From positions 496,001 to 560,000 of the forward strand of contig NZ_CP134771.1 in assembly GCF_031880315.1 (NCBI RefSeq): DNA of 64,000 bases, given 5' to 3'. The notes beneath the pieces are model-generated. The model was given only the letters and a program-made list of their open reading frames with translations. It did not search any database and was not told the DNA's origin. Shown in pieces: positions 1 through 64,000 of this stretch. Both the position numbers and the translations under genes were made by a program. How positions within the stretch are numbered: position 1 is the first letter of the stretch; each line of letters opens with the position of its first letter. Source of the stretch: Pseudomonas baltica. GTDB lineage: Bacteria; Pseudomonadota; Gammaproteobacteria; Pseudomonadales; Pseudomonadaceae.

Positions 1-1
1 C

Positions 2-415
2 CGCCGCGACGTGCTGCAACTGATGACGCTACGCAGCAACGATCAGTTCAACACCACTGTGTATGGCTACAACGACCGCTTTCGCGGGGTGCAGGGGACG
101 CGCACGGTGATTTTCCTCAATCGCAGCGACATCGTCCGTTTCGGCCTGGCGGCGGGAGACTGGGTGACGGTACGCACGGCTATCGAGCCCGAGGTGCTGC
201 GGGAAGTGGGGCCGCTGCAGATCATCGCCTACGACATCCCGGCTGGCTGCGCGGCGGCCTACTACCCTGAGTGCAACGCCTTGGTGCCGCTGTGGCACCA
301 CGCCGAACGCAGCAAGGTGCCAGCGGCCAAGTCGGTGCCGGTGACCCTGCGCAAGGTGCAGCCGGGGCCTGCGGATCTTGAGCATGCGCTGCCGACGAAA
401 GACCAGGTGGCCTGA
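2..415 (+). CDS. YdeP/FdhF-type molybdopterin oxidoreductase, C-terminal part (cut by window start)
   Basis: The reading frame is open from the first bases, so the gene begins outside the window; the GTG at 11 is internal. The segment FNTTVYGYNDRFRGVQGTR followed by a beta-rich stretch (VIFLNRSDI, GDWVTV) is typical of the C-terminal molybdopterin-dinucleotide-binding domain of the YdeP branch of formate-dehydrogenase-like oxidoreductases. By family knowledge these are cytoplasmic Mo-bisMGD enzymes of poorly defined substrate. The conserved tail AAYYPECNALVPLWHHAERS, which closes the cofactor-binding domain, is present. The stop is followed by a strong hairpin shared with the convergent catalase-like gene. 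The family is fairly sure; the substrate is unknown. Confidence 0.8.
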   Translation, partial: RRDVLQLMTLRSNDQFNTTVYGYNDRFRGVQGTRTVIFLNRSDIVRFGLAAGDWVTVRTAIEPEVLREVGPLQIIAYDIPAGCAAAYYPECNALVPLWHHAERSKVPAAKSVPVTLRKVQPGPADLEHALPTKDQVA

Positions 416-434
416 AAGGGCTGTAACAAGGTTG

Positions 435-505
435 ATGGGCCCTTTTGCCGCCGAACGCGCACCCTATGCAAGCAAGGGTGCGCGTTCGGCGACGACAGGG
501 CCCAT
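435..505. terminator. Bidirectional hairpin between convergent genes
   Basis: Perfect 16-bp arms (450-465 and 475-490, core GAACGCGCACCCT) flank a 9-nt loop. They are enclosed by an outer 9-bp pair, ATGGGCCCT at 435-443 and AGGGCCCAT at 497-505. It lies between the stops of two convergent genes. The core resembles the REP element at 43,057-43,141, so a REP unit may have been adopted as a terminator. Confidence 0.6.
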
Positions 506-532
506 TGGATTCAGCCCATAGCTAGGATCAGC

Positions 533-1630
533 CTAACGCGGCTCATGCATCGGGCAACCGTTGTGCGTGGCGCGAAACCCCGACGACATCTCATACGCCG
601 GCTTGCGCACGCGCATCACTCCCCCCAGCGGCCGATGCTGCGCCAACCCGTGCCAAGGGCTGAACGCCATGCCGTCGTCGATATCCCTGACCCCTTCGCT
701 GCTCCAGGCCGGCTGCGCCGGGACTTCAATGCGCGCCACCGTCACATAGGGGCTGAGGTCTTCGGGCCAGGTCACCGAGGCGTCTTCGATCGGCATCTTC
801 TCGGCATCGGTGGCCAGCTGGATGCGCACCTCCCAGATCCCGCCCTGCGTGCTGAAGTACTCGCTCACCGCCTGGCGCAGGCCATCAGGATTGTCGTCCA
901 GATCCACTGGCTGGTCGGTCAACGCCGTCAGCGACGGCGCGACCGGGACCACCGCCAACTTGGCGTAATACGGCCCGTAAAGGAACGGCACCACGGTGTT
1001 GAAGCTCTCGCCCAGGACATGGGTCTTCGGGTGGCCACCCAGGCTCTTGAGGGTCCCGCTTTCACCGCCCATGGACTCGATGGCCGACTCGACGCCACGC
1101 AACACGGCCGACAACGCCTTTTTCAATCCGGGGCCTTTGTCGGTGGTCTTGGCCAGCAGTTTCAGGGTCTTGAGGAACGCCTTGGGCGTCGGCGCGGTAA
1201 AGGCTTTGGCGTTCTGCATGACGAAGTCCTGAGTCACGTCACCTTCGCTGCCCGGCAACCGCGCGCCCTCTACGCCAATGATCTTCAGCGCCAGTCCGCG
1301 AGGGGTCGAGACTTTGTCGTCGAGTACGTCGCCTGGGTTGGTGGAAAAGCGCAGGACCACCGGCAGTGTGCCCGGCGTGGCGAATGCGCCTTGGGCAAAC
1401 TCCGGCGCCAGATTGTCCAGCACGGTGATATGGCCGCGTAGCAGCCCGTGACCCTTGGCGTGCACGCTGCGGTAGGCGTGACCGTGATCATCGAAGGTGG
1501 TCTGCATGATGCCGCGCAGGGTGTCGGCCAGCTCCTTGGCGGTTTCGGCTTCGTCTTCCGGGATTTGCTCGAAGGACGGCTGAAACGGAATCGGGTGCAC
1601 AGTGGATCGGGTCGCGGGAAGATCGCTCAT
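533..1630 (-). CDS. Catalase-family (heme) protein, small catalase-like type
   Basis: This 365-residue protein belongs to the catalase superfamily but to the short branch without the C-terminal flavodoxin-like domain. A catalase-type distal histidine context (SVHAKGHG, His57) is visible, followed by VLRFSTNPGD and STPRGLALK, the degenerate equivalent of the catalase heme-pocket signature. No signal peptide is seen, so it is probably cytoplasmic. Members of this branch are often annotated as catalase-like proteins, and peroxidatic rather than true catalatic activity is possible. It is monocistronic and convergent with the oxidoreductase. A bona fide catalase (katB) sits at the other end of the window. 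Confidence 0.8.
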   Translation of the reverse strand: MSDLPATRSTVHPIPFQPSFEQIPEDEAETAKELADTLRGIMQTTFDDHGHAYRSVHAKGHGLLRGHITVLDNLAPEFAQGAFATPGTLPVVLRFSTNPGDVLDDKVSTPRGLALKIIGVEGARLPGSEGDVTQDFVMQNAKAFTAPTPKAFLKTLKLLAKTTDKGPGLKKALSAVLRGVESAIESMGGESGTLKSLGGHPKTHVLGESFNTVVPFLYGPYYAKLAVVPVAPSLTALTDQPVDLDDNPDGLRQAVSEYFSTQGGIWEVRIQLATDAEKMPIEDASVTWPEDLSPYVTVARIEVPAQPAWSSEGVRDIDDGMAFSPWHGLAQHRPLGGVMRVRKPAYEMSSGFRATHNGCPMHEPR

Positions 1631-1956
1631 CGGTGTTTCCTCAGGGGCTGGTCATCACGAGCAACGGTGCTGAGCACTATGAATGTGCTACTCGCGAGTC
1701 GCCGCACTGCGGATGACTGGCAGGCGCGTGCGGATGTTCAAATGGCTTGCTGATTATGACGACCAGTGGCTCGGCAATGGATTTGCAGGAGGCTGGTAGC
1801 GCTTGCGACAACGCCCCTGATGCTCAGACGCGCATCGACACCGCTGGATGGCCCTCGCACAACGATGCGTTACATCCGTTTGAACGGCCACCGCACGCAC
1901 AATGTCGGTATGGATAACGCCGGCCTGTCCGGCCCAACCCTGCGAACGAGGTAGTT
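1631..1956. other. Gene-free divergent promoter region
   Basis: This stretch separates the divergent catalase-like gene and SDR gene. No credible ORF, repeat or strong hairpin is seen; it presumably holds both promoters. Confidence 0.5.
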
Positions 1957-2754
1957 ATGGATTTGGCAATCAAGGGGCGCGTGGCGCTCATCACCGGCGC
2001 CAGCGGCGGCATCGGCCTGGCCACGGCCAAGCAGCTCAGCGAAGAAGGCGTACACCTGATTCTCACCGACCTGAAACTCGATGCGCTGCAAAAAGCCGCT
2101 GCAGGCCTGCCCGGCGAGCCGCTGTTGCTGGCCGCCGACATGACCCAGCAAAGCGACGTCGACAACCTGATCAAACAAGGCGAAGCGCGCTTCGGCCAGG
2201 TGGATATCGTCGTGCACACGGCCGGTGTGACCGGCGCCAAAGGCGACCCGCTGGAACTGTCCGACGAGGACTATCAAGAAGCCTGGAGCACCGACTTTTT
2301 CTCTGCCGTGCGCGTCGCCCGCGCCGCCATCCCGCCCATGCGCGCCCGCGGCTGGGGCCGACTGGTGTGCATCACCTCGGAAAACTCGGTGCAACCCTAC
2401 TGGGAAGAGGCCGTGTACAACGTCGCCAAGGCCGCACTGGGGGCGTTCATCAAGAACCTCTCTTACAAAGAGGCCGCCCACGGCGTGCTGTGCAACACCG
2501 TGGCACCCGCGTTCATCGAGACCGGCATGACCGACGGCATGATGAAAAAACGTGCCGAAGAGCTAGGGGTATCGTTCGAGCAAGCCATTCAAAGCTTCCT
2601 TGAAGAAGAGCGCCCCGGCATCGTGCAGAAACGCCGCGGCAAGGTCGAAGAGGTGGCGGCTGCCATCGCTCTGCTGGTGTCGGACCGCGCTTCGTTCATC
2701 AATGGCTCCAACCTGCGGGTCGACGGCGGATCGGTGCAAGCCATTCAGAATTGA
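1957..2754 (+). CDS. SDR-family oxidoreductase
   Basis: A classical short-chain dehydrogenase/reductase of 265 residues. The NAD(P)-binding motif TGASGGIG is at residues 13-20, the structural HTAG motif near 87-90, and the catalytic Tyr-x-x-x-Lys is YNVAK (Tyr154, Lys158) with Ser141 or Ser144 as the third residue. The C-terminal LRVDGG signature is present, as is an insertion (about residues 190-215) typical of subfamilies with a substrate lid. Aspartate after the second beta strand (LTDLK) favours NAD over NADP. No pathway partners are adjacent, so the substrate cannot be assigned. Confidence 0.85.
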   Translation: MDLAIKGRVALITGASGGIGLATAKQLSEEGVHLILTDLKLDALQKAAAGLPGEPLLLAADMTQQSDVDNLIKQGEARFGQVDIVVHTAGVTGAKGDPLELSDEDYQEAWSTDFFSAVRVARAAIPPMRARGWGRLVCITSENSVQPYWEEAVYNVAKAALGAFIKNLSYKEAAHGVLCNTVAPAFIETGMTDGMMKKRAEELGVSFEQAIQSFLEEERPGIVQKRRGKVEEVAAAIALLVSDRASFINGSNLRVDGGSVQAIQN

Positions 2755-2841
2755 TCCGCAGTTAGCGGACCTGGGGCCGGTGGTGATAATGTCCCGGCCA
2801 GTGCTGCGCTCATCTGCCGAGCTATTCGAGGATCCCGCACC

Positions 2842-3996
2842 TTGGCCCCAAAACCCTCCGTCATGCTCGCGCTGGTGCTCGCCCTGTCCGCAGGGTCAGC
2901 ACTCGCGCAGCCGCTCAGCTTCACGACGTACCAGCAACAGACCATCGCCTGGATGCAGCAGCACCGCGCCTTCCAGACCCCCGACCACGCCGCCGAAATC
3001 GCCTGGAACGCCCCGCGCGAATGGCGTCCCAGTGGCACCCCGAAAAAAGGCATTCTGCTGGTGCACGGCCTCGGCGACTCACCCTGGTCGTTCAACGATA
3101 TCGGCCCGCAGTTGGCCAAGCAGGGTTATCTGGTGCGCACCCTCCTGCTGCCCGGCCATGGCACTCAGCCCAAGGACATGCTCGATGTCACCCTGGCGCA
3201 GTGGCAACAGGTCGTACGCGAGCAAGCGCAAGTGCTGCGCCAGGAAGTACCCGAGGTGTATCTGGGCGGTTTTTCGACCGGTGCCAATCTGGTGCTGGAC
3301 TACGCCTACCAACACGACGACATCGCCGGGCTGGTGCTGTTCTCCCCAGCCTTTCGGCCGAGCAACGGCTATGCCTGGCTCACCCAGTACATCGGCTGGT
3401 TTCGGCCCTGGCTGGCCAAGCCCGACAGTGGCGTGCGGCCTATGCAGACCCCAGTGCGCTACCTCAACGTGCCCACTAACGGTTTCGCGCAGTTCTACCG
3501 CAGCGCCCTGCTCGCGCAATCCGACCTCAAGCGCGGCGTCTACACCAAGCCGGTGTTCATCGCTATTACCCAGCACGATTCGGTGCTCGATGCCGACTAC
3601 GTGCTGCAACAATTCAACCGTCGCTTCACCAACCCCGCCAGCCGCCTGGTGTGGTACGGCAGCAGCCCGGCCCAGATCGACGCCCTGCCCAGGGTGCTGG
3701 CGCGCAGTGATTATCTGCCGGACCAGCGCATTGCCCAGTTCTCGCACATGAGCTTGCTGTTCTCGCCCGACAACCCGTTGTATGGCAGCCACGGTAGCCA
3801 GCGCCTCTGCTGGAACGGTCAGGACGCCCCCGACATGCAGAAGTGCCTGAAGGGCGAACCGGTATGGTATTCCGACTACGGCTTGCGCGAGCCGGGCAAG
3901 GTGTTTTCACGCCTGACGTTCAATCCGTATTTCCAGTGGCAGGCGCAAGTGATGCTGCAGGTGCTCGATGGCAATGTCGCGGCGCTGGCGCAATAG
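2842..3996 (+). CDS. Secreted alpha/beta hydrolase (lipase/esterase-like)
   Basis: The protein has a Sec-type signal peptide (hydrophobic MLALVLALSAGSALAQ) and an alpha/beta-hydrolase core. From the TTG at 2842 the oxyanion-loop HGLGDSP is at residues 75-81 and the nucleophile elbow GGFSTG puts Ser at about 145. A late acid (QHDSVLDADY) and a histidine (FSHMSLLFSPDN) complete a plausible triad. Two starts are possible, TTG at 2842 or ATG at 2863; the ATG gives a shorter n-region but still a good signal peptide. It follows the SDR gene by under 90 bases but has no obvious functional link. Likely exported to the periplasm; substrate unknown. Confidence 0.75.
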   Translation: MAPKPSVMLALVLALSAGSALAQPLSFTTYQQQTIAWMQQHRAFQTPDHAAEIAWNAPREWRPSGTPKKGILLVHGLGDSPWSFNDIGPQLAKQGYLVRTLLLPGHGTQPKDMLDVTLAQWQQVVREQAQVLRQEVPEVYLGGFSTGANLVLDYAYQHDDIAGLVLFSPAFRPSNGYAWLTQYIGWFRPWLAKPDSGVRPMQTPVRYLNVPTNGFAQFYRSALLAQSDLKRGVYTKPVFIAITQHDSVLDADYVLQQFNRRFTNPASRLVWYGSSPAQIDALPRVLARSDYLPDQRIAQFSHMSLLFSPDNPLYGSHGSQRLCWNGQDAPDMQKCLKGEPVWYSDYGLREPGKVFSRLTFNPYFQWQAQVMLQVLDGNVAALAQ

Positions 3997-4366
3997 ATGA
4001 CGAGCGTCTAACCGAGGGGGCGGTGCAAATGCTCAGGCAGTGACCGCCCACAGCACGGCCATACATCGCATCCAGTCGTGGGGCGCTGTTGCGTACCGAG
4101 CGGACCGCATCCTTCACGGCGAAAACCGCACTCTTTTGATGCCCCGCAGCGCCCCCGCGCCCCACGACGGCATCATTTGCCGCACCCTGATCCGGCAAGT
4201 TGCCTTGGCCGGTTCGACACGCCGATTTGCACGCCAGAAGTAATGCCACTGGTGGCCACAGACAGCGCGTTGCCGACCCCTGAAACCACTCCGGATGCAA
4301 TCGCACAGGCCAGTGGCATTACTTCCCGAACGCTCTAGATCAGCTCCTTGCGCCGTCAAAACTGGC
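3997..4366. other. Gene-free stretch with a 16-bp inverted repeat
   Basis: No convincing gene is seen in any frame. A perfect 16-bp inverted repeat (GAAGTAATGCCACTGG at 4237-4252; its complement at 4310-4325) encloses 57 bases. The arms are too far apart for a standard terminator. The stretch lies directly upstream of two pseudogenes and may itself be a scrambled relic. Confidence 0.4.
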
Positions 4367-5082
4367 ATGCGTCTCGCGATACTTACGTTCTAGGTGCCGG
4401 CGTCATCGGCATCACCACTGCGTACTACCTGGCCAAGGCCGGGCGTGAAGTGACCGTGGTCGATCGCCAGCCCGAGTCGGCGAACGAAACCAGCTTTGCC
4501 AACGCCGGCCTGATCGCCCTAGGGCAATCCTATACCTGGGCGTCACCCAAGGCGCCGAAGATCCTGCTCAAGTCGCTGTTCCAGGAAGGTCAGGCGCTAC
4601 GCTTGAAACTCAGCGCCGACCCGCAGATGTGGGCGTGGGCGGCTAAGTTCCTGAGCAACTGCAACGCCGAGCGCTCACGGCTCAACACCTCGCGCAAGCT
4701 GGTGCTCTGCCGTTACTCGCAGCAGCAATTGCAACCGCTGACCGCCACCGAAAGCCTGCACTAAGACCGTCTGAGCAAGGGGCTGCTGTACCTTTAACGC
4801 GATGCGGCATCCCCCCGCCGACTTCGAGCACATGCTGCAGGCCCGCCGCCAGCTGTTCCCGGGGGGGCCGATTACACCCAGCCAAGCTTCTGGGCCGGCT
4901 TGCGCCCGATGACTCCCGAAGGCACGCCGATCATTGGCCGCAGCCGCCACTGCAATCTGTTCCTCAACGTCGGCCACGGGCACATGGGCTGGACCATGTC
5001 CTGCGGCTCGGCACGCATCCTCACCGACCTGATGCTCGGCCGCAGCCCTGATATCGACCTCACCGGGATGACCCTGTCATGA
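4367..5082 (+). pseudogene. D-amino-acid dehydrogenase-like FAD oxidoreductase (DadA family), inactivated
   Basis: The N-terminal FAD-binding Rossmann segment (VLGAGVIGITTAYYLAKAG, then VDRQP and TSFANAG) and the C-terminal segment ([33 protein letters not shown]) of a DadA-type deaminating dehydrogenase are both clear, but the gene cannot make a product. Visible lesions are a frame change within the first few codons after the ATG at 4367, in-frame TAA codons at 4762-4764 and 4795-4797, loss of roughly 180 central codons around 4,805-4,820, and a 1-base loss in a G run near 4,865. The end overlaps the next pseudogene by ATGA, so the two were one operon. Confidence 0.85.
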
Positions 5083-5471
5083 ACCTCAGCGCTACCACGG
5101 CAAAACCTTACGATCACTTCAGCTTCGCCATCCCTACCATCACACACGTGCGCGCCTAGTTTCTGCGTGGCGGCGGCGCCGATTACCACGACCAGGACGA
5201 CGGCCACTGGATCGACGACCACATCGCCACGCCCATGAGCAAATACCCGGAATATCGCCAGAGCCGCCGTAGTTTCGGGATCAACGTACTCGGCACGCTG
5301 GTGGTCGAGATTGAAGACAGCGCAGGTAATATCGGCTTCGCCGTCACAACCGGTGGCGAGCCAGCCGCTTATATGGCAAGCGGCAGGATGCGGCTGTCCA
5401 TGCTGGATCAGCCAGGCTTCGGCGTGACCTTGAACCCGGAATGCCAGTTGCACAGGCCCTATCGGCACTGA
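5079..5471 (+). pseudogene. L-rhamnonate dehydratase, inactivated by nonsense codon and internal deletion
   Basis: The first ~90 codons match the N-terminus of the enolase-superfamily L-rhamnonate dehydratase ([38 protein letters not shown]). The last ~28 codons match its extreme C-terminus ([20 protein letters not shown]). Everything between is missing, including the Mg-binding acids and catalytic residues; by comparison with the ~400-residue family about 280 codons are gone, with the junction near 5,360-5,385. A TAG at 5157-5159 replaces what is normally a tryptophan codon after VRA. It overlaps the DadA-like pseudogene by ATGA and is followed by a hairpin at 5497-5519. Confidence 0.88.
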
Positions 5472-5496
5472 CCTCAAGGGCCGGCGCCGATACTCG

Positions 5497-5519
5497 ATCG
5501 CCCGCCATGCGCGGGCGAT
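5497..5519 (+). terminator. Hairpin after the decayed rhamnonate operon
   Basis: Perfect 9-bp arms (ATCGCCCGC and its complement) surround a 5-nt loop 25 bases after the pseudogene stop. There is no long U run, but the position suggests the terminator of the original operon has survived the decay of its genes. Confidence 0.55.
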
Positions 5520-5688
5520 TGTGGTTCAGCCTGCACGGCCTTGGACAAACACCCGCTGTGCGCCAGCCCATTCACTTTCAGTTAAACCTTCCGGCCCTTG
5601 CCCCCTCCAACGTGACGACACTGCAATACCAAGGCCGAGGCTCGATAGCGCCTCGTCCTGCCCGTCATCGCGCTCAAGGACCCTGTGG

Positions 5689-5988
5689 ATGCTTATCGAC
5701 CTGCTGCAATGGCCCGCCATGGCCGTCACCGTTTTCGCTGCCTGGTTCACCGGTTCCAGCAAGCCCACCCGGCGCATGATCGGCTTCTGGTGCTTCGCCC
5801 TCAGCAATGTGTTGTGGGTGATCTGGGGGCTGCACGCCGATGCTTATGCCTTGATCATCCTGCAGGTATTCCTGGCGTTGATGAACCTGCGCGGCTTCAA
5901 GAAAAACCGCGAACAGAAGCATGAAGTGGAAGACGATGGCCAATCCGATGAAACCAACGGCTCGCCCCAGGGCTCTCAAAAGCATTGA
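5689..5988 (+). CDS. Small two-helix membrane protein, hypothetical
   Basis: A 99-residue protein with two hydrophobic helices (about residues 5-20 and 28-65, the latter possibly two segments) separated by a basic loop (KPTRRMIG), and a charged, acidic tail after residue 75. The ATG at 5689 is preferred over the longer upstream frame because the membrane segment begins right after it. The motif GFWCFALSNVLWVIWG resembles small inner-membrane proteins common in Pseudomonas with no assigned role. No function is proposed. The gene ends 23 bases before the exported propeller gene and may be co-transcribed with it. Confidence 0.65.
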   Translation: MLIDLLQWPAMAVTVFAAWFTGSSKPTRRMIGFWCFALSNVLWVIWGLHADAYALIILQVFLALMNLRGFKKNREQKHEVEDDGQSDETNGSPQGSQKH

Positions 5989-6011
5989 TCCAGAGCCTTC
6001 GAGGACAAGCC

Positions 6012-7031
6012 ATGAGCCAGTTCGACCGCCGCCAGATCCTGCAGATGATCGCCGTCACCAGTGCCGTTCCCTTTATCCCACCCGTGTTCGCCGCTGCCGA
6101 CGGCATCAGTGAATTGGTGTTGGTGGAAAAGGAAGCACCGGGCGTCAGCTTCTATCAATTACCGGAAGGTCGGCCGCTGGCGCACCTGGCGCTGCCCACC
6201 CAACCCCATGAAATCGTCGCCGACGCCCAAGGCCGATTCGCCTACGTGGCCCAGTACGGTGTCAACAAATGGGCCGCGCCTGGAGACGGCGGGCATCAGG
6301 TGTTCGTGATAGATCTGGTGGCACGCAAGATCGTTCGCAGCCTGGATCTGACGCCATACCACCGCTTGCATGGTATCCGTCTGGACGCCGCCGGGCGCCT
6401 TTACGTGCTGAGCGAAACCGACTCGGTGATGATCCGCTTCGATCATCCCGCGACCGACCAGTACCCTAGCCAGATCGTCCCCGTGGGCGGCACCCGCAGC
6501 CATTACTTCGTGCTGCGCCGCGATGGCCGCCGTGCCTATGTGTCGGACACTTTATCGGGCATGGTGATCATGCTCGACCCACACGATCCGACCTACACCC
6601 CGGTCAAGCGCCTGGTCGGCGAGGCACCGGAAGGCTGCTGCTTGAGCCCGGACGAGCAGACGTTCTACGTGATCGATCGCTATCAAGGCGAGTTGCACGC
6701 CTTCGACGCTGACACGCTGCAACCCCGCAAGCAGGTGAAGCTGCGCGGGGAAGCGGTACGGGTGGTGGCGCTACCCGACGGTCGGTTGATCGTCGCCAAT
6801 CAGGCGGACAAGAGCCTCAGCCTGCTGCGCGCCGATACCCTGGCCGAGGACAAACACCTGGCGCTGGAGGCTGCGGCGCCGGGGCTTAATCTGGCGCCCG
6901 CAGGCGATCGCCTGTACGCGTCGTTGGAGTCCGACAAGGTGGTGGTCGTGGACACCGCCAAATGGCAGATCATCGGATCATTTGCGACGCAAAAGGCACC
7001 CGACTCGGCGGCATTCGTACTGCGCGGATAA
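6012..7031 (+). CDS. Exported YncE/YVTN-type beta-propeller protein
   Basis: This 339-residue protein has a twin-arginine-like export signal (DRRQILQM then a hydrophobic run ending in PVFA, about residues 5-28). Repeating beta-propeller blades follow, with the recurrent pattern of a YVTN propeller (GRFAYVAQYG, GRRAYVSDTL, EQTFYVIDRY, GRLIVANQAD, GDRLYASLES). Propellers of this type are periplasmic and usually serve binding or cofactor-linked redox roles. No quinoprotein or haem motif is visible, so the ligand is unknown. The ATG at 6012 follows a purine-rich GAGGAC. Confidence 0.75.
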   Translation: MSQFDRRQILQMIAVTSAVPFIPPVFAAADGISELVLVEKEAPGVSFYQLPEGRPLAHLALPTQPHEIVADAQGRFAYVAQYGVNKWAAPGDGGHQVFVIDLVARKIVRSLDLTPYHRLHGIRLDAAGRLYVLSETDSVMIRFDHPATDQYPSQIVPVGGTRSHYFVLRRDGRRAYVSDTLSGMVIMLDPHDPTYTPVKRLVGEAPEGCCLSPDEQTFYVIDRYQGELHAFDADTLQPRKQVKLRGEAVRVVALPDGRLIVANQADKSLSLLRADTLAEDKHLALEAAAPGLNLAPAGDRLYASLESDKVVVVDTAKWQIIGSFATQKAPDSAAFVLRG

Positions 7032-7117
7032 CGCCGGCTTCAGGGTTTTTCAGCCGCCTTCAGAACACTTCAAGGCGCCGCGCCTCGCAACCGGCTAATG
7101 TCGACTGGCTGGCTATA

Positions 7118-7208
7118 TCCCTGTAGCGAGGCCCCCCCGAAAGAATGTCTGTCAGATCGCTGTAGCGGACACATCGCATCGGGTACAGCCCCACCTCGCT
7201 GCGGGATG
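7118..7208. repeat. Imperfect REP-like inverted repeat (CTGTAGCGAGG type)
   Basis: An ATCCCTGTAGCGAGG arm near 7118 and an imperfect complement near 7195-7208 flank a ~60-base centre. The same arm type recurs as a perfect pair at 57,529-57,601. No gene is seen in this gap. Confidence 0.45.
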
Positions 7209-7269
7209 ACTGCGCATTTATCCGATCACCGAATCTGACTCTCGCGCATCGCCGAGAGCGGGAGGCTTT

Positions 7270-8250
7270 GTGTCCGAGCACCACGACATCCAGAACAATT
7301 CACGCAGGCAAGTCCTCAAGGTCGGCGCCACCGCACTGGCGGCAGGCTCCCTCTCGGCTATGGTGATGAGCAGCAGTGCAGCCCACGCGAGCCCCTCCCC
7401 AGACCACAACACCACAGGTGAAAAGCCCATGAGTCACTTCACGACCAGCGACGGCACCGAGATTTTCTACAAGGATTGGGGCAGCGGTCAGCCCATCGTC
7501 TTCCACCACGGTTGGCCGCTGAGCGCCGACGACTGGGATGCGCAGATGCTGTTCTTCCTGTCCAAGGGCTATCGGGTCATCGCCCACGACCGCCGTGGCC
7601 ATGGTCGCTCGACCCAGACCGCCACCGGCAACGACATGGACACCTACGCCGCTGACGTCGCCGCGCTGGTCGCCCACCTCAAGCTCAAAGACGCCGTGCA
7701 CATCGGCCACTCCACCGGCGGGGGCGAAGTCGCCCGCTATGTGGCCCAACACGGTGCCGGTCATGTCGCCAAGGCTGTGCTCATCGGCGCCGTGCCGCCG
7801 ATCATGGTCAAGTCGGCGAGCAACCCCGGCGGCCTGCCGATCGACGTATTCGATGGTTTTCGCTCGGCACTCGCAGCTAACCGTGCGCAGTTCTACAAGG
7901 AAGTGCCGATCCCCTTCTACGGCTACAACCGTGACGGCGCCAAGGTGCTCGAAGGGGTCAAGGACAACTGGTGGCGCCAGGGCATGATGGGCGGCATCAA
8001 GGCTCATTACGACTGCATCAAGGCGTTCTCGGAAACCGATTTTACCGAAGACCTGAAAAAGATCAGCGTACCGGTGCTGGTGCTGCATGGCGACGACGAT
8101 CAGATCGTGCCCATCGCCGACTCCGCCGAGCTGTCGATCAAGCTACTCAAGCACGGCACGCTCAAGGTGTACAAAGGCTACCCACATGGGATGTGCACCA
8201 CGCATCCGGAAGTGATCAACCAGGATCTGCTGGCGTTTATCAAGGGCTGA
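7270..8250 (+). CDS. Non-heme chloroperoxidase / arylesterase-type alpha/beta hydrolase with Tat signal
   Basis: A 326-residue protein opening with a Tat-type signal ([10 protein letters not shown], hydrophobic to about residue 38, AHA cleavage context). The mature part is the cofactor-free haloperoxidase/arylesterase fold: oxyanion loop [26 protein letters not shown], and nucleophile elbow GHSTGG with Ser148. The acid follows in [10 protein letters not shown] and the base in [10 protein letters not shown]. The family hydrolyses esters and can make peracids. GTG at 7270 is the start because GGGAGG precedes it at good spacing; a cytoplasmic form could begin at the internal ATG near 7429 (MSHFTTSDG), where non-exported homologues start. 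Confidence 0.85.
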
Positions 8251-8257
8251 TGACTGG

Positions 8258-8277
8258 GCGCGGGCACTGGCCCGCGC
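8258..8277 (+). terminator. Hairpin after the chloroperoxidase gene
   Basis: GCGCGGGC, a 4-base loop and GCCCGCGC form a perfect 8-bp stem just after the stop. No U run follows, so it may act through RNA stability or Rho. Confidence 0.5.
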
Positions 8278-8387
8278 TCATCCCCTGCGGTCCATTTCAT
8301 TGCATGGACTTTCTCACGGGTTAGATGTTCAAAGTTGAGGACGACGACCTGGACGTTCCAGGGTTGCCTCCCTCAACAGGACGACAC

Positions 8388-8828
8388 ATGACCTTCTACA
8401 TCTTCCTTCTAGCCTGCTGTGCTGCGGCCTCCACCGGCATGATTTTCAAGCCCGGTGCCTGGTACGAATCCCTGAAAAAACCCAGGTTCACTCCGCCAAA
8501 CTGGGCGTTCCCTGCGGCGTGGGTGACGATCTACCTGTTACTTTCGTGGGCGGGTTATCGGCTCACCTTGCTGGCCGACAGTCAAACGGTACTGGCCTTG
8601 TGGGCGGCGCAGATCGCGCTCAACACGCTGTGGACCCCGGTGTTCTTTGGCGCGAATCGCCTGGGTGCCGGGATGGTGATCATCGGTGTTCTCTGGATCG
8701 TCGTGGCGGCAATGGTCTTGCTGGCATTGAGGCTGGACGTGATCACCGGGCTGATTCTGTTTCCTTACCTGGTGTGGCTCACCGTCGCCGCTGCGTTGAA
8801 TTTCTCTATCTTGCGGCACAATAGATGA
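8388..8828 (+). CDS. tspO: TspO/MBR family membrane protein
   Basis: A 146-residue polytopic protein with five predicted hydrophobic helices and the TspO signature: WYESLKKPRFTPPNW after helix 1, FPAAWVTIYLL, and the aromatic-rich second half (NTLWTPVFFGANRLG, FPYLVWLTVAAALNFSI). TspO proteins bind porphyrins and lipids in the membrane and are linked to tetrapyrrole traffic and stress. The ATG at 8388 begins the first helix directly; an upstream in-frame codon would add an unlikely charged extension. No porphyrin-synthesis genes are nearby. Confidence 0.9.
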   Translation: MTFYIFLLACCAAASTGMIFKPGAWYESLKKPRFTPPNWAFPAAWVTIYLLLSWAGYRLTLLADSQTVLALWAAQIALNTLWTPVFFGANRLGAGMVIIGVLWIVVAAMVLLALRLDVITGLILFPYLVWLTVAAALNFSILRHNR

Positions 8829-8990
8829 CCCCGTACGAGCACGCACGCCGAGCCGAGGGTCAAAAAGCGATATTTTGCGACCCTCTGCCAAATTCCTCGG
8901 ATTGACCGGGCGCATCGAGGCCCGTTCGTGGCAAAATCGCCGCCACTCCCCGTTTGCAACAATCGCAATAGAGCGCTCGGGAGCCTCGCT

Positions 8991-10070
8991 GTGGAGCATG
9001 CCGTGTCTGTTGATGTTGATCATTCTTGGTTGGGCCGCTTGCCTGCGCCGACGCAGTGGGCATTGCTGGTGCTGTGCGCCGCAGGTGCGGGCCAGCTGCT
9101 GGCCAGCATGCAGGTCCCTGCCGGGCGCTTCCTCGGGCCGATGGTGGCGGCCATCGCTTTCGCCTTGAGCGGATGCACCGTTCGTTTACCCAAGGTAGCG
9201 TTTCAGGGCGGCCAGAGCGTGATTGGCCTGATGGCGGCGCACTCGATCACTACCGGGGTGCTGGTGGCATTGACTCAGGCCTGGCCGGAGATGATTTTTG
9301 CCACCGTCAGCACTATCGCCCTGAGCCTCACCGTGGGCCTGGCCATGGCGCACTTCGGCGACCTGCCTGGTACCACGGCCATCTGGGGCAGCACCCCAGG
9401 CGCAGCCTCGGCGATGATCTCCATGGGTGAGCAATACGGTGCAGATGGCCGCGTGGTAGCGGCCATGCAGTATGTACGGGTCGTGTGTGTCGTGGTCTGC
9501 GGCGCGCTGGTCAGTCATTTCATGGGCATCACCTCGACCCATGCGCTGGCGGTGGCATCGACGATGCAATGGTTGCCCTTCACAGGGGGGCTGGTGGTCA
9601 TTGCCATCGGCATCGTTTTTGGTAATCGGCTGCCGGCCGGGGCGCTGTTGATTCCTTTGGCACTCGGTGCCGTCTTGCAATTGACCGGCGTCCTGCACAT
9701 CGCCCTGCCGGGCTGGTTCACCGCACTGGCCATGGCCGCCATCGGAGGCTATGTGGGCCTGCGCTTCGACCGCCCGACGGTGCTCTATGTGCTCAAGCGT
9801 CTGCCGACCATGATCTGCTGTTCGATGCTGCTGATTGCCGTAAGTGCTGCGCTGGCATATGTCATCGCGCTGCTGCTGCACAAGGACTATCTGTCGGTGT
9901 ATCTGGCCACCAGCCCCGGTGGCCTGGACTCGATGGCGATCATCGCGGTGGACAGCCAGGCCGACGTGAGCCTGGTGCTGGCGATGCAGGCGCTACGCTT
10001 GTTCACGGTGATTCTGGTGGGGCCGTTTCTGGTCAAATGGGTGATCGAGCGGGTCAGCCGGCTGGCTTGA
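8991..10070 (+). CDS. AbrB-type polytopic membrane protein (putative transporter)
   Basis: About 360 residues, almost entirely hydrophobic, in two similar halves: GRFLGPMVAAIAFALSG near the start and GALLIPLALGAVLQLTG mid-protein. This matches the duplicated AbrB membrane family, often loosely called ammonia-monooxygenase-like. Conserved signatures are DLPGTTAIWGSTPGAASAMI and TSPGGLDSMAIIA, the paired PGG motifs of the family. GTG at 8991 is chosen because GGGAG precedes it by seven bases; GTG at 9003 is the alternative. The stop lies 11 bases from the end of the convergent amidohydrolase. Substrate unknown. Confidence 0.75.
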   Translation: MEHAVSVDVDHSWLGRLPAPTQWALLVLCAAGAGQLLASMQVPAGRFLGPMVAAIAFALSGCTVRLPKVAFQGGQSVIGLMAAHSITTGVLVALTQAWPEMIFATVSTIALSLTVGLAMAHFGDLPGTTAIWGSTPGAASAMISMGEQYGADGRVVAAMQYVRVVCVVVCGALVSHFMGITSTHALAVASTMQWLPFTGGLVVIAIGIVFGNRLPAGALLIPLALGAVLQLTGVLHIALPGWFTALAMAAIGGYVGLRFDRPTVLYVLKRLPTMICCSMLLIAVSAALAYVIALLLHKDYLSVYLATSPGGLDSMAIIAVDSQADVSLVLAMQALRLFTVILVGPFLVKWVIERVSRLA

Positions 10071-10081
10071 AGCGCAGCGTT

Positions 10082-11497
10082 TCACCTGCGCTGCAGTGTT
10101 GCCAGCCCCTGCACCACTTGCTGGGCCAGCGCGGGCGTATCGACACCGATCACCCGCCCGCCCTGCTTGAGCATCCGCCCATCGGCGATCACCGTGTCCA
10201 CGGCGCTGGGCGTTGCCGACTGCACGACGCTGGCATAGGGATCGAGCACCGGCAGCATGCCCAGCCCGCGAGGATCGATGAGGGTCAGGTCGGCGCGCTT
10301 GCCCGGTGTGACCGAGCCGATCTGCGCCCCCAGGCCCATGGCGTCGGCGCCGCCCTGTGTGGCCCAGAACAGCACGTCGCGGGCCGTGAGAAGTTGCTCG
10401 TTGGCGCTGCTGCCAATGGCCAGATTCAGTAGCGTCTGCATGACCATGAACAGGTTGGCGTTGCCGCTGAGTACCAGAGTGTCGATACCCAGAGTCACCG
10501 GGATCTTTGCTTCGTGCAACGCGGCCACCGGCGCCAGGCCGTAGCCGACGCGCATCTCGGTCAGGGGCGTGAGGCACACCGAAGCGCCGCTGTGGACGAT
10601 GGTGCGCAGGTCCTCGGCGTCGGCATGAGTGGCGTGCACCAGTTGCACCGACGGGTCGAGCACGCCTTTTTTTGCCAGTTGCTGGATGGCCTTGTTCTTC
10701 TGCATCTGCGGGGTCACCGCGATGTGGGTGGAGATGGGCAGGCCATGGGCCTTGGCAAAGGCGAACTCGGGCTCCCAGATCGGCGCTGCGGTGCGCTCGG
10801 GGCCGCGAATCGCCATGCCCAGGTCAACGCGCGTTCCGGCCCTGAGTTGCGCCTGCACCCGCAGGATATCGGCGTAGTCCACCGGCGCGGTGGCAGCCAG
10901 ATCCTGAGCGTAGCCATACCACAGGCGACCGCGCAGGCCGCTGTCGAGCATGGCTTGCAGTTCTGCCTGGGCGAAGGCCGGCGTGCGTAGATTGTGCGAC
11001 CAGTTGTTGACCGTGGTGATACCACTGTTGATCGCTTCGGCCAGCCCCAGACGTACGCCCAGTGCGCACAGTTGGGGGGTGAACTGCTTGCTGACGGCTA
11101 GCTGGGATTTGAAGAACGGCTGGCCTTGCGGAGCCGGCGAACTGCTGCGCAGAAAGCTGTTCCACAGGTGCCAGTGGCTGTCCACCAGGCCGGGGATGAG
11201 GATCATGCCAGTGGCGTCGAGCACCTGAGCGCCCTCTTCGGCCAAGTCCTTGCCGACGGCGATGATCTTGCCGTTATTGATGAGCACGTCAGCATCGGGC
11301 AGTTCACCGAGCGTCGGGTCCATGCTCAGGACAGTGGCGTGACGGATCAACAGGTGAGTTGAAGGCGGCAGCGTCCCCGGCTGGGCGGCGCACGCCATGT
11401 TCGGCAGCGCGAGTCCTGCGCCCGCGACAGCGCTGAGTTTGAGCAAGGTTCGACGGTCGAGGCTGGCGGTATCTGGCACGAAAGCTCCTGTGTTCAT
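10082..11497 (-). CDS. Tat-exported metal-dependent amidohydrolase (cytosine deaminase/ATZ-like)
   Basis: A 471-residue amidohydrolase-superfamily enzyme preceded by a Tat-like signal (SLDRRTLLKLSAVAGAG, about residues 13-29). The first metal motif reads GLVDSHWHLWNSF, followed by STHIAV (third metal His), HATHADAEDL and GIDTLVLSG (metal Asp). The C-terminal GKRADLTLID closes the composite beta sandwich. The family hydrolyses C-N bonds in rings and amides, and export of such an enzyme is unusual. It begins 21 bases after the TIM-barrel gene and reads as the third gene of a minus-strand operon with it and an MRJP-like propeller. Confidence 0.8.
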   Translation of the reverse strand: MNTGAFVPDTASLDRRTLLKLSAVAGAGLALPNMACAAQPGTLPPSTHLLIRHATVLSMDPTLGELPDADVLINNGKIIAVGKDLAEEGAQVLDATGMILIPGLVDSHWHLWNSFLRSSSPAPQGQPFFKSQLAVSKQFTPQLCALGVRLGLAEAINSGITTVNNWSHNLRTPAFAQAELQAMLDSGLRGRLWYGYAQDLAATAPVDYADILRVQAQLRAGTRVDLGMAIRGPERTAAPIWEPEFAFAKAHGLPISTHIAVTPQMQKNKAIQQLAKKGVLDPSVQLVHATHADAEDLRTIVHSGASVCLTPLTEMRVGYGLAPVAALHEAKIPVTLGIDTLVLSGNANLFMVMQTLLNLAIGSSANEQLLTARDVLFWATQGGADAMGLGAQIGSVTPGKRADLTLIDPRGLGMLPVLDPYASVVQSATPSAVDTVIADGRMLKQGGRVIGVDTPALAQQVVQGLATLQRR

Positions 11498-11518
11498 GGG
11501 ATAGTTATGGCAAGGGGC

Positions 11519-12346
11519 TTATTCATTAATGGGACCAGCATTCACATAACTGCGCCAGATTTCGGCGCTATGACGAATCTGCGCCTCCAGTGCCTGATGA
11601 TCGGCAGCGGTCCTCGGCGGCTGGGTGGGGGTCAGATGCTCGGGTACCAACTCGGTCGCCACTGCGCCACTGAACCCACCCTCCACCAGCGCCTCATGCT
11701 GGGCCTTGAAGTCGATATGCCCGGTGCCGATACCACCCCGCCCGGAATCGGAGATGTGGTAGATCGCCGTGAAGGCCCCATGCTCGCGCAAAGCCTGCAG
11801 CGGGTCGGGCTCGTCGATGTTCATGTGAAAGCTGTCGAGGATCATCCGCACGTTGTCGCTGTCCATCTCTGCCAGCAACTGTCGGCACTGCGCGGCGGTA
11901 TGAATCAACGGCACTTCATAGTGATTGCACACCTCGTACAGGGTCCGCACGCCGCGGCTGGCGGCATAGGCATCAACGGCCTTGCAGCAAGCCAGCAGAC
12001 GCGCTCGGGCCGATGTCGGGTCCTTGCAGCTGAGCGTCCATTGCGACAGCCCCTGCAAGGTCACAGGCACCGGACCCAACTCGGCAGCAAAATCCACCAC
12101 CTGACGGTAATAGGCGATGGCTGCATCCTGGGTGGCCTTCGCCGGCTCGGGCGGGCCGGCGTTGAACGGATCGACGGCGATGATGCCGATACCCGCCGCC
12201 CTGGCCAGTTCACGCAACAGCGCGGGCGGCCCATCACGAAAATCTCCCGCATATTGAATGCTGTCCATGCCCAGCGCCTTGGCCTTGGCGATGACTGGCG
12301 CGGCGGCGCTGATACCCAGCGTCCAGGTGACGATGCCGACGCTCAT
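11519..12346 (-). CDS. Sugar phosphate isomerase/epimerase-like TIM-barrel protein
   Basis: A 275-residue protein of the xylose-isomerase-like TIM-barrel family. Recognisable strands include VGIVTWTL, DSIQYAGDFRD, GVRTLYEVCNHYEVPLIHT and VRMILDSFHMNIDEPDP, and the metal-binding acid/His residues of the fold are visible (TLYEVCNHYE, MILDSFHMN, YHISDSGRGGIGTGHIDF). The ATG at 12346 overlaps the stop of the upstream propeller gene by ATGA, and a long upstream extension of the frame is a shadow. Members isomerise or epimerise small sugars or keto acids. No signal peptide is seen, so it would act in the cytoplasm while its neighbours are exported. Confidence 0.8.
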   Translation of the reverse strand: MSVGIVTWTLGISAAAPVIAKAKALGMDSIQYAGDFRDGPPALLRELARAAGIGIIAVDPFNAGPPEPAKATQDAAIAYYRQVVDFAAELGPVPVTLQGLSQWTLSCKDPTSARARLLACCKAVDAYAASRGVRTLYEVCNHYEVPLIHTAAQCRQLLAEMDSDNVRMILDSFHMNIDEPDPLQALREHGAFTAIYHISDSGRGGIGTGHIDFKAQHEALVEGGFSGAVATELVPEHLTPTQPPRTAADHQALEAQIRHSAEIWRSYVNAGPINE

Positions 12347-13533
12347 GACTGCGCCCCCACCAGGGATTGCCCTGCCACCGTCGGCACGTCCTCGCGGGTG
12401 CCCAGATACGCTGGCAACTGCACCTTGTAGATCTTGAACGGCATGTCCACCGTGCTCTTGCCGTTGGGTCCGCGGTTGTACGCCAGACGCGCGCTTTGCG
12501 GCACCGGGATATACAGCTCGCGCTGGCGAGTGATCATCAGGGCGTCCGGGTTCCACAGCAACGGGTCCTGCACCAGCACGCGCAGGCTGCCATCGGGCGC
12601 CAGTACCGTGACCCGCGGCTTGTCGTTTTCACCGAAGTACAGGTTGCCGGCGCTGTCGATCGCGGTGCCGGTGGTGGGCCCGGTGTCGTAGACGAACTCG
12701 ACCTTGTCGCCTAGCGCCTTGTCCGTCATCTGGGTATCGCGCAACGCGTCGGTCGGCACGCGCCACAGCGGTCCGCTCATGGGCTGGAAATACAGCCATT
12801 TGCCGTCCGGGCTGATCTCCAGCGGGTCGCTTTGCACCTGGGTGTCACTGCCGTCGGATGTCTGCAAGGGCCGTCCGTGCTCACCGATGGGCCGGCGCTC
12901 CGGGTTCATCTTGGTCGACGGGTGATCCGCCAGGCGTCGCAGCGATACGCCGGTGCGCAGGTTGATGATGACAAGCGCGCCCAGGCCGGAGTCGGTCAGG
13001 TAAGCATGCTCGCTGTCCAGGCGCAGGTCGTTGAGATTGCCGCCCGCCGGCAGCACGCTTTCAGGCAGGCTGATCGAACGCAGCAGCTTGCCGTCGCGGG
13101 TATCGAATTGCAGGATCCGCTGGCCGGGGTTTATGCCCTTGGGGCCTGCGTCTTCGCCCATGTCGACGGCCCACAGGGTGTGGTCGTCGAAGATATGCAC
13201 GGTATTGATATTGACCAGCGCCTGGCCATGAGGCTTGCCCGGCGCCCAGCGATTCCACTCGCCGCCCGGGAACGGCTTGAGGGTCCCATCGGCCAGGACT
13301 TCGGCAATCGAGGGGGTGTTTTCGTAGCCGGGCCAGCGTGGCAGGCCGACGAACAGACGGCCATCGGCGGTTTGCGCAACGGCGTTGCAGACCCAGTCAA
13401 GGCGCGCCACTTCGATCAGCGGCTGACCGACCTTGACTATCGCCTCGCCAGCCCGGCTCAGGTTGCTGGTGGCCATCGCCAAGGTGCCAGACGCCACGGC
13501 AGCGGCTTGGCAAAAATTGCGTCGGTTGAACAT
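12343..13533 (-). CDS. MRJP/Yellow-type beta-propeller (L-dopachrome tautomerase-related), copy A
   Basis: A 396-residue exported protein: MFNRRNFCQ then a hydrophobic run is a Tat-like signal. The body matches the major royal jelly protein/Yellow family in bacterial form: RLFVGLPRWPGYENTPSIAEV, DDHTLWAVDMG, NDLRLDSEHAYLTDSGLGALVIINL, and SPDGKWLYFQPMSGPLWRVP, followed by TGTAIDSAGNLYFGENDKPRV. The bacterial members are six-bladed propellers with unknown ligands. It heads a minus operon with the TIM-barrel and amidohydrolase genes (ATGA overlap with the former). A paralogue lies just upstream at 13,837-15,015. Confidence 0.85.
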   Translation of the reverse strand: MFNRRNFCQAAAVASGTLAMATSNLSRAGEAIVKVGQPLIEVARLDWVCNAVAQTADGRLFVGLPRWPGYENTPSIAEVLADGTLKPFPGGEWNRWAPGKPHGQALVNINTVHIFDDHTLWAVDMGEDAGPKGINPGQRILQFDTRDGKLLRSISLPESVLPAGGNLNDLRLDSEHAYLTDSGLGALVIINLRTGVSLRRLADHPSTKMNPERRPIGEHGRPLQTSDGSDTQVQSDPLEISPDGKWLYFQPMSGPLWRVPTDALRDTQMTDKALGDKVEFVYDTGPTTGTAIDSAGNLYFGENDKPRVTVLAPDGSLRVLVQDPLLWNPDALMITRQRELYIPVPQSARLAYNRGPNGKSTVDMPFKIYKVQLPAYLGTREDVPTVAGQSLVGAQS

Positions 13534-13836
13534 TCGTTACCCTCTGGTAGTGGTCCCATGGCTGTCGGCGCTGCTGCCGTGACACGCCGTATTACCTATG
13601 GGACCGCTCTGGAACGGGCAAGATTCTATGAAACAGCCAGCTCTATTTGACGTGAAACCTTCAGTCCATTCGCTGATGCCAGCCTGGCCACGGTATGCAC
13701 GTGGGCTGCCTCGAAACGTTCTGCGCGGAGGTTGTGAGCTGTCAGCCACATAGGGCTTGGCGCGAAGGGCTGTCGAATGACAGATGCGCATTGCAGATAA
13801 AGCAGCAGCGAGGGAGCCGATCCCTCGCTGCAGGGT
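13534..13836. other. Gene-free spacer between the MRJP paralogues with an operator-like inverted repeat
   Basis: No gene is seen. An 11-base inverted repeat (AGTGGTCCCAT at 13549-13559; ATGGGACCGCT at 13598-13608, one mismatch) sits just upstream of copy A and could be a regulator site. A terminator for copy B occupies the other end. Confidence 0.45.
13805..13831 (-). terminator. Terminator of MRJP copy B
   Basis: Perfect 11-bp arms (GCAGCGAGGGA and its complement) flank a 5-base loop just past the copy B stop. On the minus strand it is followed by a short T-containing stretch. Confidence 0.6.
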
Positions 13837-15015
13837 TTACGCCAGCGGCTTGCCAACCAGCGCAGGCACCGTCTCACGATTGCCATACAACGCCGGCAAC
13901 TGCAGCTTGTAGATCTTGAACGGCCGCACCAGCCCGTCGACGCCACCCGGCCCGCGGTTGGCCGCCATGCGCGCACTCTGCGGCACCGGGATGTACAGCT
14001 CGCGGGTGTTGGAGATGATCATCGCATCCGGGTTCCACAGTTTCGGATCCTCGGCCACCACCCGCAGGCTGCCATCCGGCGACAGCACGGTGATCCGCGG
14101 CCGGTCGTATTCGGCCAGATACAGGTTACCGGCGCTGTCGATGGCAGTGCCGGTCAGCGGCCCGGTGTCGTAGACGAACTCGACCGTGTCGCCCAGGGCT
14201 TTTTCGCTCATCTGGGTGTCGCGCAACGCTTCGGTCGGCACGCGCCAGAGCGGTCCGCTGAGTGGCTGGTAGTACAGCCATTTGCCGTCCGGGCTGATCT
14301 CGATCGGATCCGAGTGCACCTGGTGGTCGCTGCCATCGGGCATCTGCAGTGGGCGGCCCTCCTCGCCTATCGGCCGGCGCTCGGGGCTCATCTTGGTCGA
14401 TGGATGATCGGCCAGGCGGCGCACCGACACACCGGTGGCGAGGTTGACGACGATGATCGCGCCCAGGCCGGAATCGGTCAGGTAGGCATGACCGCTGTCC
14501 AGGCGCAGGTCGTTGAGGTTGGCACCGGCCGGCAGCACGGCGGGCGCCAACGTGATCGAGCGCAGCAGCTTGCCGTTGCGGGTGTCGAACTGCAGGATCT
14601 TCTGCCCGAGGTTGATGCCGTGCGGGCCGGCATCCTCGCCTTGGTCGATGGCCCACAGGGTGTCGTCGTCGAAGATGTGGATGGTGTTGATCTTGACCAG
14701 CGCCTTGGCGTTCGGCTTGCCCGGTTCCCACTCGTTCCAGTCGCCGCCCGGAAACGGCTTGAGCGTGCCATTGGGCAGCACTTCGGCGATGGAGGGGGTA
14801 TTTTCGAAGCCGGGCCAGCGTGGCAGGCCGACGAACAGCCGACCGGTGGAGGTCAGGCCGACGGCGTTGCAGAGCCAGTCAAGATGGGCGACTTCGGTCA
14901 GCGGCTGGCCGACCTTGGCCATGACGGCGGCGGCGTTGGCCAGATGGCTGGAGGCGACCGCGAAGGCGCCGCAAGCCAGGACGGACGCCTGGCAAAAATT
15001 GCGTCGGTTGAACAT
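13837..15015 (-). CDS. MRJP/Yellow-type beta-propeller (L-dopachrome tautomerase-related), copy B
   Basis: The protein has 392 residues from the ATG at 15015 (MFNRRNFCQA), which is preferred because copy A begins with the same Tat-like motif; the longer frame adds an unrelated 34-residue extension. It is collinear with copy A over its whole length with long identical blocks (RLFVGLPRWPGFENTPSIAEV, LADHPSTKM-PERRPIGE, SPDGKWLY-QP-SGPLWRVPT), so the pair arose by tandem duplication. It has its own terminator and promoter gap and is not translationally coupled to copy A. Likely periplasmic; ligand unknown. Confidence 0.85.
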   Translation of the reverse strand: MFNRRNFCQASVLACGAFAVASSHLANAAAVMAKVGQPLTEVAHLDWLCNAVGLTSTGRLFVGLPRWPGFENTPSIAEVLPNGTLKPFPGGDWNEWEPGKPNAKALVKINTIHIFDDDTLWAIDQGEDAGPHGINLGQKILQFDTRNGKLLRSITLAPAVLPAGANLNDLRLDSGHAYLTDSGLGAIIVVNLATGVSVRRLADHPSTKMSPERRPIGEEGRPLQMPDGSDHQVHSDPIEISPDGKWLYYQPLSGPLWRVPTEALRDTQMSEKALGDTVEFVYDTGPLTGTAIDSAGNLYLAEYDRPRITVLSPDGSLRVVAEDPKLWNPDAMIISNTRELYIPVPQSARMAANRGPGGVDGLVRPFKIYKLQLPALYGNRETVPALVGKPLA

Positions 15016-15221
15016 TGCTATCCCTTTTATTGATTTTGTCGAGCATCTCGAGGTGTCTACACGGGGCCTTTTGGGCAGTCTCCCGCTAGACGTACGATAT
15101 ACGATGACCAAACTCACGGGATGGTAAAACGCAAGGCCTGCGCCTGTTTTGAAGGGAAACGGTCAAAATAATCGACCGTCTGTGGTGGTATCGATCAACG
15201 CGGTGCCAAGGAGTCAAGGGG

Positions 15222-16478
15222 TCAGGGCGCGGCGACCTGGCGGCATTTGAAGCCTTGGGCTTCGTCCCGATCCACCCGCGCCTCAGCCTTGGCCGCGCAC
15301 ACCTCGGGGTTCTGCAGGGCATTCCAGAGGATTGCCGGAGCTTGCTGGGCGACCTGATACATGGCTCGGCACACGTAACCGGCCTTGGGGTCGGCGGGCA
15401 GCAGCCAGAGGGCGCGGCTGTCGGCGCCCCGCTCGCAGATGACGCGGGTGGACGTCGCCACTTGCACCGGCGCAGCGGGTGGCAGTGCCGGCGTCGGTGC
15501 AGGCGTCGGTGCAGGCGCCGAGCGGCCTTCCTGGCTCAGCACTACGGTCGGGTAGAACACGCCACGCGCGATGCCTTGGGGCATCTGCCAACTGAGTGTC
15601 CACCCCTGATCGAGGGCCAGCGAGCCTTGCGCGCGTGGCACTGTCGGTACCTGACTGCCCTGCTCGAACGCGGGAAAGTCCATGCCGACACCGGGGGCTA
15701 CGGGCTGCAGTTGGTCAAGTGTTCGCCCGGCCCGGCTGGCCGCCGCAGGCAGACTCTGGCACTGCACTCGGGCTGAAAAGCACAACGGCTGCGAGCCGTC
15801 TTGCAGCACTACGGCGGCGCCGCTGTCGAAGAACGCCGCGCGCAAAGCCTGCTCGTCGCCACCCGCTGCCGCGACGGCCACCCCACCCAGAGCGGCAGCG
15901 AGGCTGGTGCTGTGGACCAACTGCGCCGCGGTGCCCTGCGGGTCGCTGCCCAACTCGGCCTCCCACAATCCCTGCCCCGCCAACAGGCCGACGCGCAGGG
16001 CCTGGAGCGCCGTGCCACCGGGCTGACGGTAGGCCCACCAAGCCGCGTAGGCGGCGGCGCCCGCCGGGCCGCCATAAACGCTGCGGCCCAGCTGCGCTTC
16101 GGCACTGGCGTAGGTATAGCTGCGCGCTACACGTTCGGCCGCCAGCTCGTTGCTGGCCTCGTCACGGGTGCCGGCCTGCCACAGATCTTCCATCAACCGC
16201 TGGGCGGCGGCATCCTGGGTCGCCGTGTCGGCATTGGCGAGAAAGTGGTCGATCAGCGGTTTTGCCTGCGGCCCAGCGCGTGTCGCAATCGCTGCCTGCG
16301 CCGCGTCTGGATGCATTTGCAGCGCGACGGTGCGGATATCCCCCAGCGCCTGCTCGGCGACCGCCTGCCAGCCGGGCAGCAAAACGCCGCCGCTGATGGC
16401 AGGCTCGGCGCTGGACGCGGGCTGGGTGGCAAAAAGGCACAGGCAAGGCACAAGCAAAAGCGGTAAGCGTGAGGTCAT
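15222..16478 (-). CDS. Secreted hypothetical protein with Pro-rich linker and Cys-containing C-terminal domain
   Basis: I do not recognise this 418-residue protein. It starts with a Sec signal peptide (LPLLLVPCLCLFATQPASSA). The N-terminal two thirds are Ala-rich and mostly helical (about residues 30-240). A proline/alanine linker (APAPTPAPTPALPPAAP, about 325-341) then leads to a small C-terminal domain with four cysteines (VICERGAD, GYVCRAMY, EVCAAKA, FKCRQV) that could form two disulfides in the periplasm. The modular layout suggests an exported envelope protein. It is monocistronic, convergent with nothing, and lies 181 bases from the tRNA gene. Confidence 0.6.
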   Translation of the reverse strand: MTSRLPLLLVPCLCLFATQPASSAEPAISGGVLLPGWQAVAEQALGDIRTVALQMHPDAAQAAIATRAGPQAKPLIDHFLANADTATQDAAAQRLMEDLWQAGTRDEASNELAAERVARSYTYASAEAQLGRSVYGGPAGAAAYAAWWAYRQPGGTALQALRVGLLAGQGLWEAELGSDPQGTAAQLVHSTSLAAALGGVAVAAAGGDEQALRAAFFDSGAAVVLQDGSQPLCFSARVQCQSLPAAASRAGRTLDQLQPVAPGVGMDFPAFEQGSQVPTVPRAQGSLALDQGWTLSWQMPQGIARGVFYPTVVLSQEGRSAPAPTPAPTPALPPAAPVQVATSTRVICERGADSRALWLLPADPKAGYVCRAMYQVAQQAPAILWNALQNPEVCAAKAEARVDRDEAQGFKCRQVAAP

Positions 16479-16659
16479 GGAGTCACCCGGGGTTGGCGCA
16501 CTGTGGGGCGTCGACGACCACTACCTGAAGACGTAAAGCTGGCGCACAGCATACAGAGCCCGTGCGGGGCTGGCGACAACTGAGGGGGATGATTGCGAGG
16601 ATACTGCAGTGCACCTGCCCGGCCAGAGAATGGCCATGAACGGGAACACTTGAAGAAAA

Positions 16660-16734
16660 TGGCAGGGGCGGCTGGATTTGAACCAACGCATGGCAGGATC
16701 AAAACCTGCTGCCTTACCGCTTGGCGACGCCCCT
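16660..16734 (-). tRNA. tRNA-Gln (anticodon TTG)
   Basis: The minus strand folds into a complete 75-base cloverleaf with encoded CCA. The acceptor stem AGGGGCG pairs with CGCCCCT, the discriminator is G, the D-arm holds AAGCGGTAAGG, the anticodon stem is GCAGG/CCTGC with loop TTTTGAT (anticodon TTG, reading CAA), and the T-loop is TTCAAAT. The first acceptor pair is A1-U72 rather than the U1-A72 of E. coli tRNA-Gln. Confidence 0.95.
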
Positions 16735-16897
16735 GTATCTGGTAGCGCAACATCGTGATGTTGCATTCCCGCATCAACCGTTGAAGGCTTGTCTGCAAGA
16801 ACGGCGAGGAATTTACCAGCTTTCATCCGATCCGCCAACCCCTGAAACAAAAATATGTTTCCAGAACAGTCAGTTACTGTTCGCCGGGGTTCATTGC

Positions 16898-18217
16898 CTA
16901 GGGATATCGGCTCGCAGGCCGGGCCAATCCAAGGGTATCGCGCAGCGTCGTGCCTGGGTATGCACGACGGAACACCCCGGCGTCCTGCAAGCGTGGCACC
17001 ACCTGGCCGAGAAACAGATCGTCCTCTTCCTCCAGATACGGCGGCAGGATCACAAAGCCGTCGCATGCCCCTGCCTGGTACCACTCGATCAACTGATCGG
17101 CCACCTGCTGCGGTGAGCCGACCGGCGAGAAGAACGACAGGCTTTCGGCATACCACTTGCCCACCTCGCCCACCGTCATGCCACGCTCCACCGCTTGCTC
17201 GATCACGTACTGAAAGCGCCCTTTGCTGCCGGTGATCTGCTCGCTGATGTCCGGCAGCAAGGCATCTTGAGGATACTGCGCGAGGTCGAAGTTCATGCTC
17301 GCCGACATAAAGCTCAGGCCGGCTTCAGGACGGATCAGAGCCTTGAGCAAGGCATCCTTCGCTCGCGCATCCTCGGCATCGCGGCCGACCACCGGGACGA
17401 TCCCCGGCAGCACCTTGATGGCGTCCGGATCGCGGCCATAGGCGATGGCCTTGTCCTTGATCATTCGGTAGAAATCCCGGGCGCGCTCCAACGTCGCCTG
17501 GACCACGAACACCACTTCGGCGTGTTGCGCGGCCAGGTCGATAAAGGCCTGCGACACACCCGCCTGGATCAGTACCGGTTGGCCCTGGGGCGGACGCGGG
17601 ATGTTGATCGGGCCGCGCACATCGAAATGCTCGCCGTGATGGTCGACATAGTGGAACTTGGCAGGGTCGGCGTAGAGCCCCTCGCGGGTGTTCTTGACCA
17701 ACGCGTCGTCACCCCAGCTGTCCCAGAGTTTTTGCACCACTTCGATGAACTCGCTTGCACGTCCATAGCGCTCGCCATGAGCAAAATGCTCGGTGCGACC
17801 ATGGTTGCGCGCCTCGCCATCGCTGACCGAGGTGACCACGTTCCAGGCCGCGCGACCGCCGCTGATGTGATCGATATTGGCGAGCATGCGCGCGGCCGTG
17901 TACGGCGCCGAGTAGGACGACGACACGGTGCCGCCGATGCCGATCTGGTCAGTGACCGCCGCCAGTGCCGCCAACAGCGTCAGTGGCTCGGGGCGCGCTA
18001 CCGGGCGGTATTTGACCGTCTCCGAGAAGTGCCCGCCGTAGTTGTCGTCGATCGACAGCTTGTCAGCCACGAACAGCATGTCCAGGCAAGCGGCTTCGGC
18101 GCGCCGGGCGATTTTCTTGTAGAGGCGCCAGTCGACACCGCCACTGGCGGCGGAGTCGGGATGGCGCCAGCCGCCCTGATGGGTACCGGCTTCAAGATAC
18201 AGGGCCAGGTGCATCAT
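16898..18217 (-). CDS. LLM-class flavin-dependent monooxygenase (NtaA/SnaA/DszA family)
   Basis: A 439-residue FMNH2-dependent monooxygenase of the bacterial-luciferase-like NtaA/SnaA/DszA group. Typical features are FVADKLS near residue 50, GGTVSSSYSAPYTAARMLANIDHISGGRAAWNVVTS (about 95-130), the NHGRTEHFAHGERYGRA segment, and the C-terminal CDGFVILPPYLEEEDD. Such enzymes oxidise sulfonates, sulfones or chelators, with FMNH2 supplied by a separate reductase. It overlaps the stop of the upstream binding-protein gene by ATGA, so it is co-expressed with a sulfonate-type SBP. No reductase, permease or ATPase gene is adjacent. Confidence 0.88.
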   Translation of the reverse strand: MMHLALYLEAGTHQGGWRHPDSAASGGVDWRLYKKIARRAEAACLDMLFVADKLSIDDNYGGHFSETVKYRPVARPEPLTLLAALAAVTDQIGIGGTVSSSYSAPYTAARMLANIDHISGGRAAWNVVTSVSDGEARNHGRTEHFAHGERYGRASEFIEVVQKLWDSWGDDALVKNTREGLYADPAKFHYVDHHGEHFDVRGPINIPRPPQGQPVLIQAGVSQAFIDLAAQHAEVVFVVQATLERARDFYRMIKDKAIAYGRDPDAIKVLPGIVPVVGRDAEDARAKDALLKALIRPEAGLSFMSASMNFDLAQYPQDALLPDISEQITGSKGRFQYVIEQAVERGMTVGEVGKWYAESLSFFSPVGSPQQVADQLIEWYQAGACDGFVILPPYLEEEDDLFLGQVVPRLQDAGVFRRAYPGTTLRDTLGLARPASRYP

Positions 18218-19155
18218 GGTTTGCGTGCCTCGTTGGCGGCCGTGACCGGTGCGGTGAAGAAGCTGCTATCGACCAGGGTAGCGGCGTCGAGGCGCTGTTT
18301 GATCAGGCCGGTTTTCACGTACAGGTCGATGGTGTCCTGCTGGCGGTTGCGAATCGACGCTACGTCAGTCAACGGCAGGTTGACCTCGCGCTCGACCTTG
18401 GCCTGCGCCACCGCATCCGGCAAGCGCAACAGCTGCGCGATCACCGTCGCGTAGGGCTGGGGATGATCGGCGCCCCACTGCCGCGCCTTGGCCAGGCGCT
18501 GGGCGAAGTCCTGCAGCTCGGCATGCTTGGTGGCAATGGCCTGATCGGAGGCCACCAGGTAGTTGAGGGACGGGTACGTCTTGCCATCGGCGATGATCCG
18601 CACCTGGGATTGCTCGACGGCGAAGGAAATGTAGGGCTCCCAGGTGGCGACCGCGTCCACCGCGCCGCTGCTCAGGGCCAGGGTCGCCTCGGCGGGCGTG
18701 GTGAAGACGAAATGCACGTCCTGCTCGCCAAGGCCGGCGTCGGCCAATGCTTGCAGTGCCAGGGCATGCCCGGAGGAGCCTTTGACGGTGGCGATCTTTT
18801 TCGCCTTGAGGTCGGCGACGCTGTGCACACTTGAATCCTTGCCGACGATCAAGCCGTTGCCCAGGTAGCCCGAGGCAAAAATGGCTTTGGCCTTGACCCC
18901 CGAAGCGGCGGCAAAGGTCAGCGGTGCATCGCCCAGCAGGCCGGCATCCAGGTGATTGGAGTTCAAGGCTTCGAGCACCGGCGCGGCGTTGGCGAATTCG
19001 TGCCATTCGATCTTGTAGCCAACGCCCTGCAACACCCCGGCGGCTTCCATGACGGCGCGGGCATTGCCGCGCTGATCGCCGACATCGATGTCCGCCCGCG
19101 CCACACCGCTGACGGCCAGTGCCAGTGCAAGTCCGAGGATCAGTTTGTGTTTCAT
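18214..19155 (-). CDS. Sulfonate-type ABC substrate-binding protein (SsuA-like)
   Basis: A 313-residue periplasmic binding protein of the SsuA/TauA class, with Sec signal MKHKLILGLALALAVSGVARA. Class features are GVLQGVGYKIEWHEFANAAPVLEALNS, HLDAGLLGDAPLTFAAA, the KIATVKGSSGHA hinge and AVDAVATWEPYISFA. The ATG at 19155 is preferred; an upstream ATG adds five polar residues ahead of the signal peptide. It is coupled by ATGA to the LLM monooxygenase, suggesting uptake and desulfonation of the same organosulfur compound. The permease and ATPase must be supplied elsewhere, for example by the 54,198-55,853 genes. Confidence 0.87.
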   Translation of the reverse strand: MKHKLILGLALALAVSGVARADIDVGDQRGNARAVMEAAGVLQGVGYKIEWHEFANAAPVLEALNSNHLDAGLLGDAPLTFAAASGVKAKAIFASGYLGNGLIVGKDSSVHSVADLKAKKIATVKGSSGHALALQALADAGLGEQDVHFVFTTPAEATLALSSGAVDAVATWEPYISFAVEQSQVRIIADGKTYPSLNYLVASDQAIATKHAELQDFAQRLAKARQWGADHPQPYATVIAQLLRLPDAVAQAKVEREVNLPLTDVASIRNRQQDTIDLYVKTGLIKQRLDAATLVDSSFFTAPVTAANEARKP

Positions 19156-19369
19156 GCAGTGCGCACCCATGGCCGAAAAACCGCCAGCCTAGGGCGCGCG
19201 ATGGAGATAACCAAATAACATTAAAATATATGCTTATTATGCGCGTTGTTTTGTTCAGGGTTGTTGGTACAGCAATGCGCCTATGCACACAGTATCGCCC
19301 TCATCCCCGCATCAACACCCCCCTGACCGAGTACACTGTTGCGCCCAGCCGCCACCAGGAACTCTGTGC
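19156..19369. promoter_or_regulatory. Divergent AT-rich promoter region of the sulfonate genes and phosphoesterase
   Basis: A markedly AT-rich block (about 19,206-19,245, including TAACATTAAAATATATG) stands out in GC-rich surroundings 50-90 bases upstream of the SsuA-like start. By analogy with CysB-controlled sulfur genes this is the likely promoter region, but no site can be assigned from sequence alone. Confidence 0.4.
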
Positions 19370-19843
19370 ATGAAAGTCGGCATCATCTCCGATACCCATG
19401 GCCTGCTGCGCCCCGAAGCCATCGCCGCCTTGCAGGGCTGCGAGCACATCATTCACGCCGGTGACATCGGCAGCGCCGACATCCTCACTCAGTTGGCGAG
19501 TATCGCGCCGCTGCACGTGGTGCGCGGCAACAACGACCTCGCCGCGCCCTGGGCAACGTCCATCGCCGATCATCTGCGTTTCGACCTCGGCGGCTGGCAC
19601 ACCTTGCTGGTGCATGACATTGCCGACGTGCCCGCCTTGATCGATCCCGCCGTGGGGCTGCCCGCGGTACGCCTGATCGTCACCGGCCATTCGCACAAGC
19701 CGCTGATCGAATGGCGCGGGCAAACCCTCTATCTGAACCCCGGCAGTGCCGGGCGCCGGCGCTTCAAGCTGCCAGTGACCCTGGCGCTGCTGGAGCTGAC
19801 CGACGAGGCACTTGAACCCCAATTGGTCGCCTTGCTGGACTGA
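19370..19843 (+). CDS. YfcE-type metallophosphoesterase
   Basis: A compact 157-residue calcineurin-like phosphoesterase of the YfcE/MJ0936 family. All metal-ligand motifs are present in order: SDTHG (residues 7-11), HAGDIG, RGNND and VTGHSHK, with LNPGS near the end. The family hydrolyses phosphodiesters with Mn or Ni. The ATG at 19370 starts directly with the MKVGIISDTHG strand; the longer frame upstream is unlikely. It is monocistronic in the cytoplasm; the natural substrate is not predictable. Confidence 0.9.
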   Translation: MKVGIISDTHGLLRPEAIAALQGCEHIIHAGDIGSADILTQLASIAPLHVVRGNNDLAAPWATSIADHLRFDLGGWHTLLVHDIADVPALIDPAVGLPAVRLIVTGHSHKPLIEWRGQTLYLNPGSAGRRRFKLPVTLALLELTDEALEPQLVALLD

Positions 19844-19909
19844 AGCAACAGCGCCCTTGAGTCCGGCCCCCAGAGTGACGAAAATGGGCGGATGATCGCC
19901 TTCACTATT

Positions 19910-19938
19910 ACTGAGCTGCACAATGACTGAGCTGCACA
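19910..19938 (+). repeat. 13-bp tandem repeat with a possible 10-codon leader ORF
   Basis: ACTGAGCTGCACA occurs at 19910-19922 and again at 19926-19938, just before the amidase ribosome-binding site. The second copy lies inside an ATG-initiated 10-codon frame (19923-19955, MTELHTLETA) whose stop overlaps the amidase ATG by ATGA, which could couple translation. Confidence 0.4.
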
Positions 19939-19951
19939 CCCTGGAGACAGC

Positions 19952-21679
19952 ATGATCGAGGTAACCGAGGTTTCCATCGCTGCGTTGCGCGCCGCGCTCG
20001 AGTCCGGCCAGACCACGTCGGTCGAGCTGGTTGGCGCCTACCTGGCCCGGATCGACGCCTTCGATGGCCCTGGCACGTCTACCGCCCTCAACGCCGTGGT
20101 GGTGCGCAACCCCCAGGCGCTGATCGAGGCCCAGGCTGCCGATGAGCGCCGGGCACGCGGCGCCACCCTCGGCCCGCTGGACGGCATCCCCTACACCGCC
20201 AAGGACAGTTACCTGGTCAAGGGCCTGACGGCGGCGTCCGGCAGCCCGGCCTTCGCCCACCTGATCGCCCAGCGCGACGCCTTCACCATCGAACGCTTGC
20301 GTGCTGGCGGCGCCATCTGCCTGGGCAAGACCAACATGCCGCCCATGGCCAACGGCGGCATGCAACGTGGCGTGTACGGCCGTGCCGAGAGCCCCTACAA
20401 CGGTGATTACCTGACGGCGCCTTTCGCCTCGGGCTCGTCGAATGGCGCCGGCGCTGCCACGGCCGCGAGCTTCTCGGCCTTCGGCCTGGCCGAAGAAACC
20501 TGGTCGAGCGGTCGCGGCCCGGCGGCCAATAACGGGCTGTGTGCCTACACGCCATCCCGAGGGGTGATCTCGGTGCGCGGCAACTGGCCGCTGACGCCGA
20601 CCATGGATGTGGTGGTGCCCTTTGCCCGGACCATGGCTGATCTGCTCGAAGTACTCGACGTGATCGTCGCCCCCGACCCCGACACCCGTGGCGACCTCTG
20701 GCGCCTGCAGCCCTGGGTACCGATCCCGCCGGTCTCAGCGGTGCGCCCAGCTTCGTATCTGACCCTTGCCGCCCAGCCCGAGGCGCTCGCCGGCAAACGC
20801 TTCGGCGTGCCGCGCATGTACATCAACGCCGACGCCGAGGCCGGCACCAGCGAAGCCCCCGGTATCGGCGGTCCGACCGGCCAGCGCATCCACACCCGGC
20901 CCACCGTCATCGCCCTCTGGCAGCAAGCCCGCGAGGCCCTCGAAGCCGCAGGCGCGCAAGTGCTGGAAGTGGACTTCCCGCTGGTGTCCAACTGTGAGGG
21001 CGATCGCCCCGGCGCGCCCACCGTGTTCAACCGCGGCATCGTCTCGCCGGAGTTTCTTCACCATGAATTGTGGGACCTGAGCGCCTGGGCCTTCGATGAT
21101 TTCCTGCGTGCCAACGGCGATCCGGCCCTCAACCGCCTGGTCGATGTCGACGGCCCGCTGATCTTCCCGCACGACCCCGGCACCCTGCCCAACCGCGAAG
21201 GTGACCTCGCCGCGGGCATGGACGAATACGTGCGAATGGCCGAGCGCGGCATCACGCCGTGGAACGAGATCCCGACGCTGGCCGACGGCTTGCGTGGCCT
21301 TGAGCATACTCGACGCCTGGATCTCGAAGACTGGATGGACGCGCTGGGGCTCGACGCGGTGATCTTCCCCACGGTTGCCGATGTCGGCCCGGCCAACGCC
21401 GATGTCGATCCACAGGCCGCCGACATCGCCTGGAGCAACGGCGTCTGGGTCGCCAACGGCAACCTCGCTGTGCGCCACCTGGGTGTACCGACCGTGACCG
21501 TGCCCATGGGCATCATGGCGGACATCGGCATGCCCGCCGGGCTGACGTTCGCCGGCCGCGCTTATGACGACTCGTCGCTGCTGCGCCTGGCGGCGGCGTT
21601 CGAAGCGACCGGGTCGCGCCGCCAGATTCCGCAACGCACGCCCGCACTCTTACCCGCGGACAGCGCGCAGGACGCCTAG
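19952..21679 (+). CDS. Amidase-signature hydrolase
   Basis: A 575-residue amidase-signature enzyme. The Ser-cisSer-Lys triad can be placed: Lys84 in YTAKDSY, the cis-Ser in ASGSSNGAG (162/163), and the nucleophile about Ser186 in TWSSGRGPA, matching the canonical TGGSIR position. The replacement of Gly by Trp-Ser just before the nucleophile is less common. Hydrolysis of a linear or aryl amide in the cytoplasm is expected; no signal peptide is seen. GGAG precedes the ATG. A LysR gene follows on the same strand and may regulate it. The stop overlaps that of an ABC-ATPase relic on the opposite strand. Confidence 0.85.
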   Translation: MIEVTEVSIAALRAALESGQTTSVELVGAYLARIDAFDGPGTSTALNAVVVRNPQALIEAQAADERRARGATLGPLDGIPYTAKDSYLVKGLTAASGSPAFAHLIAQRDAFTIERLRAGGAICLGKTNMPPMANGGMQRGVYGRAESPYNGDYLTAPFASGSSNGAGAATAASFSAFGLAEETWSSGRGPAANNGLCAYTPSRGVISVRGNWPLTPTMDVVVPFARTMADLLEVLDVIVAPDPDTRGDLWRLQPWVPIPPVSAVRPASYLTLAAQPEALAGKRFGVPRMYINADAEAGTSEAPGIGGPTGQRIHTRPTVIALWQQAREALEAAGAQVLEVDFPLVSNCEGDRPGAPTVFNRGIVSPEFLHHELWDLSAWAFDDFLRANGDPALNRLVDVDGPLIFPHDPGTLPNREGDLAAGMDEYVRMAERGITPWNEIPTLADGLRGLEHTRRLDLEDWMDALGLDAVIFPTVADVGPANADVDPQAADIAWSNGVWVANGNLAVRHLGVPTVTVPMGIMADIGMPAGLTFAGRAYDDSSLLRLAAAFEATGSRRQIPQRTPALLPADSAQDA

Positions 21680-21798
21680 CGCTGCAGCACGCGGCAGCCT
21701 TCCTCGGGCAAGCCGACCCAAAGCCCATCGCCCACCTGCAGGCGATGGCCCTGGCTCGATGTGCCGACGTATGGCGGCGCCCGCGCAGAGATAGTCAT
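21676..21798 (-). pseudogene. Possible C-terminal relic of an ABC transporter ATPase (TOBE domain)
   Basis: About 35 codons (APPYVGTSSQGHRLQVGDG then LWVGLPEEGCRVL) resemble the end of a PotA/Fe3+-type ABC ATPase: the TOBE strand, the 'V G x P E E x C R V L' motif and the stop are in the right order. No Walker motifs lie upstream, because a LysR gene now occupies that space. This is therefore either a deletion relic or a chance resemblance; the short length limits certainty. Confidence 0.35.
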
Positions 21799-21801
21799 AC
21801 T

Positions 21802-21824
21802 AGGCATGTTCCCGACACATGCCT
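21802..21824. promoter_or_regulatory. Inverted repeat upstream of the LysR gene
   Basis: AGGCATGT and ACATGCCT form perfect 8-bp arms around TCCCGAC, 24 bases before the LysR ATG. The position suits an autoregulatory operator, although a link to this LysR is only inferred. Confidence 0.4.
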
Positions 21825-21847
21825 GATCCCTTGATGCGTGAGTACCG

Positions 21848-22729
21848 ATGAAACGTCCTGTACCGCTGCCCGCCCTGCACACTTTCATGATCACCGCACA
21901 GTGCTGCAACTTCACGCGGGCGGCAGAACTGCTGTGCCTCACTCAGGGCGCGGTCAGTCGGCAAATCGCCGGCCTCGAAGAGCACCTTGGCTACGCGTTG
22001 TTCCTGCGCCAGCCACGCGGTTTGAAGCTGACCGATCAAGGTCGCGATCTGTATCCGCGCATCGAGCAAGTGTTCAATCTGATCGACGAGGCTGTCGAGC
22101 AGGTCGGCGGCAAACGCAAGGCCCTGCAAATCAAGGCGCCGACCTGCATGATGCGCTGGCTGCTGCCGCGCCTGCTGCAGTGGCAAAAGGAGCGTCCCGA
22201 TGTGCCGGTGGAACTCACCACAACGGTGCAGCACAAGGTCGATTTTCGCCGGGAATCTTTTGACGCGGCGGTCATCTTCGGTCCGCCACCCGACGCCGAC
22301 AGCGGCGCCTTGCATCTATTCGATGAGCAACTGACCCCGGTCTGCTCGCCGCAATTGCTCGAAAGCGGCGCGCCACTGCGCTACCTGCAGGACCTTGAAC
22401 ATCACATGTTGCTGCACCCTAGCCGTGACGAACAGGACTGGGAAGTCTGGCTCAGCGCAGCAGGCGGCAAGCTGGCGGACGTGCGCAAAGGTCAGCATTT
22501 CGAGACGCTCGATCTGGCGATGTCGGTGGCGGCCCAAGGCACGGGGGTGGCGATCGGTGATTGGGCGCTGATCGGCGACGACCTGCTGCACGGCCGACTG
22601 GTGACGCCATTCGAGCTGAAGGTGCGTACCGGTGCCGGCTATTACCTGGTGACGCCGCTGCGCCAGGAACAGGCTGCGGGCCTGGGTGATCTGCTCGGCT
22701 GGCTGCAAGTACAGGCCAGTCGGCGCTGA
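21848..22729 (+). CDS. LysR-family regulator (GcvA-like subgroup)
   Basis: A 293-residue LysR regulator. The N-terminal winged helix-turn-helix is clear (FTRAAELLCLTQGAVSRQIAGLEEHLG, about residues 22-48, then LFLRQPRGLKLTDQGRDL). The effector domain begins near residue 93 (LQIKAPTCMMRWLLPRLLQWQ), a pattern seen in the GcvA/AmpR-like branch. Its likely targets are itself and perhaps the upstream amidase or the divergently placed LysE gene. The inducer is unknown. Confidence 0.88.
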   Translation: MKRPVPLPALHTFMITAQCCNFTRAAELLCLTQGAVSRQIAGLEEHLGYALFLRQPRGLKLTDQGRDLYPRIEQVFNLIDEAVEQVGGKRKALQIKAPTCMMRWLLPRLLQWQKERPDVPVELTTTVQHKVDFRRESFDAAVIFGPPPDADSGALHLFDEQLTPVCSPQLLESGAPLRYLQDLEHHMLLHPSRDEQDWEVWLSAAGGKLADVRKGQHFETLDLAMSVAAQGTGVAIGDWALIGDDLLHGRLVTPFELKVRTGAGYYLVTPLRQEQAAGLGDLLGWLQVQASRR

Positions 22730-22818
22730 GCCCGTGGTGCAACGTGGGTCAAGCCGTGGCTAGCGCGCCAGATAGTGCGGGCATTGCTGCGGTGATCGAG
22801 CACCTCAAAGGCTGAGCA

Positions 22819-23451
22819 TCAAGCAGGCCGCGCCATCAACATCATCCGCGCCGCCAGCGCCACCATCACTGCGGCGAAGCCATAGGAGCCCAAGCGCCTG
22901 GAGATCGGCAGATGCTTCAGGCGTCGGTGAGCCGCTCCGGCAAAGACGCCCAGCAAGAAGTGAAAGACCAAGGCGATAGCCGCCAGGCACAGGCCTAGCG
23001 TCACCAATTGCACGCCGGCGTTCCCCGCTGCGGGCGTGACGAATTGCGGCAGGAACACCATGAAAAAGACCAGCGCCTTGGGATTGAGCAGGCTGTTGAG
23101 CGTGGCCCGGATGAAGATCGAACGCAGTGACGCCAAAGGCACCTGGGTGCCGCTCGCCGCGGCCGGTCTGGATCTGACCGCCAGCCACCCCAGCCAGAGC
23201 AGATACAGCGCGCCCGCGCCACGAATCAAGTCGAACGCAGGTGCCCAGCTCATGATCAGCGCGCCCACCCCGACCGCTACCAGTAACGTCAGGATCATAT
23301 CCGCCAGGGTGATACCCAGCGCCGCCGCCAGACCGGCACGCCAGCCATGCGTGATCCCATGGGTCATGACGAAGGCCATGTTCGGCCCCGGCACTGCCAA
23401 CAGAATCACCACGGCACCGGCGAACACCCACAAGCTGGTCGCTTCAATCAT
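22819..23451 (-). CDS. LysE-family amino-acid exporter (RhtB-like)
   Basis: A 210-residue inner-membrane protein with about six hydrophobic helices and the LysE/RhtB signature near the N-terminus (AVPGPNMAFVMTHGITHGWRAGL) and NPKALVFFMVFLPQFV in the middle. The family exports amino acids or related solutes by proton exchange. It is convergent with the LysR gene at its 3' end, and no operon partner is seen. Confidence 0.87.
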   Translation of the reverse strand: MIEATSLWVFAGAVVILLAVPGPNMAFVMTHGITHGWRAGLAAALGITLADMILTLLVAVGVGALIMSWAPAFDLIRGAGALYLLWLGWLAVRSRPAAASGTQVPLASLRSIFIRATLNSLLNPKALVFFMVFLPQFVTPAAGNAGVQLVTLGLCLAAIALVFHFLLGVFAGAAHRRLKHLPISRRLGSYGFAAVMVALAARMMLMARPA

Positions 23452-23570
23452 CCTGATGTCTCCCGTTCAAGGCCTGCAACGGTAACTCAGTCGAGCGAAG
23501 AATCATCGGCACAGTGCAATGGAAGTTATGCGCAACAGTCATGCCCGGCGCTCGGTATGAGGATCAATCC

Positions 23571-23948
23571 TCAGGCCGACTCGCAAAACCGGATGCGATT
23601 GCCGAACGGGTCCGTCACCGTCATCACCCTGCCCCAATCGAGTGTTTCGATCCCAGGTTTCATATAGGTGTAATCCTTGGCGGCCAACTCGCGCTGCAAG
23701 TCATCGATGCCGGTAATGGTCACGAAGGTATTCGCACCCGGACATGCATCGCCATGGTGTTCGCTCAGATGCAGCACCAGGCCGGCGCGGGACACTTGCA
23801 TGTATAACGGGAAATTCTCGCCAAAGCGGTGTTCCCAATCGACCTGAAAGCCAAGGAACTGCAGATAGAATTCCTTGGCTTTGGCCACATCGAAAATGCG
23901 CAGGATGGGCGCGGTCTGGGTGAACTTGATATGAGCTGAATCAGGCAT
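23571..23948 (-). CDS. VOC-family protein, bleomycin-resistance-like
   Basis: A 125-residue vicinal-oxygen-chelate protein with paired beta-alpha-beta-beta-beta units: PILRIFDVAKAKEFYLQFLGFQVDWEHRF then GRVMTVTDPFGNRIRFCES. This is the single-domain pattern of bleomycin-binding proteins, which act by sequestration as dimers and lack metal-dependent catalysis. Chromosomal homologues in pseudomonads are common and usually of unknown ligand, so resistance is not claimed. Confidence 0.82.
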   Translation of the reverse strand: MPDSAHIKFTQTAPILRIFDVAKAKEFYLQFLGFQVDWEHRFGENFPLYMQVSRAGLVLHLSEHHGDACPGANTFVTITGIDDLQRELAAKDYTYMKPGIETLDWGRVMTVTDPFGNRIRFCESA

Positions 23949-24145
23949 TGGCGTCCTTGAAATCCCGAGCAGAAACAGTGCGTTTCCATACGAGCGGCGA
24001 CAATATCAGCACCCGAACGAGAAACGCTACCCGAGACTAATAAAAGGTCTCCAGCCACTGATGATTGAGTGCCACGTACCAGGAGTTATGTTCAGACACC
24101 ATGCCCCCCGCCAGCGACCGGGCGTCGATGGCGGCAGTGCACGCC

Positions 24146-25891
24146 TTATTGGCTCGTCACACTCTGCGCAGCCCCCTGGTCAGGCTGTTGCTTCGCCAGG
24201 TCGCCGAAGTCGCGCAAGCTCGACGGCTGGTACGGGTCGCCGATATAACGCGTGCGCGCCACGAACGCCGGGCTGACCAGGCTCTTGGAGCGATCGTGCT
24301 CGTCGAAGCTGAGGCCGGCCATGTCAGCCCAGGTATGGATCAGGCTCGAGCTGCTGTACGGTCGGCCGAGGGCACCCGCGAAATTCCAGTCGTGGGTCGC
24401 ACGCCACTTCGGCGACGCCCAGGCAATGAAGGGGATGGTGTACATCGGCACCGTAGGTCGGCCTTCGTTACGCCCCAGGCTGTCGTGCTTGCCAGAGTCG
24501 TAGACGTCTTCGCCGTGGTCGGACAGGTACAGCAGGAAGCCGTTGGGGTCGGTGGCGCCGAACTGCTTGATGATGCTCGACACCACGAAGTCGTTGTACA
24601 GCACGGCGTTGTCGTAGCTGTTGTAGGTCTTGACCTGGTCGTCGTTCAAGCCCGGCGGGGTGCCGTCGCGGCCGCTGAACTTGGCGAATTCCTGCGGGTA
24701 GCGGTAATCGTAATTGACGTGCGTACCCAGCAGGTGAATCACGATCAGCTTGCGCGGCGCCTTGTCGGCTAACACCTTGGCGAAGGGTTCCAGCACGTCG
24801 CCATCGTACTGCGCGGCGTTCTGGTTGCGGTTGTTGTTGAGGTAGACCTGCTCGTCAGCTTGCTGCGAGAAGGTGGTGAGCATGGTGTTGCGCTTGGTCA
24901 GCGTCTGCTGGTTGGTGATCCACCAGGTCTTGTAGCCGGCCTGCTTCATCACGTCGACGATCGACGGCGTGGTGAGGAACAGATCCGGATGCTTCTCATC
25001 GGCGAAGGTCAGCACCTGTTGCAGCGCTTCGATGGTGTACGGGCGAGGACTGACGACGTTGGTGAAGACGCTGAGCTGATCTTTCATGCGATCCAGCTCG
25101 GGGTTGGTTTCACGCGGATAGCCATACAGGCTCATGTGGCCACGGTTGGTCGACTCGCCAATGATCAGCACCAGCGTGGCGGGCAGCCCGGCACCGCTGT
25201 CCACCAGATGGGTGAGCGGAGGCACTTTGGCATTGGCCTCTAGCATGGCTTCCATACCGCTCAATTGCTGACGGTAGTTGCGATAGCCGATCAGCAACTG
25301 CCATGGCACCGCGGGCTCGATGCGGTCTTCGAATTTCTGCCAGGCGTCGGCGAGAGTCGGCGTGCGAGGGATCTGCTTGGCGATCGGCAGCGCCACGAAC
25401 AGGGCCAACAGCACCAGGCTGACGATCAGCGCTTTGGGCCGGGCCAGTTGCACTGGGCGCACTCGAGTCCACAACAGTGCCGCGCCGGCGGTATAGGCCA
25501 GGAATGCCGGGACCATCCACCAGACGAAATACTGGCTGAGGTACTCGCCAGCTTCGGCATCGTTGGATTCGAAAATGACGAAGATCACGCTTTGGGAAAA
25601 TTCCTGCTGGTAGATCAGGAAGTAACCGAAACTCAGCAGCGAACACAGAAACAACACCAACCCCAGCACGCCGGCAATCAGTTTTGCGCGTTTGGGGAAC
25701 AGCAAGACCGGGATCAGCCACAGTGAACTCAGGAAAAACGCATCGCGAAAACCAGCGAAGCCGCTGGTACCGTTGAGCTGGATCAACGCTTGGGTGACGC
25801 CGGAGAAGTACCAGAAAAACACGAAAAGCCACGCCAGGCCTTTCCAATCGAAGCGGCGCTTGGCGGGAGTGTTGGGGATATCGGTGGTCAT
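24146..25891 (-). CDS. cptA: Phosphoethanolamine transferase, CptA/EptC-like
   Basis: A 581-residue protein with about five N-terminal membrane helices (residues 15-170) and a periplasmic sulfatase-fold domain. The nucleophile Thr248 lies in IIGESTNRGHMSLYGY with Glu246 as a metal ligand, and the second metal site is LSDHGEDVYDSGKHDS. The family moves phosphoethanolamine from phosphatidylethanolamine to lipopolysaccharide core or lipid A; length and the QQEFSQSVIFVIFESN segment favour the CptA branch. The ATG at 25891 (MTTDIPNT) is chosen, since the longer frame adds a non-membrane leader. Envelope stress could regulate it, given the inverted repeat at 25,982-26,021. Confidence 0.85.
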   Translation of the reverse strand: MTTDIPNTPAKRRFDWKGLAWLFVFFWYFSGVTQALIQLNGTSGFAGFRDAFFLSSLWLIPVLLFPKRAKLIAGVLGLVLFLCSLLSFGYFLIYQQEFSQSVIFVIFESNDAEAGEYLSQYFVWWMVPAFLAYTAGAALLWTRVRPVQLARPKALIVSLVLLALFVALPIAKQIPRTPTLADAWQKFEDRIEPAVPWQLLIGYRNYRQQLSGMEAMLEANAKVPPLTHLVDSGAGLPATLVLIIGESTNRGHMSLYGYPRETNPELDRMKDQLSVFTNVVSPRPYTIEALQQVLTFADEKHPDLFLTTPSIVDVMKQAGYKTWWITNQQTLTKRNTMLTTFSQQADEQVYLNNNRNQNAAQYDGDVLEPFAKVLADKAPRKLIVIHLLGTHVNYDYRYPQEFAKFSGRDGTPPGLNDDQVKTYNSYDNAVLYNDFVVSSIIKQFGATDPNGFLLYLSDHGEDVYDSGKHDSLGRNEGRPTVPMYTIPFIAWASPKWRATHDWNFAGALGRPYSSSSLIHTWADMAGLSFDEHDRSKSLVSPAFVARTRYIGDPYQPSSLRDFGDLAKQQPDQGAAQSVTSQ

Positions 25892-26226
25892 CGGCTTTCC
25901 AAATACGACATTGACCGCACGCAGATAGTGGCGCAGTGCTATGCCGGGATTAAAACGGGTGCCGAAACCTAAGCCATCGAATGTGACATTTGTGTCAAAA
26001 AAGCTGATCAAAAATGTCACAAGCCCGCTATCTCTTGGATCAGAGACGTTGCGCGCTTTCAATAGATGGGGGATTGGGATGGATTCTTGCGGCTGGGGCC
26101 CCTTCAGCAACGGATCTCAACCATCCAAACACGGTCCGATGCCAAACGACCCCGCCATCTTGTTCAACAAGGAAGAGGTATGACAACATACAAGCTCACA
26201 ATAAAAATCATAAAAGGATCCGCGTC
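25892..26226. promoter_or_regulatory. Divergent promoter region of cptA and the lactonase-like gene, with a TGTGACATTT inverted repeat
   Basis: TGTGACATTT (25982-25991) and its exact complement AAATGTCACA (26012-26021) form a 10-bp inverted repeat about 90 bases upstream of cptA. No gene is seen in the gap. A response-regulator or repressor site is possible but cannot be named from the sequence. Confidence 0.45.
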
Positions 26227-27375
26227 ATGCCCCGCCTCTCTCACCTCATCTCACCTCTGGTACTTGCCATGGCCCTGACTTCCGGCGCCGTTCACGCGCG
26301 CACATTCGTCTACGTTTCCAATGCCGCCGACGGCACCGTCTCGACCTTCCGCATGAACGAGCAGAGCGGTGAGCTGACCGCCGTGCAGACTGTAACCAGC
26401 GGCAAGAACGTCATGCCCATGACAGTCAGCCCGGATCGCCGTCATCTGTACGCCGCCGTGCGCTCCACGCCGTACAACGTGCAAAGCTATTCCATCGACA
26501 CCCAGGACGGCCATCTGACCCTGCTCGCCACGACGCCAGTGGACGAATCGCTGGCCTATATCTCGCTTGACAACACCGGCAAATCGCTGTTCGGGTCGTC
26601 GTACGACAACGATGTGCTGACCGTCAACCCCATCGTCAACGGCGTGGTCACCGGGCCCGCCACGCAAAGTCTCAAAACCGAGCAACACGCCCACTCCGTG
26701 CGCATCGACCACAGCAACCAATACCTGTATGTCGCGAACCTGGGTGGCCAACAGGTCTACCAGTACCGCTACGACGCAGCGAGCGGCAAAGTCACGGCCA
26801 ACGACCCGGCCAAGGTCGCCGCCCCCCAAGGCATCGGCCCGCGGCACACCGAGCTGTCCCCGGACAACCGCTTTTTATACGTGCTGGGTGAACTGCACGA
26901 CAGCGTCATCACCTACGCCCTGGATAGCAAAACCGGCCAACTTCACCAAGTCGCCGTGACCGCCGGCCTGCCCGCCGACACCACGCTGGTACCCGGCGCG
27001 CCGCGCGGCCCGGACCGAGTCAAGACCCCAGGCATGCAGCCCCACGCCGACAACAGCAACGATATCTGGGCGGCAGATATCCACATCACCTCCGATGGCA
27101 ATTTCCTCTACACCTCCGAACGGACCTCCAGCGTGCTGTCGCTGTTCAAGGTCAACAAGGCCAACGGCGCCCTCACCTTCGTCAAGACCTTCAAGACCGA
27201 AAAACAACCTCGCGGCTTTGGCATCACACCGGACAGCAAATTCCTCATCTGCAGCGGCGAGAAGTCCAGCCAAGTGTCAGTTTTCGCCATCGATGGCCAT
27301 AGCGGCGAACTGACCCTCAAATCCCAGGCCCCGGTGGGCAACGGCGCCAACTGGGTCTCCATCGTCAAACGCTAG
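26227..27375 (+). CDS. Exported lactonase-like seven-bladed beta-propeller (6-phosphogluconolactonase/YbhE family)
   Basis: A 382-residue protein with a Sec signal (SHLISPLVLAMALTSGAVHA). It shows the Pgl/YbhE-type repeating pattern of FVYVSNAADGTVSTFRMN, LYVANLGGQQVYQYRYD, RFLYVLGELHDSVITYALD and FLYTSERTSSVLSLFKV, with the family-typical GPRHTELSPDNRFLYV and PRGFGITPDSKFLI. The cytoplasmic enzyme hydrolyses 6-phosphogluconolactone; the signal peptide here argues for a different periplasmic lactone. The ATG at 26227 is the one that begins the signal peptide. Confidence 0.82.
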   Translation: MPRLSHLISPLVLAMALTSGAVHARTFVYVSNAADGTVSTFRMNEQSGELTAVQTVTSGKNVMPMTVSPDRRHLYAAVRSTPYNVQSYSIDTQDGHLTLLATTPVDESLAYISLDNTGKSLFGSSYDNDVLTVNPIVNGVVTGPATQSLKTEQHAHSVRIDHSNQYLYVANLGGQQVYQYRYDAASGKVTANDPAKVAAPQGIGPRHTELSPDNRFLYVLGELHDSVITYALDSKTGQLHQVAVTAGLPADTTLVPGAPRGPDRVKTPGMQPHADNSNDIWAADIHITSDGNFLYTSERTSSVLSLFKVNKANGALTFVKTFKTEKQPRGFGITPDSKFLICSGEKSSQVSVFAIDGHSGELTLKSQAPVGNGANWVSIVKR

Positions 27376-27909
27376 GCTGCTGGACCGGTTGATGCCGCAA
27401 TGAGATTGACCGGTCATATTGGCTGAGCACACGACATTTCTGCCAATATGTAGTGACAATTATTTTTCACTACAAAAATGATTGACGCCTTTCAAATGCC
27501 CTTGCATGATGAGGCTGTCTCCCTGATCGGGAGCGCTGGCAAGGGGCAAGTGAAGAGGTTCGGCGAGCTGCCGAATCGTTTTGTGTGATGTGAACTGCCC
27601 ACAAGGCAGCGTGATGAAGCTGAACCGGCATGACCGTCTGCAAGGGGCGCGCGGTGCTGGCGAGATGTTCTCATACTGCTCGGGCAGGCCCACGAAGGCC
27701 CTCCCCATCAGCATTCGAATCTCCGCCTGCCGCCCCGCACCGACATTTGTGTAGCGAGGCTGATTCGTCACTACTTCTCCTCCCCCTGCCAACCCGCAGA
27801 CGCGGCGAATGCTGTCGCAGACGTCGTGCAGCGCCGATCAACTGGCCAATTGGGTGCCATGTTTGAGCTCACCAACAGACAGATCAATGAGTGGTCAAAG
27901 GGGTTACAG
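27376..27909. other. 534-base stretch without a convincing gene
   Basis: A GTAGTGA/TCACTAC inverted repeat (27450-27456 and 27467-27473) flanks an AT-rich loop about 75 bases after the lactonase stop and may be a terminator or operator. A minus-strand frame at 27460-27792 is open for 110 codons but shows no family features or membrane segment. Nothing else is recognised. Confidence 0.4.
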
Positions 27910-28230
27910 ATGAACCTGAACAATCAGCCTACCGTAGAACAACTCGCTCACCTTATTGCGCAGCAGCGTGACACCGTCGACTGCCATATCTTGTGGGTTT
28001 GCGAAGACGGCGATGTGCACATCGACCGCCTGGCCGACCACCCTGGTGAAAGCGAGTTCGAGCAAACCAGACCCAACATGCGCGCCCGGTTGAAGATGTA
28101 TCGCCGCGGCCAGGGCTACCTGGGCAAAAAGGCCGCTGCGGATACCGAGTATGTCGGCCGCGTGCTGCAGACGCTGGAAGGCGTCTGGGGTGAGGTCAAC
28201 GAAGTCAAAGTGGTTGATCGGTATTGCTGA
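27910..28230 (+). CDS. Conserved-looking hypothetical protein, 106 residues
   Basis: Not recognised. The ATG at 27910 follows AAAGGGG at good spacing. The sequence is soluble and mildly charged, with no signal peptide: an N-terminal helical part (TVEQLAHLIAQQRDTVD) leads into beta-like HILWVCEDGDVHIDRL, a basic segment (RARLKMYRRGQGYLGKKAA) and a final helix/strand (VGRVLQTLEGVWGEVNEVKVVDRY). A small cytoplasmic alpha/beta fold seems likely. It ends 43 bases before a factor-independent terminator, supporting a real monocistronic gene. Confidence 0.65.
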   Translation: MNLNNQPTVEQLAHLIAQQRDTVDCHILWVCEDGDVHIDRLADHPGESEFEQTRPNMRARLKMYRRGQGYLGKKAAADTEYVGRVLQTLEGVWGEVNEVKVVDRYC

Positions 28231-28273
28231 TCCCCAGGCCTATATGGCGTGGCACACTGTGCCGCATGACCTG

Positions 28274-28306
28274 CACCCCGACGAGCGATCGCCGGGGTGT
28301 TTTTTT
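28274..28306 (+). terminator. Rho-independent terminator
   Basis: CACCCCG pairs with CGGGGTG (28274-28280 and 28293-28299) and is followed by a run of seven T. It terminates the small hypothetical gene. A second short palindrome (GGCACACTGTGCC, 28251-28263) lies just before it. Confidence 0.85.
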
Positions 28307-28454
28307 GTCCGAGGATAGTTTCTACACTCCAGCGCCATTGCCGAGTCAAGTGCCGCCTCTGATGAGTCATCCGCTACCCATTATCGAAGCACTGCGTACT
28401 CCACAGACCGACCGCATCGCACGGGTCTGATAATCCGCACAGGAGAGCGCCGGC

Positions 28455-29045
28455 TCACCCCCGCCACAGCTTCACCACCCCACCCCCGCTCCCCAGCACC
28501 GGGTCACTGTTCGGAAACGGCAACTTGGCAATCTGCGCGATCTGCGCATCCGTCACGAGGTCGCGATTGATATCGCCTTCCTGCCCCGGCGGGTAGGCGC
28601 CCACCACCATGAAGTCGTCGCTTGACCCAAGGTTGCAATGCCCGGTGCCAGCCGGCAGCAACAGCACATCACCCGCCTTGACCTCCACCACATGCCCATC
28701 AGGGCCGCCGAGCATGAGCCGCGCAGTGCCGGCGTATACCCCCAGCACTTCATGCCCATGGACGTGATAGTGATGATAGGTAAACACCCCATAGCGCCAT
28801 TGCGGCGGCCAGCCGTTGGCCTTGAAGGTCTGCTCGAACACGGCGGCCGGGTCACTGCCGGCCACCGCTATCGCGGCGGGATAGATCAGCACCGGCAATT
28901 GGGGGTTATTGGGAATGCCGCCATTGCGCTTGAGCATCAGTGTCTGCACGGCAGGTGCAGCCATGGCCTGCTTCATTGAAAGTCCTCCAGCGCCGAGCAA
29001 GCCCAGCGCAGTGAATGTGGTGAAGTGACGTCGGGCGATGGCCAT
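28455..29045 (-). CDS. Exported cupin-domain protein (YjlB-like)
   Basis: A 196-residue protein with a Tat-like signal (MAIARRHFTTFTALGLLGAG). It contains one cupin barrel: motif 1 is YHHYHVHGHEVLGVYAGTA with the metal-binding histidines, and motif 2 is GDVLLLPAGTGHCN. The sequence resembles the YjlB cupins, whose function is not established, but those are usually cytoplasmic, so the export signal is a distinguishing feature. It is divergent from the itaconate-type operon. Confidence 0.75.
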   Translation of the reverse strand: MAIARRHFTTFTALGLLGAGGLSMKQAMAAPAVQTLMLKRNGGIPNNPQLPVLIYPAAIAVAGSDPAAVFEQTFKANGWPPQWRYGVFTYHHYHVHGHEVLGVYAGTARLMLGGPDGHVVEVKAGDVLLLPAGTGHCNLGSSDDFMVVGAYPPGQEGDINRDLVTDAQIAQIAKLPFPNSDPVLGSGGGVVKLWRG

Positions 29046-29258
29046 GGTGCTCTCCGTAATACCGCGGGTGACAAGCTGAAACCGTTCTCAACGGTAATTC
29101 GATCTTGTTGATATCACAAGTTTCTCGCGGGGCGACCAACGGCAATTTCGCTTCAGAACAGCCCATCCAGAGGCCGCCCCGACCCGGATTCTCCAGCAAT
29201 CTTGCAGTAGCCCGTCAGCTGCACGGTTGACGCGAGCGCGCGGCAAGCTAAGGTTGCA

Positions 29259-29272
29259 GTTGTCCGGACAAC
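29259..29272. promoter_or_regulatory. Perfect 14-bp palindrome, candidate operator of the GntR/HutC regulator
   Basis: GTTGTCCGGACAAC is perfectly self-complementary and lies 33 bases upstream of the first gene of the 29,305-36,606 operon. HutC-subfamily operators commonly have the form TTGT-N4-ACAA, and the operon encodes a regulator of that subfamily. Assignment is by position and pattern. Confidence 0.6.
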
Positions 29273-29304
29273 CGGATAACAAAAAAAACAAGAGGACTTC
29301 AACC

Positions 29305-29817
29305 ATGGGCGCCATCGAAATCAGTCCGCAACGCTACCGCGCCAGCTACGGCCGCTTCTTCGAAGAATTCACCGTCGGTGACGTCTATGAGCACCGCCCC
29401 GGCCGCACCCTGACCGAAGCGGACAACATCCACTTCTCCCTGCTGACCATGAACTTTCATCCCATGCACTGCGACGCCGCCTACGCCGCCAAAAGCGAAT
29501 TCGGCCAGTTGCTGGTCAACAGTGGTCTGACCGTCGCGGTCGTGCTGGGCATGACCGTCAACGACGTCAGCGGCAAGGCCATCGCCAACCTCGGCTGGAA
29601 AGAGATCAACCTCACCGCCCCGGTATTTTGCGGCGACACCCTTTACGCCGAATCCGAAGTGCTGGAAAAACGCGAATCCAAATCCCGGCCCACCCAGGGC
29701 ATCGTCACCGTCAAGACCCGCGCTTTCAAACAGGACGGCACCCCGGTGATGGACTTCATCCGCACCGCCCTGATCGCCCGAGTCGGCTTCGAAAACGGAG
29801 GCGAGAACAACCGCTGA
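29305..29817 (+). CDS. MaoC-family enoyl-CoA hydratase, candidate itaconyl/mesaconyl-CoA hydratase
   Basis: A 170-residue single hotdog-fold hydratase of the MaoC type. The hydratase 2 signature is visible as TEADNIHFSLLTMNFHPMHCDAAYA (about residues 37-61), supplying the catalytic Asp/His pair, followed by EFGQLLVNSGLT. First gene of the operon, with AAGAGGACTT as ribosome-binding site. In a cluster with a class III CoA transferase and a CitE-type lyase, the expected step is hydration of an unsaturated C5-dicarboxyl-CoA to citramalyl-CoA. The reaction is inferred from context; the fold is certain. Confidence 0.82.
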   Translation: MGAIEISPQRYRASYGRFFEEFTVGDVYEHRPGRTLTEADNIHFSLLTMNFHPMHCDAAYAAKSEFGQLLVNSGLTVAVVLGMTVNDVSGKAIANLGWKEINLTAPVFCGDTLYAESEVLEKRESKSRPTQGIVTVKTRAFKQDGTPVMDFIRTALIARVGFENGGENNR

Positions 29818-29872
29818 CCCCGACATCCAATAGCGATACCTCCGCCAAAAACAACAACTGGAGAGTGCTGTG

Positions 29873-31264
29873 ATGACTTACGTGAGCTCAGGCGCGCGCC
29901 TCGATCGGCTGCCCTTGTCGCGCTTCCACTGGAAAATCCTCGGCCTGATCAGCGCCGGGGCCTGCATCGATGCCTATGACGTGTACATCGCCGGCGGTGT
30001 CAGCGCGGCGATGTTCAAGGACGGTTTTTCGACCCTGGCGCAGAACGCGCTGTTCGTCTCCGCCGGCTTCTTCGGCATGGTCATCGGTGCCGCGTTGGCC
30101 GGTTGGCTGGGCGATCACCTGGGCCGCCGCGCTTCCTATCAATTCAACCTGCTGCTGTTCGGCCTCGCCTCGCTGGCCGCCTGCTTCGCACCCAATATCG
30201 AAACGCTGATCGGCCTGCGCTTCATCATGGGCATCGGCTTGGGCGCCGAGCTGGTCATCGCCGCCGGCACCCTGAGCGAATTCATCCCGCCGCAGTTTCG
30301 CGGACGCTGGATCTCGTTACTGGCACTGATCGTCAACTCCGGCCTGGTGCTGGCCACCTCGATCGGCTACGTGGTGATCCCCAACCTGGGCTGGCGCTGG
30401 ATGTTCGCCATTGCCGGCGTCGGCGCGGTGATCATCTGGGTGCTGCGCCACCGCATGCCCGAATCGCCGCGCTGGCTGGAATCCCAAGGGCGGCTGGAAG
30501 ATGCCGAGCGCACGGTGAGCGATATCGAGGCACAGGTGATCGCCCAGCACGGCGCGATCGCCGATTGCCCGCGCACGCAAAACCTGGAAACCCCGAAAGC
30601 ACCCTTCAGCGCCCTGTTCAGCCGCGCCATCCTGCCCCGCACCCTCACTGCGGCGATGACGGCGATTGCTGTCAACGTCGCCGTGTATGGCTTCGTCGCC
30701 TGGCTGCCAACCTTCTTCGTCAGTGAAGGGCTGACGGTGGTCAAGTCGCTGGGCTTTACCACCCTGATGTCGTTCGGCGCGCCGGCCGGCGCTCTGCTCG
30801 GGCTGGCCATCGCCGACCGACTGGGCCGCGCTCGAGGCTTGGTGTTGTTCGCGGTCCTGGCCATCGTGCTGGGCATCATCTACCCGAACATGACCAGTGC
30901 AGTGGGCATCACCGGCGTCGGCTTCGCCCTGGTGACCTGCATCTACACCATCGTCACCTTCGGCCTGTTCGGCTACGTGCCGGAACTGTTCCCCACTCAC
31001 CTGCGGCTGCGCGGTACCGGCACGGCGGGAGTCTGCGGACGGTTGGCATCGATGGCCACCTCGTACCTGGCGGTCATCCTGTTCGCCAACTTCGGCCTGA
31101 TCGGCGTGTTGGCGATGGTCTCCAGCTGCCTGCTGTTGATGGCCCTGGCGATTCTGCTGCTGGGCGTCGACACCAACCAGAGCACGCTCGAAGACATCGC
31201 CCCCGGCGCTGACAGCAAACGCCTGCGCCGCACCCTGCACAGCACCGCCGGAGAAAGCCGATGA
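29873..31264 (+). CDS. MFS carboxylate transporter (aromatic-acid:H+ symporter-like)
   Basis: A 463-residue twelve-helix major facilitator. The MFS motif between helices 2 and 3 reads GWLGDHLGRRASY, repeated in the second half as AIADRLGRARG, and RLRGTGTAGVCGRLAS marks the sugar/organic-acid porter type. The helix 1 segment GACIDAYDVYIAGG carries the Asp residues typical of acid:H+ symporters. ATG 29873 is chosen over GTG 29870; both follow GGAGAG. Its stop overlaps the next start by ATGA. It probably imports the dicarboxylate degraded by the operon, the role played by a TRAP system in the P. aeruginosa rip region. Confidence 0.85.
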   Translation: MTYVSSGARLDRLPLSRFHWKILGLISAGACIDAYDVYIAGGVSAAMFKDGFSTLAQNALFVSAGFFGMVIGAALAGWLGDHLGRRASYQFNLLLFGLASLAACFAPNIETLIGLRFIMGIGLGAELVIAAGTLSEFIPPQFRGRWISLLALIVNSGLVLATSIGYVVIPNLGWRWMFAIAGVGAVIIWVLRHRMPESPRWLESQGRLEDAERTVSDIEAQVIAQHGAIADCPRTQNLETPKAPFSALFSRAILPRTLTAAMTAIAVNVAVYGFVAWLPTFFVSEGLTVVKSLGFTTLMSFGAPAGALLGLAIADRLGRARGLVLFAVLAIVLGIIYPNMTSAVGITGVGFALVTCIYTIVTFGLFGYVPELFPTHLRLRGTGTAGVCGRLASMATSYLAVILFANFGLIGVLAMVSSCLLLMALAILLLGVDTNQSTLEDIAPGADSKRLRRTLHSTAGESR

Positions 31265-32652
31265 GCGCCGCACAGTCCACCACCCTGGCCGAACAGCTCG
31301 GGGCCTTTGCGGCGCAACTGCGCCCTGACGATATTCCGGCTCAGGTGCGCGAACGCGCTTGCCACCTGATGCTCGACGCCACCGGCATCGCTTGCGCCTC
31401 AACCGGCTACGAATTCGCCCAGCGCACCCTCAATGCAGCGCGCGAGTTAGGTGAGGGTGACAGCGACGTGATCGCCATGGGTGCCAAGCTGTCGTTGCGC
31501 GATGCGATCTTGCTCAACGGCGTACTGGTGCATGGCCTGGATTACGACGACACCCACGGCCGCGGCGTGATCCACGCCACGGCCAGTTGCTACCCGACGG
31601 CTCTAGGGGTGGCTGCCAAGCTGGGCGTCAGCGGCGCGGACCTGTTGTGTGCCTACGTCGTCGGCATGGAGCTGGCTACGCGCATCGCCTCGGTGGCCAA
31701 AGGCGGCTTCCATCAAGTCGGCTTTCATCCCACCGGGCTGGTCGGTGCCTTCGCCTGCGCGGTGATCGCCGGCAAGCTGCAAGGCCAGAGCGCTGCGCAA
31801 CTGGCCCACGCCCAAGGCATCGCCCTGAGCACCGCCTCCGGCAGCCTGGAGTTTCTCGAAGACGGTGCCTGGACCAAACGCCTGCACCCAGGCTGGGCCG
31901 GGGTCGCCGGCCTCACCGCAGCGACCTTGGCACGCCACGGCTTCATCGGCCCGAAAGCCACCTACGAGGGCCGCTTCGGGTTGTTCAACAGCCACCTGGG
32001 TGAACGCGCTGCGGAATGCGATTACAGCCTGGCCACCGCCGATCTGGGCGAGGTGTGGGAGGTCACACAGGTAGCGGTCAAGCCGCTGCCAGCCTGCCAC
32101 TTCACCCACGCCTGCGCCGACGCCGCCATGCAGCTGCGCCAGCAAGGTGTGCGCAGCGAAGACGTGCGCAGCATCATCGCCCTGGTACCCAAGGAAACCG
32201 TCGGTATCGTCTGCGAGCCGGTGGCCAGCAAACGTCGGCCGAAAAACAGCTATGAGGCGCAGTTCAGCATTCCCTATGCCGTGGCCAGCGGCCTGCTGCG
32301 CGGGCGCTTCGGCCTGGTCGAGCAAGAAGCCCAGGCGCTGACCGATCCCCAGGTGCTGGCGCTGGCCGACAAGGTCGAATACGCCATCGACCCGGCCTCG
32401 GGCTTTCCGCGTCACTACTCCGGCGAAGTGGTGGTGACCCTCAACGACGGCCGCGTGCTACGCCACCGTGAAGCGGTCAACCGCGGCAGCAGCGATCGGC
32501 CATTGAGCAATGCCGAGATCGTCGACAAATTCCGCGAGAACGCCGCCACCACCCAATCACCGCAACGCGTCGACGCCCTGCTCGATGCCGTCCTCCACCT
32601 CGAAGACCGCCCTGCCCGCGCCTGCTCCCAGGCGCTGGCGGCCCGCGCTTGA
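31261..32652 (+). CDS. MmgE/PrpD family protein
   Basis: A 463-residue member of the family that includes 2-methylcitrate dehydratase and cis-aconitate decarboxylase. Recognisable family blocks are HGLDYDDTHGRGVIHATASCYPTALGVAAKLG (about residues 82-120), GFHPTGLVGAFACAVIAGKLQG, KRLHPGWAGVAGLTAATLARHGF and PLPACHFTHACADAA. The His/Asp residues of the active site are conserved. A homologue sits in the P. aeruginosa itaconate region, where its role is not clear to me; interconversion of C5/C6 carboxylic acids is likely. It overlaps the MFS gene by ATGA. Confidence 0.85.
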   Translation: MSAAQSTTLAEQLGAFAAQLRPDDIPAQVRERACHLMLDATGIACASTGYEFAQRTLNAARELGEGDSDVIAMGAKLSLRDAILLNGVLVHGLDYDDTHGRGVIHATASCYPTALGVAAKLGVSGADLLCAYVVGMELATRIASVAKGGFHQVGFHPTGLVGAFACAVIAGKLQGQSAAQLAHAQGIALSTASGSLEFLEDGAWTKRLHPGWAGVAGLTAATLARHGFIGPKATYEGRFGLFNSHLGERAAECDYSLATADLGEVWEVTQVAVKPLPACHFTHACADAAMQLRQQGVRSEDVRSIIALVPKETVGIVCEPVASKRRPKNSYEAQFSIPYAVASGLLRGRFGLVEQEAQALTDPQVLALADKVEYAIDPASGFPRHYSGEVVVTLNDGRVLRHREAVNRGSSDRPLSNAEIVDKFRENAATTQSPQRVDALLDAVLHLEDRPARACSQALAARA

Positions 32653-32670
32653 ACGCATAAGGAAACCACC

Positions 32671-33822
32671 ATGAACGAATACGACGAACAGGAAAGCATG
32701 ATCCTCGATGCCGTCGACCGCTTCCTTGAGGTCGAGGCCAAGCCCTATGTCCACGAGCTGGAAAAAAACGATATCTATCCCGAGGAGATGGTCGAGAAGA
32801 TGAAAGCCATGGGCCTGTTCGGCTGCATCATCCCGCCCGAATATGGCGGCCTGGGCTTGTCGACCTCGACCTACGCGAAGATCGTCGAGCGCATCTCCTG
32901 CACCTGGATGTCGCTCTCGGGGATCATCAATTCGCACCTGATCGTGGCCAGCGCCATCCACCGCCACGGCACCGACTGGCAAAAGCAGTATTACCTGCCG
33001 CGCCTGGCCAGCGGCGAAATGCGCGCCGCCGTGGGCTTTACCGAACCCGACACCGGCACCGACCTGCAGGCCATCCGCACCACTGCGCGACGCGAGGGCG
33101 ACCACTACATCGTCAACGGCGCCAAGACCTGGATCACCAACAGCCTGCACGGCCATGTGGTGGCATTGCTGGTCAAGACCGACCCCACCGCCCAGCCGCG
33201 GCACAAGGGCATGAGCTGGCTGATCGCGGAAAAAGGGCCGGGCTTCAAGGTCGCGCGCAAGCTGGAGAAGCTCGGTTATAAAGGCATCGACACTTGCGAG
33301 CTGGTGTTCGAAGACTTCAAGGTACCGGTCAACTGCCTGATTGGCGGGGTTGAAGGGGTGGGCCTCAAGCAGGTGCTGTCGGGCCTGGAGCTGGGTCGCA
33401 TCAATGTCGCCGCCCGCGGCGTCGGCGCGGCCCGCGCCGCCTTGCAGGAGGCGACCAGCTATGCGCAGATCCGCAAGACTTTCGGCAAGCCGATCTGCGA
33501 ACACCAGGCCATCCAGCTCAAGCTCGGCGAAATGGCCACCCGCGTAGAGGCCGCACGGCTGCTCACCGAGTCGGCCGCCAACGCCTATGACAAAGGCCTG
33601 CGCTGTGACATGGAAGCCGGCATGGCCAAGTACTTCGCCACCGAAGCGGCCCTGGAAAACGCCATTGAAGCCATGCGCATTCATGGCGGCTACGGCTACT
33701 CCAAGGAATACAACGTCGAGCGCCTGTACCGCGACGCGCCGCTGCTGACCATCGGCGAAGGCACCAATGAAATGCAGCGCATCATCATTGCCCGTCAACT
33801 CATCGAGAGGAATCCGGTATGA
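32671..33822 (+). CDS. Acyl-CoA dehydrogenase
   Basis: A 383-residue FAD-dependent acyl-CoA dehydrogenase. The flavin-binding signatures are AAVGFTEPDTGTDLQAI and KTWITNSLHG, followed by the C-terminal domain IRIHGGYGYSKEYNVERLYRDA-type block (residues split around MRIHGGYGY and ERLYRDAPLLTIGEGTNEMQ), with the expected catalytic glutamate in GEGTNE. The ATG follows AAGGAAACC. In this operon the likely substrate is a methylsuccinyl- or related branched dicarboxyl-CoA, which would feed the hydratase. Soluble, with electrons passed to ETF. Confidence 0.87.
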   Translation: MNEYDEQESMILDAVDRFLEVEAKPYVHELEKNDIYPEEMVEKMKAMGLFGCIIPPEYGGLGLSTSTYAKIVERISCTWMSLSGIINSHLIVASAIHRHGTDWQKQYYLPRLASGEMRAAVGFTEPDTGTDLQAIRTTARREGDHYIVNGAKTWITNSLHGHVVALLVKTDPTAQPRHKGMSWLIAEKGPGFKVARKLEKLGYKGIDTCELVFEDFKVPVNCLIGGVEGVGLKQVLSGLELGRINVAARGVGAARAALQEATSYAQIRKTFGKPICEHQAIQLKLGEMATRVEAARLLTESAANAYDKGLRCDMEAGMAKYFATEAALENAIEAMRIHGGYGYSKEYNVERLYRDAPLLTIGEGTNEMQRIIIARQLIERNPV

Positions 33823-34997
33823 GCCTGCCCCTTGCTGGCGTGCGCATCATCGCCGTCGAACAATACGGTGCCGGCCCCTTCGGCACCCAGCACCTGGCCG
33901 ATCTCGGCGCCGAGGTGATCAAGGTCGAGAACCCGGTGGAAGGCGGCGAAGTCGGTCGTGCGGTCGGGCCGTATTTCTTCGAAGAAGGCGACAGCCATTT
34001 CTTCCAGTCCTTCAATCGCAACAAAAAAAGCGTGACCCTCAACCTCAAGGACCCGACCGACAAGGCCACTCTGATCGAACTGATCAAGACCGCCGACGCG
34101 CTCTACGACAACCTGCGCGGCGACCTGCCGGCCAAGCTCGGCCTGACCTATGCGGACCTGGCCGAGCACAATCCGAAACTGGTGTGCGCGCACCTGTCGG
34201 CCTATGGTCGCGAGGGTGAGCGCAAGGCCTGGCCCGGCTACGACTACCTGATGCAGGCCGAAGCCGGCTATTGCGCAATCACTGGGGAGCCCGGCGGCCC
34301 GCCGGCGCGCTTCGGCATCTCGATCATCGACATGATGACCGGCACCACTGCGGCTCTGGCCCTGCTGGCGGCCCTGGTGGGCGCGCGGGCTACCGGCATC
34401 GGCCGGGATATCGATGTAAGTCTGTATGACGTGGCCATGCACAACCTCAACTACCTGGGCACCTGGTACCTCAACGACGGCATCAAGACTGATCGGGCGC
34501 CGCGCTCCGCACACCCATCGCTGACCCCGAGCCAGATGTATCGGACTCAGGACGGCTGGATGTTCATCATGTGCAACAAGGAAAAGTTCTGGGGCATACT
34601 GGCGCAACTGATCGACCGTCCCGAGTGGGCCAGCGACCCGCGCTACTGCAACTTCAAAGCGCGCCTGGCGCACCGCGATCAGCTCACCGAGGAACTCGAC
34701 GCCGTGCTGATGACCGCCACCACCGAGCAATGGCTCAAGCATTTCGCCGGCCAGGTCCCTGCCGCGCCGGTCAACGATGTCGGCCAGGCGTTGGACAATC
34801 CATTTGCCCGTGCCCAGGGCCTGATCGTCGAGTCCCAGCATCCGGCGCGGGGTACCATCAAGACCCTCGCCTGCCCGATCCGCTGCCCTGGCGAGACCTT
34901 GCCCAGCCAGGCCGCGCCACGCCTGGGTGCGCATAATCAGAGCGTCTTGGGGCCGCTGCGCGCCGTGCCACCGCGCAAAGCCGCTGGAGTGATCTGA
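33819..34997 (+). CDS. CaiB/BaiF class III CoA transferase
   Basis: A 392-residue family III CoA transferase. The start MSLPLAGVRIIAVEQYGAGPF, the block ADLGAEVIKVENPVEGGEVGR and the Asp-containing GISIIDMMTG (which forms the aspartyl-CoA intermediate) are diagnostic; NRNKKSVTLNLKDP is also typical. It overlaps the dehydrogenase gene by ATGA. The P. aeruginosa itaconate CoA transferase belongs to this broad type, so activation of an imported dicarboxylate with succinyl-CoA is proposed; exact specificity is inferred. Confidence 0.87.
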   Translation: MSLPLAGVRIIAVEQYGAGPFGTQHLADLGAEVIKVENPVEGGEVGRAVGPYFFEEGDSHFFQSFNRNKKSVTLNLKDPTDKATLIELIKTADALYDNLRGDLPAKLGLTYADLAEHNPKLVCAHLSAYGREGERKAWPGYDYLMQAEAGYCAITGEPGGPPARFGISIIDMMTGTTAALALLAALVGARATGIGRDIDVSLYDVAMHNLNYLGTWYLNDGIKTDRAPRSAHPSLTPSQMYRTQDGWMFIMCNKEKFWGILAQLIDRPEWASDPRYCNFKARLAHRDQLTEELDAVLMTATTEQWLKHFAGQVPAAPVNDVGQALDNPFARAQGLIVESQHPARGTIKTLACPIRCPGETLPSQAAPRLGAHNQSVLGPLRAVPPRKAAGVI

Positions 34998-35765
34998 ATG
35001 AGCCAGGATTCGCCTTCGCCACTGGGCGGCGGGCAGCCCCGCTACCTGCTGCTGGCGCAAGCCTTGATGGACGACATCAAGGCCGCACGCTACCCGCTGG
35101 ACAGCCTGCTGCCCACCGAACACGAGCTGTGCCAGCAGTTCGGCGTCAGCCGTCATACCGTGCGCGAGGCGATCCGCAGACTCAGTGACCTGGGCCTGAT
35201 TCACAAGCAGCACGGCATCGGCAGTCGGGTCAAAGCCGTCGAAGTCGCTGCACGCTATGTACAAGCCCATGCCGACATCGCAGACCTGCACCAGTACGTG
35301 CGCGATGTGCGCCTGGATATCCACGGCATCCACGATATCAGCGCCGACGCCGAACTGGCGCAGTGGCTGGAGTGTCAGCCCGGCCAGGAATGGCTCTGTG
35401 TCAGCGGCCTGCGTTTTCGCGAGGGCGACCAACTGCCACTGGCCTTCACCCATGCCTATATCGCCCGCGCCTACCGCAGCGTGGCGGAGGATCTGGGCGA
35501 TGGGCGTGAACCCATCTACGCCTTGATCGAACGGCGCTTCGGCCTGCGCGTCACCGACGTGCGCCAGGACATCAGCGCCGTGCTGATCGATGCCGCCGAT
35601 GCCCAGCGCCTGCAGGTGGCCGCGGGCTCGGCGGGGCTGCGGATCATCCGCCGCTACTACGGCCACAATCAGGAGTTGCTCGAAGTAGCGGTCAGCCTGC
35701 ACCCCGGCGAGCGCTTCAGCTATTCCTTCAGCCAACAGCTCAAATGGCAGGGCGCGGCGTCCTGA
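34998..35765 (+). CDS. GntR-family regulator, HutC subfamily (UTRA domain)
   Basis: A 255-residue regulator. Residues about 10-75 are a GntR winged helix (LLPTEHELCQQFGVSRHTVREAIRRLSDLGLIHKQHGIG), and residues about 95-250 form a UTRA ligand-binding domain ending in GERFSYSFSQQLKW. It starts immediately after the CoA-transferase stop with no spacer, so it is translated from the operon it probably controls. HutC proteins bind TTGT...ACAA palindromes, and one lies upstream of the first gene. The P. aeruginosa rip region uses a LysR regulator, so control differs here. Confidence 0.88.
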   Translation: MSQDSPSPLGGGQPRYLLLAQALMDDIKAARYPLDSLLPTEHELCQQFGVSRHTVREAIRRLSDLGLIHKQHGIGSRVKAVEVAARYVQAHADIADLHQYVRDVRLDIHGIHDISADAELAQWLECQPGQEWLCVSGLRFREGDQLPLAFTHAYIARAYRSVAEDLGDGREPIYALIERRFGLRVTDVRQDISAVLIDAADAQRLQVAAGSAGLRIIRRYYGHNQELLEVAVSLHPGERFSYSFSQQLKWQGAAS

Positions 35766-35808
35766 AAGCACCCGCCTGCTCTTTTTGACACACCACGGAG
35801 CCCACACC

Positions 35809-36606
35809 ATGGCTGCTCGATCCTATCTGTTCGTCCCCGGCGACCGCCCGGAGCGCTTCGACAAGGCCTGTGCGGCCGGCGCTGATGTGGTGATCATCGA
35901 CCTTGAAGACGCGGTCAGCCCAGAAGGCAAAGACGCCGCCCGCGACGCTATCGGCCAATGGCTGCGCGCAGGGGGCCGTGCCTGGGTACGCCTGAACGGC
36001 AGCGATACCGCGTGGTACGAAGATGACTGTGCCTTGCTCGACTGCCCCGGACTGCTGGGCGTATCACTGCCCAAAGCGGAAAGCGCCACGCAGCTGGCTG
36101 CACTGGCTGCGCGGCTGCCGGGCAAACTGCGCATCCTGCCGATCGTCGAAACCGCCCGCGGGATCTGGAACGTCGCCGAGTTGGCGCAAGCCCCGAAGGT
36201 ACTGCGCCTGGCGTTCGGCTCGGTGGATTTTCAGGTCGATACCGGAATCGTCGGCGACGATCAGGAGCTGCTGTTCGCCCGCTCGCAACTGGTGATCGCC
36301 TCCGCCATGGCGCGGATTGAGGCGCCAGTGGATGGCGTGACGGTCGATCTGAGCAACGCCACCCTGCTCGCGCATGAAGTGGAGCGCGCGCGCCTGCAAG
36401 GCTTCGGCGCCAAACTGTGCGTGCATCCCAAGCAGGTGCAGGCCATCAACGACGGCCTGCGCCCCCATGCCAGTGAAGTGCAGTGGGCGCGCTCGGTGCT
36501 GGACGTCGTGGACGCCAGCCAGGGTGTCGGGGCGCTGAGCCTCAACGGCAAGCTCATAGACCTACCGGTGATCCTGCGCGCCAGACGCATACTCGAGTCG
36601 GCGTGA
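35809..36606 (+). CDS. CitE-type (HpcH/HpaI) lyase, candidate citramalyl-CoA lyase
   Basis: A 265-residue TIM-barrel aldolase of the CitE family. Signature blocks are SYLFVPGDRPERFDKACAAGADVVIIDLEDAV (about residues 4-36), GVSLPKAESA, ILPIVETARGIWN, RLAFGSVDFQVDTG and GFGAKLCVHPKQVQAIN, containing the Arg, Glu and Asp residues for CoA-thioester and Mg binding. ATG 35809 follows ACGGAG. In the itaconate pathway a CitE homologue cleaves citramalyl-CoA to pyruvate and acetyl-CoA, which fits the end of this operon. Specificity is inferred. Confidence 0.87.
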   Translation: MAARSYLFVPGDRPERFDKACAAGADVVIIDLEDAVSPEGKDAARDAIGQWLRAGGRAWVRLNGSDTAWYEDDCALLDCPGLLGVSLPKAESATQLAALAARLPGKLRILPIVETARGIWNVAELAQAPKVLRLAFGSVDFQVDTGIVGDDQELLFARSQLVIASAMARIEAPVDGVTVDLSNATLLAHEVERARLQGFGAKLCVHPKQVQAINDGLRPHASEVQWARSVLDVVDASQGVGALSLNGKLIDLPVILRARRILESA

Positions 36607-36619
36607 ACCGACGCGGGGT

Positions 36620-36718
36620 TCACTTGCTCTCGCGGCTTTCCTTGTGGATCAGATACATCACATAGCCAAAGGAGCCCAGGGTCCCCGCGACAATGATCAA
36701 CATGATCAGACCGTCCAT
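36620..36718 (-). CDS. 32-residue single-helix membrane protein
   Basis: A short frame, ATG at 36718, preceded by a near-perfect GGAGGT ribosome-binding site eight bases upstream (minus strand). The product has one hydrophobic helix (LIMLIIVAGTLGSFGYVMYLI) and a charged tail (HKESRESK), the layout of a small inner-membrane peptide. It lies 111 bases downstream of the CbtA-like gene on the same strand. No family is recognised and it lacks the His-rich tail of CbtB. The strong ribosome-binding site is the main support. Confidence 0.55.
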   Translation of the reverse strand: MDGLIMLIIVAGTLGSFGYVMYLIHKESRESK

Positions 36719-36829
36719 CTTGCACCTCCACACCGTTGAATTCGGATGACAGCGCTATGGTGCGCCGCCGCTGATTTTCATAACAGCGGCAGATAGACGA
36801 TAAAAAAGCGGATCAGATGGCGCAAAGAT

Positions 36830-37558
36830 TCAGATCGACGACACCTGCGCCTCGACCAGCATCCGTTGCGCCCAGGCACCGAAAATCAACCCGATCGCCG
36901 ACCACAGCACCGCCTGGATGCCCAAGGACGCCACGCGAAAATCCCAAAGCTGCACCGCAGAGAAATGCTCGGGTACGACATTGACCGACGGAAACAACGC
37001 ACCCGCACAGGCGACGATGATGATGTACAGCAGCGCCGTCATCGTCACCCCGCCCCACAGGCCGTATCGCGCGATAAATCCCCAGGCGCTGCGCACGGCA
37101 ATGGCCATGGCTGCGACCGACACCAGCAGCATGAGGAAGAACAGCTCGGTGCGCTGACCGAGGGAATCCGGATCGCCCACCGAAGGCGGGTTGGCCGGGT
37201 ATTTGAGGTCCGGCACCAGGATTACCGCGACGAACGCGACCAGCGCCAGCAGTGCCGACAGCCCCCGCGGCCCGATCGGCCCGACGCGATTCAAGGCGCA
37301 GGCGAACACCAGCGCGAACAGGCCGCCGAGTGCCGTGCCATAGACCACCACACCGCTGAACAGGCCATAGGATGCCTGCATCTGGCGGCTGACCAGGGCG
37401 GGTTCATCGGTGTCGTCACCGTGCATGTGCACCACGCTTTGCTCGAACGCGATGCCACTGTCGACCTGCGGCTCGCCGAACACCTTGGCGAAACCAAACG
37501 CCAGCACACTGGCGAGCAGACCAACGAACAGCCCCCTGACGAGTAAACGTCCAACCAT
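36830..37558 (-). CDS. CbtA-like membrane protein (putative cobalt transporter subunit)
   Basis: A 242-residue protein with about five membrane helices. The family block LVPDLKYPANPPSVGDPDSLG, followed by QRTELFFLMLLVSVAAM, is diagnostic of CbtA, as is EPALVSRQMQASYGL. The ATG at 37558 (MVGRLLVRGLFVGL) is chosen, the longer frame adding a hydrophilic leader. CbtA is normally paired with CbtB and controlled by a cobalamin riboswitch; neither was found here, so the annotated cobalt role is only a family label. It is divergent from nothing close. Confidence 0.8.
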   Translation of the reverse strand: MVGRLLVRGLFVGLLASVLAFGFAKVFGEPQVDSGIAFEQSVVHMHGDDTDEPALVSRQMQASYGLFSGVVVYGTALGGLFALVFACALNRVGPIGPRGLSALLALVAFVAVILVPDLKYPANPPSVGDPDSLGQRTELFFLMLLVSVAAMAIAVRSAWGFIARYGLWGGVTMTALLYIIIVACAGALFPSVNVVPEHFSAVQLWDFRVASLGIQAVLWSAIGLIFGAWAQRMLVEAQVSSI

Positions 37559-37759
37559 TGAAAAACGCCTCGTGTCAGTGGCAACCAGGCCCAGCCGCTG
37601 ACGACCATCGATGACGACGGGAAGAACAACGGCTGAGCGGAATTGGGCGGAGTCTAACGGCAAAATCGCGAAGCGCCTCTGGCGATCCGCGATTCTGAGT
37701 TTGTTTTCATGCAGCTAGTGCGCGGGGTGTGCGGTGCCTGCACGCGAGCATCCCGGACA

Positions 37760-38644
37760 TCACAGCGCCCGAGTCACCAGATCGCCAAAAGCCGCGACCG
37801 GCGCCTGCAGATTGCCGAGCAGGCGCGGTTGCACCAGCCACAGGTCCATCACCGGCTTGAAATCCTTGACCACCATCGCCGCCAGGCGCTCGCGATGCAC
37901 GCTGCGCTCCAGCAAGGGCCGCGGCACCAGGCCCAGGCCCATGCCGTCGGCTACCAAGCCCAACTGCAGCTCGGTGCCGAAGGTTTCGAGGTTGACCTTG
38001 AGGCTCAGGCCCATGTCCCCCAATGTGCGCTGCAGGCCGGCGCGAAAACCGCAACCGTCGGGGTTGAGCACCCAGCCCTGGGCATAGCAGTCGGCGAGCT
38101 TGATCGGCTTTTTCGGCAACTGCGCTGCGGCGCACACCACCACCAGCTCCAGCTTGCCCAGCGACTGGCCGACGATGTTTTCAGGGAACACCTTGCCAGC
38201 CGGGAACAACACCGCAGCGGCATCCAGTTCGCCATTGGCGATCTTGTCGATCAACTGGCTGCCCCAACCAGTGGCCACCCTTGGCTGCAATTCGGGGTAG
38301 ACCTGGCGCAACTGCTTGAGCGCATCGAGCAACACCGCATCGCCCAGGGTCTGCGGCACCCCCAGGCGCAGCAAGCCAGACGGCGGAGTATCACTGGCCA
38401 CCAGCTCGCTGAGGGCATCCATCTCGCGCAGGATCGCCAGGCACTTCTGGTAGACCTGATGGCCCATCACCGTCGGCTTGAGCGGCTTGGTATTGCGGTC
38501 GAACAACTCCACACCCAGCGCTTGCTCGAAGTTCTGCACGCGGCGCGTGATGGCCGGCTGGGTCAGCGCCAGCGACTGCGCCGCGACACTGATCGACTGG
38601 CAACGAATTACCGCCACGAAGGCGTCTATGTCATCGATTTTCAT
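37760..38644 (-). CDS. LysR-family transcriptional regulator
   Basis: A 294-residue LysR protein with N-terminal HTH (SISVAAQSLALTQPAITRRVQNFEQALG, about residues 16-43, then ELFDRNTKPLKPT) and an effector domain from about residue 90 (LLRLGVPQTLGDAVL). The ATG at 38644 (MKIDDIDAFVAVI) is standard for the family. The gene lies 105 bases downstream of an MFS gene on the same strand, which is its most likely regulatory target or operon partner. The inducer is unknown. Confidence 0.85.
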   Translation of the reverse strand: MKIDDIDAFVAVIRCQSISVAAQSLALTQPAITRRVQNFEQALGVELFDRNTKPLKPTVMGHQVYQKCLAILREMDALSELVASDTPPSGLLRLGVPQTLGDAVLLDALKQLRQVYPELQPRVATGWGSQLIDKIANGELDAAAVLFPAGKVFPENIVGQSLGKLELVVVCAAAQLPKKPIKLADCYAQGWVLNPDGCGFRAGLQRTLGDMGLSLKVNLETFGTELQLGLVADGMGLGLVPRPLLERSVHRERLAAMVVKDFKPVMDLWLVQPRLLGNLQAPVAAFGDLVTRAL

Positions 38645-38749
38645 TCGGTCTGCACATGAAAAAGCCAAAGGAAATATCCTCTAAGCATAATCCTTGTCCA
38701 GGCTCCTGACTACCTGCCGTGGCGGCTCGCACATCATCGTGCGGCCGGC

Positions 38750-39967
38750 TCAACGCCGGGAACGACGCTGCCCCCAGCCCAATGCGACGTAATCCAGCAG
38801 CAGGGCCAGCAGTAGCGCACCCCCGGCTATACCGAACAGCAGTTGATAATGACCGCCGGTGCCGTTGAAGATCAGCGAGTAGAGCAAACCGGCCAACGCC
38901 TGGAAGCTCGCGAACGCCACCGTCGCCTTGCTCCACGCCACTTGCTGAGCATGAGCGCTGTGCTTGAGTTCATGCACCCGCGCCAAGGCCAGCGGCACGA
39001 TCCCAGGCGGGAACGAACCGATCACCAGCGCCAGCGCGCACAACAGCAAGGGTTGCTGGCTGACGCCCAACAGCCCCACCGCCACCGCCTGTACGACCAA
39101 GGCCCAGCGAATGCCGCGCCGCGCGCCCAGGCGATCCGCCAACAGGCCGTAGACCATCGGCCCCAGAATCGCGCCGATGCCGTACATCACCCACACCAGC
39201 GCTGCGACATGCGCGCCCTGACCAAGACCACGAGCGACGTAGTCCACCAGAAACACCATGGCCGGCACCAACCCGCTGGCCATCAGCGCGTACTGTGAGA
39301 ACAGCAGGCGCAAGCCGCCGCCACTGGTATCGCTCGGCTTGTCCGGCTGCCCCGCAGATGTCGCCGCCGGGTTGGCCACCGTGGCGGCGGGCCAGGCAAA
39401 CCAGCTCGCCGCCGTCAACACGCCCGCCACCAGGGCCAGGCCTATCCAGGTATCGCGCAAACCCCAGTGCAGCAAGGCCGGCACCAGCGTACCGGAACCG
39501 GCGATACCCAAACCGATGCCGACGAAGATCGCGCCACTGGCCAGCCCGCGACGGGCGACCGGTACATGGGGCAACACGGTGGACGCCACCAGGACCATGA
39601 TCGCGCCGCCCGCGATGCCCGACAGCAACCGCCAGACGAAGAACCAGGCGAACGACAACGGCCAGGCACAGGCCAGAAACGACAGGCTTGCCACCACCAG
39701 CATCAGGCGCAACGTGTGTGGGTTGCCGATGCGCTTGCCCAACGGATGACCGAGCAAGGCGCCAATCAGATACCCCGCCAGATTGGCTGCACCGAGGTAG
39801 ACCACGTCGGCCTGGGCAAACCAATGGGCTTCGATCAGTTGCGGAATCAACGGCGTGTAGGCGAACCGCGCCAGACCGATACTGACCAAGCTGGCACACA
39901 GGCCGGCAAAGATATGCAGCCACACGCTATGGCGCGATTGCGGCGTGGCCGCGGCGTAAGTGGACAT
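38750..39967 (-). CDS. MFS transporter, YbfB/YjiJ-like
   Basis: A 405-residue twelve-helix major facilitator. Helix 1 starts HIFAGLCASLVSIGLARFAYTPLIPQL, typical of the YbfB/YjiJ group, and the loop 2-3 motif is LGHPLGKRIGNPHTLR. The second half repeats the motif as GLLADRLGARRGIR. The substrate is unknown. Adjacent to a LysR gene on the same strand. The stop is close to a Gly-rich basic C-terminus (GWGQRRSRR). Confidence 0.83.
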   Translation of the reverse strand: MSTYAAATPQSRHSVWLHIFAGLCASLVSIGLARFAYTPLIPQLIEAHWFAQADVVYLGAANLAGYLIGALLGHPLGKRIGNPHTLRLMLVVASLSFLACAWPLSFAWFFVWRLLSGIAGGAIMVLVASTVLPHVPVARRGLASGAIFVGIGLGIAGSGTLVPALLHWGLRDTWIGLALVAGVLTAASWFAWPAATVANPAATSAGQPDKPSDTSGGGLRLLFSQYALMASGLVPAMVFLVDYVARGLGQGAHVAALVWVMYGIGAILGPMVYGLLADRLGARRGIRWALVVQAVAVGLLGVSQQPLLLCALALVIGSFPPGIVPLALARVHELKHSAHAQQVAWSKATVAFASFQALAGLLYSLIFNGTGGHYQLLFGIAGGALLLALLLDYVALGWGQRRSRR

Positions 39968-40465
39968 GAGGAGGCTTCCTTGATGAGTAATGCGTTGATT
40001 CTAGGGGGGGCGCTGGCACCACAGAAATCAACCGCACTGATAGCGATCATCGGCAGGGAGGCCGGCATCGATACGGATAAAAAGCGGCGGCGCTGGCCAG
40101 GGAGGAGACCGCTGCGCCGCCGAAAAGGGAGGAACACATGCACGAACTGGATTTGCATCTGCCTGCAGAATGAAGGATTGCTCCAGCGGGGTATTGCACC
40201 CCTGTGCTGAAAATAGCGCCGCCGTGCTGCCGGTAATGGAATGGTTCCCTGATTCGAGCGGCCATTGGCTCTTGGTTGTCGGGCCATTGGCCGGTAACTT
40301 GGCCTTTGAACAGCGTTGGGCCGAAGGGCCTCTTCGCGAGCAAGCTTTGCTCCCACAGGTGTAAACCGCCCCTGAGTCGTACGCCTGTGGGAGCAAAGCT
40401 TGCTCGCGAAGAGGCCAGCCGAAGCGACCTGTAAACCCTGCTTGCCTTTGCTCAAGGAACGCCCC
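39968..40465. other. Gene-free region carrying a REP pair
   Basis: About 500 bases between divergent genes with no credible ORF; the longer frames on both strands show no family features. The right-hand third holds the perfect inverted REP-like pair at 40,327-40,416. The rest presumably includes the promoters of the MFS and GNAT genes. Confidence 0.5.
40327..40416. repeat. REP-like inverted pair with perfect 33-bp arms
   Basis: Arms at 40327-40359 and 40384-40416 are exact inverted copies (core CGAGCAAGCTTTGCTCCCAC) with a 24-base spacer. The same core recurs at 43,057, 45,439, 53,206 and 59,385. Confidence 0.8.
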
Positions 40466-41167
40466 ATGACCACCCGCCTCAACGCCTTCGACCAACCCAT
40501 CGGCCCCGACGTCGCGGATTGGACACCACGCCAGCGCCCACCGCGCCAGGTCCTGCAGGGCCGCACTTGCCGGCTCGAACCGCTGAATGTCGAAGCCCAT
40601 GGCGATTCACTCTATGCCGCCTACTGCGCGCAGACCGATGGCAGCGACTGGACTTACCTGTTCGTCGGCCCCTTCCCCGACGCCGCCAGCTATCGCACTT
40701 ACCTCGAAGGCGCCGCCGCCAGCGCCGATCCGCAGCACTGGGCCGTGGTCGACCAAGCCAGTGGCAGCGCCGTGGGCACACTGTCGCTGATGCGCATTGA
40801 CCCCGTGCATGGCGCCATCGAAGTCGGCAACGTGACCTTTTCGCCGCTGATGAAACGCACCCCGGTGTCCACCGAAGCCCAGTTCCTGTTGATGCACTTT
40901 GTGTTCGAAACCCTCGGCTACCGCCGCTATGAATGGAAGTGCGACGCCCTCAACGCGCCCTCGCGCCAAGCCGCGTTGCGACTGGGCTTCAGCTTCGAGG
41001 GTATTTTCCGCCAGGCCGTCATCTACAAGGGCCGCAGCCGCGACACCGCGTGGTTTTCGATCATCGACAGCGAATGGCCAGCCCGCCGTGCCGCCTTCGA
41101 GCGCTGGCTCGCACCGGAAAACTTCGACGCCAGCGGCCAGCAGCGCAGCAGACTTGCGCAATCCTGA
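40466..41167 (+). CDS. GNAT acetyltransferase (RimJ/RimL-like)
   Basis: A 233-residue protein of the RimJ/RimL-type GNAT group. Visible elements are RTCRLEPLNVEAHGDSLY at the start, the WAVVDQASGSAVGTLSLMRIDP strand pair, AIEVGNVTFSP, and the acetyl-CoA region TEAQFLLMHFVFETLGYRRYEWKCDALNAPSRQAALRLGFSFEG. The family acetylates N-terminal amines of proteins or small molecules. ATG 40466 follows CAAGGAAC. Monocistronic between two REP elements; substrate unknown. Confidence 0.83.
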   Translation: MTTRLNAFDQPIGPDVADWTPRQRPPRQVLQGRTCRLEPLNVEAHGDSLYAAYCAQTDGSDWTYLFVGPFPDAASYRTYLEGAAASADPQHWAVVDQASGSAVGTLSLMRIDPVHGAIEVGNVTFSPLMKRTPVSTEAQFLLMHFVFETLGYRRYEWKCDALNAPSRQAALRLGFSFEGIFRQAVIYKGRSRDTAWFSIIDSEWPARRAAFERWLAPENFDASGQQRSRLAQS

Positions 41168-41182
41168 ATAACGACGATGCTG

Positions 41183-41262
41183 TTGTGGGAGCGGGTTCTA
41201 CCCGCGAAGGCGCCGCTGACGACCACACAGAACACCCTTCGCGGGCGCAATCCGCTTCCATA
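41183..41262. repeat. REP-like inverted repeat (GGGAGCGGGTT type)
   Basis: CCCGCGAAGG (41201-41210) and CCTTCGCGGG (41236-41245) are exact complements within a larger imperfect element between the GNAT and ggt genes. Confidence 0.6.
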
Positions 41263-41298
41263 CCGCAATCCCTTTTCCTGGAAGAAGAGAGTATCGAT

Positions 41299-43026
41299 TT
41301 GAAATTGGCAAACCCCACCCGGACGCTGATCGCATCGTTGTTGATCGTGAGTTGGACCTCGGTGCAAGCCGCCTCGGTAGCACCGGTCGCCGCCGAACAC
41401 GGCATGGTCGTCACCGCCCAGCACCTGGCCACCGAAGTCGGCGTCGATGTCCTCAAGCACGGCGGCAACGCCGTCGATGCCGCCGTCGCCGTGGCCTATG
41501 CACTGGCGGTGGTCTATCCCGCCGCGGGCAATATCGGTGGCGGCGGCTTCATGACCCTGCAACTGGCGGACGGCCGCAAGACCTTTATCGACTTTCGCGA
41601 AAAAGCCCCGCTGGCAGCCACCGCCAACATGTACCTGGACAAGGACGGCAAGGTCATCCCCGGGCTGAGCACCGACGGCCACCTCGCGGTCGGCGTGCCG
41701 GGCACCGTGTCAGGCATGGAATATGTGCTGCACAAATACGGCACCCAGCCACGGGCCAAACTTATCGCCCCGGCCATCGCCTATGCCGAAAAAGGCTTCG
41801 TCCTCGATCAGGGTGACGTCGACATGCTGGGCACCACCACTGCCGACTTTCGCAAGGACAGCAAAGACCTTGCGCCGATTTTCCTGAACCACGGCGAGCC
41901 GTTCAAGGTCGGCGAAAAACTGGTGCAGAAGGACCTCGCCAAGACCCTGCGCAGCATCTCCAGCAACGGCGCCGACGGTTTCTATAAAGGGTGGGTGGCC
42001 AAGGCCCTGGTGGACTCGAGCAAGGCCGGCGACGGCATCATCACCCAGGCCGATCTGGACAAATACCGTACCCGCGAGCTGCCACCGGTGGAGTGCGACT
42101 ACCGTGGTTATCACATCGTCTCGGCGCCGCCACCGAGCTCAGGCGGCGTAGTGATCTGCGAAATCATGAACATCCTCGAAGGCTACCCGATGACCGACCT
42201 GGGCTATCACTCGGCCCAAGGCATGCACTACCAGATCGAAGCCATGCGCCACGCCTACGTGGACCGCAACAGCTACCTGGGCGACCCGGATTTCGTCAAG
42301 AACCCCGTAGCCCATCTGCTCGACAAAAACTACGCCGCCAGCCTGCGCGCCGCCATCGTGCCGAACAAGGCCGGTGTCTCCGCCGAGCTCAAGCCCGGCG
42401 TCGCCCCGCACGAAGGCAGCAACACCACCCATTACTCCATCGTCGATAAATGGGGCAACGCCGTGGGGGTCACCTACACGCTCAACAACTGGTTCGGCGC
42501 GCGGGTGATGGCGAGCAGCACGGGGGTCATCCTCAACGACGAGATGGACGATTTCACGGTCAAGGTCGGCGTGCCGAACATGTTCGGCCTGGTGCAGGGC
42601 GAGGCCAACGCCATCGCCCCGTACAAGACGCCGCTATCGTCCATGAGCCCGACCATCGTCACCAAGGATGGCAAGCCGCTGATGGTGGTCGGCACGCCGG
42701 GGGGCAGCCGGATCATCACCGCGACCCTGCTGACCATGCTCAACGTGATCGACTACGGCATGACCATTCAGGAAGCCGTGGATGCGCCGCGCTTCCACCA
42801 GCAATGGATGCCGGAGACCACCAACCTGGAGCCGTTCACGGTCAGCGCCGATACGCGCAAGATTCTTGAAAGCTGGGGCCACAAGTTCACCGGCGCACAA
42901 CCGGCCAACCATGTGGCAGCGATACTGGTAGGGGCACCCGCGCTAGGCGCCAAGCCGGTGGGCGATAACAGGTTCTATGGCGCCAATGACCCACGGCGCA
43001 ATACGGGCGAGGCGTTGGGGTACTGA
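41299..43026 (+). CDS. ggt: Gamma-glutamyltransferase precursor
   Basis: A 575-residue periplasmic gamma-glutamyltranspeptidase. TTG at 41299 is taken as start: it follows GGAAGAAGAGAG and opens a good signal peptide (KLANPTRTLIASLLIVSWTSVQA); the long upstream frame only shadows the GNAT gene. Family landmarks are GGNAVDAAVAVAYALAVVYP, GNIGGGGFM, FREKAP and the autoprocessing site SNTTHYSIVD, where the Thr becomes the nucleophile of the small subunit, followed by SSMSPTIV and GTPGGSRI. It hydrolyses glutathione and transfers gamma-glutamyl groups. Confidence 0.93.
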   Translation: MKLANPTRTLIASLLIVSWTSVQAASVAPVAAEHGMVVTAQHLATEVGVDVLKHGGNAVDAAVAVAYALAVVYPAAGNIGGGGFMTLQLADGRKTFIDFREKAPLAATANMYLDKDGKVIPGLSTDGHLAVGVPGTVSGMEYVLHKYGTQPRAKLIAPAIAYAEKGFVLDQGDVDMLGTTTADFRKDSKDLAPIFLNHGEPFKVGEKLVQKDLAKTLRSISSNGADGFYKGWVAKALVDSSKAGDGIITQADLDKYRTRELPPVECDYRGYHIVSAPPPSSGGVVICEIMNILEGYPMTDLGYHSAQGMHYQIEAMRHAYVDRNSYLGDPDFVKNPVAHLLDKNYAASLRAAIVPNKAGVSAELKPGVAPHEGSNTTHYSIVDKWGNAVGVTYTLNNWFGARVMASSTGVILNDEMDDFTVKVGVPNMFGLVQGEANAIAPYKTPLSSMSPTIVTKDGKPLMVVGTPGGSRIITATLLTMLNVIDYGMTIQEAVDAPRFHQQWMPETTNLEPFTVSADTRKILESWGHKFTGAQPANHVAAILVGAPALGAKPVGDNRFYGANDPRRNTGEALGY

Positions 43027-43056
43027 TCGGATTTTTTGCGCCAGCCAATCCGGCGC

Positions 43057-43141
43057 CTTCGCCGCCGAACGCGCACCCTTGCTCCCACAGGTACGCAACT
43101 GTTGATACTGTGGGAGCAAGGGTGCGCGTTCGGCGGCGAAG
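43057..43141. repeat. REP-like inverted pair with perfect 34-bp arms
   Basis: Arms at 43057-43090 and 43108-43141 are exact inverted copies (core GAACGCGCACCCTTGCTCCC) around a 17-base spacer just after ggt, where the element may also act as its terminator. Confidence 0.8.
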
Positions 43142-43184
43142 AGGCCCGCAAGCCAAAGAGCGAATCAAGCCCCGCAATCAATCC

Positions 43185-43307
43185 TCAGCGGTCATAGCGC
43201 CAGCAGCAGTGCCCGCCCCCATGCCCGTGGTCCGGAAAGATGATGCAGCCACTCAGGCTGCTGAGCATCATCACGGTGGCCAGCATCAGTGCAAATCGAC
43301 GGTACAT
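43185..43307 (-). CDS. Small His/Cys-rich lipoprotein (40 residues)
   Basis: A complete short gene on the minus strand: ATG at 43307 preceded by GAGGAA at good spacing, product beginning MYRRFALMLATVMMLSSLSG with lipobox LSGC (Cys21). The mature peptide is only 20 residues and is unusually rich in His and Cys (PDHGHGGGHCCWRYDR), which suggests metal binding at the outer membrane. It is divergent from the YXWGXW/sigma-factor operon and shares its promoter region, so it is likely part of the same stress module. No family name is known to me. Confidence 0.7.
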   Translation of the reverse strand: MYRRFALMLATVMMLSSLSGCIIFPDHGHGGGHCCWRYDR

Positions 43308-43389
43308 GGTAATTCCTCATGGCAGTAATGACGGTGCAGCCCATCAACGTATCGGGCTACACACATTCAACGCCGCTCCCCGGCAAAAT

Positions 43390-43424
43390 CCGTCGGTGCA
43401 AAAATAATTATTTTTTCGCGACGG
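43390..43424. promoter_or_regulatory. Nested palindrome between the His/Cys lipoprotein and the YXWGXW operon
   Basis: A perfect 16-bp AT palindrome (AAAAATAATTATTTTT, 43400-43415) is enclosed by CCGTCG (43390-43395) and CGACGG (43419-43424). A further palindrome, CGTTCACCGTGAACG, lies at 43460-43474. The position between divergent genes favours operator function over termination. Confidence 0.5.
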
Positions 43425-43491
43425 ATTGCGCCAGCCTTATGCGTTCAACTCAGCAGCTACGTTCACCGTGAACGCTGCATGAGGAGATGTC

Positions 43492-43812
43492 ATGAGCCTT
43501 CTGGCCAAGTTGCGATACGCCCTGATCATTCCCGTGGCCGCCTCCGCGCTGGCAAGCGCGTTGGCAAGTGCACCGGTCCTGGCCCGCGAATATATGCAGC
43601 AACCTCCGCCGCCACCGATGCGTGAAGAGCGGGCGCCGATGGATCGCCAAGGCTATGCCTGGGATCGGGGCCACTGGAAGTGGGACGGCCATGCATATTT
43701 CTGGTTCCCCGGTCATTGGCAAGAGATGCGCGGCCCGGGTCGTTGGGAACCAGGACATTGGGAAGCACGCGGCCCGCAGTGGTTCTGGGTTGAAGGGCAC
43801 TGGTTGCGCTGA
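43492..43812 (+). CDS. YXWGXW-repeat exported protein, four repeats
   Basis: A 106-residue protein with a Sec signal (LIIPVAASALASALASAPVLA). The mature part is a proline stretch followed by four tandem aromatic units of the form W-x-x-G-H-W: YAWDRGHW, YFWFPGHW, GRWEPGHW and WFWVEGHW. YXWGXW proteins are small envelope proteins of unknown function found in many proteobacteria. It starts the plus-strand operon that continues with an ECF sigma factor. GAGGAG precedes the ATG. Its regular Trp/His spacing could bind metal or glycan. Confidence 0.8.
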   Translation: MSLLAKLRYALIIPVAASALASALASAPVLAREYMQQPPPPPMREERAPMDRQGYAWDRGHWKWDGHAYFWFPGHWQEMRGPGRWEPGHWEARGPQWFWVEGHWLR

Positions 43813-43884
43813 GAGCCCTGGCACTGAGCGATCACGTGCCGAGCACCCTGGCGATGAACCATTTTGCGCGTTGTTGTCTGTATC

Positions 43885-43911
43885 GAGGGAGACACACAGA
43901 GCGTCTCCCTC
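43885..43911 (+). terminator. Hairpin between the YXWGXW and sigma-factor genes
   Basis: GAGGGAGAC and GTCTCCCTC form a perfect 9-bp stem with a 9-base loop. No U run follows, so it may act as an attenuator or mRNA-processing signal separating the abundant repeat protein from the regulator genes. Confidence 0.45.
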
Positions 43912-43964
43912 CCGCATCTGTGATGCGAGGCTGCCGATCCAGTCAACCGCCCGAGAAACACCCT

Positions 43965-44546
43965 TTGAACGAACCTGATCCGGACGTCGAGTTGCTGGCC
44001 CGTATCGGCCACAACGAACCGGCCGCCATCGAGGAGATGGTCCAGCGCAAGTTGCCCCGCCTGCTTGCGCTGGCCAGCCGCCTGTTGGGCGATGCCGAGG
44101 AAGCCAAGGATGTCGCTCAGGAGAGCTTTGTACGAATCTGGAAGCACGCTGCGCATTGGCGGGCCGGCCAGGCACGCTTCGATACCTGGCTGCATCGGGT
44201 GACGTTGAACCTGTGCCACGACCGTTTGCGGCGACGCAAGGCGCAGCCACTGGCTGATGAGGACGATACCCGCGAACTGGCCGACACCGCGCCGCGCCCG
44301 GACGAACAACTGGAGGCTGCCGCGCAGAGCCACCAGGTCGCCGACGCACTGGCGGCCCTGCCCGACCGTCAGCGTGAGGCCATTGTGTTGCAGTACTATC
44401 AGGGGCTATCGAATATCGAAGCGGCAGCGCTGATGAACATCAGCGTCGAAGCGCTGGAAAGCCTGTTGTCACGGGCACGCCGCACGCTGCGCAACACTCT
44501 GGCCGCTTACCACGGCGACGCCCGACCAGGAGGGGGACAACGATGA
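43965..44546 (+). CDS. ECF-family RNA polymerase sigma factor
   Basis: A 193-residue ECF sigma factor. Region 2 is visible as LPRLLALASRLLGDAEEAKDVAQESFVRIWKHAAHWR (about residues 27-63) and region 4 as LAALPDRQREAIVLQYYQGLSNIEAAALMNISVEALESLLSRARRTLR. TTG at 43965 is preferred as start because it gives MNEPDPDVELLARIG, the usual ECF beginning; the longer frame adds an implausible basic leader. Its stop overlaps the next gene by ATGA. It probably responds to the downstream membrane and periplasmic proteins and drives both YXWGXW genes. Confidence 0.88.
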   Translation: MNEPDPDVELLARIGHNEPAAIEEMVQRKLPRLLALASRLLGDAEEAKDVAQESFVRIWKHAAHWRAGQARFDTWLHRVTLNLCHDRLRRRKAQPLADEDDTRELADTAPRPDEQLEAAAQSHQVADALAALPDRQREAIVLQYYQGLSNIEAAALMNISVEALESLLSRARRTLRNTLAAYHGDARPGGGQR

Positions 44547-44974
44547 CACCGCACCGATTTAGCGAGTTGGCCGAGGCCTATGGCGGTGATCTGCGACGTT
44601 GGCCCAGTGCCGAGCGCGACGCTGCGCATGCGCTGTTGGCGAGCGACGACGGCGCGCTGAACGCGGTACTGCGCCAGGCCAGCTGGCTGGACGGGCAGCT
44701 CGATCGCCATCCATCGCCAGCCGTGTCGCCACACCTGGTGCACCGGATCGTTGCCGATGCCACGCGAGCGCCTTCCTTCTGGGCTCGATCGTTTTCCTGG
44801 CTGTTCGGCGCCAGCTTCGTCGGCGTTGGCCTGGCCGGTGTAGCCGCCGGCATCCTGGTGGCCTCCTTGACCTTGCCGCTGGCGGTGGAACATGAAGCCT
44901 TGCCCAATGTATTCGACTCAGGCGATGGCGACGTCGTGCTCAACCTGGATGCTGCCGAGGAAACCCCGCAATGA
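44543..44974 (+). CDS. Single-pass membrane protein in the anti-sigma position
   Basis: A 143-residue protein with a soluble N-terminal part (about residues 1-85), one membrane helix (FSWLFGASFVGVGLAGVAAGILVASLTLPL, roughly 88-115) and a short acidic periplasmic tail. The N-terminus RFSELAEAYGGDLRRWPSAERDAAHALLA resembles small membrane proteins next to ECF sigma genes rather than a classical zinc-binding anti-sigma domain (no HxxxCxxC). Translationally coupled on both sides by ATGA overlaps, so an anti-sigma role is inferred from position. Confidence 0.7.
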   Translation: MTPHRFSELAEAYGGDLRRWPSAERDAAHALLASDDGALNAVLRQASWLDGQLDRHPSPAVSPHLVHRIVADATRAPSFWARSFSWLFGASFVGVGLAGVAAGILVASLTLPLAVEHEALPNVFDSGDGDVVLNLDAAEETPQ

Positions 44975-45414
44975 CGGCCCGTCGACGTTTTACCCCGCTG
45001 CTCGCGGCATCCTTGCTGCTCAATGTTTTTTTGCTCGGCAGTATCGGCGGTGGCCTGTACCACTGGCGCAATCAGCAAGCAGTGCTCGAGCCGGACCATG
45101 CGCATGGCTTGCGCCAGGCCCTGGCCCAACTCCCCGAAGCCAGGCGCCACGAGTTGCGCCTGGCCCTACGCCAGAGCCGCAGCGACAATCAGAATCTTTT
45201 GGCCGCTCGCCGCGAGGCACGACAGGCGGTGGTCCAACGCTTGCGTGAGCCACGCCTGGACCGCGAGGCCCTGGACCGCGACCTGAGCAAGGCCCGCGAA
45301 GCCGACGGCGCCCTGCGCGCGCAGGTCGACACGCTGCTGGCTGACTTCGCCGGCAACCTCGCGCCGGACGAACGACAGACCCTGGCTCAATCGGTGTACT
45401 CGCGGGATGAGTGA
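44971..45414 (+). CDS. Periplasmic heavy-metal sensor (CnrX/Spy-like, Metal_resist family)
   Basis: A 147-residue membrane-anchored protein: a helix at LLAASLLLNVFLLGSIGGGLYHW is followed by a periplasmic all-helical domain rich in Arg, Ala and Leu (LRQALAQLPEARRHELRLAL ... VDTLLADFAGNLAPDERQTLAQS). The two long antiparallel helices match the CnrX/ZraP/Spy-type Metal_resist family, which binds metals or unfolded proteins. A few histidines (YHW, DHAHG, RRH) sit near the N-terminal helix. In CnrYXH-like systems such a protein controls the anti-sigma/sigma pair, which is the proposed role here. Confidence 0.78.
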   Translation: MTARRRFTPLLAASLLLNVFLLGSIGGGLYHWRNQQAVLEPDHAHGLRQALAQLPEARRHELRLALRQSRSDNQNLLAARREARQAVVQRLREPRLDREALDRDLSKAREADGALRAQVDTLLADFAGNLAPDERQTLAQSVYSRDE

Positions 45415-45438
45415 AACCTGGGATATCGGGGCTGAATG

Positions 45439-45546
45439 TTCCGCCCTTTTCGCGGGCAAGCCTTGCTCCTACAGTGGAAGCAGAGCCTAAGCAGTACACC
45501 TGTGGGAGCAAGGTTGCACGTTCGGCGGCGAAGAGGCCCGCAAGAT
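45439..45546. repeat. Chimeric REP-like element
   Basis: TTTCGCGGGCAAGCCTTGCTCC on the left and GGGAGCAAGGTTGCACGTTC on the right form an imperfect inverted pair that mixes the arm types seen at 40,327 and 43,057. Confidence 0.6.
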
Positions 45547-45638
45547 TTGTACGGATACCGACGGAATTCCCCAACAGCCGCGTTTAACTCCCGTACACCG
45601 CGCTAAAGAGTGCCGGTGACTGTCCACAAGGATCTGCC

Positions 45639-45854
45639 ATGAAGCCGATTTTCCGTGCCACCCTCGCTGCTACCCTGATTGCCGCCTCGCTGGCAGGCTG
45701 TGTCGTCGAGCAACCCCGCCCCCACCGTCCACCACCGCCACCGGTTGAAGTCGTGCCGGTCATGCCCGCGCCCGGCCTGCACTGGGTCCCCGGACACTAC
45801 CGTGAAGGCGAGCGCGACTGGATCTGGGTCCCGGGCCACTGGCGCGAGCGCTAG
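45639..45854 (+). CDS. YXWGXW-repeat lipoprotein, two repeats
   Basis: A 71-residue lipoprotein with lipobox LAGC (after LAATLIAASLAG). After a proline-rich spacer (QPRPHRPPPPPVEVVPV) come two W-x-x-G-H-W/Y units, HWVPGHY and WIWVPGHW. It shares the repeat type with the 43,492 gene but is membrane-anchored. A motif GCGTTyAACTC occurs upstream of both (43441-43451 and 45580-45590). It lies after the sigma operon and a REP element, suggesting its own promoter under the same regulator. Confidence 0.78.
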   Translation: MKPIFRATLAATLIAASLAGCVVEQPRPHRPPPPPVEVVPVMPAPGLHWVPGHYREGERDWIWVPGHWRER

Positions 45855-46003
45855 ACCGGTGCCGTGACAACCGGGCGCTATGGCGCCTGGTTCGATCTGG
45901 ACGCATTCTGCAGGACAACATCGGCAACCCTGTGCCAAATGCGACGCAATCTAACTGAACGCGTCAACAGACTAGGCACTGTCACACGAGTCCCCCATAG
46001 TAG

Positions 46004-46045
46004 AGCGCTCACCCGTGCCCGGAGCTCAATCCGGGCGCGGGCGCT
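46004..46045 (+). other. Hairpin in the choX leader region
   Basis: GCGCTCACCCGTGCCCGGA and TCCGGGCGCGGGCGC pair with one wobble and a small bulge around a 6-base loop, 44 bases upstream of choX. No T run follows; a leader structure or terminator of upstream transcription are both possible. Confidence 0.45.
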
Positions 46046-46088
46046 TTATGGAAATGATGGTCACATCCATTTTTCAGGGAACTCTCGA

Positions 46089-47042
46089 ATGCATAAAATC
46101 AAGTCATTGCTTGCTGCAATTTCGCTGTGCTCTCCCCTGCTCGCCGCGCCCCTGGTGGCCCAGGCAGCCGACCCGCAAAGCTGTGAAACCGTGCGTTTGT
46201 CCAACGTCGGCTGGACCGACATTTCGGTCACCACCGCCAGCACCGCCGCCGTGCTCGAAGCCTTGGGCTACAAGACCACCACGACCTTGCTGGCCGCCTC
46301 GGTAACGTTCAAGTCGATGCAAGACGGCAAGATCGACTTCTTCCTCGGCAACTGGATGCCCTCAGGCGTCGATGTCATCGCCCCCTACCTGAAAGCCGGT
46401 ACCGTCAGTACCGTGCGCGTCAACTTGCAGGGCGCCAAATACACCCTCGCCGTGCCCGACTACGTGTATGACGCCGGCGTGCACAGCTTTGCCGACATCG
46501 CCAAGCACAAGAAGGAATTTCGCGGCGAGATCTACGGCATCCAGCCCGGTGGCGGCGGCAACAAGCTGATTCAAGGCCTGATCGACGGCAACAAGTTCGA
46601 TCTGGGCAGCTTCAAGATGGTGCAGTCCAGCGAAGCCGGCATGCTTTCCCAAGTCGATCGCGCCACCAAGCGCAAGGACTGGATCGTGTTCCTGGGCTGG
46701 GAACCGCATCCCATGAACACCCACTACAAGATGAAATACCTCGAGGGTGGCGATGATTCCTTCGGCCCCAACTATGGCGGTGCCACCGTCGAAACCATCG
46801 AGCGCAAAGGCTATTCGGCTTCCTGCCCCAACGTCGGCAAACTGCTGACCAACCTCGAATTCAGCCTGCCGATGGAAAACGAGCTGATGGACAAGGTCCT
46901 GACCGACAAGAAGAGCCCCGAAGTCGCCGCCCGCGAGTGGATCAAGGCCAATCCGCAGATCCTCGACAAATGGCTGGCCGGGGTGACCACCCTGGATGGT
47001 CGGCCAGGCCTGGATATCGCCAAGGCCGCGCTGAGCAAATAA
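46089..47042 (+). CDS. choX: Choline ABC transporter substrate-binding protein
   Basis: A 317-residue periplasmic binding protein of the OpuAC/ChoX class. The signal peptide is LLAAISLCSPLLAAPLVAQAA; the ligand-cage region is SNVGWTDISVTTASTAAVLEALG and FLGNWMPSG, followed by IYGIQPGGGGNKLIQ and FLGWEPHPMNTHYKMKYLEGGDDSFGPNYGGA, with the aromatic residues that box quaternary ammonium groups. It is monocistronic, as in other pseudomonads where orphan choline, betaine and carnitine binding proteins share one permease. Choline is more likely than betaine from the WTDI and NYGG contexts. Confidence 0.85.
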   Translation: MHKIKSLLAAISLCSPLLAAPLVAQAADPQSCETVRLSNVGWTDISVTTASTAAVLEALGYKTTTTLLAASVTFKSMQDGKIDFFLGNWMPSGVDVIAPYLKAGTVSTVRVNLQGAKYTLAVPDYVYDAGVHSFADIAKHKKEFRGEIYGIQPGGGGNKLIQGLIDGNKFDLGSFKMVQSSEAGMLSQVDRATKRKDWIVFLGWEPHPMNTHYKMKYLEGGDDSFGPNYGGATVETIERKGYSASCPNVGKLLTNLEFSLPMENELMDKVLTDKKSPEVAAREWIKANPQILDKWLAGVTTLDGRPGLDIAKAALSK

Positions 47043-47052
47043 GCCTCCCCCG

Positions 47053-47075
47053 ACCCCGGCCCCCTGCCGGGGTCA
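47053..47075 (+). terminator. Terminator-like hairpin after choX
   Basis: GACCCCGG and CCGGGGTC form a perfect 8-bp stem with a 7-base loop, 11 bases after the stop. There is no long U run. Confidence 0.6.
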
Positions 47076-47179
47076 GCTGCAGTGCCGTCCTGATGACCGG
47101 TCGGCACTGCGATCGAACGTCTGGCGCAGCGCCACCTCACATGCTTATGCGCCCAATTCCGGGCCCAAGCGAGGTGACC

Positions 47180-47434
47180 ATGAAAATCGAAGGCAACGAT
47201 AGCCAACTCCGCGCGACAGACGACTCCCGCGCACCGGGCAACGTGCAGCTCGAGCCCGAAGAACTGCGAAGCATCCACGAACTGTTCGGCGGCGATGAAG
47301 AGATCCCACACGAAGACGACGAGACCGCCGCCGACCCCGAGTTGAGCCATGAGCAGGTCAAAACCCACACCGACAATGCGCTAGAGGACGAAACCAACAG
47401 CTCGCTGTATCAAGGCCAGCATCTACCCAAGTAG
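47180..47434 (+). CDS. Small acidic hypothetical protein (84 residues)
   Basis: Not recognised. ATG 47180 follows GAGGTGACC, a strong ribosome-binding site. The product is very acidic (GGDEEIPHEDDETAADPELS) and polar with no hydrophobic segment, so it is cytoplasmic and probably largely disordered. Acidic small proteins of this type occur widely in pseudomonads without assigned roles. It is convergent with an MFS gene 30 bases away; the shared gap holds a GC-rich hairpin near 47,440. Confidence 0.6.
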   Translation: MKIEGNDSQLRATDDSRAPGNVQLEPEELRSIHELFGGDEEIPHEDDETAADPELSHEQVKTHTDNALEDETNSSLYQGQHLPK

Positions 47435-47464
47435 CCAAGGGCAGGCCGCCTCGCGGCCCTGGCC

Positions 47465-48751
47465 TTACAACGCTCGCGGCGTCAGCCCGGCGTTGGCAAC
47501 CGGTGCCGCCGTCGGCACCGTGCGTGGTTCTTTAAGCAGCAGCCAATACGCCAGTGCCGAGCAGGCCGCCACCACCGCGCTGATCACGAAGGCCGATGAA
47601 AACGAGCCGCTCTGCTGCACGCTGAAACCGGTCAGGATCGGCGCGATCGAACCGGCCAGGTAGCCGCCGAAATTCTGGATCGAGCCGAACGAGGCGACAC
47701 GCTCCGAAGGCACGATGGTGTTGACGATCATCCATGCCGTGGCGCTGGAGATGTTGATGAAAAACATCGTCAGGCACAGCAGCACCACACAGGCCACGAC
47801 ATTGGCGACGAAGGCCACGATCAAGGTGAAGAACGCCGCCGCTACCAGGCCGAGGATGACCATCAGCTTGCGGCTGGCCAGCACCTTCATACCGCGCTTG
47901 ACCAGCCAGTCGCAGGCCTTGCCGGCGAACACCGTGCCGATGGCGCCGAACAGGTAGGCCAGCGACACCACCCAGGCGGTGCGATACAGGTCCAGACCAT
48001 GCTCGCGCTCGAAATAACCCGGCATCCAGGTCAGGTGCAGCCAGATCATATAGATCACCCCCATGAAGCCCAGAAAAGCCCCCCAGGTATTGCGATCCTT
48101 GAACACCGTGGTCCAGGGGATTCGTGGCCGCTTGCTGCGCTGCATCGGTTGCGGCTCGGCGCGCCCGGTGTCGGCCATGTACTGCGCCTTGCTCTTGTAG
48201 AAGGCGAACCAGCACAGCGCCAGAACAATACCGATGGCACCGGTGAGGATGAACATCCCGCGCCAGCCCAGATGCACCATGAACAATGTCAACAGCGGAG
48301 GGGCCAAGCACGGGCCCATGCACGTCGAGGACCACACCCAGCCCGTGGCGGTGCCGCGCTCCTGAGTATCGAACCACTCCGACAGCGCCTTTGCCGCCGA
48401 CGGAAACACCGGCGCTTCGCCAATCCCCAGCAGCACGCGCATGCCCAGCAACTGCCCGTAGCCACTGAACAGCCCGAACGCCGCTTGCGCCAGCGACCAC
48501 AGGATCAGCGAGCCCCCAAGGGCCAGCTTGCTGCCCAGCCGATCGATCAGTGCCCCCAGCGGCAGCTGCGAAAACGCATAGGCCAGGGAAAACGCCGACA
48601 GCAGAAAGCCCATTTGCGTCGGGCTGATCAGCAGGTCTTTCTGGATGGAGGTATTGGCGATGGACAGTGCGCTACGGTCGAGGTAGTTCACCACACCGAT
48701 CATGAAGAGGAAGACGATCGTCATCGTCTGGAAGCTTTTTATTGTTTTCAT
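47465..48751 (-). CDS. MFS transporter, anion:cation symporter (sugar acid/galactarate-like)
   Basis: A 428-residue major facilitator of the ACS family, which carries sugar acids such as glucarate and galactonate. Helix 1 reads IVFLFMIGVVNYLDRSALSIA, with the NYLDR motif diagnostic of this family, and loop 2-3 is LGALIDRLGSK. ATG 48751 (MKTIKSF) fits best. It is divergent from the SDR/FAH/DenD operon and shares a promoter region containing two identical-type palindromes, so its substrate is probably the sugar acid that operon degrades. Confidence 0.85.
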   Translation of the reverse strand: MKTIKSFQTMTIVFLFMIGVVNYLDRSALSIANTSIQKDLLISPTQMGFLLSAFSLAYAFSQLPLGALIDRLGSKLALGGSLILWSLAQAAFGLFSGYGQLLGMRVLLGIGEAPVFPSAAKALSEWFDTQERGTATGWVWSSTCMGPCLAPPLLTLFMVHLGWRGMFILTGAIGIVLALCWFAFYKSKAQYMADTGRAEPQPMQRSKRPRIPWTTVFKDRNTWGAFLGFMGVIYMIWLHLTWMPGYFEREHGLDLYRTAWVVSLAYLFGAIGTVFAGKACDWLVKRGMKVLASRKLMVILGLVAAAFFTLIVAFVANVVACVVLLCLTMFFINISSATAWMIVNTIVPSERVASFGSIQNFGGYLAGSIAPILTGFSVQQSGSFSSAFVISAVVAACSALAYWLLLKEPRTVPTAAPVANAGLTPRAL

Positions 48752-48853
48752 AAGCGCCTCTGCTGAGCGTTCGATGCCCGGACTCGCACGGTCGGGCACC
48801 GGTCACTCTAGAGAGCGCAGTCAGGATTGCCCAATGACATACCCGCATCGATC

Positions 48854-48960
48854 GATAACCTGGGGTTATCATCGCTGCGCCATCTCTCATCGGCGGCAGC
48901 CCTTGCCAGAGGGATCTCCTTAGTCGTGGCATCAACGCAGAACGATAACCAGCCGTTATC
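48854..48960. promoter_or_regulatory. Two copies of a 17-bp operator-like palindrome in a divergent promoter
   Basis: GATAACCTGGGGTTATC (48854-48870) is a perfect palindrome, and GATAACCAGCCGTTATC (48944-48960) is the same site with one mismatched pair. The copies are 90 bases apart in the gap (48752-49059) between the MFS and SDR genes. This layout suits a dimeric repressor acting on both promoters with DNA looping. No regulator gene lies next to it. Confidence 0.7.
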
Positions 48961-49059
48961 AACCATTAAGCATTTCTCATTGGAGATTATCGAACACTCG
49001 CACTAGGGTTCATACCGTCACGCCCTTCAAACCAATAACAACAGGGAAACCCCCAGCCC

Positions 49060-49800
49060 ATGAGCCTCGAGCATAAACGCGTCCTCATCACCGCTGCCGC
49101 CCAAGGCATCGGCCGGGCATCGGTGTTGGCGTTCCAGCAGGCCGGCGCCCAGGTGATTGCCACCGACCTGCACATCGACAGCCTTCGCGACCTGCCTGGC
49201 ATCCAGGCACTGACCCTGGATGTGACCCAACCTGCAGCGATCGAATCGGTGCGCGAACAGATCGGCGACATCGACGTACTGTTCAACTGCGCGGGCTATG
49301 TGCACAGCGGGGCCTTGCTCGATTGCGACGAGCAAGGCTGGCAGTTTTCCTTCGACCTCAACGTCACCGCCATGTACCGCATGATCCGCGCCTTCCTGCC
49401 GGGAATGCTGGCAGCCGGCAGCGGCAGTATCGTCAACATGGCGTCGGTGGCCTCCAGCGTCAAAGGCGTACCCAACCGTTTTGCCTACTCGGCCAGCAAG
49501 GCGGCGGTGATCGGCCTGACCAAATCAGTGGCTACCGACTACGTCGCACAGGGCATTCGCTGCAACGCGATCTGCCCCGGCACCGTCGATTCGCCCTCCT
49601 TGCGCCAACGTATCGCCACCCAGGCAAAAGCCGAAGGGCGCAGCGAAGACGAGGTGTACCGGGCCTTCGTCGCGCGCCAACCCATGGGCCGCATCGGCAC
49701 TCCGGAAGAAATCGCCCGACTGGCGCTCTACCTTGCCGACGATGCCAATGCCTACACTACTGGCGGCGTGCACGTCATCGACGGCGGCATGAGCGTCTGA
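49060..49800 (+). CDS. SDR dehydrogenase, 2-keto-3-deoxy-sugar-acid dehydrogenase-like
   Basis: A 246-residue classical SDR: TAAAQGIG at about residues 11-18 (NAD loop), DLH after strand 2 for NAD preference, NCAG, and catalytic YSASKAA (Tyr-x-x-x-Lys), with IDGGMSV at the end. The sequence resembles the DHRS6/2-keto-3-deoxy-L-fuconate (or -L-rhamnonate) dehydrogenase branch. With the FAH-family hydrolase that follows 40 bases later, the pair would oxidise a 2-keto-3-deoxy-6-deoxy-sugar acid to the 2,4-diketo compound and then cleave it. Substrate is inferred. Confidence 0.8.
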   Translation: MSLEHKRVLITAAAQGIGRASVLAFQQAGAQVIATDLHIDSLRDLPGIQALTLDVTQPAAIESVREQIGDIDVLFNCAGYVHSGALLDCDEQGWQFSFDLNVTAMYRMIRAFLPGMLAAGSGSIVNMASVASSVKGVPNRFAYSASKAAVIGLTKSVATDYVAQGIRCNAICPGTVDSPSLRQRIATQAKAEGRSEDEVYRAFVARQPMGRIGTPEEIARLALYLADDANAYTTGGVHVIDGGMSV

Positions 49801-49840
49801 CATCTGCTTTGCAACTCCTCTCGTATAGGGAACCCTCTCG

Positions 49841-50689
49841 ATGAAACTGCTGCGTTACGGAAACAAAGGCCAGGAAAAACCCGGCCTGCTCGACAGCCAG
49901 GGGCAGATCCGCGATCTGTCCGCCCATGTCAGCGACATCGCCGGCTCCGCCCTCGACCCCGCCAGCCTGGCCACCCTCGCCCGCCTCGACCCAACCAGCC
50001 TGCCGCTGGTCACTAGCTCGCCGCGCATCGGCGCCTGCGTGGGGCAGGTCGGCAAATTCATCTGCATCGGCCTCAACTACGCCGACCATGCCGCCGAATC
50101 GGGCATGGCGGTGCCCAGCGAGCCGGTGATCTTCAACAAGTGGACCAGCGCCATCAACGGCCCCAACGACGACGTGCAGATCCCCCGCGATTCGAAAAAG
50201 ACCGACTGGGAAGTCGAACTCGGCGTAGTGATCGGCAAGGGCGGACGCTATATCGACGAGGCCAACGCCCTGGAGCACGTGGCCGGCTACTGTGTGATCA
50301 ACGATGTATCCGAGCGCGAGTGGCAGCTGGAGCGCGGCGGCACCTGGGACAAGGGCAAGGGCTTCGACACCTTCGGGCCGCTGGGGCCCTGGCTGGTGAC
50401 CCGCGATGAAATCGCCGATCCGCATCAGCTCAATCTGTGGCTGGAAGTCGACGGCCATCGTTACCAGGACGGCAACACCCGTACCCTGGTGTTCCAGATC
50501 CCGGCACTGATCGCCTACCTGAGCCGCTGCATGTCGCTGCAGCCCGGCGATGTCATTTCCACCGGCACGCCACCGGGCGTGGGCATGGGCGTCAAACCCA
50601 ACGCGGTGTACCTGCGCCCCGGCCAGGAAATTCGCCTGGGTATCGAGGGCCTGGGCGAGCAGCGTCAGCGTACCGTGCAAGCGGATTGA
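49841..50689 (+). CDS. FAH-family hydrolase, 2,4-diketo-3-deoxy-sugar-acid hydrolase-like
   Basis: A 282-residue fumarylacetoacetate-hydrolase-fold enzyme. The metal and catalytic segments are IGLNYADHAAESG, EPVIFNKWTSAINGP, WEVELGVVIGKGGRYI (E-x-E ligands) and GYCVINDVSERE, with STGTPPGVGMG near the end. The N-terminal 65 residues are the usual variable lid domain. Members cleave 2,4-diketo-3-deoxy acids to pyruvate and a hydroxy acid (for example L-lactate from fucose or rhamnose). It sits between the SDR and DenD-like genes, consistent with such a pathway. Confidence 0.85.
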   Translation: MKLLRYGNKGQEKPGLLDSQGQIRDLSAHVSDIAGSALDPASLATLARLDPTSLPLVTSSPRIGACVGQVGKFICIGLNYADHAAESGMAVPSEPVIFNKWTSAINGPNDDVQIPRDSKKTDWEVELGVVIGKGGRYIDEANALEHVAGYCVINDVSEREWQLERGGTWDKGKGFDTFGPLGPWLVTRDEIADPHQLNLWLEVDGHRYQDGNTRTLVFQIPALIAYLSRCMSLQPGDVISTGTPPGVGMGVKPNAVYLRPGQEIRLGIEGLGEQRQRTVQAD

Positions 50690-50758
50690 CCGCTGCGCCA
50701 ATGCCAGTCGAGCGCCGTATGGCGCTCGACCACCAGACGACAATAATAAGGAAACCCC

Positions 50759-51733
50759 ATGCGCATCCTGATCACCGGTGGCACCGGCTTCATCGGCAAG
50801 CAACTGGCCCAGCGCCTGCTCGATGCCGGGCAATTGAGCCTCGACGAGCAACCCGCACACACCATCGAGCGTATCGTGCTGTTCGACGCCTTCGCGGGTG
50901 AAGGTGTGCCCAGCGATCCGCGTATCGAGTTAGTGACCGGCGACATCAGCGACACCGCCACGCTGGCCCAGGTCTGCGAGGGCGTCGATCTGGTCTGGCA
51001 TCTGGCCGCCGTCGTGAGCTCGGCCGCTGAAGCCGATTTCGAGCTCGGCATGCAGGTCAATCTCTACGGCCTGCTCAACCTGCTGGAAACCTTGCGGCGC
51101 CAGGGCCAGAGCCCACGCGTGGTGTATGCCAGCGGCTTTGCGGTGTTCGGCGGTGCCTTGCCGGAGGTGGTCGACGACGATACCGCCCTCACTCCACAGT
51201 CCTCCTACGGCATGCAAAAGGCAGTGGGCGAACTGCTGGTCGCGGATTACGCGCGCAAAGGCTTTATCGATGGCCGGGTGCTGCGCCTGCCGACCATCGT
51301 CGTGCGCCCCGGCAAGCCGAACAAGGCGGCCTCGACCTTCTTCAGTTCGATCATCCGCGAGCCGTTGGTGGGCGAACCCGCGGTGTGCCCCGTGCGTCCT
51401 GACACTCAGGTGTACATCTCGTCGCCGCGCCGCGCCGTGGAGTCGATGCTGCTGGCCATGACCCTGTCGGCCCAGCGCCTGGGCAGCGAGCGCATCATCC
51501 CGCTACCAGGACTGACCACCACGGTCGCCGACATGGTCGCCGCCCTCGAACGGGTCGCCGGCCGCGCCGCAGTCGAGTTGATTCGCTGGGAAGCCGACGC
51601 CACCATCCAGCGCATCGTCGAAAGCTGGCCCAGCCAGGTCGATGCGCCGCGGGCCCGGGCACTGGGCTTCAAGGCCGATGCCGACTTCGACAGCATCGTG
51701 CGCGCACACCTGGAGGACACGGCTCACGCCTAG
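50759..51733 (+). CDS. NAD-dependent epimerase/dehydratase-family protein, DenD-like
   Basis: A 324-residue extended-SDR protein. The nucleotide site is TGGTGFIGKQLAQRL (residues 6-20), the catalytic motif is SYGMQKA (Tyr-x-x-x-Lys), and blocks WHLAAVVSSAAEADFELGMQVN and RLPTIVVRPGKPNKAASTFFSSIIREPL match DenD-type D-erythronate dehydrogenases. Those enzymes oxidise the C2 hydroxyl of four-carbon sugar acids. Presence here suggests the operon handles more than one sugar acid, or that this protein acts on the same substrate as the SDR. The reaction is inferred. Confidence 0.8.
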   Translation: MRILITGGTGFIGKQLAQRLLDAGQLSLDEQPAHTIERIVLFDAFAGEGVPSDPRIELVTGDISDTATLAQVCEGVDLVWHLAAVVSSAAEADFELGMQVNLYGLLNLLETLRRQGQSPRVVYASGFAVFGGALPEVVDDDTALTPQSSYGMQKAVGELLVADYARKGFIDGRVLRLPTIVVRPGKPNKAASTFFSSIIREPLVGEPAVCPVRPDTQVYISSPRRAVESMLLAMTLSAQRLGSERIIPLPGLTTTVADMVAALERVAGRAAVELIRWEADATIQRIVESWPSQVDAPRARALGFKADADFDSIVRAHLEDTAHA

Positions 51734-51790
51734 ATCAGCACCCGGTTACAAATCGCCGACCACAACAATAACAACATGAGAACGCGCACC

Positions 51791-53167
51791 ATGAACACAC
51801 CGCTAGCAGACGTCAGCGACATCGAAAGACAAACCATCAGCCGCGTGACCAAGCGGCTGATCCCGTTCTTGATTCTGCTGTTCGTGGTCGCCTTCCTGGA
51901 CCGTAACAACGTCGGTTTCGCCGCGCTGAAGATGAACGCCGACATCGGCATCAGCCAGGCGATCTTCGGCCTCGGCGCGGGCATCTTCTTCCTCGGCTAT
52001 TTCCTCTTCGAAGTGCCCAGCAACGTCATGCTGCATCGCTTCGGCGCGCGGGTGTGGATCGCCCGCATCATGGTCACCTGGGGCATCATCGCCGGGGCCA
52101 TGGGTTTTCTGCAGACCACCGGGCACTTCATCACCCTGCGCTTTCTGCTGGGTATCGCTGAAGCGGGTTTTTTTCCGGGGGTCATCTACCTGCTCTCGCT
52201 GTGGTTCCCGAGCCGCTATCGGGCGCGCATGATCGCCACCTTCTACCTGGGCGTACCCATCGCCCAGGTCATCGGCGGGCCGCTGTCGGTGGGCCTGATT
52301 CAACTGGGCGACGCCTACGGCATGGTCGGCTGGCGGTTGATGTATTTCGCCGAAGCGGTGCCGGCGATCATCCTTGGCGTGGTGTGCTACTTCTACCTCA
52401 CCGATCGCCCGGCCGATGCCCACTGGCTGACCCTGGAGCAACGTACCTGGCTGATGGACACCCTGGAGCGCGAAGAGCGCGCCAAGCCGTTGGTGGTCGG
52501 CGTGCAGCCAACCAAGTGGCAAATGGTCAAAAAGGCATTGGGCAATCGTCAGGTGTGGATGCTCGCCTTGGTGTACTTCGGCATCACCTCGGGCTCCAAC
52601 GCCATGAACTTCTTTTTGCCCAGCGTGCTGCAGTCTTTCCGCGCGTCGTTCGGGCTGGAACTGGGGCTGATGCAGAACGGTTTGATCACGGCCATTCCCT
52701 ACGCCCTGGCAGCCGTGGCGATGATTCTCTGGAGCCGACGCTCCGACCGCTTGCAGGAGCGTCACTGGCACGCGGGTGGCGCGGCCTTGCTGGCGGCGGT
52801 GTCGATCGCGGTGGCGTTGTTGATCAATCAGCCATGGATCATCGTGATTGGTTTCATCCTCCTGGCGGTGGGCGTGTACAGCGCCATCAACGTGTTCTGG
52901 GCGGTACCGGGCCAGGTGCTGACCGGGGTCGGCGCGGCGGCGGGGATCGGCTTGATCAACTCCATCGGCAACCTCAGCGGGTTCACCGGGCCGTACCTGA
53001 CGGGCGTGCTGTACACCACGACCGGGAGCTACACTGCAGGCTTTCTGGTGATCGCGGCATTCGTGGCGGCGGGTGGGCTGGGGATGATCTTCATGCCGCG
53101 CAACAAGGTCAGCCTGGACGCGTCGAGTGCTGCTACCGAGCTACCCGAAATCGTGCGCAAGGCGTGA
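51791..53167 (+). CDS. MFS transporter, anion:cation symporter family
   Basis: A 458-residue ACS-family major facilitator, the second in this region. The first helix motif is FLILLFVVAFLDRNNVGFAALKMN, followed by GAGIFFLGYFLFEVPSNVMLHRFGARVWIAR, typical of the phthalate/tartrate/hydroxyphenylacetate branch. Start chosen at ATG 51791; ATG 51776 would add five residues. It ends the SDR-FAH-DenD operon and differs from the divergent MFS, so the two carriers may take up different sugar acids. Confidence 0.85.
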   Translation: MNTPLADVSDIERQTISRVTKRLIPFLILLFVVAFLDRNNVGFAALKMNADIGISQAIFGLGAGIFFLGYFLFEVPSNVMLHRFGARVWIARIMVTWGIIAGAMGFLQTTGHFITLRFLLGIAEAGFFPGVIYLLSLWFPSRYRARMIATFYLGVPIAQVIGGPLSVGLIQLGDAYGMVGWRLMYFAEAVPAIILGVVCYFYLTDRPADAHWLTLEQRTWLMDTLEREERAKPLVVGVQPTKWQMVKKALGNRQVWMLALVYFGITSGSNAMNFFLPSVLQSFRASFGLELGLMQNGLITAIPYALAAVAMILWSRRSDRLQERHWHAGGAALLAAVSIAVALLINQPWIIVIGFILLAVGVYSAINVFWAVPGQVLTGVGAAAGIGLINSIGNLSGFTGPYLTGVLYTTTGSYTAGFLVIAAFVAAGGLGMIFMPRNKVSLDASSAATELPEIVRKA

Positions 53168-53205
53168 TCCTTGCCCACTGCCGATTTGGGCAACCAGGAC
53201 CGGTC

Positions 53206-53334
53206 CCTTCGCGAGCAAGCTCTGCTCCCACAGGGTTCGGGCTTGCCATTGCAGTGTGGGAGCAAGGCTTGCCCGCGAAGAGGCCATCCGCATCACCGCG
53301 CCATCGATGCCTTTTCGCGAGCAAGCTCCCACAG
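53206..53334. repeat. REP-like cluster: one inverted pair and a half copy
   Basis: CTTCGCGAGCAAGCTCTGCTCCCAC-type left arm and GTGGGAGCAAGGCTTGCCCGCGAAG-type right arm (each longer than 20 bases, 53206-53284, imperfect) are followed by a truncated extra copy, TTTTCGCGAGCAAGCTCCCA near 53312. No gene is seen here. Confidence 0.65.
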
Positions 53335-53359
53335 CATCAGTACCGGCGACTATTGGCAG

Positions 53360-54205
53360 TCAATGACACACCAACCCCTGCCCCACCTTCAAGCTGTCGA
53401 TCAGCACTGCATTGCCATGCAGTCCCCAGGCCTGTTCCTGCCCGCCGTCGCGTTGCCAACTGTGCAGTGCGGCGCGCAGGTAGGCCAGGCTCTGGCGGTC
53501 GTTGCTGGCCAGGTACACGCGGGCGTCGTCGCTGGCCTTGAGGCGGGTGTCGAGCATGCGGTAGAAGCGCCAGTCCGGTTGCGCCTGGAGGCGTTCGAGG
53601 GTATTGCGCTCATCGGCCAGCAGGCTGCAATCGCCGGCCATGAACGCCACCGCCGCGCGGATCGACGATGGATAGATTCGCGCTACGGTGCCCAGCTTCT
53701 GCAACGGCGCATTCCACGGGCTGCCTTCGGCCACGCAGACGCTCACGCCCTGCAGGCCGGTTTTCGGCAAGGGCGCATTGCGCAACGCCAACAAACGACC
53801 CTCACGGTAGTCGCTGGGCGGCCCGTCCAGCGCCCGGCTCTGGGCCTCCAGAGTGGGCAAGTCGAGGCTGCCGGCGATCAGTACATCGATGCTGCCATCC
53901 TTGAGCAGCGCCTGTGGATCGCGGTCCGGCAATGCCCGCAGTTGCACCGGCACCTTCAAGTACGCCGCCAGCGCCCGCGCCAAGGCGCTGTCCATTTCAT
54001 CCGGTTCGGAGACCAGCGCCTCGCGGCTGTCGGTGGGCCGCGGGTAACTGCGCACGCCCACCCGCAGCACCTGGCGCGCCTGAGCCGCCTGCAACTGCGG
54101 GCCCGGCATGACGCTGTGTACATCGGGGGTGCGCTGCAGCCAGACAATGGTCGCGGCCAGCCCCAGCCACAAGGTGGCCGCCAGCGCCCACTGCGGCTTA
54201 ACCAC
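53360..54205 (-). CDS. Membrane-anchored periplasmic-binding-protein-fold protein (solute-binding family 3-like)
   Basis: A 281-residue protein with an uncleaved-looking N-terminal anchor (ALAATLWLGLAATIVWLQR) and a two-lobed binding-protein body: LRVGVRSYPRPTD, the DGSIDVLIAGSLDLP strand, GVSVCVAEGSPWNAPLQKLG and AVAFMAGDCSLLADERNTLERL. This pattern is that of polar-amino-acid binding proteins, not of the SsuA class in the same operon. GTG at 54205 overlaps the permease stop by 8 bases, so the gene is translationally coupled at the operon's 3' end. It may be a second receptor or a regulatory sensor; function unknown. Confidence 0.7.
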   Translation of the reverse strand: MVKPQWALAATLWLGLAATIVWLQRTPDVHSVMPGPQLQAAQARQVLRVGVRSYPRPTDSREALVSEPDEMDSALARALAAYLKVPVQLRALPDRDPQALLKDGSIDVLIAGSLDLPTLEAQSRALDGPPSDYREGRLLALRNAPLPKTGLQGVSVCVAEGSPWNAPLQKLGTVARIYPSSIRAAVAFMAGDCSLLADERNTLERLQAQPDWRFYRMLDTRLKASDDARVYLASNDRQSLAYLRAALHSWQRDGGQEQAWGLHGNAVLIDSLKVGQGLVCH

Positions 54206-54977
54206 TGTGTTTCAAGCCTCGCCGCCAACGGGTGAAGCGTCGCTCCAGCAACGCCAGCAGAAAATTCAGCGCCAGGCCTACCAGAGCCAGCAACAGGATA
54301 CCGGCGTACATGCTCGGGATCTGGAACACCTCCTGAGAGTTGAGCGTCAGGAACCCCAGGCCCGAATGCGCACCGATCATCTCGGCCGCCACCAGTGCGG
54401 TGATGCAATAGGCGCCAGCCAGCCGCACGCCGGTAAAAATCGACGGCGAGGCCGAAGGCAGGACGATCTTGAGGAACAGAAAGCGCCGGTTGGCACCCAT
54501 CGACAGCGCCGAGTTGATCAGCAGCGTATCGACCTGCTTGACGCCACTGATGGTGCTCAACAGGATCGGCCAGAAGCACGCCCAGAAAATAATCGCGATT
54601 TTCGAGCCTTCACCAATGCCCAGAAACAGAATGAACACCGGAAACAGCGCCAGCGCCGAGGTCTGCCGAAACAGCTGCAGCAACGGATCAACGATGCTCT
54701 CGAGCCGCGTAAACCAACCCATCAGCAAGCCCAGGCCGACGCCGAAGACGATCGCCAATGCCAGCCCCGCCAGGGACCGCAACAGGCTGGCCTCCAGGTG
54801 CTTGACCAATTGGCCGTTGGCCGCCAGGTCGAATATCGCTGCCACCACCGCCGACGGTGGGCTGAGGTAGCCCGGGTTGACGATGCCCAGGCGCGGCAAG
54901 GCTTCCCATAACAGCAAGAACAGAACGATGCCCAAGCTGCTGTCGAACAGCTTGCGCGAAGACGCTTTGAAACTCAT
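54198..54977 (-). CDS. ABC transporter permease, SsuC/TauC-like
   Basis: A 259-residue inner-membrane permease with about six helices. The EAA loop is visible as AAEMIGAHSGLGFLTLNSQEVFQIPSMYAGIL, and the FTGVRLAGAYCITALVAAEM segment is typical of the nitrate/sulfonate/taurine branch. It sits three bases after the ATPase stop, which supports an operon with the SsuA-like binding protein at the 5' end. Expected cargo is an aliphatic sulfonate or related organosulfur compound. Confidence 0.88.
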   Translation of the reverse strand: MSFKASSRKLFDSSLGIVLFLLLWEALPRLGIVNPGYLSPPSAVVAAIFDLAANGQLVKHLEASLLRSLAGLALAIVFGVGLGLLMGWFTRLESIVDPLLQLFRQTSALALFPVFILFLGIGEGSKIAIIFWACFWPILLSTISGVKQVDTLLINSALSMGANRRFLFLKIVLPSASPSIFTGVRLAGAYCITALVAAEMIGAHSGLGFLTLNSQEVFQIPSMYAGILLLALVGLALNFLLALLERRFTRWRRGLKHSG

Positions 54978-54980
54978 GGA

Positions 54981-55853
54981 TCACACTCCGATGCGATAAC
55001 CGCCTAATGTCGCCACGCCTTGCCACGACTGTGGCGGCGTGGGCTCGCCGCTGTCTGCGCCATGGGTGACTTCGTCACGCAGAGCCTCCCAGGCGCGCTG
55101 GCGCAGCTCGACAAAGGCATGGGTGTTGCGCAGCCCCGGCGCCCGTGGACGCGGCAGGTCGATATCGAAAATTTCCTTGATGCGCCCCGGCCGCTGGGTC
55201 ATCACCGCCACGCGATCGGACAGAAAGATCGCCTCGTCGAGGCTGTGGGTGATGAACACGATGGTCTTTTTGTACGACTCCCAGATCCGCAGCAACTCGT
55301 CCTGCAGGTTTTCGCGGGTCTGCGCATCCAGCGCCGCGAAGGGTTCATCCATCAGCAGCACGTCCGGCTGATAAGCCAGCGAGCGGGCGATCGCCACGCG
55401 CTGGCGCATGCCGCCGGACAGTTCGTGGGGGTAACGCGCGGCGAAGCCGTCCAGGCCGACCAGCGACAAGTACTCGCGGGCGCGTTCGAGGCGCTCGCGC
55501 TTGCCGACACCGCGAATCTCGAGCCCCACGGCGATGTTGTCGAGCACGTTGCGCCACGGCAGCAAGGCGTAGCCCTGAAACACCACGCCCTGGCTGCGGT
55601 TGATGCCTTGCAGCGGCTGGCCGTCGATATCGAGCTGGCCGCCGGTCTTGCGCGTCAACCCGGCCAGAATGTTGAGAAACGTCGACTTGCCGCAACCGGA
55701 TGGCCCGAGGATCGACAGAAACTCGCCCTCGCGGACCTGCAGGTTGAAATCATCCAGCACCGCCACGCGCTCTTCTCGGCCGGCTTCATCGCGGGCCTGG
55801 TAAGCCATCTGCACGCCCGTGGCGACGATCTTGTGAGGTAGCGCAGCATTCAT
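54981..55853 (-). CDS. ABC transporter ATP-binding protein, SsuB/TauB-like
   Basis: A 290-residue ABC ATPase. Walker A is GPSGCGKST (about residues 55-63), the Q-loop is VFQGYALLPWRNV, the signature LSGGMRQRVAIARSLA, Walker B VLLMDEPFAALD, and the H-loop IVFITHSLDEAI. The nitrate/sulfonate/taurine branch is indicated by YALLPWRNVLDNIAVGLE. The stop of the upstream binding-protein gene overlaps its ATG by one base (TAATG). It energises the permease at 54,198. The C-terminal extension after residue 245 is typical for the branch. Confidence 0.9.
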   Translation of the reverse strand: MNAALPHKIVATGVQMAYQARDEAGREERVAVLDDFNLQVREGEFLSILGPSGCGKSTFLNILAGLTRKTGGQLDIDGQPLQGINRSQGVVFQGYALLPWRNVLDNIAVGLEIRGVGKRERLERAREYLSLVGLDGFAARYPHELSGGMRQRVAIARSLAYQPDVLLMDEPFAALDAQTRENLQDELLRIWESYKKTIVFITHSLDEAIFLSDRVAVMTQRPGRIKEIFDIDLPRPRAPGLRNTHAFVELRQRAWEALRDEVTHGADSGEPTPPQSWQGVATLGGYRIGV

Positions 55854-56896
55854 TAAACGGAGGCCTTGGCAAAGGGGTTGAACTGGTTGGTGTAGACGTC
55901 CTTGACCTGGATCGAGCCCTTTTTCAGCTTGCCCTCGTTTTCGAGGATATCGATGTAGTACTGGATCGGCGGCTCGGTCACTACCAGGTTGTCGACATAG
56001 GCGAAACGCTCCACCAGCTCGAGCTTCATGCCGATGCGTTCAGAGGTGATCTTGCGCGCGTCGTCCGGGTTGGCATTGACCCAGTTGGCCGCACGGGCGA
56101 TGGCCGATACCACATCGCGGGTGGCCTCAGGGTGTTCGCGCATGAACTTGCCGTACACGCTGTAGGGCGCCATGCCGCCGAGGCCGCCGTCGAGGTCGTA
56201 ATCGCTCCACAGCTTGCGCAGCGCCGGGTTGTGCTCGGCACCGCCCGAAGCAGGCGGGTGGATGATGGCGATGTCGACGTTGCCGGTGGCCAAGGTCTGC
56301 TCGGCCTGGTTGTCGGGAATCACCACCCAGTTGATTTTCTCGACGTTGACGCCCTGCTCGCGCAGGTACTTCTTGGTGACGAACTCGGCGCAGGCACCAA
56401 AGCTATTGAAGCCGACGGTTTTGCCTTCCATGTCCTTGGGCTTGAAGATGCCTGAGTCGTTGCGCACGAAATACTTCATGTGCGGCGCTTCCTGCAGGGT
56501 CTTGCCGCCAGCGGCGACTACCTTGAGGTCCAGGCCGCTGGCAATCGCCGAAATCACCAAGGGCACCATGCGCGCGCCGAAGTCGATTTCACCGGTGCCG
56601 GTCAGCGGTATGACCTGCGGCGCGGCGATCTTGCCGATGTATTTGGGACGCGCGCGGCTGCCGTCGAAGTAACCGAGCGAGTCGGCGACGTAGATCAGGT
56701 CGAAGCTGGGGTTGTCCGGGTATTTGAACTCGACGACCTTGTCGCCGACGCTGCCGACCACGGCCGGCGCGCCACTGGCGGTCTTGGCGCCCTTGTCCGC
56801 CTTGTCGCAGCCACTGAGGCCCAGGCCCAAGGCGCCAGCGGCGCCCACGACGGCGCAATGTCTGAGGAACAGTCGGCGATTGTTATTCGGCTGCAT
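55853..56896 (-). CDS. ABC substrate-binding lipoprotein, SsuA-like
   Basis: A 347-residue binding protein. It starts with NRRLFLRHCAVVGAAGALGLGLSGC, combining an RR motif and a lipobox (LSGC), so it is likely a Tat- or Sec-routed lipoprotein. The body is SsuA-like: DLIYVADSLGYFDG, TGEIDFGARMVPLVISAIASGLDLKVVAAGGKTLQ, KTVGFNSFGACAEFV and GNVDIAIIHPPASGG. It heads an operon with ATPase, permease and an unusual second binding-type protein. The ligand-binding site is intact. Sulfonate or other organosulfur uptake is inferred from class and from nearby LLM monooxygenases. Confidence 0.87.
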   Translation of the reverse strand: MQPNNNRRLFLRHCAVVGAAGALGLGLSGCDKADKGAKTASGAPAVVGSVGDKVVEFKYPDNPSFDLIYVADSLGYFDGSRARPKYIGKIAAPQVIPLTGTGEIDFGARMVPLVISAIASGLDLKVVAAGGKTLQEAPHMKYFVRNDSGIFKPKDMEGKTVGFNSFGACAEFVTKKYLREQGVNVEKINWVVIPDNQAEQTLATGNVDIAIIHPPASGGAEHNPALRKLWSDYDLDGGLGGMAPYSVYGKFMREHPEATRDVVSAIARAANWVNANPDDARKITSERIGMKLELVERFAYVDNLVVTEPPIQYYIDILENEGKLKKGSIQVKDVYTNQFNPFAKASV

Positions 56897-56999
56897 GGGC
56901 GGGGCTCTCTACCTGTCGAGTGATGGTTCGGGTGGGTTGCACGTATCAGGAAGAGCAGGACGCCCCCCTCGACCGGAGGATGATCACGGTTGCAGGTTA

Positions 57000-57053
57000 G
57001 AACCGGAAAGAATATTTAATTATTTATTTATACTCTTTTTCACATTCCGGTTC
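57000..57053. promoter_or_regulatory. AT-rich inverted repeat upstream of the SsuABC-like operon
   Basis: GAACCGGAA (57000-57008) and its exact complement TTCCGGTTC (57045-57053) flank 36 very AT-rich bases, about 105 bases before the binding-protein start. A sulfur-limitation promoter is plausible; the site has not been identified. Confidence 0.45.
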
Positions 57054-57149
57054 AGTGAACTCGCCGCCATAAGCTCAGCACTACTGGGTATTTATCGGCC
57101 CACCGCGCCGATGGTTACGCTCGCCGCCACTCACTTGCGAGGACGTGCC

Positions 57150-57561
57150 ATGCGCCTGCCATTCAAACTGCTCTCTACCGTGGCGGCAATCGCCGTCGCC
57201 AACCAAGCTGGTCCAGGAGCTCTCGCAACGCGAAGGCCTGACCTTGCGCCAACTGGGCAAGCGCTTTGGCGGTAGCCGCTCGCACAGGGTGCTGGCCGGC
57301 ACCGCCAGCGAGATCGCCGACGACCTGGAGCAATGGTTCAGCGAGCAGGCTTGTGATGGTTTCAACATCATGCCGCCGTACCTGCCGGATGCGCTGACCG
57401 AGTTCGTCGATCAAGTGGTCCCGCAGCTGCAAAGGTGCGGACTGTTCCGCCAGGAATACACCGGCACCACGCTGCGCGAACATCTGGGCCTGGAGCGGCC
57501 TTGGAGTCAATTTGCCCAACATGAACAACCCTGTAGCGAGGGGTTAGTCCTCCCGCCGTAG
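57150..57561 (+). pseudogene. Fusion relic: signal peptide of one gene joined out of frame to the C-terminus of an LLM monooxygenase
   Basis: ATG at 57150, with a GAGGAC ribosome-binding site, opens a normal signal peptide (MRLPFKLLSTVAAIAVA) as found on binding proteins. Near 57,200 the sequence jumps, one frame off, into about 110 codons of an LLM monooxygenase C-terminus (GLTLRQLGKRFGGSRSHRVLAG, then CDGFNIMPPYLPDALTEF and LFRQEYTGTTLREHLGLERP). The flavin-binding N-terminal three quarters are missing, and the normal end is overrun by a REP element. Neither part can be functional. It looks like a single deletion between two formerly adjacent genes. Confidence 0.8.
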
Positions 57562-57601
57562 CTGACCCAGTCCGCTCAGCGGCAGCGCTCTCGCTACAGG
57601 G
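57529..57601. repeat. REP-like inverted repeat, CCCTGTAGCGAG type
   Basis: Perfect 12-bp arms (57529-57540 and 57590-57601) flank a 49-base centre that overlaps the end of the LLM relic. The same arm occurs, imperfectly, at 7118. Confidence 0.65.
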
Positions 57602-57702
57602 AAGGGTTATATCCATAGACCCCACAAGCCTTGGACGATCTGCATTTTCGGCATATATATTCAACTGGATATTACCATTTTGCATATCTATCCAGGTTCC
57701 GC

Positions 57703-59355
57703 ATGCACCCTCTTCGCCACGGTCTTACCCTCACCCTGCTCGCCAGCGCGCTGCTCAGTGGCTGCGACAAACCCGCCGCCCCAGCCGCCACTGCGCAAGC
57801 GTCCACCGAAGCGGCCAAGCCCCATGCAGGCGGCGATGTGTCGTGGGGCATTACCACGGAACCGGTGTGCTTCGACCCGCACCGCTCCGGGCAGCAGAAC
57901 GCCTTTATCATCATCCGCAACTACGTCGATTCGCTGATCGGCAAGCAGGCCGACGGCAGCTTCGCACCGTGGCTGGCCAAGAGCTGGAGCATTTCCCCGG
58001 ACGGCCTGCAATATAGCTTCGTGCTGCGTGACGACGTGACCTTCACTGATGGCGAGCCCTTCAATGCCGAGGCGGTGAAAGCCAACCTCGACTACATCAA
58101 GGACCCGAAACACACCGCCATCGCCGCTTGGTTCCTCGAGTACTACGACCATACCGAGGTCGTCAACGACCACGAAGTGAAGATCGTCCTCTCGCGTCCG
58201 GATTCAGCGATGCTCGAATCGTTGTCCAGCGTCAAACTCGGCTTCCTTGCGCCCAAGACCCTCGACAGCGCGACCGACTCCTGCGCCGGTGGCCCTGGGC
58301 TGGTCGGCACCGGGCCGTTCATCTTCCAGAACTACCAGCGCGGCCAGACTGCCCGCTTCGTCAAGAACCCTGACTACAACTGGGGTCCGGCCTACGCCAA
58401 GCACACTGGCGCCGCCTACCTGGACTCGGTGACCTACCGCTTCATCCCCGAATATGCAGTGCGTGCCGGCGCCTTGAGCTCCGGTCAGGTCGACTTGATC
58501 GAGGGCGTGCAGCCCACCGACATCTCGCTGTTCAAGGACGCCAAGGGCTTTCAGTATCTGGTCGGCCCGTCGGCGGAAACGTCTTTCACTCTGAACATCA
58601 ACTACACCCACGGCGTCGCTACCGACGTGCGCGTACGCCAGGCACTGCGCGATGGTTTCGATGTCGATGCGCTGGTGAAGAGCCTGTACCTGGGCACGGT
58701 TCCCCGCGCGTGGTCCAATATCGGCCCCGACAACCCGGCCTATAACAAAGCGCTGGCAGGTACCTGGGGCAACAAGATCGACGCCGCCAACAAGCTCCTC
58801 GACGACGCCGGCTGGACCGGCCGCGATGCCGAGGGCTACCGCACCAAGGACGGCGAGCGCTTGCGCATCGAAGTCGGCTTCCCGCAGCCCTTCGTGCGTG
58901 ACAACCGCGACGTGCTGATCCAGTCGATCCAGGCTGCGGTGAAGAAGAACATCGGCTTCGACCTCGACCTCAAGATCACCACCGGCGGCGACTGGGCCAA
59001 GCGTCGGGTCGATGGCACCTGGAGCATCTACCCCAACACGCTCAACCCGTCCGACACCGCCCTGTCGCTGCGCGATGTGCTCGGCAGTCCGGGTTTCTAT
59101 AGCGGCGTGCGGGACAAGGCGGATCCGCTGATTCTGGATTTGATCGCCAAGGCGCGGGCCACTTCGGACCTCAAGGCTCGGCAGCCGATTCTGGACAGCA
59201 TCCAGCAGCGCGCGGTGGACCAGGCCTATCTGATACCGTTGTTTGCGCCGAGTTATCAGATTGCAGCGAAAGATACGCTGCACGGGTTGGGGTTCGAGGC
59301 GCAGCTGGATTCGCCTTCCAATTTGTATGATGCGTGGGTGAGTCCGGCGAAGTAA
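57703..59355 (+). CDS. Peptide/opine-type ABC substrate-binding lipoprotein (DppA/SBP family 5)
   Basis: A 550-residue solute-binding lipoprotein with lipobox LSGC (LLASALLSGC). The SBP family 5 order is clear: DGLQYSFVLRDDVTFTDGEPFNAEAVKANLDY, LVGTGPFIFQNYQRGQTARFVKNPDYNWGP, VDLIEGVQPTDISLF, TSFTLNIN and VRQALRDGFDVDALV. The family imports peptides, glutathione or other oligo-compounds, and this branch often accompanies organosulfur genes. ATG 57703 is preferred. No permease or ATPase genes follow, so it is an orphan receptor. It follows the LLM relic by 141 bases. Confidence 0.87.
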   Translation: MHPLRHGLTLTLLASALLSGCDKPAAPAATAQASTEAAKPHAGGDVSWGITTEPVCFDPHRSGQQNAFIIIRNYVDSLIGKQADGSFAPWLAKSWSISPDGLQYSFVLRDDVTFTDGEPFNAEAVKANLDYIKDPKHTAIAAWFLEYYDHTEVVNDHEVKIVLSRPDSAMLESLSSVKLGFLAPKTLDSATDSCAGGPGLVGTGPFIFQNYQRGQTARFVKNPDYNWGPAYAKHTGAAYLDSVTYRFIPEYAVRAGALSSGQVDLIEGVQPTDISLFKDAKGFQYLVGPSAETSFTLNINYTHGVATDVRVRQALRDGFDVDALVKSLYLGTVPRAWSNIGPDNPAYNKALAGTWGNKIDAANKLLDDAGWTGRDAEGYRTKDGERLRIEVGFPQPFVRDNRDVLIQSIQAAVKKNIGFDLDLKITTGGDWAKRRVDGTWSIYPNTLNPSDTALSLRDVLGSPGFYSGVRDKADPLILDLIAKARATSDLKARQPILDSIQQRAVDQAYLIPLFAPSYQIAAKDTLHGLGFEAQLDSPSNLYDAWVSPAK

Positions 59356-59384
59356 TCCGAGTCTACGGTCAGGCGCAAGCCCCA

Positions 59385-59446
59385 CAGGTGCATGACTCAT
59401 GAAGAGTGTGCACCGTGGGAGCAAAGCTTGCTCGCGAACAGGCCAG
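59385..59446. repeat. REP-like half element
   Basis: GTGGGAGCAAAGCTTGCTCG (59418-59437) matches one arm of the pair at 40,327; the opposing arm is missing and a GGTGCA/TGCACC stem precedes it. Confidence 0.6.
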
Positions 59447-59485
59447 CCGACTCACCGCAGAGGTATCATGATCGACCGCAGCGGA

Positions 59486-59693
59486 TCAAAAAGACTCCTT
59501 GTACGGCCGCAGATCCAGCTCCTGTGTCCAGGCACTGCGCGGCTGCGAATGCAGATACCAATACGCTTCGGCGATATCCTCAAGCCGCAACGCGATAGCC
59601 ACCGGCCGAAAAACGCCGTGCCAGCGCCGCGCCCAGCCCTTCAACCGCACCGACACCGGTGATCCAGACGACCCCTTCGGCACCTGTAGACAT
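59486..59693 (-). pseudogene. SDR oxidoreductase relic with both ends kept and the middle deleted
   Basis: ATG at 59693, with an AGGAAAA ribosome-binding site, opens MSTGAEGVVWITGVGAVEG followed by LGAALARRFSAGGYRVA, the Rossmann start of an SDR. A frame change near 59,582 then leads into LEDIAEAYWYLHSQPRSAW and TQELDLRPYKESF, the usual C-terminus of the same family with its own TGA. About 150-170 central codons, including the catalytic Tyr and Lys, are missing. The retained true start and true stop make this an internal deletion, not a truncation by insertion. Confidence 0.8.
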
Positions 59694-59909
59694 GGAATTT
59701 TTCCTGTAAGAAAGACAGATGTTCCACTCTACTGATTACGCTTGAGCCAGCCCTAGAACTTCGCACGCTAAGGATATAGCCGGGACGATCGGATACCCGC
59801 AGACGGGCAAGGTGGCTGTATGGCGTTTTATCCATCGATCTGTATCTGACGCTCGTCGCTGCAGTCTCCTACTATCGCTCGCCACGACCGGACACAGGCA
59901 GGGATCAAG

Positions 59910-60392
59910 ATGGCAGACGACATCGAACGGGCAGGTTGGACTTGTAGATCGTTCACACCAGACGACCTGGAAATGATCTGCGAACACCGCGAGCATATGT
60001 TCCTCGAAGCCGGTGGCGATCCTGAGACACTGAAAATCATGACCGCGCACTTTCGCCCGTGGCTACAACCGCGGCTCGCCGATGGCCGCTACTATGGCTT
60101 CGCCCTGCTCGACGCCGATCGCCCCATCGCCGCCATCGGCCTGATGAGCATCGACTGGCCGCCGCACCCTTCCCATCCCACTGATGACCAGCGCGGCTAT
60201 GTGCTCAACGTCTTCGTCGAACCCAGCCACCGCCGTCGCGGCCTGGCGTCGGCATTGATGCAACTGGCCGATGCCGAGTTCAAACGCCGGGGATTGAGCT
60301 TCGCGATACTGCACGCGACTCAGGTCGGCAAACCGGTGTATGAACGGTTGGGGTGGAAGGGTACGTCGGAGATGGCGAAGGTCATTGCCTGA
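59910..60392 (+). CDS. GNAT acetyltransferase
   Basis: A 160-residue GNAT protein. The acetyl-CoA pyrophosphate-binding motif is HRRRGLAS following the strand GYVLNVFVEPS, and the C-terminal part (FAILHATQVGKPVYERLGWKGT) is the usual beta-alpha element with a Tyr near the active site. The N-terminal half (RSFTPDDLEMICEHREHMFLEAGG) is the variable acceptor part. The substrate is unknown. It is convergent with ankB, 79 bases away. ATG 59910 follows a weak AGGGATCAAG. Confidence 0.85.
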   Translation: MADDIERAGWTCRSFTPDDLEMICEHREHMFLEAGGDPETLKIMTAHFRPWLQPRLADGRYYGFALLDADRPIAAIGLMSIDWPPHPSHPTDDQRGYVLNVFVEPSHRRRGLASALMQLADAEFKRRGLSFAILHATQVGKPVYERLGWKGTSEMAKVIA

Positions 60393-60471
60393 TTCAACCA
60401 CCGCCATCCATCACGATAAGTCGAGTTTGCCCCGTCAGCATGCGCGCGGTTAACCGTCGGCCGGAATTCGA

Positions 60472-61014
60472 TCACCGCACCGGCGCCGCACTGAACTGCC
60501 CTTTCTCCAACGACCGCGCATCATTGCCCGTCGCATCCCGTGCATCCAGGTCGGCGCCCTTTGCCGCCAGCGCATCGAGAATATCCTTGCGCTGAAACAA
60601 CGCCGCGTACATCGCCGCGGTCTGCCCAGAGCCATTGCGCTCGTCCACCGCGCAATCGGCATTCATCAGCCGGTGCGCGATGCTCAGCTCGCCCTTGAAA
60701 ATCGCCCCCATCAACGCCGTGTTGCCACGTTTGTCCTGGCTGCACGGATTGGCGCCCGCGTGCAGCAACTGCTCCACTGCGGCCTGCTGGCCGTGGTAGG
60801 CGGCAAGGATCAGCGCGGTGTAGCCGTTTTCATCACGGGTATCGAGGTCGTAGTGGGCATCGATAAAGACCCCCAGGCGATCGGTGCTGCCCTCGCGGGC
60901 GGCTTCGAAATACAGGGCCTGGAGTTGTTGGCGGGTATCGCCCGCCGGCGCGTCGTCGGCAAAAGCGCTAGACGCCATCAGGCCCACGAACAGGAAAAAA
61001 ATCAGATCACGCAT
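60472..61014 (-). CDS. ankB: Exported ankyrin-repeat protein, AnkB-like
   Basis: A 180-residue protein with a Sec signal (LIFFLFVGLMASSAFA). Four ankyrin repeats follow: DTRDENGYTALILAAYHGQQAAVEQLLHAGANP, CSQDKRGNTALMGAIFKGELSIAHRLMNADCA, VDERNGSGQTAAMYAALFQRKDILDALAAKGAD and a short last one. It lies directly downstream of katB on the same strand. In P. aeruginosa the katB-ankB pair is a known unit, with AnkB required for full KatB activity in the periplasm or envelope. A strong hairpin lies in the intercistronic gap. Confidence 0.88.
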   Translation of the reverse strand: MRDLIFFLFVGLMASSAFADDAPAGDTRQQLQALYFEAAREGSTDRLGVFIDAHYDLDTRDENGYTALILAAYHGQQAAVEQLLHAGANPCSQDKRGNTALMGAIFKGELSIAHRLMNADCAVDERNGSGQTAAMYAALFQRKDILDALAAKGADLDARDATGNDARSLEKGQFSAAPVR

Positions 61015-61037
61015 GGCACATCCCTCACTCGCATTGC

Positions 61038-61069
61038 GGTCACCGGCCGCGCAATGGCGGCCGGTGACC
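61038..61069. other. Strong hairpin between katB and ankB
   Basis: Perfect 13-bp arms (GGTCACCGGCCGC and its complement) flank a 6-base loop within the 62-base katB-ankB gap. It may set the ratio of the two products by partial termination or RNA protection. Confidence 0.6.
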
Positions 61070-61076
61070 CCACAGG

Positions 61077-62603
61077 TCAGTCCTGCAGACTGGCGGCCAG
61101 TTGCTTGACCTTGGCCAGGTCGCCTTTGGCGACTTTGGTCACACCCGTGCCATAGGCGGGATCGGCCTTGTACAGGTACGAGAGCATGATGTTCTTGCTC
61201 TCGGCATCGGTGTCGGCCAACGACTCGCCGAAGCTGTTGATCAGATCCTGTTGCTCCTTGGGCGAGTAAGAGCGATACAGATCACCGGCCTGCTTGAAGT
61301 TCTGCTCGCGCTGGATCTTCGCCTGCTGGGTCTTGCCGCTGACGGCCATCTGACTGTAGCGCGCGCTGTCGTCGGCCGGGCGCGGATTCAGGCGGCTGGG
61401 CTCGTAGTTGACGCCCGTGGTGGTGTGACCCGTGTTCAGCGCGCCGTCCTGGTTGCCGTTATTGACCGCCACCAAGGGGCGATTGATAGGCAGGTTCATG
61501 CCGTTGGCGCCCAGGCGATACATTTGCGTATCGGCGTAGGAGAACACCCTGCCCTGCAACAGGCGATCCTCGGACGGCTCGATGCCCGGCACGACGTTGG
61601 CTGGCGACATGGCCACCTGTTCGGTTTCCTGGAAGAAATTGTCGACGTTCTTGTTCAGCACCAGTTGGCCGATCTTCTGCTCAGGTACGTCGGGCCAGAT
61701 CTTGGTGGCATCCAGCGGGTCGAAGGCGAACTTGGCCAGGTCTTCAGGCTTGAGCACCTGGATGTACAGGTCCCACTTGGGGAAATCGCCTTTGTTGATG
61801 GCGCCCACCAGGTCGTGGGTCAAATGCGCGTAATCCTTGCCCTGGGTTTGCACCACTTGGGCAGGGTCGAGGTTTTTCAGGCCTTGCAGGCTCTTCCAGT
61901 GAAATTTCACGTAGTGCACTTCGCCCTTGGCGTTCACCAATTTGTAGGCGTGTACGCCATTGCCATCCATGAAGCGATAACTGGCAGGCGTCCCCTCGTT
62001 GGAGTACAGCAGCGTCAGAGTGCGGGTGGCTTCAGGTACGTGAGAGAAGAAATCGAACCGGCGCGAATCGTCATCCAGGTTGGTGCGCGGGTCGGGTTTG
62101 AAAGCGTGAACCATGTCCGGAAACTTGATCGCGTCGCGGATGAAGAAGGTCGGGAAGTTGTTGCCGACCAGGTCCCAGTTACCGTCAGCGGTATAGAACT
62201 TGGTGGCGAAGCCGCGCGGGTCACGCAGGGTTTCGGGTGAATGGTTGCCGTGAACCACCGACGAGAAGCGCACGAAGACCGGGGTATGGGTGCCCGGGGT
62301 GAACACCTTGGCCTTGCTCAAATCGCTGATGTTGCTGGAGGCGACGAACTCGCCGTGCACGCCAGTGCCGCGGGCATGCACCACGCGCTCCGGGATGCGC
62401 TCGCGGTCGAAGCGCTGCAGCTTTTGCAACAGTTGCACGTCTTGCAGCATGACTGGCCCATTGGCGCCGGCGGTCTGCGAGTTCTGGTTGTCGCCAACGG
62501 CGGCGCCATTATCACGGGTCAACGTGTCAGCGAAGGCTGACGAAAAGAGCATGCTCAACGCCAGCACGCTGACCGCGTGACCGGAAAAAGTAGTTGTTTT
62601 CAT
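61077..62603 (-). CDS. katB: Periplasmic catalase KatB
   Basis: A 508-residue monofunctional heme catalase with a Sec signal (GHAVSVLALSMLFSSAFA). The distal His lies in VVHARGTGVHGEF, the heme segment is FVRFSSVVHGNHSPETLRDPRGFATKFY, the distal Asn region is NNFPTFFIRDAIKFPDM, and the proximal Tyr ligand is in GRVFSYADTQMYRLG. It is followed on the same strand by ankB, as in P. aeruginosa. ATG 62603 is chosen, since the 62618 ATG adds five non-signal residues. Oxidative-stress induction by OxyR is expected from the family; no OxyR site was identified. Confidence 0.93.
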   Translation of the reverse strand: MKTTTFSGHAVSVLALSMLFSSAFADTLTRDNGAAVGDNQNSQTAGANGPVMLQDVQLLQKLQRFDRERIPERVVHARGTGVHGEFVASSNISDLSKAKVFTPGTHTPVFVRFSSVVHGNHSPETLRDPRGFATKFYTADGNWDLVGNNFPTFFIRDAIKFPDMVHAFKPDPRTNLDDDSRRFDFFSHVPEATRTLTLLYSNEGTPASYRFMDGNGVHAYKLVNAKGEVHYVKFHWKSLQGLKNLDPAQVVQTQGKDYAHLTHDLVGAINKGDFPKWDLYIQVLKPEDLAKFAFDPLDATKIWPDVPEQKIGQLVLNKNVDNFFQETEQVAMSPANVVPGIEPSEDRLLQGRVFSYADTQMYRLGANGMNLPINRPLVAVNNGNQDGALNTGHTTTGVNYEPSRLNPRPADDSARYSQMAVSGKTQQAKIQREQNFKQAGDLYRSYSPKEQQDLINSFGESLADTDAESKNIMLSYLYKADPAYGTGVTKVAKGDLAKVKQLAASLQD

Positions 62604-62787
62604 TAGGAAATCCCTCATGGATCTTATGGTTTGAGTCCATGAGGGTAACCACGCCGAGCGCTGTGCCTAAATTGCTTGAGCCTATGGGCTCGATTGAAAG
62701 ATATGCGTCGCCACGCGGGAACTTGATCTGCGGATCATGGTTCGCGCGCGTCATCCGGCACGGTCACGGTTGCTCGCCGCGACTCAC

Positions 62788-64000
62788 TCACGGGAAAAAG
62801 CGATTCGCCGGCCGCGGCAACCCGAGATTCTCGCGCAACGTCTTGCCCTCATACTCACGCCTGAAAATCCCCCGCCCTTGCAGCTCGGGAATCACCTTGG
62901 CGACGAAATCGTCCAGGCCACCGGGCAACCACGGGAACATGATGTTGAAGCCGTCGCTGCCTCGCCCTTCGAGCCAGCCTTCCATCTCGTCGGCGATGCT
63001 GTTGGCAGTGCCAACGAAACTCAGCCCCGCATAGCCACCCAGGCGCTGCGCCAACTGGCGCACGGTCAACTTCTCGCGGTCGGCCAGCGCCAGTACCCGC
63101 TGTTGCGAGCTCTTGCTCTGGTTGGTCTCCGGGATCGACGGCAGATAGCCGTCCAGGTCGAACTTGCTGGCATCCACCCCCAGGGACACCGACAGCGAAG
63201 CTATAGCGCTCTGCTCGTGCACCAGGCTGTCCAGATGCGCACGGGTACGCCGTGCCTCCTCGAGCGTATCGCCCACCACCACGAAAGCCGCGGGCAGAAT
63301 TTTCATGTGCTCGGGATCGCGCCCGAAGGCCGGCATGCGGCCTTTGACGTCGGCGTAGAACGCCTGCCCCTCCTCCAGCGTGCCGTGGGCGGCGAAGATC
63401 ACCTCGGCCGTTTGCGCGGCCAGTTGCCGGCCGGGCTCGGAAGCGCCTGCCTGGACAATCACCGGCCAGCCCTGGGGCGGCCTGGCGATGTGCAGCGGGC
63501 CGCGCACCGAGAGGTACTCGCCCTTGTGGTCGAGGGTGTGCAGCTTGTCGGGGTCGAAGAAGATACCGCTGTCGGCATCGCGCACGAAAGCGTCATCGGC
63601 CCAGCTGTCCCACAGCCCGGTGACCACGTCATAGAACTCCCGTGCGCGGGCATAGCGCTCGTCATGGGCGCGATGCTCAGTGAGCCCGAAGTTGAGCGCC
63701 GCGTCCGGGTTGGAGGTGGTGACGATGTTCCAGCCGGCGCGGCCGTTGCTCAGGTGATCCAGCGAGGCGAAACGCCGAGCGATATGGAACGGCTCGTCGA
63801 AGGTGGTCGAGGCGGTAGCGATCAGGCCGATGTGGTCGGTGGCCTGGCTCAGGGCCGAGAGCAATGTGAAGGGTTCGAACGAGGTCGCGGTGTGGCTGCG
63901 CTTGAGGGCCTCGATGGGCATGTTCAGCAAGGCCAGATGATCGGCCATGAAGAAGGCATCGAAGCGGGCGCGCTCAAGCGTCTGCGCCAGGCGCTTGAGG
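62788..64000 (-). CDS. LLM-class flavin-dependent monooxygenase, 5' end beyond the window
   Basis: At least 403 codons of an NtaA/SnaA/DszA-type monooxygenase. The frame stays open to 64000 and the visible protein starts within the first domain (LKRLAQTLERARFDAFFMADH), so the first ~30 residues lie outside. Landmarks are FTLLSALSQATDHIGLIATASTTFDEPFHIARRFASLDHLSNGRAGWNIVTTSN, NFGLTEHRAHDERYARA, and the end SDGFNIMFPWLPGGLDDF with PRPANRFFP. It is the second intact LLM gene here, and its group is linked to use of organosulfur compounds with FMNH2 from a separate reductase. Convergent with nothing; it lies 184 bases upstream of katB. Confidence 0.88.
   Translation of the reverse strand, partial: LKRLAQTLERARFDAFFMADHLALLNMPIEALKRSHTATSFEPFTLLSALSQATDHIGLIATASTTFDEPFHIARRFASLDHLSNGRAGWNIVTTSNPDAALNFGLTEHRAHDERYARAREFYDVVTGLWDSWADDAFVRDADSGIFFDPDKLHTLDHKGEYLSVRGPLHIARPPQGWPVIVQAGASEPGRQLAAQTAEVIFAAHGTLEEGQAFYADVKGRMPAFGRDPEHMKILPAAFVVVGDTLEEARRTRAHLDSLVHEQSAIASLSVSLGVDASKFDLDGYLPSIPETNQSKSSQQRVLALADREKLTVRQLAQRLGGYAGLSFVGTANSIADEMEGWLEGRGSDGFNIMFPWLPGGLDDFVAKVIPELQGRGIFRREYEGKTLRENLGLPRPANRFFP

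Follow-up and report, generated by a model that had tools for sequence, protein, structure and literature searches.

In CnrYXH of Cupriavidus metallidurans, an ECF sigma factor goes together with an anti-sigma factor in the membrane and a periplasmic sensor that is anchored there. The locus described here has a corresponding trio with a candidate anti-sigma factor, and the fold of its sensor may be the same. As described in the available part of PMC12826043, the RpoE8 operon of Azospirillum brasilense holds a similar trio of sigma factor, hypothetical protein and periplasmic heavy metal sensor, which we liken to our locus by description only. The ECF26 factors of Sinorhizobium meliloti resemble it in their downstream membrane anti-sigma factor and small regulons, and rpoE1 also has a putative lipoprotein gene upstream (available parts of PMC6180224 and PMC3511301).

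The locus lies in a 64,000-nucleotide stretch of Pseudomonas baltica DNA, here called the window. A sequence-only reading had proposed a six-gene layout, and all six open reading frames were found at their places between 43185 and 45854. The divergent gene (43185..43307, minus strand) encodes a lipoprotein of 40 residues with the lipobox LSGC, assigned by eye, and the mature core HGHGGGHCCWRY. Its 20-residue mature part, CIIFPDHGHGGGHCCWRYDR, contains 3 His, 3 Cys, 4 Gly and 1 Trp, in agreement with the composition first described. On the plus strand follow WXXGXW1 (43492..43812), a 106-aa exported protein with Trp/His repeats and a signal peptide recognized by eye; the ECF sigma factor (43965..44546); a candidate anti-sigma factor (44543..44974); a membrane-anchored periplasmic sensor of the Metal_resist family (44971..45414); and WXXGXW2 (45639..45854), a 71-aa lipoprotein whose lipobox was also assigned by eye. 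The three regulatory genes are indeed coupled by ATGA overlaps, at 44543-44546 (sigma/anti-sigma) and 44971-44974 (anti-sigma/sensor). The same reading had treated the six genes as one unit. All of them are present, but the module is better read as three transcription units, each behind one promoter type.

The sigma factor scored 110.1 bits against TIGR02937 (cut-off 42.9) and 280.2 bits against NF004113 (cut-off 208). The view of the locus as an ECF-sigma envelope module is supported. Its longest open reading frame begins at GTG 43836. From sequence comparison, the start is most likely not this codon but TTG 43965, because TTG stands at the same place in 11 Pseudomonas relatives and in Caballeronia. 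These 11 are the Pseudomonas relatives in which the sigma frame was read; three others gave another frame. In the alignment made with the distant sigma factors, the sigma sequences were trimmed at guessed starts. Searched for the domain of a class I or class II (CnrY-like) anti-sigma factor, the anti-sigma candidate matched no Pfam or NCBIfam family. Its alignment showed that an AYGxDLRRWP block is conserved at the N-terminus, and a single hydrophobic segment was recognized by eye. WXXGXW1 and WXXGXW2 scored 28 and 18.7 bits against the WXXGXW family PF12779 (Pfam cut-off 18), the latter barely above the cut-off. A PADLOC search with five of the six proteins (sigma factor excluded) gave one weak match, of the sensor to LeoA (E 0.0078), which we judged to be chance.

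A hairpin is predicted in the 5′ leader of the WXXGXW1 transcript (43452..43478, plus strand). The window's leader folds with an MFE of -11.9 (z -2.7), and pair counting in 14 relatives indicated covariation. These 14 were every third leader of the list, the window's own excepted (its stem is offset by one base). However, RNAalifold found no consensus hairpin in 44 distinct leaders, and a scan of 42900-46200 for RNA families gave no match.

The new element is the promoter CGACGGA-N15/16-CGTTNAA, which is shared by the module genes. The pattern scan placed it before the lipoprotein gene (CGACGGA-N16-CGTTGAA, 43366..43395, minus strand), before the WXXGXW1-sigma-anti-sigma-sensor operon (CGACGGA-N16-CGTTCAA, 43419..43448, plus strand) and before WXXGXW2 (CGACGGA-N15-CGTTTAA, 45559..45587, plus strand). 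Among the Pseudomonas orthologues, it precedes WXXGXW1 in 57/57, the lipoprotein gene in 51/52 (the 52nd has one mismatch) and WXXGXW2 in 22/24. These are the only three matches in the window, compared with none in 100 shuffles, and the whole genome adds one more, inside another open frame. A scan with the sigma-70 consensus found no promoter before the module genes and a single match downstream, at 46071. The shared promoter makes both WXXGXW proteins, and the divergent lipoprotein with them, likely sigma-dependent outputs, as had been suggested.

To see how the pattern is distributed in the genus, we scanned 398 Pseudomonas genomes and tallied the matches by hand. At least two matches were found in all 57 sensor-positive genomes versus 12 of the 341 sensor-negative ones. 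The sensor-positive genomes contained 172 matches, about 131 of them in the module, whereas the reversed pattern occurred 31 times in the same genomes. At the level of sequence, these counts show a conserved motif that is concentrated at the module, and we infer that the module's sigma factor recognizes it. The promoter might instead belong to another sigma factor, with the cluster merely co-inherited. At least one match in 81 of the 341 sensor-negative genomes is in line with this explanation, but it is highly improbable, as the presence of two or more matches tracks the sensor across the 398 genomes and sigma factor and motif stay together from one class to another. The motif is also absent from four loci in which distant sigma factors lie beside Metal_resist sensors.

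The sensor-bearing module occurs in 57 of the 398 genomes, and each of the 57 loci keeps WXXGXW1, sigma factor, anti-sigma candidate and sensor; WXXGXW2 lies downstream in 24. Named species with the sensor include P. grimontii and P. azotoformans, and a P. simiae strain has a homologue of WXXGXW1. Within the genus, the gene order is retained at 52-58% sensor identity. Since no shuffle gave the pattern and the order recurs at this divergence, pattern and order together exceed chance. Synteny beyond close relatives, which the sequence-only reading had named as a check, is thus borne out, and the regulon also occurs outside Pseudomonas. In an even sample of the class, the sensor was matched in 8 of 369 genomes, namely the window's own and seven weak cases. 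Of the seven, three (L135-L137) lack the motif and encode a distant sigma factor, and four (L138-L141) gave no sigma match. A plasmid search for WXXGXW1 returned 5 records. One of them, a B. stagnalis plasmid locus, encodes a WXXGXW protein; it was rejected as a module, having no motif and no match for sigma factor, anti-sigma factor or sensor.

Judged by its conservation, the divergent 40-residue lipoprotein is a real gene, because 52 of the 57 loci encode such a lipoprotein and all 52 proteins carry CC(W/Y)R. One genome (G023) has no lipoprotein gene beside its module, and a family member with the same promoter lies 288 kb away. A second, detached lipoprotein with Cys-Cys, Tyr and His gave a strong match in 8 of the 57 genomes that carry the module and in none of 23 that lack it, and the promoter precedes it in all eight.

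Outside Pseudomonas, two operons have the promoter in front of them at 9/9 loci from Burkholderia, Caballeronia, Rhizobium and Ensifer: that of the sigma factor and that of DUF1800-DUF1501. Of these 18 sites, 17 are full matches, and one Rhizobium lusitanum site reads CGTTAGA. Five whole records contained 16 pattern matches versus 1 for the reversed pattern. In all three Burkholderiaceae records scanned, the same promoter precedes the gene of an exported alpha/beta-hydrolase-like protein, and in R. tropici that of an 84-aa aromatic protein. Because the promoter is shared by the module genes, the detached lipoproteins and the non-Pseudomonas sigma and DUF1800-DUF1501 operons, the whole appears to be a small ECF regulon under its own control, with exported proteins as products, that extends across alpha-, beta- and gammaproteobacteria. 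Among the Pseudomonas genomes tried, DUF1800 genes were also found in 4 of the 14 that carry the module and in none of the 4 without it. The loci read around them had no CGACGGA motif, and these genes were left uncounted as regulon members.

The regulon could be a response of the cell wall or of surface polymers, with polysaccharide or peptidoglycan bound or cross-linked by the aromatic proteins and with the DUF1800-DUF1501 pair as its older, enzyme-like part. The presence of the pair behind the promoter at all nine non-Pseudomonas loci, the hydrolase-like protein and the repeated aromatic motifs of the outputs are consistent with this, and the available part of PMC5122149 places DUF1800-DUF1501 next to bacterial chitin synthase genes. 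However, profile searches recognized no polymer-binding or polymer-making domain, the hydrolase match lies just below the Pfam cut-off and the predicted structure of WXXGXW1 matched no solved fold. We regard a polymer response as unlikely.

The sensor scored 69.6 bits against PF13801, Metal_resist (cut-off 29.2; 3.5e-19), a family that includes CnrX itself. In a fold search with the sensor model, CnrX and NccX were among the top matches, and the modelled fold resembles CnrX/CpxP/Spy. The fold class is compatible with the earlier label of a CnrX-like sensor, but a CnrX-type metal site is not supported. Met123 of CnrX is needed for signalling and conserved in CnrX homologues, according to the available part of PMC7689651. 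In our alignments of 31 and 60 sensors (the latter with an outgroup set of only 3 sequences), no Met is conserved around residues 120-128, the region of Met123. Only one His of the periplasmic part, H45, is common (55 of 60 aligned sensors), and it is missing from the two Burkholderiaceae sensors aligned (L131 and L132). The metal-sensor reading is only partly supported, because both the methionine ligand of CnrX and a conserved multi-ligand metal site are absent from these alignments.

In a CnrYXH-like metal response, a metal in the periplasm, for example copper, would be bound by the sensor or a partner, and the His/Cys-rich lipoproteins and His/Trp-rich WXXGXW proteins would buffer this metal in place of an efflux pump. 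We consider this rather unlikely. Apart from the sensor family, its fold and H45, it draws on the HxHCC core of the lipoprotein and on CC plus HPYY repeats in the detached one, and metal binding by the small effectors is possible. Against it, both His and the Cys pair are missing from the tiny lipoprotein of the Burkholderiaceae, although this protein is only a putative homologue of the Pseudomonas lipoprotein (best profile E 0.003). In addition, the regulon sites read showed no gene for efflux or for a metal oxidase. An RND efflux operon in particular was found neither at the motif sites of the window's genome nor in the non-Pseudomonas loci read, so the expectation that the output is not an efflux pump held.

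We propose that this compact module is probably an ECF sigma regulon that controls itself and serves the cell envelope. Given its gene order, size and single hydrophobic segment, the AYGxDLRRWP-type anti-sigma factor would hold the sigma factor at the inner membrane. If CnrYXH is taken as the model, the CnrX/CpxP/Spy-fold sensor, anchored next to it, would report a disturbance of the envelope through the anti-sigma factor and so free the sigma factor. We think that this disturbance is the signal, rather than direct binding of nickel or cobalt by the sensor. Once freed, the sigma factor would transcribe its own operon, including WXXGXW1, along with WXXGXW2 and the gene of the divergent Cys-Cys lipoprotein. 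In some species it would also transcribe the detached lipoprotein, and in Burkholderiaceae and Rhizobiaceae the DUF1800-DUF1501 pair. Trp, Tyr or His is abundant in the predicted Pseudomonas outputs, in which signal peptides or lipoprotein peptides were recognized by eye. Because of these features, the response most likely puts small protective or binding proteins into the periplasm and outer membrane instead of pumping. Effector chemistry, anti-sigma function and signal are here deduced, not observed.

The exported Trp/Tyr/Cys-rich proteins could also act as sacrificial scavengers of oxidants. Methionine-rich periplasmic scavengers under ECF control follow a comparable logic. Oxidizable residues dominate the outputs, and the aromatic protein of R. 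tropici would suit such a role, but the loci read showed no reductase gene, and we find scavenging improbable. A broader form of the envelope regulon is tentative, and we hold it to be somewhat doubtful. It would be an undescribed alpha-, beta- and gammaproteobacterial response in which one ECF sigma factor, using a promoter code of its own, covers periplasm and outer membrane with WXXGXW proteins and with tiny lipoproteins that are aromatic and rich in His and Cys. These would serve as sacrificial, metal-buffering or structural armour, the CnrX/Spy-fold sensor would no longer sense metal directly, and new small lipoproteins would join by gaining the promoter.

With the envelope regulon, one candidate regulator is proposed for WXXGXW, DUF1800 and DUF1501 proteins as well as for the tiny lipoproteins with Cys-Cys or Tyr/His. 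The promoter motif can be searched in any genome, so that easily missed genes of 40-55 codons become recognizable as regulon members. The label "periplasmic heavy metal sensor", where ligands are lacking, should not imply metal sensing.

In the open-licence PMC literature searched, no account of this module was found. Nothing was found under YXWGXW or on Metal_resist, and WXXGXW appeared only in work that, by its title, concerns repeat-protein modelling. SbrIR and PA3285 of P. aeruginosa were judged by description only, from partly available sources, and rejected as counterparts, no literature link to the module being found; PA3285 is grouped there with transcriptionally regulated, non-canonical ECF factors. 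The available part of PMC12826043 mentions no WXXGXW protein, tiny lipoprotein or promoter motif for the RpoE8 operon. The S. meliloti ECF26 promoters, GGAAT...GTC in our own reading of the table, differ from CGACGGA...CGTTNAA, so the module does not share the ECF26 promoter. RpoE1 and RpoE4 have sulfite-oxidation targets, and no Metal_resist sensor is named in the available parts of the same papers (PMC6180224, PMC3511301). The WXXGXW family PF12779 includes BcpO (NF037971), and both repeat proteins of the window belong to the family by score; against the BcpO profile they reached 25 and 36.5 bits, below its cut-off of 80. Compared with CnrYXH, whose gene order differs, the module runs sigma/anti-sigma/sensor and does not conserve a Met123-type metal site. 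Its outputs are small exported proteins rather than an efflux pump, and it has a promoter motif of its own.

All six genes that the sequence-only reading had grouped into one ECF-sigma envelope module were recovered at their positions when the open reading frames were re-read in the window. A tiny lipoprotein gene (43185-43307, minus strand) lies divergent to five plus-strand genes: WXXGXW1 (43492-43812), the sigma factor, an anti-sigma candidate (44543-44974), the sensor (44971-45414) and WXXGXW2 (45639-45854). Both repeat proteins matched the WXXGXW family, WXXGXW2 barely (18.7 bits against a cut-off of 18). The sigma factor matched TIGR02937 and NF004113, and the sensor matched Metal_resist. 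The anti-sigma candidate had no family match in Pfam or NCBIfam. TTG 43965 is the probable start of the sigma gene, because a TTG is kept at the same place, before ..DPD(V/L/I)ELL, in all 11 Pseudomonas relatives for which this frame was read, and likewise in Caballeronia. Signal peptides, lipoboxes and membrane segments were judged by eye.

A common promoter was first suspected by eye before all three transcription units in the window, and a script bore it out. The pattern CGACGGA-N14..16-CGTTNAA gave 3 matches in the window versus 0 in 100 shuffles. A tighter pattern ending GCGTTNAA matched exactly three times in the whole 6.63-Mb genome, each time at this module. The looser pattern found one additional site, within a 307-codon open frame.

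To follow the module in Pseudomonas, we searched 398 genomes with a profile built from 31 sensors. The sensor was found in 57 genomes, including that of the window. WXXGXW1, sigma factor, anti-sigma candidate and sensor occurred together in 57 of 57 loci, all searched with profiles made from part of those same loci. The divergent lipoprotein was present in 52, with CC(W/Y)R in every one, and WXXGXW2 lay downstream in 24. Genomes G023, G051, G224, G250 and G442 have no lipoprotein gene beside the module; of these five, only G023 is known to carry a copy elsewhere, 288 kb off and behind the promoter. In genome G414 (locus L122) the genes for the sensor and for WXXGXW1 are both broken into two frames, with the promoters and the rest kept.

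The promoter preceded WXXGXW1 at 57/57 loci, the lipoprotein at 51/52 (with a single mismatch in the 52nd) and WXXGXW2 at 22/24. Overall, 138 of the 398 genomes had a match. By hand tally, all 57 sensor-positive genomes had at least two, while among the 341 sensor-negative genomes 81 had at least one and 12 at least two. One of these 12, G261, has a truncated module, with the genes for the lipoprotein, WXXGXW1 and the sigma factor at the end of a contig. The 57 genomes gave 172 matches versus 31 for the reversed pattern, and about 131 of the 172 fall in the module. In G051 (locus L026) the WXXGXW1 promoter occurs twice in identical form, at 4338 and 5399. The second copy lies ~1.06 kb upstream and has no ORF of at least 25 codons that starts with ATG within 300 bases.

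The 57 genomes have ~41 matches elsewhere than in the module, of which we examined 20. Nine precede tiny lipoproteins, another nine fall within open frames of at least 260 codons, and one each is in G230 and G420. The G230 match (L074, at 1056) stands before a 71-codon ORF that begins like a signal peptide and ends in an acidic tail. In genomes other than G023, such additional matches pointed to a second tiny lipoprotein, ...GGCAVYPAYPGPCCYRPYYHSYYYHPYYHPYY..., encoded far from the module (L070-L073, L080, L154-L156, L158-L160). It has 54-55 aa, CCYR or CCYH and HPYY repeats. Among 80 genomes searched, strong matches to it (E 2.3e-25 or better) came up in 8 of the 57 that have the module and in none of the 23 that lack it, with the promoter in 8/8. 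Twenty weaker matches, all in module loci, were the modules' own lipoproteins; the two lipoproteins are therefore related.

The WXXGXW1 transcript has a predicted hairpin in its 5′ leader, at 43452-43478 and at the corresponding position in relatives, where base changes compensate each other. Pair counting on a sample of 14 from 44 distinct leaders found 83% of cells paired and 18 cells changed on both sides, with 0 of 500 shuffles as high. Mean z across the 44 leaders was -2.2 against simple shuffles, but RNAalifold, run on the full set of 44, returned no structure. A 45-nt repeat (CTGTGGGAGCAAGG...CCCGCAAG; 43052-43152 and 45498-45544, 96% identical) flanks the sigma operon on both sides. 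One copy is half of a long palindrome, and the element looks like a Pseudomonas intergenic repeat.

Plasmid and chromid records extended the module beyond Pseudomonas. Nine of 12 distinct sensor-matching records were taken in, all but SBC1, CCGE531 and the second AB2/73 record. The module occurs in Caballeronia sp. SBC2 (L131), Burkholderia cenocepacia (L132) and B. arboris (L144), in the order WXXGXW1, tiny lipoprotein, sigma factor, anti-sigma, sensor, DUF1800, DUF1501, WXXGXW2. This lipoprotein, read in L131 and L132, lacks His and a Cys pair; its homology to the Pseudomonas lipoprotein is not established. Ensifer adhaerens (L142) and five Rhizobium records (L143, L145-L148), including R. 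tropici CIAT 899, carry the sigma/anti-sigma/sensor trio. All six Rhizobiaceae loci have DUF1800-DUF1501, in opposite direction in Ensifer, and no WXXGXW match within ~12 kb. Sigma identity to that of the window is 68% in Caballeronia, 60% in B. cenocepacia, 55% in Ensifer and 51% in R. tropici. DUF1800 genes elsewhere in four Pseudomonas genomes (L149-L152), without the promoter, are perhaps a different branch of the pair.

CGACGGA-N15/16-CGTT stood before the sigma or WXXGXW1 operon and before the DUF1800 operon in 9/9 loci. The full promoter matched at 17 of these 18 sites, the exception being a Rhizobium lusitanum site reading CGTTAGA. Four loci with a more distant sigma factor beside Metal_resist sensors (L030, L135-L137) had no such motif. 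Five whole non-Pseudomonas records gave 16 matches versus 1 for the reversed pattern, and 10 of the 16 are module sites. In three Burkholderiaceae records (L181, L183, L187), three further matches stand before one and the same exported 389-aa alpha/beta-hydrolase-like protein (Pfam score slightly below cut-off). Another, in R. tropici (L191, ~2034), precedes an exported 84-aa Trp/Tyr/His-rich protein that carries the GCG_CRPN domain NF047412. The last two are W02:1111851, inside a 552-codon open frame, and W05:1124412.

The comparisons establish the gene order, the conservation of the promoter and, as judged by the motif, the regulon content. The module's sigma factor would read CGACGGA-N15/16-CGTTNAA, the RWP-type protein (N-terminal AYGxDLRRWP) would be its anti-sigma factor, and the sensor would control it. 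The predicted Pseudomonas outputs are very small, exported and high in aromatic residues, His or Cys. Metal buffering is unlikely as their common denominator, because the tiny lipoprotein of the Burkholderiaceae loci has neither His nor a Cys pair, and aromatic residues are a better candidate. We rate general envelope protection highest as the role of the outputs. Binding of a polymer ranks second, metal buffering third, and oxidant scavenging fourth.

We found no description of this promoter or regulon in the open-licence PMC papers searched. The ECF26 sigma factors of S. meliloti, as described in PMC6180224 and PMC3511301, differ in promoters and targets. CnrYXH has a similar layout, but no counterpart of its Met ligand or of its efflux operon was found in the aligned sensors and the loci read. 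For Azospirillum, PMC12826043 names a trio in the RpoE8 operon: a sigma factor, a hypothetical protein and a periplasmic heavy metal sensor.
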